20,003 bases of DNA, from positions 1 to 20,003 of the IMG/VR virus record IMGVR_UViG_3300025652_000740; one strand, given 5' to 3'. The notes beneath the pieces were generated by a model that worked only from the letters and a program-made list of their open reading frames with translations, was not told the DNA's origin and made no database searches. The DNA is from a virus. The translations under genes were made by a program, and so were the position numbers. Positions 1 to 20,003 of the stretch are shown piece by piece. Each line of letters starts with the position of its first letter. The first letter of the stretch is position 1.

Positions 1-3000
1 AGTTCTCAACTTCTCAGATTGACTTTCATACAGACAATCTCTATAAAGAAGTAAAGTCTTTCTATAAAGTAAATAAACCACGTACAAAAGAACTCCTTGC
101 GGAGATTACTGGGCCGGGCATGAAGGGTACCCCCTCTCTTTCTGGTAATATCAAGAACATCTCTTCTGGTGAGCTTGTGCGTATTCAGTCTAAGGTAAAA
201 GCCGGGCTTGCCGAAGGGCGTCCCCCCAAAGCTATTATCTCTGACGTTCTAAAGACAACAAAACTTACTGAGCATCAAGCCTCTTCAATTACCCGAACAG
301 CTATCACTGCTACACAAACAGCAGCGCTGAACAAGGTAATTCAAGATAACAAGGATGTTATTAAGGGTTACATGTTTACTGCTATCTTGGATAGCCGGAC
401 AAGCCCAATCTGTACCCATCACAACGGCAAGGTCTATGACATAACCGACAAACGGTTTATGCCACCCTTGCACTGGCGTTGTCGTTCCAGCTTGGTTCCT
501 GTTCTAAAGAGCAAGGAAGAACTCGCTGCGACTGACTCCGCTCGTATCAAGAAGACAGCAGTCAAGAAGCTTGATGAGTCCAAGGTTAACGGGGTCTCCC
601 CTAAGCGTGAGTCTTTCGGCGATTGGCTCAAGCGACAATCCTTGGCAGTTCAATCTAAGATGCTTGGTGGAGAAGATAAGGCTAACCTCTTTCGGACTGG
701 CCAACTAACTGCGGACCAGTTTGTAACGCCTAAAGGCGCTGTTCTTTCTATTCAAGCTCTGCGGGCTCGTGCTGCAAGTATTACTTCAGTGTATCGTCCT
801 CGTCAGGTAGTAAAAGATACTAACCTTCAAGTTAACGTAAAGAACCCAAATAGTTTGCTTAACAATCCAAAACACCAAGCTGACCTTGAAAGGCTCTTTA
901 TTTCTGATGCAGATGACTGGAACTCTTCCTTTGCTCTCACAGACTTTAAAGGCACTAGCCTGGTCGGTAAACAAGCCTCCCGTAGGCGTATTGGTAATGA
1001 GTTTGATGAGCGTAACTTTGTAACTGACCGTGTAACAGGCGAGGTTCGGAATACCCTCCTCTATGAAGCAGACTATAACCTCTTTCAGGAACGTCTAGAC
1101 TTTATGAAGGGTGCTAAAGACCTAACAAGAGAACAAAAAGACTTTATTGAAGGGCTAGCTATTAAGCTCACCGACAAAGTCTCTGTAAACCAGCAAATTG
1201 TTACTGTAGAAAACCTACGGGTAAACTTCCAACGATTTAATACAACAAAAGAACCTTGGGGTGACTTCACTTCAGTTGTTCGTTCAGAGAACCGCTTTGC
1301 TGTTCAGAACGTATCCCGACTCCTTGATGTCCGCTCTCGTAAGCGGGCTGAACTCTTCGGTGGGTTTGTAAGCACAGGGGATTCCCCTAAAATGCAAATC
1401 ATGGGGAAGTACTACAAGGTTTCAGAATTGGTTGATGACCAGCTAGCTACACAGCGGTTTATTGATAACTGGCGGGCTAACGAGGGTACCCAGCTAGCTA
1501 AGAAGGTTTACTACTCTGGTCGAGCTCCAATGAACGCTTACACACAAGCCATTATCAGGAAATACCCTGACAAGGCTAAGCTTATTGATGAGATGCTTAA
1601 CAATGTTGTCCCCTTCCGTAAGCAGTATAAAGCTTATGTTAAGTGGAAGAACAAACCGCCAAGTGATGCTTGGATTACAAAACAAATTTCTAAGATGCGG
1701 GAAGGCGTACGGCAGGTTTATGACCTTGAATGGCTCTTTGTAAAGCAAAAACCAACTTCAAAGGCCATGGATGATAAAGTACTCCATACCACAACTAAGG
1801 CTCTTAAGCTAGTAGCTTCAGGTCGTGCAACAGACTACGATGCACTTTCCATTAACATTGGTAAGATGTATCATAAAGACTTGGGCGACTTAAACCCTTT
1901 AGCAACTTACACACTACAAGACTACCATAAAGAAGGTGCAAAGATTCTTGAGTTCATGAAAGAACAGAACCTCATTCAGGTTAGCTTCCGTGGGAAGACT
2001 CGCCGAGGTGTCTGGGATGTGGATACAGGTCGCTCCTCTGGGGGTTGGGCTGATACTATTACTCGTGAAGTTAAAGTAATTGATAAGACTCTTTTGAAGC
2101 TTCAAGAAGCAGAACTTAAGTCTATTTATGCAAGACGCTTTGGTGTAGTTAATGGCCGTGATAGGCTGTATGTAAAAGCCGGTAACAAAGAGTTCTTTGA
2201 TGCCCGTGGGAACAAAACAGGTATCCCAATTATCTCTGCGGATAAGTACCCTGACTATGACCCTAAACAGATTGACACAGAGATGGCTCAGATGATGAAC
2301 CACGTTACTTCTGTTAAGTATGAAGTAGATAACGAGTTCTTTGACTTTATGGACGACGTTGTACGCTTTAGAGACCCTCGTGGTAACACTAAGTACTACG
2401 ATGAGCTCAACGAGTTCCGTCATGATATCATTAATCGGGGTGAACAAGGCTATGGCCTAATGTCCACTGCGAAGTATCACAGACAACGAGGTAAACCCTT
2501 CACTACCCACGTTTACATTGACTCCCGTGGTCGTGTTTACCATCGTGGTTACTTAACCCCGACAGGTGGTGAGATGGTTCGGCCCTTCCTGAACTCTAGT
2601 AAAGCTAGTGCCGTGAATGCAGGCGCAGTAAGAGAACTCCGTATTCAGATTGGCGCCATGATTGGTCCCGGTACCGAGGCTCTAACTCAGGCGGGTCGTC
2701 TGGAAATCCTTAAAAGGAACGAGTCTCGGATTCTTGAGTTAGCATCTTTGCTACAGTCTAAAACACAACGTGACCGGCGTATTCGGGAGTTCTTAGAACA
2801 TCCCCTTATCAAGGGTCTCGAAGGTTCTGAAGTTCCCAAGATGGCTCGCTTTGTTCTTGAATATAAGCGCATCCATGACCACGTTGGTGGTGACTTCAGT
2901 AATACTAGACTGCTAGGCACTTACAAGACTAAGCTAATGATTGAAAATGACGCCTCTTCTAGTGGTGCTCAGATTATTAGTTTGTCAACAGGTGACCGCC

Positions 3001-3166
3001 CGATTGCTGAGGCTTCTAACGTTGTTGCTACAACAAAGAAGAACCGCCTCTATGACCTTGTCGCTCAGGATACAGTTAATGACCCTGAGTTCCTGAAGAT
3101 TCCAGCGCTACGTAACGCCGGTTTGACTTGGGAAGATTTGGCCAAGGGCGCTAAAGCTCAGAACAT
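1..3166 (+). CDS. Minor head protein / T7-type RNA polymerase fusion, exon 1 (5' partial)
   Basis: The frame is open from base 3 at the left edge, so the Met at 120 is internal and the true start lies outside the window. Counting from that Met, residues about 50-130 match the SPP1 gp7/Mu F minor head family: an R-T-x-x-T-x-x-N-type helix (59-71), a Cys/His cluster (D91, C98, H100, H101) and PPLHWRCR (115-122). Residues about 780-1015 are the start of a single-subunit RNA polymerase palm: DSRGRVY (801-807, as T7 DWRGRVY), the motif A sequence DASSSG with catalytic D944 (as T7 D537), and motif B Lys K1012 (as T7 K631). Residues 150-780 are unassigned and probably hold the polymerase N-terminal domain. 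The exon ends at U3166, inside a Met codon completed by exon 2. Unspliced reading adds 18 intron-encoded residues and stops at 3221, cutting the polymerase in motif B. The family matches are by eye; the motif order makes the polymerase call strong. Confidence 0.88.
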
Positions 3167-3302
3167 AAATGTTATTGTGTTCTTTAAACCCCGTGAATTG
3201 CTGGAAACTCTTACCGCGTAATGGCGAAGACAATCAGCAGCGAAGCTTAGATATGTAAATATCTTTGAACGTTCAACGACTATCCGAAAGGAGTACATCT
3301 AA

Positions 3303-3452
3303 ATGTCAGATGGAAGCGCGGGGAACCTGCCGTTATATTACGAAGCCAAAAACCCTTCTGTTGTTAAAACACTTAAACAATGGAAAAGGTTGGGCTACAG
3401 CAACCCTGAATGGGCTGTAGTTATTGGTAAGTTAAAGCAGGTTATGATATAG
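3303..3452 (+). CDS. Short open frame inside intron 1 P8-region insertion (49 aa, doubtful)
   Basis: This frame starts at ATG 3303, nine bases after AAGGAG (3288-3293), and ends in a TAG that is part of the P7 3' strand. The predicted peptide is basic and mixed in composition (for example PLYYEAKNP and KQWKRLGYSNPEW), with no recognised domain. Intron 2 keeps similar bases on both sides of this spot but lacks about 100 bases in between, so the frame lies in an insertion specific to intron 1. It could be a small gene, a remnant of an older intron gene or chance. Translation through P7 would compete with intron folding, and the SD-like run AAAGGAG is partly conserved as structural sequence in intron 2. 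These points argue for caution. Confidence 0.3.
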   Translation: MSDGSAGNLPLYYEAKNPSVVKTLKQWKRLGYSNPEWAVVIGKLKQVMI

Positions 3453-3497
3453 TCTTATCTGCATAGAAATATGTAGCAGTTAATATAGGAAGAAAAC

Positions 3498-4070
3498 ATG
3501 AACTATAAAAAACTTTATGAAAACTTGTTGAAAAAACATGGCTCTGAAGTTAAACCAGAATACTACGCTGAAAGACATCATATAATTCCAAGGTCACTTG
3601 GGGGTAGTGATGAAAGTAGTAATCTAACTTATCTATCACCAAAAGCTCATTTTGTTTCACATCTTCTGCTATGGAAGATACACAGGTGTCCTGCTACGGC
3701 AAGGGCTTATTTCATGATGGCGTGTACCGGAGAGTCTTATGACAGGTCTCTTAGGGTAACAAGCGCCCAATTTGAAAAAGCTAGATTGGCTTACTCAGAA
3801 CATGCTTCTGAATTTGCTAAGAGCCAATGGGCTACCGATTATGATAAGATGAGAGATAGTGTAATGTTCATGTTCAATGATGAAAGCCACCCTATGTATA
3901 TGAAAGGGAAGACTGGCTTTGACCACCCAAGAGGTAAACCCGTAAAAACACCTCTTGGAGAATTCGGGTCTGTTAGAGAGGCAGGGAGAGCGCACGGTAT
4001 TGCACACAATATCATATCTCGATACTGTAAATCTAACAAACATTCTGAATTCTACTATATTGACGGGTAA
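3498..4070 (+). CDS. HNH homing endonuclease in intron 1
   Basis: A 190-residue protein encoded within group I intron 1, downstream of the P7 core. The HNH motif is clear: RHHIIPRSLGG at residues 26-36 with H27/H28, then N42 in SSNLTYLS, then H51 and H55 in KAHFVSHLLLW. The C-terminal third (about 140-190) contains GKTGFDHPRGKPV followed by a helix-turn-helix-like stretch (SVREAGRAHGI, then IISRYCKSN). This resembles the NUMOD DNA-recognition modules common in phage intron endonucleases. The start is ATG 3498, with AGGAAGA seven bases upstream. The expected role is to cut the intronless allele of the polymerase gene so that the intron is copied in. The motif residues are intact, so it is probably active. 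The exact cut site cannot be read from sequence. Confidence 0.9.
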   Translation: MNYKKLYENLLKKHGSEVKPEYYAERHHIIPRSLGGSDESSNLTYLSPKAHFVSHLLLWKIHRCPATARAYFMMACTGESYDRSLRVTSAQFEKARLAYSEHASEFAKSQWATDYDKMRDSVMFMFNDESHPMYMKGKTGFDHPRGKPVKTPLGEFGSVREAGRAHGIAHNIISRYCKSNKHSEFYYIDG

Positions 4071-4097
4071 GGGGTGACTACCTTACTGAAAATTCTG

Positions 4098-5082
4098 GGT
4101 AACATTCTATGGTGCTGGTGATGCTACAAAGACAGCTAACATTGCTAACAAACTTTCAGGAATCCTTAATAAAAAGGGTTACAACGCTATAACAAAAGAT
4201 AACCTTAACGACATTCTTCGTGTTGTTGATGGTAAGATAAAGGTTGCCGACAAGCTCGGCGCCTCTGTGACAGTTGGCTCACTAAAAGGCTTCCGGTCTG
4301 AGTTAATTGAAATGGTTAATGGTAATACGCCGGTTGGACGACAGTTGCTACTTGCGGCTAGAGAACTCCACCCGGATGTTGAAGACTTTGTCATTAAGCT
4401 ATCCAACGCTCGTGTTGGGCTAGTGGGGCCAAAGGACTTCGAAGAGATATCAAGGATTATGTCTAAACATCTTTCTGCTCGTGCTCCTGTTACAGATGAG
4501 TTTATTAACTTCTGGAAAGCAGCAGCCAAGACTTACGTCAAGGAGACAGAGAAAGTAGATATTCCTTGGGTGACGTTTGATGGTAAGGTTATGATGCAAA
4601 GGTATCGTGGCAAAAATCAAACTCGCATTGACTTTACTGACCCAGTTACTGGGCGTAAAATTGCAAACATCTACGAGGGCACTATTGACGACGGTAAACT
4701 CCGTGGTAAACATGCCTTTGCCGACGCCTCTATCGGGCTAGGTGTTAACGGAAACCACAGTAACGATGCTGTGATTGTGCGCAGGTTCCATCTTTGGGGA
4801 CGGAAGAACGGTGTGGATACTGGAACCATCCATGACGCTTTTTTCACAAACCTAGCTGACGCACAGAAAGCTAAAGATGCCTTGAGAACCATCTATGCAG
4901 ATGCTCTTGAAGGTGACACTATTCGGAAGACTCTCAATGCCTGGCGCAAAGAAGGTCTTTCAAAGACAGCGTATGACAAGCTCATCGCTGAAGCTAAACG
5001 ACGTGGTCTTATTGACCCGCCAAACAAACTAACTCGCAAAGACATACTTGAACCTATTAGGGACGGGTATGACTGGTACGGT
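4098..5082 (+). CDS. RNA polymerase fusion, exon 2 (motif B to C-terminus)
   Basis: This exon supplies residues 1016-1344 (numbered from the internal Met at 120) of the fused polymerase. It opens with the rest of motif B: M-V-T-F-Y-G, with Y1020/G1021 matching T7 Y639/G640. Later come PWVTFDGKVMMQRY and NQTRIDF, which align with T7 HWVTPDG...WQEY and IQTRL and flank the promoter-specificity hairpin. GNHSND follows (H1236, as T7 VHSQD, H784). GTIHDAF is motif C, with catalytic D1262 (T7 D812). The end, NKLTRKDILEPI...DWYG, resembles the T7 tail NLNLRDILESDFAFA. In unspliced RNA this frame has no good start of its own: the first in-frame ATG is at 4312 and GTG 4267 lacks a ribosome site, so splicing is needed. 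It runs into intron 2 at 5083; unspliced, it would stop at 5109. Confidence 0.9.
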
Positions 5083-5762
5083 AGACTTTGCCGTATGAAA
5101 ATCCTGTGAATTCGGTGGAACTCTCTCTGAGACAATACCGAGCGAAGCCTCGTAAGAGGAACGTGTAGAGACTATCCAGAAATGGAGTACACTCAAGTGA
5201 GTGGAAGCGCAGGGTGGTGAAAGCCAAAGATATAGTCCGAACTGCATGGCGACATGTAGCAGCGAAAGCGGGTGAGAATTAACGACTCTCATTGAACATA
5301 TGATAGGTCCATAAAGGAAAATAGATGAGCAAAAGAGTTAAGAACACAGACCAAAAATGGGTAGTTTATGCCCACTATGACCATGAAGAAATGGTATACT
5401 TAGGTAGCGGTCAAGTTCATAGAGCTTTTCAATTCATTAAGCGTGATAAAAAACATTACGATTGGATGGTTGAAAAGTCATTAAAAAATCTTACAGCGAA
5501 CTTTATAAGACTTCTGTTTGTAACAGATGACTACGAAGAAGCGAGATTTGTAGAAGGTCGGCTGATAGCTGAACACTCTACAAGATTTAACAAAAGTTTG
5601 AATAAGGTGACATTTGAAGACCTTAACTATGCTAAAGAAAAAATGAGCAACGGTAAGTCTCTCAGAAGCTGTGCTTCAGAGATTGGTGTCGCACATAATA
5701 ACCTTCGGGTTTTGTTGAAACTGCCTTATTGTAATAGCGTTTACAACATAAAAACTTAACCG
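5083..5762 (+). ncRNA. Group I intron 2 (IA-like), inserted two codons before the stop
   Basis: A 680-base group I intron. P1 pairs the exon end UACGGU (5077-5082) with GCCGUA (5090-5095), with a U-G pair at the splice site. P10 pairs exon 3 AGUCU (5763-5767) with AGACU (5083-5087). P4 uses CGGU/ACCG (about 5113 and 5140). P7 pairs GACUAU (5170-5175) with AUAGUC (5232-5237). The core reads much like classic T-even-type introns (GAUAUAGUCC, then GCAUGGCGACAUG). The last intron base is G5762. Splicing gives ...D-W-Y-G-S-L-stop. The core is visibly related to intron 1: the bases around 5171-5230 share ACTATCC, GGAGTACA, TGGAAGCGC and AAGCCAAA blocks with 3279-3350. The GIY-YIG gene lies 3' of P7. 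Confidence 0.9.
5325..5759 (+). CDS. Divergent GIY-YIG homing endonuclease in intron 2
   Basis: A 144-residue protein nested in intron 2, ending three bases before the intron end. The N-terminal half fits a divergent GIY-YIG fold: VVY (13-15) and VYLG (24-27) replace the two name motifs. GSGxxxRA (27-34) carries the conserved Arg (R33), H44 and W47 follow, and DDYEEARFVEGRLI (68-81) carries the candidate catalytic Glu E77. Residues 96-131 (TFEDLNYAKEKM, then KSLRSCASEIGV) look like a DNA-binding helix-turn-helix tail. AAAGGAAA lies upstream of ATG 5325. The expected role is to drive intron 2 into intronless copies of the polymerase gene. The GIY-YIG match is weaker than the HNH match in intron 1, so a homology search is the deciding test. 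Confidence 0.7.
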   Translation: MSKRVKNTDQKWVVYAHYDHEEMVYLGSGQVHRAFQFIKRDKKHYDWMVEKSLKNLTANFIRLLFVTDDYEEARFVEGRLIAEHSTRFNKSLNKVTFEDLNYAKEKMSNGKSLRSCASEIGVAHNNLRVLLKLPYCNSVYNIKT

Positions 5763-5820
5763 AGTCTGTGACTCAAAATATATATTATTATCATAACTTC
5801 AGTCTGTGACTGAGAAGGAC
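5762..5820 (+). repeat. Duplicated hairpin AGTCTGTGACT between polymerase stop and scaffold start
   Basis: Two perfect copies of AGTCTGTGACT (5763-5773 and 5801-5811) are separated by an AT-rich stretch. Each folds as a short hairpin with a TGT loop: GAGTC/GACTC (5762-5774) and CAGTC/GACTG (5800-5812). The first copy is exon 3 itself plus two bases. The second ends just before the scaffold ribosome site GAGAAGGA (about 5812-5819). Possible roles are translation control of the scaffold gene, RNA processing, or leftover duplication of the intron target. Which one applies cannot be told from sequence. Confidence 0.6.
5763..5771 (+). CDS. RNA polymerase fusion, exon 3 (Ser-Leu-stop)
   Basis: A nine-base terminal exon, AGT CTG TGA, that finishes the polymerase. 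It was identified by three agreeing signs: the intron before it ends in G, its first five bases form P10 with 5083-5087, and it keeps the frame from GGT 5080-5082. The spliced product would be at least 1346 residues counted from the internal Met at 120. A second copy of the same bases lies 38 bases downstream but is preceded by C rather than G. Confidence 0.8.
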   Translation, partial: SL

Positions 5821-5825
5821 AAATC

Positions 5826-6500
5826 ATGAGTGAAACTCTAGAAACCCAAGTAGAAGAAACCACCGAAGCCACTGAAACAGAGGCGCCAGAGGTAGCAACA
5901 CAAGAAGATGCTACAGAGGCCCCTGCTAATGACATGGAAGCTATTATCGAAGAGCGTCTCGCCAAGATGAAAGCCAACATGGACCGCATGGCTAAGGAGC
6001 GTGATGAAGCTCTCAAAATGAAAGCAGAGATGGAGAAGTCTAAGAAAGACTCCGACCTCGCTCGCTTGAAAGAAGAGGGCAAGCTTCAAGAAGCTCTCGA
6101 AATGGAACTGGCGGAAGCCAAGGCTAAACTAGACTTGTATCAGAAAGACATTACCTCGCTTCGTCGAGATGGTGTTGTAAATGATGCTCTTGCTGGTTTG
6201 GAATTCCGTAACGATAAATCACGAGAAATGGCCCGCCGAGAAATCACCGATGACCTTGTTCAGGGGGAAGACGGTTCTTGGGTCCATAAGTCTGGTACTC
6301 TAATTAAAGATTTTATTGAGGCTTACTCTAAGTCCGAAGACAACTCATTCCTGTTCCGTGTTAAATCTAACTCGGGCTCAGGTACTGGCGCCCCTGCAGG
6401 TGCTCCTAATACCGATAAGACTAAATCTATCGGTGAAATGTCAACTCAGGAAATTCTAGCACTTGCCTCGAAAGGGAAGCTAGGTAATTTTGGTTACTAA
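5826..6500 (+). CDS. Capsid scaffolding protein
   Basis: A 224-residue, highly charged protein placed directly before the major capsid gene, the usual scaffold position. Residues 1-40 are acidic and rich in Thr/Glu. Residues about 40-120 form a long predicted coiled coil (EERLAKM, AKERDEALKMKAEMEKSKKD, EALEMELAEAKAKLDLYQ). A Gly/Ser/Pro linker (about 182-196) leads to a short C-terminal segment with a basic end (ASKGKLGNFGY) that could contact capsid protein. No protease motif is seen, so it is scaffold only. It would direct procapsid assembly and leave before DNA packaging. The ribosome site GAGAAGGAC lies 5-8 bases before ATG 5826. The assignment rests on composition and gene order rather than close sequence identity. 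Confidence 0.82.
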   Translation: MSETLETQVEETTEATETEAPEVATQEDATEAPANDMEAIIEERLAKMKANMDRMAKERDEALKMKAEMEKSKKDSDLARLKEEGKLQEALEMELAEAKAKLDLYQKDITSLRRDGVVNDALAGLEFRNDKSREMARREITDDLVQGEDGSWVHKSGTLIKDFIEAYSKSEDNSFLFRVKSNSGSGTGAPAGAPNTDKTKSIGEMSTQEILALASKGKLGNFGY

Positions 6501-6529
6501 ACCCAACATATCCATAAAGGAAATACAAA

Positions 6530-7648
6530 ATGGCTATTACAAACACTGACTTCCAGAACATTGCTCTGGCAATCTCCGCTTACTCCGACGAAGCTTACAC
6601 AACTGCAAAGAAGCTGAACGGCACAGGTATCGTTGCTTCCGACCAGAAAATCGATGCTTCTGGCGAAAACTTTTACGGCCAGTTCCGTTGGTACAAGCCA
6701 CTGAGCGCAACAGTAAACGTTGCTTCGCTCTCCAACGCTGCTAACGGTACTTACACAGCTATCGCAACTGACTACGCTAACTTCATTAAGACTCTCCGCA
6801 CATTCGGTGCCGAGCAGGTCAACATGCAGGAAGTCGTATCCCGTCAGGATGGTCTTGCTAAGATTGCTCGTGACTTCGCTGAAGTCCGTGCACAGGACGA
6901 GCACGACGCTCTCCTCTCCGTTCTTAAGGGTGTAGCTCACTCTGAAGTTGCTTTGGGCGACCTTGGCGGCACAGGCAACGGTGGTCTCATCGACTTCGAC
7001 ACAGACACAGATGCTGCTGCAACTGGTTTCTTCGTAGACGTTAACGCTCTGGGTCTCCACGGCGCTGCTGCTACTGGTGCTGGCGACGCTCGTAAACTGT
7101 TCGACTCCACCGCTATCGGTGCTGCTCGTGGTGAGCGTCTGTTCCGTTCTATCGGTGCTGCGTTCAAAGACTATGAGCCAGACTTCATGTACCTCGTAAC
7201 TTCACCAGAAGTAATGGCAGAAATGCGTGCTGCTAACTTGGTAGACGACACAATGGTTACCGATGGCAACCTTGAGTTCTCCACAATCTTCGGTGGTAAG
7301 TTCCGTCTCGTAATGACCCGTGCTAACCAGATGATTGCTGGTGCAGCTGCTGGCGACTTGAATACTCAGTCCACAAAAGCGACTTTCGTCATCAAGCCAG
7401 GCTCGGTTGCAGCTCAATCCCTGGGCCTCCCAACTCCTGTTGAAGTAGACCGTTCTGCGGCTTCCTACACAGGTGGTGGTTCCACAAACGTATGGTACCG
7501 CTGGGGCTACGTCATGCACCCAATGGGTTATGACTGGGCTGGCGCTACTACAGCCTTCGCAACTAACGCTAACTTCATCTCGGGCGCTTCTTGGGTTCGT
7601 AAGATGGACAGCTTGAACTTGGGCGTTCTCCCAATCTTCCACGCTTAA
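6530..7648 (+). CDS. Major capsid protein
   Basis: A 372-residue protein between scaffold and head-tail connectors, with AAAGGAAAT upstream of ATG 6530. Codon use is strongly biased towards C-ending, well-translated codons (GCT, GAC, AAC, TTC), more so than its neighbours, as expected for the most abundant virion protein. Visible stretches such as DFAEVRAQDEHDALLSVLKG, YLVTSPEVMAEMRAANL and FGGKFRLVMTRANQM look like the E-loop/P-domain and beta layout of HK97-fold capsid proteins. The SPEVMAEMR to FGG..VV pattern is common in this group. There is no obvious N-terminal cleavage site or delta domain, in keeping with a separate scaffold. It forms the icosahedral shell. Confidence 0.88.
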   Translation: MAITNTDFQNIALAISAYSDEAYTTAKKLNGTGIVASDQKIDASGENFYGQFRWYKPLSATVNVASLSNAANGTYTAIATDYANFIKTLRTFGAEQVNMQEVVSRQDGLAKIARDFAEVRAQDEHDALLSVLKGVAHSEVALGDLGGTGNGGLIDFDTDTDAAATGFFVDVNALGLHGAAATGAGDARKLFDSTAIGAARGERLFRSIGAAFKDYEPDFMYLVTSPEVMAEMRAANLVDDTMVTDGNLEFSTIFGGKFRLVMTRANQMIAGAAAGDLNTQSTKATFVIKPGSVAAQSLGLPTPVEVDRSAASYTGGGSTNVWYRWGYVMHPMGYDWAGATTAFATNANFISGASWVRKMDSLNLGVLPIFHA

Positions 7649-7668
7649 TTTTTTGAAAGGAGGAACTA

Positions 7669-8178
7669 ATGGCACTTGTACTCAATACAAACAGCTATGT
7701 GGAATTAGCAGACGCTGATGAGTACTTTGACACTCGCATTGATAGTGCCGCTTGGTTCGACGCATCAGACGAAGTCAAAGAGCAGGCCTTGGTTACAGCT
7801 ACACAGCTGATTGATAACCATGCTTGGATTGGCGCTGCTGTTAGTTCCTCCCAAGCTTTAGCGTGGCCTCGTAAGAACGCTGTATACTGGGACTCACGTC
7901 TTGGTATGCAGGTTTCCGTTGAGGAAGACGCTGTACCAAACTTGGTTAAGGTGGCTGTTTACGAACAGTCACTCCACTTGGTTAACAACGAAGATTTGTT
8001 AGCAGGTACAACTCAGACATTCGAAAGCATCTCTGTTGGGTCTATCAGCTTGTCTGATTCCAATAGCGACGTAACAAGAACTTCCATTAAACCTTCAGTC
8101 GCCATGAAGCCTATCCGACCGCTTATTCGTAGGGGGTCCGCAGGTGGAATGGGGTCTGCTTGGTGGAGGTCTAACTAA
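7669..8178 (+). CDS. Head-tail adaptor, DnaT-like family
   Basis: A 169-residue protein after the major capsid gene, with GAAAGGAGG upstream of ATG 7669. The pattern NSYVELADADEYFDTR (7-22), KEQALVTATQLID (37-49) and QALAWPRKNAVYW (64-76) is typical of a phage family often labelled DnaT-like ssDNA-binding protein. That label is misleading here: in this gene position the family behaves as the head-tail connector (adaptor) that docks under the portal ring. The helical N-terminal half fits gp6/gp15-type adaptors. Its stop overlaps the next start by one base (TAATG), so the connector genes are translationally coupled. Confidence 0.72.
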   Translation: MALVLNTNSYVELADADEYFDTRIDSAAWFDASDEVKEQALVTATQLIDNHAWIGAAVSSSQALAWPRKNAVYWDSRLGMQVSVEEDAVPNLVKVAVYEQSLHLVNNEDLLAGTTQTFESISVGSISLSDSNSDVTRTSIKPSVAMKPIRPLIRRGSAGGMGSAWWRSN

Positions 8179-8513
8179 TGTCCTTAAAGGCTAAGATTAA
8201 GGCGGCTGTCAACAAGGCTTTTGCTGCTGTTGATGACCTCAAGGTCTCAGCCTCTCTATCTTCTAAGAAGGTATCTGAATACGACTTTAGTCAACGTGGT
8301 GTTGTTGCCTCAAACTCCCGGCAGGTTGTAGATGTGATTATCACAAATACACAAAAACCCAGCGGAGAGGGGTTCACCACGACTGCTCTTATAAAGAGCG
8401 GTATTGACCTTAGCGTCTATGATACTCTTACTGTAGGTTCTGTTGTGTATAACATAGTAGACTACACCGATGACAACTTCGTCATTACAGCTATAATTGT
8501 AAGGGAGAAGTAA
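8178..8513 (+). CDS. Head closure / connector protein (putative)
   Basis: A 111-residue protein overlapping the preceding adaptor gene at TAATG. It has a short helical start (SLKAKIKAAVNKAFAAVDDL), then a beta-rich body ending in YDTLTVGSVVYNIVDYTDDNFVITAIIVRE. That closing pattern is common in head-closure (stopper) and related neck proteins, where a small beta barrel follows the adaptor. No confident family name can be given. The assignment comes mainly from its place between the adaptor and the tail terminator. It would join the head and tail by plugging the connector channel. Confidence 0.55.
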   Translation: MSLKAKIKAAVNKAFAAVDDLKVSASLSSKKVSEYDFSQRGVVASNSRQVVDVIITNTQKPSGEGFTTTALIKSGIDLSVYDTLTVGSVVYNIVDYTDDNFVITAIIVREK

Positions 8514-8514
8514 C

Positions 8515-8919
8515 ATGTTCGATTTGGTGTTAGAAGATATAGAAGCTGTATTTGCTTCTGCCACATGGCAGTCAAACTCTATCCCAACTTTCCCAGAGAA
8601 CTATCAGGGTAATCTGGGGAACAACCTAAGCGAGTATGTTCGTATGAATGTACTACCAAGTTCAAGCAAGAATTATGCTTATGATGCAAGGAAACAACTT
8701 GATGGCCTTTTGGCTGTTAAAATCTTTGTTAAGGCGGGTAACGGTCAAGGTCGCACTATGGAAATAGCCGACGTACTTAATACCTTGTTTGAGAATACTA
8801 CACTGACCAATGGTACAAAGCTTGGGACGTCTTTCCTTCAAATTGAAGGGTTAGACCCCGCAAACAAGTCGCTTTATAGCGCATCATACTTAATACCATT
8901 TACAAAATTTGGAGAATAA
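8515..8919 (+). CDS. Tail terminator / tail completion protein (putative)
   Basis: A 134-residue protein with AAGGGAGAAG just before ATG 8515, directly before the major tail protein. It opens with a helix (FDLVLEDIEAVFAS) and continues WQSNSIPTFPENY, then a mixed body with VKIFVKAGNGQGRTMEIADVLNTLFEN and a closing strand (YSASYLIPFTKFGE). The helix-strand-helix layout, the G-x-G-R-x-x-x-x-x-D-x-[IL] pattern and the length match tail terminator proteins (lambda U-like). These cap the finished tail tube and bind the head-closure protein. The family call is by pattern and position, not close identity. Confidence 0.62.
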   Translation: MFDLVLEDIEAVFASATWQSNSIPTFPENYQGNLGNNLSEYVRMNVLPSSSKNYAYDARKQLDGLLAVKIFVKAGNGQGRTMEIADVLNTLFENTTLTNGTKLGTSFLQIEGLDPANKSLYSASYLIPFTKFGE

Positions 8920-8921
8920 AA

Positions 8922-9476
8922 ATGGCTCACATTTCATCTTTAGGCGCTGGCGTCTATACTTACCTTGACCTTTTCAAGGGCACTCTTGGAACCTATGCTA
9001 CTGCGGGTGATGCGGCTGCAGAATTCGTTGGTACTGTACCCGGCACTGCTGAGGCAGACCACGTTCGTATGCCTTCTGTTCGTGAATTCCCTTCCGTAGG
9101 TACTCCTGCTAACATCGTTAACGTCCCTGTGTTTGGTCAAGCGACCTCCTCGCAGGTTCAGGGTCAGGCCGATGCGCCTTCCTTGGAAGTTACAGTTAAC
9201 TACGTTGCAGACGACATGGCAACTGCAATTCACCCGCTGATTGGTCAGCCAGCACTCTTCCGCTTCATGATGGTTAACAAAGCTATCACTGCTGACGAAG
9301 CTGCTGAAGACTCTGCTGGTTGGACTTCTTGGGCCAGTGGCGGTGGCGAGAACACTTGCTTCTACTTCGTTGGTAAAATCGAAGCGATTCTCGTGAATCC
9401 TTCCTTGACCGATGCGACTACTGCGACTGTTACACTGTCCGCACAGTCCGACTTCCTTGGCCCACAAACCAACTAA
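8922..9476 (+). CDS. Major tail (tube) protein
   Basis: A 184-residue protein in the usual place between the tail terminator and the tail chaperones. TTGGAGAATA precedes ATG 8922. It is beta-rich and has codon use as biased as the capsid gene (TTC, GCT, GAC), pointing to high expression. Segments such as REFPSVGTPANIVNVPVFGQ, LEVTVNYVADD and FVGKIEAILVNPSLTDATTATVTLSAQSDF look like the sandwich of siphovirus tube proteins: an early substrate-like loop, then a final strand ending the domain. It would polymerise as rings round the tape measure. No C-terminal Ig-like decoration domain is present. Confidence 0.82.
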   Translation: MAHISSLGAGVYTYLDLFKGTLGTYATAGDAAAEFVGTVPGTAEADHVRMPSVREFPSVGTPANIVNVPVFGQATSSQVQGQADAPSLEVTVNYVADDMATAIHPLIGQPALFRFMMVNKAITADEAAEDSAGWTSWASGGGENTCFYFVGKIEAILVNPSLTDATTATVTLSAQSDFLGPQTN

Positions 9477-9491
9477 GTTGTTTACAATCTT

Positions 9492-9516
9492 GGAGGCTCC
9501 CCTAGCGGGGGTCTCC
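9492..9516 (+). terminator. Hairpin after the major tail gene, no U-tract
   Basis: The bases GGAGGCTCCCC, TAGC and GGGGGTCTCC form a strong stem-loop of about nine or ten pairs, including wobble pairs, sixteen bases after the major tail stop. No run of T follows, so it is not a normal intrinsic terminator. It could protect the 3' end of the highly expressed capsid/tail mRNA or act as a partial terminator that lowers downstream expression. Confidence 0.55.
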
Positions 9517-9534
9517 TGCCAGTTGGAGAAAAGT

Positions 9535-9771
9535 ATGAATAATCAATTTAGTAAAAGCTTTGTGATGCGTACGACATTTCGTCATATGCGCCGCAGTGTA
9601 GACATTAGTATTCGCAAGTCGTTTGAGCGCTTTAAGGATTTTGACCAGGATTCAGATGCCGGTCGTGAGATTATGGAAACCCTTTCAAATCTTCATACAA
9701 TCCGTAAGATGCTTGATGACTTTCAGAAGCATAACAACGAACTATTCACAGACAAAGAACGTATTAATTAA
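9535..9771 (+). CDS. Hypothetical small tail-module protein (78 aa)
   Basis: The chosen start is ATG 9535, which has TTGGAGAAA at the right distance. The frame is open upstream to 9412, but that part overlaps the major tail gene and the hairpin. The 78-residue product is mostly helical and charged (RHMRRSVDISIRKSFERFKDF, IMETLSNLHTIRKMLDDFQKH), with no membrane segment and no family that I recognise. It sits between the major tail protein and the chaperone pair. A role in tail assembly is possible from position alone. Confidence 0.7.
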   Translation: MNNQFSKSFVMRTTFRHMRRSVDISIRKSFERFKDFDQDSDAGREIMETLSNLHTIRKMLDDFQKHNNELFTDKERIN

Positions 9772-9789
9772 TTTAAGGAATAAAGTATT

Positions 9790-10098
9790 ATGAAAAATCT
9801 AGTAGGTAAAGTCGTAACTAAAAAAGTACCATTCTGCGGTGATGAAGTAGAAATCCGCAAACTGTCCGTCTCGGAAGTACTCAAAGTACAAGAGATTGTA
9901 AAAATTGCACAGAAGTCTAAGAAAGACAATTCAGAGCTTTCTATCATTCGCGATGTTCTCCGTCTGGCTGTCATTGACGCCGAGGAGATGAGCGATGCTG
10001 ACTTCGACACCTTCCCTCTTGGTGAACTCGCTAACCTGTCAGAAGAAATTCTAAACTATTCTGGTCTGGGGACAGCTGGTAATAAATTGGGAAACTAA
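9790..10098 (+). CDS. Tail assembly chaperone, short form (G-like)
   Basis: A 102-residue protein, the frame-0 product of the tail chaperone locus. It begins KNLVGKVVTKKVPFCGDEVEIRKLSVSEVL and ends DADFDTFPLGELANLSEEILNYSGLG. The [DE]F..FPL..L..LS..[IV]L.YSGL ending is a common mark of phage tail assembly chaperones. It lies between the major tail protein and the tape measure, as in lambda G. It would keep the long tape measure protein soluble and help load tube subunits. Its last two sense codons, GGA AAC, are part of the slippery heptamer that gives the longer GT form. AAGGAATAA precedes ATG 9790. Confidence 0.85.
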   Translation: MKNLVGKVVTKKVPFCGDEVEIRKLSVSEVLKVQEIVKIAQKSKKDNSELSIIRDVLRLAVIDAEEMSDADFDTFPLGELANLSEEILNYSGLGTAGNKLGN

Positions 10099-10448
10099 CT
10101 CAAGAAGAGGAAACCTTCTTTGAAGTAGCGTATAACCTTGGAATCCCTATGTATCAACTAGAAAAAGAGATGCCCTATACTGAGCTACTTAAGTGGGTTT
10201 CTTTCTTCAAACACCGCCCCGTTGGGTGGAGAGAAGACCATAGGACCTATCTTCTCCTTAAGGCCCAAGGCTATAAGGGAAAACCAGAAGATTTATTCCA
10301 ATCTCTTCGTGCTATCAAGATTAAGCAAGAAGAAGACATGCACCGTGCGGAATCCGACACAGCCCTACCAAAGGGCATGTTCTTAAGCCTAATGGTTAAG
10401 GCGAAAGGCGGAGACAACTCAGGGTGGGAACCAAAAATAGGAGGTTGA
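9790..10448 (+). CDS. Tail assembly chaperone, -1 frameshift fusion (GT-like)
   Basis: The second chaperone frame is open from 10086 and has no ribosome site at its internal Met 10149, so it is expected only as a fusion. A -1 shift on GGGAAAC (10089-10095) joins 9790-10095 to 10095-10448 and gives about 219 residues. The downstream part reads LTQEEETFFEVAYNLGIPMYQL and GWREDHRTYLLLKAQG, then a basic helical region. The GW+ED-R pattern is typical of the T part of GT. In lambda the minor GT form binds the tape measure by its G part and the tail tube protein by its T part. The site, the stimulating hairpin and the gene position agree. Confidence 0.85.
10089..10120 (+). promoter_or_regulatory. 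-1 ribosomal frameshift signal: GGGAAAC plus stem-loop
   Basis: In frame 0 the ribosome reads TTG GGA AAC TAA. The heptamer G GGA AAC fits X-XXY-YYZ exactly and lies one codon before the stop. Slipping back by one reads GGG AAA CTA ACT and enters the T frame. Six bases after the heptamer, AAGAAGAGG (10102-10110) pairs with CCTTCTT (10114-10120) round an AAA loop with one bulged A. The spacing is that of known stimulatory stems. Lambda uses the closely similar GGGAAAG. Confidence 0.88.
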
Positions 10449-10449
10449 A

Positions 10450-10776
10450 TTGGCAAGCAAAGTAAGTCTAGAAGTTGTTAACTTCAAAAAAGAGATGGAA
10501 CGTGTTAAACGGGAAGTCCGAGATATTGCTAACAGTGATATCGATAAGCGTGTTGATTACGCAGTAAAGACTCTCGGACTAGTAACTCCGGTTGATACCG
10601 GGGAAGCTCGTTCTGGCTGGACTTACAAGAACTCTGTTGGGTTAGATGGGTATCGAGATACCGTAATCCTTAACGAGGTAGAACATGTTGTTTACCTAAA
10701 CAGAGGGCATAGCCAACAAGCCCCCAAATACTTTATTGAGCAAGTGCTCACAACTATAGGTCTAATCACCCCATAA
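10450..10776 (+). CDS. HK97 gp10-like neck/tail completion protein
   Basis: A 108-residue protein with a TTG start at 10450, supported by GGAGG at 10440-10444 and by overlap with the end of the chaperone frame. The centre reads TPVDTGEARSGW (about 50-61), followed by LNEVEHVVYLNRGHSQQAPKYFIEQ. The P-V-D-T-G-x-[AL]-R-x-[SG]-W and Y-x-x-x-[LN]-x-x-G-x-S-x-Q-x-[AP]-x-x-F-x-x-x patterns are marks of the HK97 gp10/tail completion family. Members usually sit between the connectors and the tail terminator, so this position after the chaperones is shifted. It would act at the head-tail junction or tail end. Confidence 0.72.
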   Translation: MASKVSLEVVNFKKEMERVKREVRDIANSDIDKRVDYAVKTLGLVTPVDTGEARSGWTYKNSVGLDGYRDTVILNEVEHVVYLNRGHSQQAPKYFIEQVLTTIGLITP

Positions 10777-10783
10777 TACATTT

Positions 10784-10834
10784 AGCCCTCTGATGGCATT
10801 CCGATATACGGGATTCTGTTAGGGGGCTTTTTTA
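10784..10834 (+). terminator. Intrinsic terminator before the tape measure gene
   Basis: AGCCCTCT (10784-10791) pairs with AGGGGGCT (10821-10828), followed by a run of T broken once by A. The long loop has its own inner stem (ATTCC with GGGAT). It lies inside the structural operon, between the gp10-like gene and the tape measure, so it may be a partial terminator that lowers tape measure expression. Confidence 0.75.
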
Positions 10835-10849
10835 TTTAACGGAGGACAC

Positions 10850-13800
10850 ATGAGCGGTGTAGAAATCAGGGTACGCGCTAATACAGCAGACGCCCGTCGG
10901 GACTTATCCCGGCTAGAACGTTCGGTAGGCAATATCGAAAGTTCTGTACAGAAAACAACCAAAGCATTCTCTCGGATGCTTGTTGGTATTGGTGCCACAC
11001 TTGCGAGTGGGGCTCTAACAAAGAGTATTAATAACGCTACAGATGCGATGACTAACTTCCAGAACAGGCTAGCCCTTGTCACTGGTCGTGGTGCTGAACT
11101 AAACAAAACATTGAACTCTATCTTCGAAGTTTCTAAGAGAACCCGTGGTTCCATTGAAGGCTCAGTAGAGGTATTCAACCGTTTTGGTTTGGCTCTTAAC
11201 AAGTCAGAGAAATCTGTAAATCGCTGGGGTCGTGAGACCATTAAGCAAACAACCGTTTCAAGCGACAAGCTAATCATGGCGGTTGAGAACGTAAACAAAG
11301 CAGTAGCTATTTCTGGCACTGGTGCAGAGTCTGCTAAGGCAGCTCTTATCCAGCTGGGTCAGGGTCTAGCTTCAGGCCAGCTTCGGGGTCAAGAACTTAA
11401 CTCTGTTCTAGAACAAGCCCCACGTCTTGCTCAGGCGATTGCCGATGAGATGGAAGTCCCCTATGGTAGCCTGCGAAAACTAGCTGAACAAGGCCGGATT
11501 ACTTCTGATGTTGTATTCTCTGCGCTTATCAACCAAGGGGAAAAACTCACCAAAGAGTTCGAACTCATGGAAGGTACTGCAGGACAAGCAATGTCCGTCC
11601 TACGAGACCAAGTCGGACGTTTGACAGCGGATGTCTCAAAGCAACTAAATATCACCACAGGCTTTACCCGTCGGGTAAATGAGCTATCTGACCTTATTGA
11701 AGCAAACAGAGTAGCCATCGCTGCCGGTATTGTAGATACTGCTAGAAACATGTCGCAGACATTCTCCGGCACACTGGCCGTAATGAGCGCAGTACTTGAC
11801 GTACTGACAGCTATTGGGGGTCGAGCTTTAGATGCCCTTCCACGGGCCATTGTACCCATGCGTGACCTTATCAATACTGTTTCGGTAGTAGGTGTAGGCG
11901 CATTTCTAAACCTAAGCCGTTGGATTACTCGGGCTAACTTGGACTTTAGTGCCCTCGTAGCCAACTTCACTGGTACAGGTTTCCAGGGCGCCTTCCGTAG
12001 GATTTTTACATCTGGTAGCCTAGACGAGCTCGCTATGAACTTGCAGGGCCTTGCTAAGGCCATTGATACCTACGGGCGTCGCTGGTATAACTTGGGAAAC
12101 AACCTCGAGGCATTATTCCGCAGCTCACAAGTTTGGCTTCTTAAGACCGGCATTTATGTTGGAATACTGGAGCAGCGACTTCTGAGCTTCCGCTACACCT
12201 CTTTTGAAAGGTTTAGCAAAGTAATTCCTGCGATTGCAAACGGCTTTAATCAAATTCTACAATCAGTGAAAAGCTCGCAGGCCTTTATTAATCTTCAACT
12301 TGCGCTGTTTCAAATAGTTCAGTTGTTAGTTAATGTGGGTTCCGCTATTGACAACGCTTTCGGGGCGCCTGTAACTAGGGCGGTTTCTAGCATAACACGT
12401 TTGTTTGGTGGGTTAACCTCTTCAGCAAAAAGCTCCTTGTCTGGTACCTGGGACTTGGTTAACAAGTACCTTAGCAAGATTGAACGAAAGTTCTTCTGGC
12501 TTTACGACGAAGTAATTGCAAACTCTTGGTGGACTGACACCATGGAGGGGGTATACTACAAAGCCCGTACATGGCTTGGTGCTACTTCTGATTATATTAC
12601 AGGGTTCTTGTCTCGTACTGAACAGAAGTTTAGAAGCCTAAACAAAGAGTTCTTGAAGCTAATGGCTCTGCCTAAGAAGTCTAAAAGCGGTGCGATAAAG
12701 CTAAAGATTGAAATTACAAAAGAAAATGCTAAAGAAACTCTAAAGAACTACGGCACAGCTGTTGCGGAGCTTGTAAGAGACGGTTTGACGACTGTGCAAC
12801 GCATTAGCCCAACGGCTTTAAGCTGGCTAACTATTGCCACCAGCGGTGCCCTTCTCAGCGCCGTCAGCCCCGAACTTTTCAAAAAGGTAGGTAAGTTTGT
12901 AGGGCCAGTTCTTGCTTTAACCATAGCGGGGGCCGTCCTTAACTCGCTTGGTACTGTATTTAACAAGGCCAACATTGGTACTCTTATCGGTACTGGGCTT
13001 GGTGTTGCTGTTGCAAACGCTTTTAACCAAGTCTTTCAGGCGCTTCCTGAAATAACTAGGGCGCTGATTCAGCTTGCCAAGGGCTTCGGTACTGCACTTG
13101 CAGACGAGCTCGGGCTCAACATTTTTACAGCAATTCCTAAACTCATTGGCAGCATTCCTGTTGCCGGTGGCTTGATGAATACAATTCTGTTTGGTGGGCT
13201 TACCGCAGCTTTCTTCTTCAAGGGTGTGCGTGGGTTTATGCTGAATGCTATTATTGGTGTTCTGACAAACCCTGCGCTAAGCGTTGGGGCTGGCGGGCCT
13301 CTCATAAGCAGACTGCTAGTGGGAACCCCCGGGGACCGAGCCAAGATGCTGGGGATTGTCGGTGGGACTGTATTTGCAGCTAACGCTCTGGTTGGGGATA
13401 TCATTGGGTCCGGGGCAGCTACTGCGCTAGGTCTCGGTGGCGGGATAATCCTGAACATGCTTTTGGCAGGGTCTACCCCATCTCAGATAATCGCACAGAT
13501 AACAGCCTTAACTACAGCGATTGCTTCCCGTGTTTCGGGGATGTGGGCTTATATTGTAGCCTCCAGTACTACAGGCTGGATATCAACGCTAGTTATGCAA
13601 ATCCGTACTATTGGTTTGGCGGGAAGTCTTTCTGCCCTACAATTCGGAACTAGCTGGCGTGTAGCCTTCGCTGCTGTCCTTGCAAAAGGTACTCAAGTTG
13701 CCTCTGCGCTTATTGCTCGATTTGCAGCCTTAAGCGGTGCTCTTAAAGTTGGTACTTTCCTTGCTGCTTTGTTGGTTGGGTCTGCTGCTTTTGCAGGAAC

Positions 13801-16800
13801 AACAGAAGGAGCGGAGGAGGCGTCTTCTAGCTTAATGAATCTTGGGTTTGTTGCTGTACTTGTTACCCCACTTATCCTTGACCTTTTCAAGCTACTAAGC
13901 AAGATTACTGTAATCGGTACTTTGTTTGCTAGTGTCGGAACTTCCATTGCTGCCTTTGGCGGTGCTATTGTAGGTACCTTAGGCGCAATCGGGGCGGGCA
14001 TCCTTGCCATTCCCGGTGTTGTAGTTGCGACTGTTGCGACTCTTGCCGCTATTGGGACTGGTTTGATTTATAGTATCTTCTTTGGTAAAGGTGATACTTG
14101 GGGCGAACGTATTAAGAACAACTTTGATGCTCTTGTAAAGAGAACAGGACAATTCTTTGGTTTCTTCAAGCGTGGGACTTATGGCCTTCGCAAGGAACTC
14201 CAAGCTGTCTTGTCTTCTGTTGAGCAGAATCTGGGTGCTATTGACATTGATGTTAATCTTGTATCCAAACTAAAAGACGTTGATTTATCGTCTCTTGGTG
14301 GTCGGGAGCGGGACGAGATTCTCGCCTCTTCTCGTAACCTGGAGAAGCTAACTGTTCGTGCAGCCCGTGAAGCTGCGGTCTTTGGTACGGCTTCAGAAGA
14401 AACTCGTAAGCTAATTAAGAATGCTGTTGAGAGCATCGACAAGAAAACTCTCGAAGCAGGGGCGGAAGGGCGAACACAAGAAGAGCGTTCCTTTGGAGCT
14501 TTCTTTGATATCGCTGAAATCTTTACAAACGCCAGCACAAGCCCTATTACTAAGGCGATGGCCGTCGGTATTAATGCAGAGATGAACGCACAAGCAGCCC
14601 GTGGAGAGTCGAGGAACCCAGGGGCGGCGGCTGACACCTTCAGGGCAGGGGCAGGTGCAGGCTTTTCGGAATTCTTTAAAGCTCAAAAAGAGCTTCTTGA
14701 TTCCGTTGATGCAGGCAGTATTACTGACGTCATTGAACGAGCGAGAGCTGCGGATACTGGAAGCGATGAACAGCTACGACTGATAGAAACCATTTTGGGG
14801 ACTATCCTTGGTGCCACCGGTGCGCTGGAATCAGGGGGTGTAGATGTAAGTGAGCAACCAGAGTACGCAGCACTCTTTGCCGTTCTAGAGGCCTTTACAA
14901 AAGGTAACTACTCACTAAGTGTATCGTTACTTGACGCGCTAGATGATACTCGGGGATATTTTGGTGGCCTAGACCCCGAAGGAAGCCCTGAGATAGTGGG
15001 GGAAGCTATTCGCTCTGTGCTAGCTGTTAATAATGAAAATCTAAGCTCACAGCGCACAGCCCTACTTGACACTATCAAGGAAGGCCTCGAAGGTCTAGAA
15101 CTTGACAGTATTGAGGGTATAGAAAGACTGCCTCTGGATATTCTTCGGGAGATTGCTGCTGGTATTAGGCAGACAGACCTCGCTGGAGGTGCTTTTGATG
15201 CTACCCAGCGTACTGGTGAGAGTGCCGAAGAGTATAACATCCGTCTAAAGAGCGGCGCTAGTGAGGCTGACCAAGCCGCCTATGCAACGGCACTTACAGA
15301 CCTCGAAAGTGTCATTGTAAGCGCAGCCCAAGCAATTGCTAAGGGTGGCGAGGCAGCGGGGGCTGATTTTCGTTCGCTGGATACTGCTTCCCTGAGCGGT
15401 CGTTTGGGCGACCAAGGTATTAGCGGAATTGAAGCTGGTGCAGGTCGTTATGGGGAGCTTCTCGAAATTGATAGGCTCTTGACTGGCATCCAAGAGAAAG
15501 AGCGGGAGATTGCTCGTCTTAGTAAAGACACAAATATCCCTCTGGTTGAGCGTACAAGCAAGATTAATGAACTCAATGACTTGATTCAGACATCTACTAC
15601 TACGCTAGAGCAACAAGTTCAGTCTGTCAATGATGGAAACATCATGATGAGTGAGCGGGTTGGCCTAATCTCTGACGCTGCTTCTGGGTTTGAAAAGTTT
15701 GATATCGATGTTAACAAACTTCTTGCAGTTGATTCTGCAACCCTTGATACCATTATTGCAGCACAAGCAAACCTTATTGGGCTTAATAATGAACTTGCTG
15801 CAACTGCTATTCTTGGCGGGCAAGCCCGTTCGGGTATCACCGCTGAGATAGCGGACATTGAGGCTACCCTGGCGGCTATCTTCGATAAGCTCGGCAAGGG
15901 TCGTATTGGGACAAAACCAAGCACCAGAGGCGGCGGTACTACACAAACTGCTTTCGAGAAGTTTACAGGTACCCTCGGCGATATTGGCTTTGATTTTGAT
16001 ATTGATGACACCCTCGGGATGTCGGCCAAGTCAATGGGCGAGCTGGTGGGGTATACTCAAGAGTATCGTGAACTACAGAAACAGGTGAATAAGCTTGCTG
16101 TAGAAGATGTCGCTACTCGGGAACGTCTACTTGATAGAATGCGCGATGTAAGAGACCAAACAGGGGAAGCTCTAGCGGGCTCTACTTTTGGTAATCTGGG
16201 AAGCTTCCTAGATAGCTCAAGCGCTTCTATTGATATCACAGACATTCTCAAGAACCCAGCCAATAATGTAAAGCAGATTGTTGCTGATACTTTGCGGCTC
16301 CGTGAAATCGAGGAAGAGATTGCTGGTCTGACTATTGAACAGATTGACCGAGCTCGGGAGTTGTTTGAGGAAGTAGAGAAGATAAAGGAAGGTCTTGGAG
16401 ACCAAGACGCTGGTGGCTCTTTCGCAGAAAGATTCAAGAACGACTTCCAGTCTGGACTAACTGAAGCACTCAAGACAGGCGACTTTAAAGCCTTCGGCGA
16501 GCTTCTTCTTGATAGCTTCACTACTAGTGTTATTGAGTCTTTTTCTCAAGGCATAACCGACGGCATCTTCGGAGAAAATGGGTTGTTGACCTCTCTCTTC
16601 GGACGTATTTCTGACTGGGGGAAATCCCTAGCTGAAGGCGCAACCGCAGCTATTGAAACCGGTGCAACAGGCGAAGGAGAGGGTGGCTCTTTTCTGGCAG
16701 GCCTATTTAAGAACCTTGGAAGTTTCTTCAAGGACATCTTCGAGGGAGTCATGGGCTTCCTCCAAGCCCTTGGTGGTGGTGGTGGCGGCAGCATACCCTT

Positions 16801-17107
16801 GAACTCTGGGGGTGTTGTCCCCGGCGGTTCTGGCTTCCAGATGCTGAACTCTGGTGGTCTTGTTAACCCCCAAATCGGAAAAGACAGTGTTCCTGTAATG
16901 CTCACTCCCGGTGAGTATGTTGTTAATAGCAAGAAGACTGCTGACATGATGAAAAACATGTCTGGCGGTCAGCAACAGCAAGTGTACAACATCAACGTAC
17001 AGGGGGATGTCTCCCGTCAAACCCGTTCTGAAATTGTTAAGATGCTTCCGCAGATTACGCAAGGCGTCAACATGAACAACAAAGAACGAAACTACAGAGG
17101 TCGTTAA
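10850..17107 (+). CDS. Tape measure protein (tail length, 2085 aa)
   Basis: The longest gene in the window, downstream of the chaperones, with GGAGGACAC before ATG 10850. Residues about 1-270 are a classic tape measure N-terminal domain: VEIRVRANTADARRDLSRLE, then a helical region with GQGLASGQLRGQELNSVLEQAP (about 170-190). Residues about 655-1080 are a long chain of hydrophobic Gly/Ala-rich segments, likely the part that can enter the host membrane during DNA ejection. Residues about 1100-1930 are mostly charged helical, with LEEIAGL-type coiled-coil stretches. The C-terminal region has a Gly run, GGVVPGG and DSVPVMLTPGEYVVN (about 1985-2026), typical of tape measure ends. At roughly 0.15 nm per residue it implies a tail of about 300 nm, a long siphovirus tail. 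No lytic transglycosylase or peptidase motif was recognised. Confidence 0.95.
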   Translation: MSGVEIRVRANTADARRDLSRLERSVGNIESSVQKTTKAFSRMLVGIGATLASGALTKSINNATDAMTNFQNRLALVTGRGAELNKTLNSIFEVSKRTRGSIEGSVEVFNRFGLALNKSEKSVNRWGRETIKQTTVSSDKLIMAVENVNKAVAISGTGAESAKAALIQLGQGLASGQLRGQELNSVLEQAPRLAQAIADEMEVPYGSLRKLAEQGRITSDVVFSALINQGEKLTKEFELMEGTAGQAMSVLRDQVGRLTADVSKQLNITTGFTRRVNELSDLIEANRVAIAAGIVDTARNMSQTFSGTLAVMSAVLDVLTAIGGRALDALPRAIVPMRDLINTVSVVGVGAFLNLSRWITRANLDFSALVANFTGTGFQGAFRRIFTSGSLDELAMNLQGLAKAIDTYGRRWYNLGNNLEALFRSSQVWLLKTGIYVGILEQRLLSFRYTSFERFSKVIPAIANGFNQILQSVKSSQAFINLQLALFQIVQLLVNVGSAIDNAFGAPVTRAVSSITRLFGGLTSSAKSSLSGTWDLVNKYLSKIERKFFWLYDEVIANSWWTDTMEGVYYKARTWLGATSDYITGFLSRTEQKFRSLNKEFLKLMALPKKSKSGAIKLKIEITKENAKETLKNYGTAVAELVRDGLTTVQRISPTALSWLTIATSGALLSAVSPELFKKVGKFVGPVLALTIAGAVLNSLGTVFNKANIGTLIGTGLGVAVANAFNQVFQALPEITRALIQLAKGFGTALADELGLNIFTAIPKLIGSIPVAGGLMNTILFGGLTAAFFFKGVRGFMLNAIIGVLTNPALSVGAGGPLISRLLVGTPGDRAKMLGIVGGTVFAANALVGDIIGSGAATALGLGGGIILNMLLAGSTPSQIIAQITALTTAIASRVSGMWAYIVASSTTGWISTLVMQIRTIGLAGSLSALQFGTSWRVAFAAVLAKGTQVASALIARFAALSGALKVGTFLAALLVGSAAFAGTTEGAEEASSSLMNLGFVAVLVTPLILDLFKLLSKITVIGTLFASVGTSIAAFGGAIVGTLGAIGAGILAIPGVVVATVATLAAIGTGLIYSIFFGKGDTWGERIKNNFDALVKRTGQFFGFFKRGTYGLRKELQAVLSSVEQNLGAIDIDVNLVSKLKDVDLSSLGGRERDEILASSRNLEKLTVRAAREAAVFGTASEETRKLIKNAVESIDKKTLEAGAEGRTQEERSFGAFFDIAEIFTNASTSPITKAMAVGINAEMNAQAARGESRNPGAAADTFRAGAGAGFSEFFKAQKELLDSVDAGSITDVIERARAADTGSDEQLRLIETILGTILGATGALESGGVDVSEQPEYAALFAVLEAFTKGNYSLSVSLLDALDDTRGYFGGLDPEGSPEIVGEAIRSVLAVNNENLSSQRTALLDTIKEGLEGLELDSIEGIERLPLDILREIAAGIRQTDLAGGAFDATQRTGESAEEYNIRLKSGASEADQAAYATALTDLESVIVSAAQAIAKGGEAAGADFRSLDTASLSGRLGDQGISGIEAGAGRYGELLEIDRLLTGIQEKEREIARLSKDTNIPLVERTSKINELNDLIQTSTTTLEQQVQSVNDGNIMMSERVGLISDAASGFEKFDIDVNKLLAVDSATLDTIIAAQANLIGLNNELAATAILGGQARSGITAEIADIEATLAAIFDKLGKGRIGTKPSTRGGGTTQTAFEKFTGTLGDIGFDFDIDDTLGMSAKSMGELVGYTQEYRELQKQVNKLAVEDVATRERLLDRMRDVRDQTGEALAGSTFGNLGSFLDSSSASIDITDILKNPANNVKQIVADTLRLREIEEEIAGLTIEQIDRARELFEEVEKIKEGLGDQDAGGSFAERFKNDFQSGLTEALKTGDFKAFGELLLDSFTTSVIESFSQGITDGIFGENGLLTSLFGRISDWGKSLAEGATAAIETGATGEGEGGSFLAGLFKNLGSFFKDIFEGVMGFLQALGGGGGGSIPLNSGGVVPGGSGFQMLNSGGLVNPQIGKDSVPVMLTPGEYVVNSKKTADMMKNMSGGQQQQVYNINVQGDVSRQTRSEIVKMLPQITQGVNMNNKERNYRGR

Positions 17108-17133
17108 GACCCTTAAAAACAAAAATGAACTTC

Positions 17134-17163
17134 GGCTCATCCCTTCGGGGGTGGGCCTTTTTT
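17134..17163 (+). terminator. Strong intrinsic terminator after the tape measure gene
   Basis: GGCTCATCCC and GGGGTGGGCC form a ten-pair stem (two wobble pairs) closed by a TTCG tetraloop and followed by six T. It is a textbook rho-independent terminator that ends the structural unit, 27 bases after the tape measure stop. Confidence 0.93.
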
Positions 17164-17186
17164 ATCAAAAATAGGACTAAAAAAAG

Positions 17187-17220
17187 TGAGAAAATCAAGG
17201 CATCTATAGTAGAGAAATCT
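17187..17220 (+). promoter_or_regulatory. Promoter-like element, copy 1
   Basis: A 34-base element, TGAGAAAATC-AAG-GCATCTATA-G-TAGAGAAATCT, lies between the tape measure terminator and the first small gene, with its end 22 bases before ATG 17243. It differs from copy 2 (19829-19862) at only four bases. TATAGT could be a sigma-70 -10 box, but no good -35 hexamer lies 17 bases upstream. The CTATA-[GA]-T-AGAGA core resembles the initiation end of T7-type promoters, so the fused phage polymerase is a candidate reader. Confidence 0.68.
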
Positions 17221-17242
17221 AAAAACCTAAAGGAGACGAACA

Positions 17243-17437
17243 ATGACTAAACTCGAAGAACTAAAGGTTGCTGAGGCTGCTGCTCGTAAGGCTGCTTATG
17301 CTTACGCTGCTGAGGCTGCTGGTGCTTATGCTGCTTATGCTACTTATGATGCTTATGCTGTGGCTGCTCGTAAGATTGCTGATGCTTATGCTGATGCTTA
17401 TGCTGCTGAACTGAAACGTTTACAAGGAGACAAATAA
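17243..17437 (+). CDS. Ala/Tyr-rich low-complexity protein 1 (64 aa)
   Basis: The first gene after promoter copy 1, with AAAGGAGACGAAC before ATG 17243. It reads MTKLEELKVAEAAARKAAY, then a run of Ala with regular Tyr and Asp, and ends ADAYAAELKRLQGDK. The LEELK start and AEL.RLQG end are shared with the next gene. The middle is GCT- and TAT-rich DNA encoding a single long helix with Tyr about every three to four residues. Similar short LEELKAA...AA..AEL proteins occur in other phages and have no agreed function as far as I know. The stop and the next start overlap (TAATG). Confidence 0.75.
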   Translation: MTKLEELKVAEAAARKAAYAYAAEAAGAYAAYATYDAYAVAARKIADAYADAYAAELKRLQGDK

Positions 17438-17739
17438 TGACAAGTAAACTCGAAGAACTAAAAGCGGCTGAGGCTGCTGCTTATGCTACTGAGGCTGCTG
17501 CTTATGCTGCTTATGCTGCTGCTCGTGATGCTGCTTATGCTGCTGCTCGTGATGCTGCTTATGATGATGCTGCTGCTGCTTATGCTGCTACTGAGGCTAA
17601 TTGTGATGCTACTGAGGCTGCTGCTTATGCTGCTTATGCTGCTGCTCGTGATGCTGCTTATGCTTATGCTGCTGAGGCTGCTGCTGCTTATGATGCTGCT
17701 TATGCTGCTGAACTAAGGCGTTTACAAGGAGGCAAATAA
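17437..17739 (+). CDS. Ala/Tyr-rich low-complexity protein 2 (100 aa)
   Basis: A tandem relative of the preceding gene, with the same start (TSKLEELKAAEAAA) and end (AELRRLQGGK). The middle is built of helical units with seven-residue phasing (AARDAAYA, AARDAAYD). A 123-base period repeats exactly for 59 bases at 17483-17541 and 17606-17664, so it has grown by slippage or unequal exchange. A lone Cys lies in TEANCDATE. ACAAGGAGACAAAT precedes ATG 17437. Function is unknown. A single-helix scaffold or surface-binding role is conceivable but not shown. Confidence 0.75.
   Translation: MTSKLEELKAAEAAAYATEAAAYAAYAAARDAAYAAARDAAYDDAAAAYAATEANCDATEAAAYAAYAAARDAAYAYAAEAAAAYDAAYAAELRRLQGGK
17483..17664 (+). 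repeat. 59-base direct repeat in the Ala/Tyr gene (123-base period)
   Basis: Bases 17483-17541 are repeated exactly at 17606-17664. Both copies lie in frame in the second Ala/Tyr gene and are made mainly of GCT, TAT, GAT and CGT codons. The GCT-rich tract makes replication slippage likely, so copy number may vary between isolates. Confidence 0.85.
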
Positions 17740-17813
17740 TGGAACTTCTGCTACTCATCGGCTTCGGACTCATCGTAACTCTCGCTTGCTTTGACCACCA
17801 CATCTTCAAATAA
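17739..17813 (+). CDS. Small membrane peptide (24 aa)
   Basis: It starts at ATG 17739, overlapping the preceding stop (TAATG), with ACAAGGAGGCAAAT as ribosome site. The peptide MELLLLIGFGLIVTLACFDHH plus IFK is one hydrophobic segment with a short polar end. It could be a real single-span membrane peptide. Such small genes are usual in this region, but at 24 residues the call rests on the strong ribosome site and coupling rather than on family. Confidence 0.5.
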   Translation: MELLLLIGFGLIVTLACFDHHIFK

Positions 17814-17836
17814 CCCAACCTGAAAAGGAGACTACC

Positions 17837-17941
17837 ATGTTTAATACTATCCTGACCATCATGGTCGTAATGTTTGTAATCCGTGTCGTGTTTAATGTTG
17901 CAGTTTTCGCTGCTTTGATGCTTTCCAGCAAGAAAGCCTAA
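17837..17941 (+). CDS. Small membrane peptide (34 aa)
   Basis: ATG 17837 follows the repeated cassette CTGAAAAGGAGACTACC. The product begins MFNTILTIMVVMFVIRVVFN and continues through a second hydrophobic stretch to LSSKKA, giving one long membrane helix with a basic end. No family is recognised. Its neighbours and ribosome site are those of other genes in this operon. Small membrane peptides near a cell wall hydrolase could include holin or spanin parts, but nothing specific supports that. Confidence 0.6.
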   Translation: MFNTILTIMVVMFVIRVVFNVAVFAALMLSSKKA

Positions 17942-17959
17942 CCTGAAAAGGAGACCACC

Positions 17960-18286
17960 ATGACTATCAAGTACTTCAGAGGCTGCACAATGAGTGAAGC
18001 CATCGACCTCAAAGTTGCTATCGACGAGGGCAAGTTAAATGCTCGTCGCTCAACCACATTCTGGACTGACTCGGAAGAGAAAGCCAAGATGTATGCACGT
18101 CGTCACCCACAGGGTGCTGTCGTGGAAGTGGAGATGGATGAGAACCCTCGTGGTATCCAGAACTACTTCTCGGTTGGTGCTGGTGACAGTGCCGCCACTA
18201 CTATCCGTCAGTGGGAACTTCCTACTGCCTACTTCACCGGAACCTTCAGCTGCTACGTTGAAGAGACAACAATCCACTCAGTATAA
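17960..18286 (+). CDS. Unknown protein, weak ADP-ribosyltransferase-like pattern (108 aa)
   Basis: ATG 17960 follows CTGAAAAGGAGACCACC. The protein opens KYFRGCTMSEA, then has RRSTTFWTDSEEKAKMYARRHPQGAVVEVEMDE (about 29-61, split here by description rather than domain), and ends in a beta-like segment with two Cys near the start and end. The order R-G near the start, then [FY]-W-T-D-S-x-E-x-A-x-x-Y-A, then a hydrophobic strand resembles the R and S-T-S-like blocks of the ADP-ribosyltransferase fold. No certain catalytic Glu motif (E-x-E) is placed, although VEVEMDE and EETT are candidates. It is best called unknown; the enzyme idea is a hypothesis. Confidence 0.72.
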   Translation: MTIKYFRGCTMSEAIDLKVAIDEGKLNARRSTTFWTDSEEKAKMYARRHPQGAVVEVEMDENPRGIQNYFSVGAGDSAATTIRQWELPTAYFTGTFSCYVEETTIHSV

Positions 18287-18313
18287 AGTAACCCAACACA
18301 GGAGGAGACCACA

Positions 18314-18538
18314 ATGTCTATCTTTCTTGCACTACTTATAGGCTTCGGCCTGCGGCTCTTGATAATCAGTGTCAAGTCTGTACCATTTAAACGTATCCCC
18401 CTTTTGCCAATACTGGTTGCCATTGGGTTGGCTCTCTTTGAGAGACACCTCGGTGGTATTGCCTTTATAATTGGGGCGTTAACTATCGATATACTAGACC
18501 ACTCTAGCGACTTTTCAGCAGGAGAAAAAGATGCTTAA
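18314..18538 (+). CDS. Small membrane protein, holin candidate (74 aa)
   Basis: ATG 18314 follows CAGGAGGAGACCACA. The protein has hydrophobic segments at about 1-19, 28-42 and 46-60, separated by short basic linkers (SVKSVPFKR; FERH), and a soluble acidic tail (LDHSSDFSAGEKDA). Size and two-to-three-span layout fit a holin, and a SleB-type hydrolase lies 0.9 kb downstream. There is no family match by eye, so holin is inference. Its end overlaps the next gene by eight bases. Confidence 0.65.
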   Translation: MSIFLALLIGFGLRLLIISVKSVPFKRIPLLPILVAIGLALFERHLGGIAFIIGALTIDILDHSSDFSAGEKDA

Positions 18539-18680
18539 TAAGGTTATCAGCTTAATGAAACACGAAAGGCTCTGGAAGTTTAAAGACTTCGAGGACTGTA
18601 CTTCTGACCGTAACACAAAACAACTCAACAGTATTCTAAAAGAGATACTGGAAGAAACCCAAAAGGAGACCACAAAATGA
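18531..18680 (+). CDS. Hypothetical small protein (49 aa)
   Basis: It starts at ATG 18531 inside the end of the previous gene, with GCAGGAGAAAA just upstream. It ends at TGA 18680, overlapping the next ATG as ATGA. The product is charged and helical (LNKVISLMKHERLWKFKDFED, then QLNSILKEILEE). No family is recognised. Overlaps on both sides and the good ribosome site support a real, translationally coupled gene. Confidence 0.6.
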   Translation: MLNKVISLMKHERLWKFKDFEDCTSDRNTKQLNSILKEILEETQKETTK

Positions 18681-19096
18681 CCTATGTAACAAAGTGTGCA
18701 GACGACCAAGTAATCCGTAATCGGGAGTACTTCAACCGGGCTATCATCTTTGAAGGCTGTTCCTCCGTTGGAGGCTTCACTGACATTGATGCTGTTTACG
18801 ATGTAAAAGGAAAAGCTCTTGTTCTTATTGAAGTAAAGCGCAAGGGTAGCCCAATCACCACTGGCCAAAGAATCCTCTTTGACCGACTTGTAATGTGGTG
18901 CCAGAAGCCTGTTTACGCTATCACTGCTTGGGAAGACCACGACGGAGATATCATTTTAAAAGATGCTATCGTCAAAGAAATTCGTGTAAAAGGTGAAAAC
19001 GGAAAAGCAGTAGTTAAACCCTCTACGGGAAATCTAACTGTCCGTAAAGTCATTGAATACATCGAGAAAAAACATGGAGCTGCTAAATGTGTATAA
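18677..19096 (+). CDS. PD-(D/E)XK nuclease-like protein (139 aa)
   Basis: ATG 18677 follows CAAAAGGAGACCACAAA and overlaps the previous stop. The core reads GGFTDIDAVYDVKGKALVLIEVKRKG: D36/D38, then a hydrophobic strand and E52-V-K54. That is the D...E-x-K arrangement of restriction-endonuclease-fold nucleases. TTGQRILFDRLVMW (61-74) adds the usual helix with Gln after the catalytic strand, and PVYAITAW follows as a closing strand. The length suits a small, stand-alone phage nuclease. It may act in phage DNA processing or host DNA breakdown. The exact subfamily is not clear. The last bases overlap the next gene by ten. Confidence 0.72.
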   Translation: MTYVTKCADDQVIRNREYFNRAIIFEGCSSVGGFTDIDAVYDVKGKALVLIEVKRKGSPITTGQRILFDRLVMWCQKPVYAITAWEDHDGDIILKDAIVKEIRVKGENGKAVVKPSTGNLTVRKVIEYIEKKHGAAKCV

Positions 19097-19284
19097 CCCG
19101 CTACGAGCTTGAACTACTACGATTAAACCAAGGAATCTCTACACAATACCTAAAAGACCGAAACGAGGGGCTTGAAGAAAAAATCAAGTACAGTGATGCC
19201 TATGGGTCTTGCTCAGGCTATCGTGACGAGATTCAACTGAACAGCTCACTCCTCTACCTCCGCGACAAATATGGAGTACTGTAA
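19087..19284 (+). CDS. Hypothetical protein (65 aa)
   Basis: ATG 19087 lies inside the end of the nuclease-like gene, with ATGGAGC about eight bases upstream. The product MCITRYELELLRLNQGISTQ continues through a charged helical region to LLYLRDKYGVL. No membrane segment or known motif is seen. Overlap with the upstream gene and one-base spacing to the next suggest coupled translation. Confidence 0.6.
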   Translation: MCITRYELELLRLNQGISTQYLKDRNEGLEEKIKYSDAYGSCSGYRDEIQLNSSLLYLRDKYGVL

Positions 19285-19425
19285 ATGTATAACCCAAAAG
19301 ACTTCGCCCTCTATGAACTCTGGATGTACGGTGCTGGAAAGTACCACCAAGAGCTCACTAACGTAAACCCGTTCTTCGTCATAGATGGAGAATACCAAAC
19401 CACTGGAATGGAGATACTACAATGA
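19285..19425 (+). CDS. Hypothetical small protein (46 aa)
   Basis: ATG 19285 comes directly after the preceding stop (TAAATG), with ATGGAGTACTG upstream. The product is Tyr/Phe-rich (MYNPKDFALYELWMYGAGKY, then NVNPFFVIDGEYQTTG). It ends at TGA 19425, overlapping the hydrolase start by four bases. No family is recognised. The good ribosome site and the tight fit between two genes support it. Confidence 0.58.
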   Translation: MYNPKDFALYELWMYGAGKYHQELTNVNPFFVIDGEYQTTGMEILQ

Positions 19426-19826
19426 TTATGACAGCAACAATGTGCCTAGCGCTTAACGTCTACTTCGAAGCACGTCAGGAGTCCCTTGCGGGGCAGCTGG
19501 CTGTAGCCCAGGTGACCCTTAACCGGGTAACAGACGACCGCTATCCTGATACCGTCTGTGATGTTGTCTGGGAGGACAAACAGTTCTCTTGGACACATGA
19601 TGGCAAACCCGACGACCCAACGCGTATGGACTACCTTGACGTCCAGGCTTGGCACACTGTTCGTAAGCTTGCGGAAAGTGTTATAAACGACAAAAGCCTT
19701 CTGCCGGGGATTACTGCTACACACTATCACGCAGTAGAAGTTAACCCTTTCTGGGCAAGCCACTACGAGTTTGACGGACAAATTGGCGGACATGTGTTTT
19801 ATACTAACGAAACACCCTACAAATAA
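19422..19826 (+). CDS. SleB-type cell wall hydrolase (endolysin candidate)
   Basis: A 134-residue protein matching the Hydrolase_2/SleB family. It has CLALNVYFEARQES (8-21) with candidate catalytic Glu E16, GQLAVAQVTLNRV (24-36), YPDTVCDVVWEDKQFSW (41-57), then THYHA (100-104), PFWA (109-112) and IGGHVFY (121-127). SleB-type enzymes are lytic transglycosylases that cut the glycan strand of peptidoglycan, and phages use them for host lysis. No secretion signal is clear: the hydrophobic start is the first fold helix, so export would need a holin. The start is ATG 19422, with ATGGAGATA upstream; ATG 19428 is an alternative. The 3' end precedes promoter copy 2. Confidence 0.9.
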   Translation: MIMTATMCLALNVYFEARQESLAGQLAVAQVTLNRVTDDRYPDTVCDVVWEDKQFSWTHDGKPDDPTRMDYLDVQAWHTVRKLAESVINDKSLLPGITATHYHAVEVNPFWASHYEFDGQIGGHVFYTNETPYK

Positions 19827-19828
19827 AC

Positions 19829-19862
19829 TGAGAAAATCTTCGCATCTATAATAGAGAAATCT
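19829..19862 (+). promoter_or_regulatory. Promoter-like element, copy 2
   Basis: TGAGAAAATC-TTC-GCATCTATA-A-TAGAGAAATCT starts two bases after the hydrolase stop and ends 24 bases before ATG 19887. It shares 30 of 34 bases with copy 1. TATAAT is a perfect -10 hexamer, but the -35 position (TAAACT) is poor. The high conservation across the whole element suggests a longer recognition site than a normal -10/-35 pair. Confidence 0.68.
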
Positions 19863-19886
19863 TAAACCCCCTCAAAGGAGACCACA

Positions 19887-20003
19887 ATGGAACTCATCCC
19901 CCTCATCGCAGTATACACTGCAGTATACACTTTCTTTGGCGTACTCATCAACGATATGGCTAAGAAGCGCAACCGCCACCAAGCAGCTTGGGTTATCCTC
20001 AGC
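19887..20003 (+). CDS. Small membrane protein, partial at right edge
   Basis: ATG 19887 follows CAAAGGAGACCACA, the same cassette as its neighbours, and is the first gene after promoter copy 2. The open frame runs off the window after 39 residues: a hydrophobic span with AVYTAVYTFFGVL, then a basic stretch (AKKRNRHQ). The VYTAVYT part comes from a perfect 12-base tandem duplication (19908-19931). The full length is unknown. Confidence 0.65.
   Translation, partial: MELIPLIAVYTAVYTFFGVLINDMAKKRNRHQAAWVILS

Follow-up and report, generated by a model that had tools for sequence, protein, structure and literature searches.

Putative T7-type early promoters and a candidate virion RNA polymerase in marine Roseobacter-type phages

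Introduction

The promoter of phage T7 is 23 bp long, and in the MotA-dependent middle promoters of T4 a MotA box stands in place of the −35 box. The early promoters of phage N4 are DNA hairpins centred at −11, which are read by the virion RNA polymerase (vRNAP; PMC4496689), and Iyer et al. (2017, PMC5512222) reported virion RNA polymerase (RNAP) modules of the N4 kind from N4-like phages and prophages alone. A role in gene shuffling has been proposed for the PeSL cassettes of T4-like phages (work cited in PMC4503421). In the roseophages DSS3_VP1 and DSS3_PM1 (Naomviridae) dU replaces dT in the DNA (PMC12697855), which may help to explain why the host polymerase would be bypassed in these two phages.

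The stretch analyzed here, hereafter the window, comprises 20,003 nucleotides of virus record IMGVR_UViG_3300025652_000740, in which a preliminary description had pointed out two similar promoter-like elements. The two belong to a widespread class of viral promoters in marine Roseobacter-type phages, apparently new to the literature; text searches for the motif strings returned no phage paper on these promoters, and the founding paper of the family (Curr Biol 2021) may mention them.

Results

The window represents part of the genome of a relative of DSS3_VP1 and DSS3_PM1, with syntenic core genes similar to those of DSS3_VP1, as in members of the Naomviridae: a MuF-RNAP gene (60% identity) and a coat protein gene (MCP, 58%) are followed by the tape-measure (TMP) and hydrolase genes, in conserved order. 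The first element, at 17187-17220, reads TGAGAAAATC-AAG-GCATCTATA-G-TAGAGAAATCT and the second, at 19829-19862, reads TGAGAAAATC-TTC-GCATCTATA-A-TAGAGAAATCT, so that 30 of 34 bases are the same and four differ, in full agreement with the preliminary description. Its statement that the window holds no other copy was also borne out, these being the only two sites with at most three mismatches, against none in 100 shuffled versions of the window. The location it gave was right and the extent slightly narrow, since among relatives conservation begins at −28 (17181 and 19823, respectively); the downstream portion is a leader stem-loop. The 12-bp core CTATARTAGAGA alone, with three mismatches, matched the window 34 times vs. 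31 expected, which is chance level and places the signal in the whole element; the core was therefore ruled out as the functional unit, as was a chance repeat on the basis of the shuffles and of the reversed-sequence control described below. A direct repeat (GAGAAAATC / GAGAAATC) and a palindrome (TCTATAATAGA) are present inside the element in the window's clade and are not kept in relatives.

Around the first copy, all on the + strand, an intrinsic terminator behind the tape-measure gene (17134-17157; 10-pair stem, TTTTTT tail) insulates the putative early promoter 1, whose −28 to −1 part (AAAAAGTGAGAAAATCAAGGCATCTATA, 17181-17208) scored 47.7 with a position weight matrix (PWM; logo of 87 sites, reversed-sequence control 0). 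The presumed transcription start, placed by T7-type geometry and by the stem-loop found at +2 in relatives, is the G after CTATA (17209), and it is followed by a folded leader stem-loop with covarying counterparts in relatives (UAGA-GAAA-UCUA, 17210-17221) and by a small gene for an Ala/Tyr-rich low-complexity protein of 64 aa (17243-17437, ribosome-binding site AAAGGAG). A second Ala/Tyr-rich low-complexity small gene lies behind the same promoter at 17437-17739. Between the units of the two promoters, again on the + strand, a cell-wall hydrolase gene (19422-19826; PF07486, 2.1e-22) ends with a stop codon that the putative early promoter 2 overlaps (ATAAACTGAGAAAATCTTCGCATCTATA, −28 to −1, 19823-19850; PWM score 39.7). 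Here the presumed start, on the same grounds, is the A at 19851, the predicted stem-loop is weaker (AGA-GAAA-UCU, 3 bp, 19853-19862), and the gene behind it (19888-20003) runs off the window. Both elements had been described as standing upstream of new small-gene units and as having a poor −35 region: each is indeed followed by an ATG preceded by a Shine-Dalgarno sequence AAAGGAG (ATG 17243 and ATG 19888), and neither was detected by a sigma-70 scan. In relatives copies recur at both sites, i.e., after the terminator and at the end of the hydrolase gene, the latter placement being seen in contigs G017 and G029.

An exact 21-mer of the element matched 11 viral contigs, and 109 stretches of viral contigs contained the pattern GAGAAA-N6-GCATCTATAAT, in many cases with 2-5 copies per contig, while a spacer of 5 nt instead of 6 gave only nine single matches. 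Viral matches in L074, L111, L136, and L145, which fall inside genes and are not surrounded by the consensus, were treated as chance and discarded. The slightly longer version GTGAGAAA-N6-GCATCTATAAT had a single match among 84,980 genomes of bacteria and archaea, in a Tannerella MAG, approximately the number that we estimate for chance. The consensus from 87 unique sites, AAAAAGTGAGAAAAWYAASGCATCTATAATGAT, extends from −28 to about +5 (the purine after CTATA being +1), its letters that were fixed in the search pattern being invariant by construction. With the PWM, 48 sites were detected across 30 contigs, all of them on the strand of the neighboring genes, vs. zero in the reversed sequences. 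A ribosome-binding site and an open reading frame followed within 160 nt at 83 of 89 sites, with a median leader of 44 nt (random positions: 24%). All carriers typed so far are Naomviridae-like roseophages, relatives of DSS3_VP1; contigs G013 and G033 lack a copy because both stop inside the tape-measure gene. In EBPR siphovirus 1, a MuF-RNAP phage too distant to decide anything, no element was found (best PWM score −2.9). The element is almost certainly a promoter. That it might instead be a repeat at which the accessory region recombines or its genes are shuffled is extremely improbable: several copies do flank variable small genes, and promoter/stem-loop cassettes of T4-like phages have been linked to shuffling, but the internal spacing is strict and every copy sits on the coding strand with a leader, a ribosome-binding site and an open reading frame behind it. 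Gene shuffling at the elements may be a by-product.

In most elements an inverted repeat sits directly behind the core. Stems of at least 6 bp begin exactly at +2 in 46 of 86 unique leaders, vs. 0-2 at offsets beyond +3, the counts at +1 and +3 being overlapping registers of the same stems. The paired bases change in a compensatory manner (+5 T-A/A-T; +6 A-T/C-G/G-C; +7 C-G/T-A/G-C/A-T), as illustrated by GATAC-AATA-GTATC, GATATA-ACAA-TATATC, GAAC-GAAA-GTTC, and, in the window, TAGA-GAAA-TCTA. When the arms of 11 distinct stems were permuted (2000 trials), pairing fell from 100% to a mean of 78% and a maximum of 95%. As the covarying stem begins at +2, transcription has to begin no further downstream than +2, in agreement with a T7-type CTATA|R start and not with a sigma-70 start at about +9; on this sequence evidence we infer that transcription starts at the purine (A or G) after CTATA. 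The structure is revealed by the covariation; the 5′ stem-loop probably protects the transcript. About one fifth of the copies are without a stem of 4 bp or more, and the stem-loop is therefore regarded as an adjunct of the promoter and not as its recognition signal. This bears on the idea that a DNA hairpin extruded from the inverted repeat is recognized by a virion polymerase, which is how N4 vRNAP operates (PMC4496689) and which the presence of an inverted repeat in most elements would suit. Stem and loop vary in sequence and size, however, and the invariant part is an unpaired block upstream, making hairpin recognition highly improbable; an N4-type promoter identity, which calls for a conserved hairpin with a defined loop on the upstream side of the start, was rejected, the repeat lying downstream of CTATA, varying in sequence and missing in some copies.

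The relation to host promoters deserves closer consideration, because a perfect TATAAT hexamer occurs in most copies. Host RNAP with sigma-70 could use it as the −10 box, with an activator of host or phage origin on GTGAGAAAA replacing the −35 box in the manner of MotA; about 12 nt separate the end of the GTGAGAAAA block from TATAAT, a placement similar to that of a MotA box, and early use of the host polymerase is common among phages. On the other hand, the −35 match is absent, so that no pair of −35 and −10 hexamers 16-18 nt apart is formed, and the GCATC before the hexamer is equally fixed (partly by construction of the search, and invariant in the PWM hits too). A sigma-70 start near +9 would moreover remove the 5′ arm of the covarying stem, and the element is absent from host genomes, where a promoter class of the host would be expected to occur. 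Transcription by the host polymerase is accordingly considered unlikely. What is found instead is a short conserved block ending in the presumed initiating purine and repeated on the gene strand, in phages that encode two single-subunit RNAPs as candidate cognate enzymes. The T7-type likeness noted in the preliminary description is thus strongly supported by the spacing control, by how the element is conserved among phages, by where and on which strand it lies, by the geometry of the start site, and by its absence from the genomes of hosts, and the element is very probably a T7-type promoter of the phage and not a host promoter.

One of the two enzymes is the fused polymerase to which the preliminary description refers. 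Its existence is confirmed by the intact relative L025, where one protein joins a head-morphogenesis domain (PHROG 241, 4.4e-43) to an RNAP domain (PHROG 414, 3.4e-20) behind it. In the window its gene is interrupted by two group I introns. Both exons lie on the + strand: exon 1 (3-3166; PF04233, 60% to DSS3VP1_00028) encodes the MuF head domain and the N-terminal RNAP part with motif A, its end being placed from the relatives' protein, while exon 2 (4098-5109, start likewise placed by inference; PF00940 at 4501-4953, 63% to DSS3_VP1) encodes motifs B and C and the specificity-loop region, its true end, at group I intron 2, being slightly upstream of 5109. The MuF-RNAPs of 11 relatives share invariant catalytic motifs A, B, and C, and a fold search with a model of the RNAP part returned T7 and mitochondrial RNAPs (E 6e-15), the AlphaFold model being of low confidence (pLDDT 61) and used for fold class only. 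Among the carrier contigs mapped, every one that spans the locus has MuF-RNAP, whose specificity-loop region is constant over phages, as is the promoter class of the window. Fusion to a MuF head-morphogenesis domain suggests that the polymerase is likely carried in the particle.

The second enzyme, RNAP2, is a canonical T7-type polymerase (PF00940, about 1e-82) present in DSS3_VP1, DSS3_PM1, and all long-enough relatives. These phages have a second repeated motif, TAGGKTRCGTTAAAGAGGGG in DSS3_VP1 and TAGGTGACGTTAAAGA, ATACCTGACGTTAAAGAA, ATACCTGACCTTTAAGAA, AAATACTGCCGACTAATGA or AAATACTTCGCCCTAATGA in other relatives; we refer to this class as CGTTAAAGA-type and to that of the window as GCATCTATAAT-type. 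It precedes replication and structural genes (exonuclease, helicase, terminase, PhoH, portal). The window, in which no such motif was found, does not cover the places where one would be sought. The motif covaries with the RNAP2 loop region, ..QIQVW or ..QLQVW pairing with GACGTT, ..RIQVW or ..NIQVW with GACCTT, ..TLSIW with GCCGACTAAT, and ..HISVW with TCGCCCTAAT, where the loop was placed by reading of the alignment and few independent changes underlie the covariation. RNAP2 is therefore assigned to the second class and, having a class of its own, is probably not the reader of the window's elements. An RNAP2 that reads them, for instance in an auto-activation loop, or joint use by both phage polymerases, would agree with the likeness to T7 promoters and with the position of the elements upstream of the RNAP2 gene, yet the RNAP2 motif varies by phage type with the loop whereas the window's element is the same in all, and the enzyme would be absent when infection begins; we hold this to be very unlikely.

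The two classes also differ in genome position. The interval between the end of the tape-measure gene and the start of RNAP2 accounts for 5-21% of the contigs; in it lie 30 of the 33 sites mapped for the window's class and 4 of the 72 for the second class (Fisher p = 1e-18, only a guide, because the second-class patterns were picked per contig after inspection and the contigs overlap or are related). Copies outside this interval, which speak against an early-promoter reading, were found at VP1 67802, G037 38571, and G057 34219 and on the tRNA side in G001 and G004-G011. Since the region leads into the RNAP2 gene in relatives, the elements probably start the early program. The link to an accessory region proposed in the preliminary description is too narrow in that, in relatives, the region continues into RNAP2. 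A promoter class needed before RNAP2 exists would have to be read by either the virion fusion or the host polymerase.

Discussion

Start geometry, the missing −35 box, the long conserved footprint, and the absence from host genomes together favor the fusion as the reader, although a conserved footprint to −28 exceeds the 23 bp of T7 and counts against it. By exclusion, therefore, the elements are quite probably early promoters read by an injected MuF-RNAP that switch on RNAP2. Of the earlier proposal of a fused polymerase acting on its own promoters, the T7-type phage promoter stood, and the fused polymerase is the best-supported reader by that exclusion; a second T7-type RNAP has since been found. 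According to this explanation the promoter would be double-stranded AAAAAGTGAGAAAAWYAASGCATCTATA followed by A or G as +1, and its reader the single-subunit RNAP that makes up the C-terminal portion of the MuF-type minor head protein of the phage. The fusion would be packaged and enter the cell with the DNA, and initiation would take place at the purine after CTATA, as the geometry suggests. The transcript would open with a 5′-terminal stem-loop, evident from covariation and probably protective. The early and accessory genes and RNAP2, which lie behind the promoters, would then be made, in a temporal order that their position suggests, and RNAP2 would next turn to its own T7-like promoters and transcribe the genes for replication and structure, as the covariation of motif and loop indicates.

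Such a cascade, previously undescribed, in which a MuF-carried RNAP acts on invariant double-stranded early promoters and is followed by a second T7-type RNAP co-diversifying with its promoter, in a family whose type isolates, at least, have dU-DNA, appears probable. Because the RNAP2 promoter and specificity loop diversify together, both halves of the two-polymerase program could be read from sequence alone. If true, it would represent a second solution, besides N4, for beginning an infection independently of the host polymerase, in a family of globally distributed marine phages with isolates DSS3_VP1 and DSS3_PM1. What is now proposed is exact as to promoter, start site, and the pair of enzymes, and comes with a natural series of RNAP2-promoter specificity changes, and the system may yield a new orthogonal polymerase-promoter tool.

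The early regions of DSS3_VP1 and DSS3_PM1 (MN602266, MN602267) share gene order, MuF-RNAP, RNAP2, and hydrolase with the window's group, and these two phages carry three copies of the element per genome, those of DSS3_VP1 at 35818, 36265, and 67802, with a different leader sequence; in both records the element and the polymerase half of the fusion are unannotated. With the promoters of T7, SP6, and K11-type phages the window's class shares CTATA, the purine start, a short double-stranded promoter, and a phage RNAP of the same fold; unlike in these, its conserved block is longer (it reaches −28 and includes GTGAGAAAA), +1 is mostly A, a leader stem-loop is built in, and the candidate enzyme is fused to a head protein. 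The PeSL cassettes offer a looser parallel, a repeated promoter and stem-loop between variable early genes, but their promoters are host-type early promoters, while the window's class is very probably not host-type and has its stem-loop at the presumed 5′ end of the transcript. The closer likeness in program is to the N4 cascade, where a virion RNAP acts first, here a candidate one, and a second phage RNAP, of the T7 family, is encoded among the early genes. Recognition in N4 is by a hairpin, whereas here it is apparently by double-stranded sequence; the N4 virion protein is an ejection protein of 3500 aa, whereas the candidate in the window's group is a MuF fusion of about 1460 aa, with its RNAP part at about residues 400-1461; and the second RNAP of this group, unlike that of N4, seems to serve structural genes too.

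Variant copies of the probable early promoter element

Immediately 3' of the tape-measure gene of L080, L089, L090, L106, L113 and L135, the probable early promoter element carries at its +1 an ATG that is the start codon of the open reading frame MKKWNKLFKLKNGQLYW..., and GGAG replaces the usual element bases at positions -12 to -9. These copies may represent a leaderless start or, as the other candidate reading, a Shine-Dalgarno sequence serving read-through transcripts. In one clade (L001, L005, L006, L009-L011) an element with a weaker upstream block (TAATAACGAGAA) sits outside the usual early interval, in the gap that separates the helicase gene from the metallophosphoesterase gene, where it immediately follows a 3' end resembling that of a tRNA.

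Small genes of the window

Two adjoining small protein genes (17243-17437 and 17437-17739) have a common MTKLEELK start, after which their products are nearly all Ala/Tyr/Asp/Glu repeats with GCT-TAT-GAT codons; this gene start was found several times in contig G017 too, near 29.4-30 kb (reversed contig). A 139-aa protein (18677-19096) returned no Pfam or PHROG match, and its GFTDIDAVYD...LVLIEVKRKG stretch looks, by sequence, like a PD-(D/E)XK nuclease core.

Polymerases, second promoter class and introns

A second promoter class, with sites in the roseophage DSS3_VP1 (L046/L047) at 2243, 2334, 6581, 7409, 19238, 19327, 29397, 45927, 46552, 55099 and 59197 and further sites in other phages, probably belongs to RNAP2, the canonical T7-type RNA polymerase. 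Its sequence varies from phage to phage in step with the RNAP2 specificity loop, and the two together offer a natural series for polymerase-promoter co-evolution. RNAP2 occupies two open frames in G037 (18361-21277) and G057 (6721-9637), a split probably due to another intron or homing insertion.

The window's MuF-RNAP gene, encoding a head-protein/T7-type polymerase fusion, contains two group I introns (3157-3476 and 5039-5259), the first of which separates ...AQN from VTFYGAG within catalytic motif B and is followed by an HNH ORF (3498-4070). In the distant EBPR siphovirus 1 (L208, 19674-25047) the MuF-RNAP is likewise in pieces (gp47, HNH gp48 and gp49), and TFYGAGE occurs within the stretch immediately after gp48. 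The break apparently falls at the same motif B site as in the window, a likely case of intron insertion that is either parallel or shared between the two phages.
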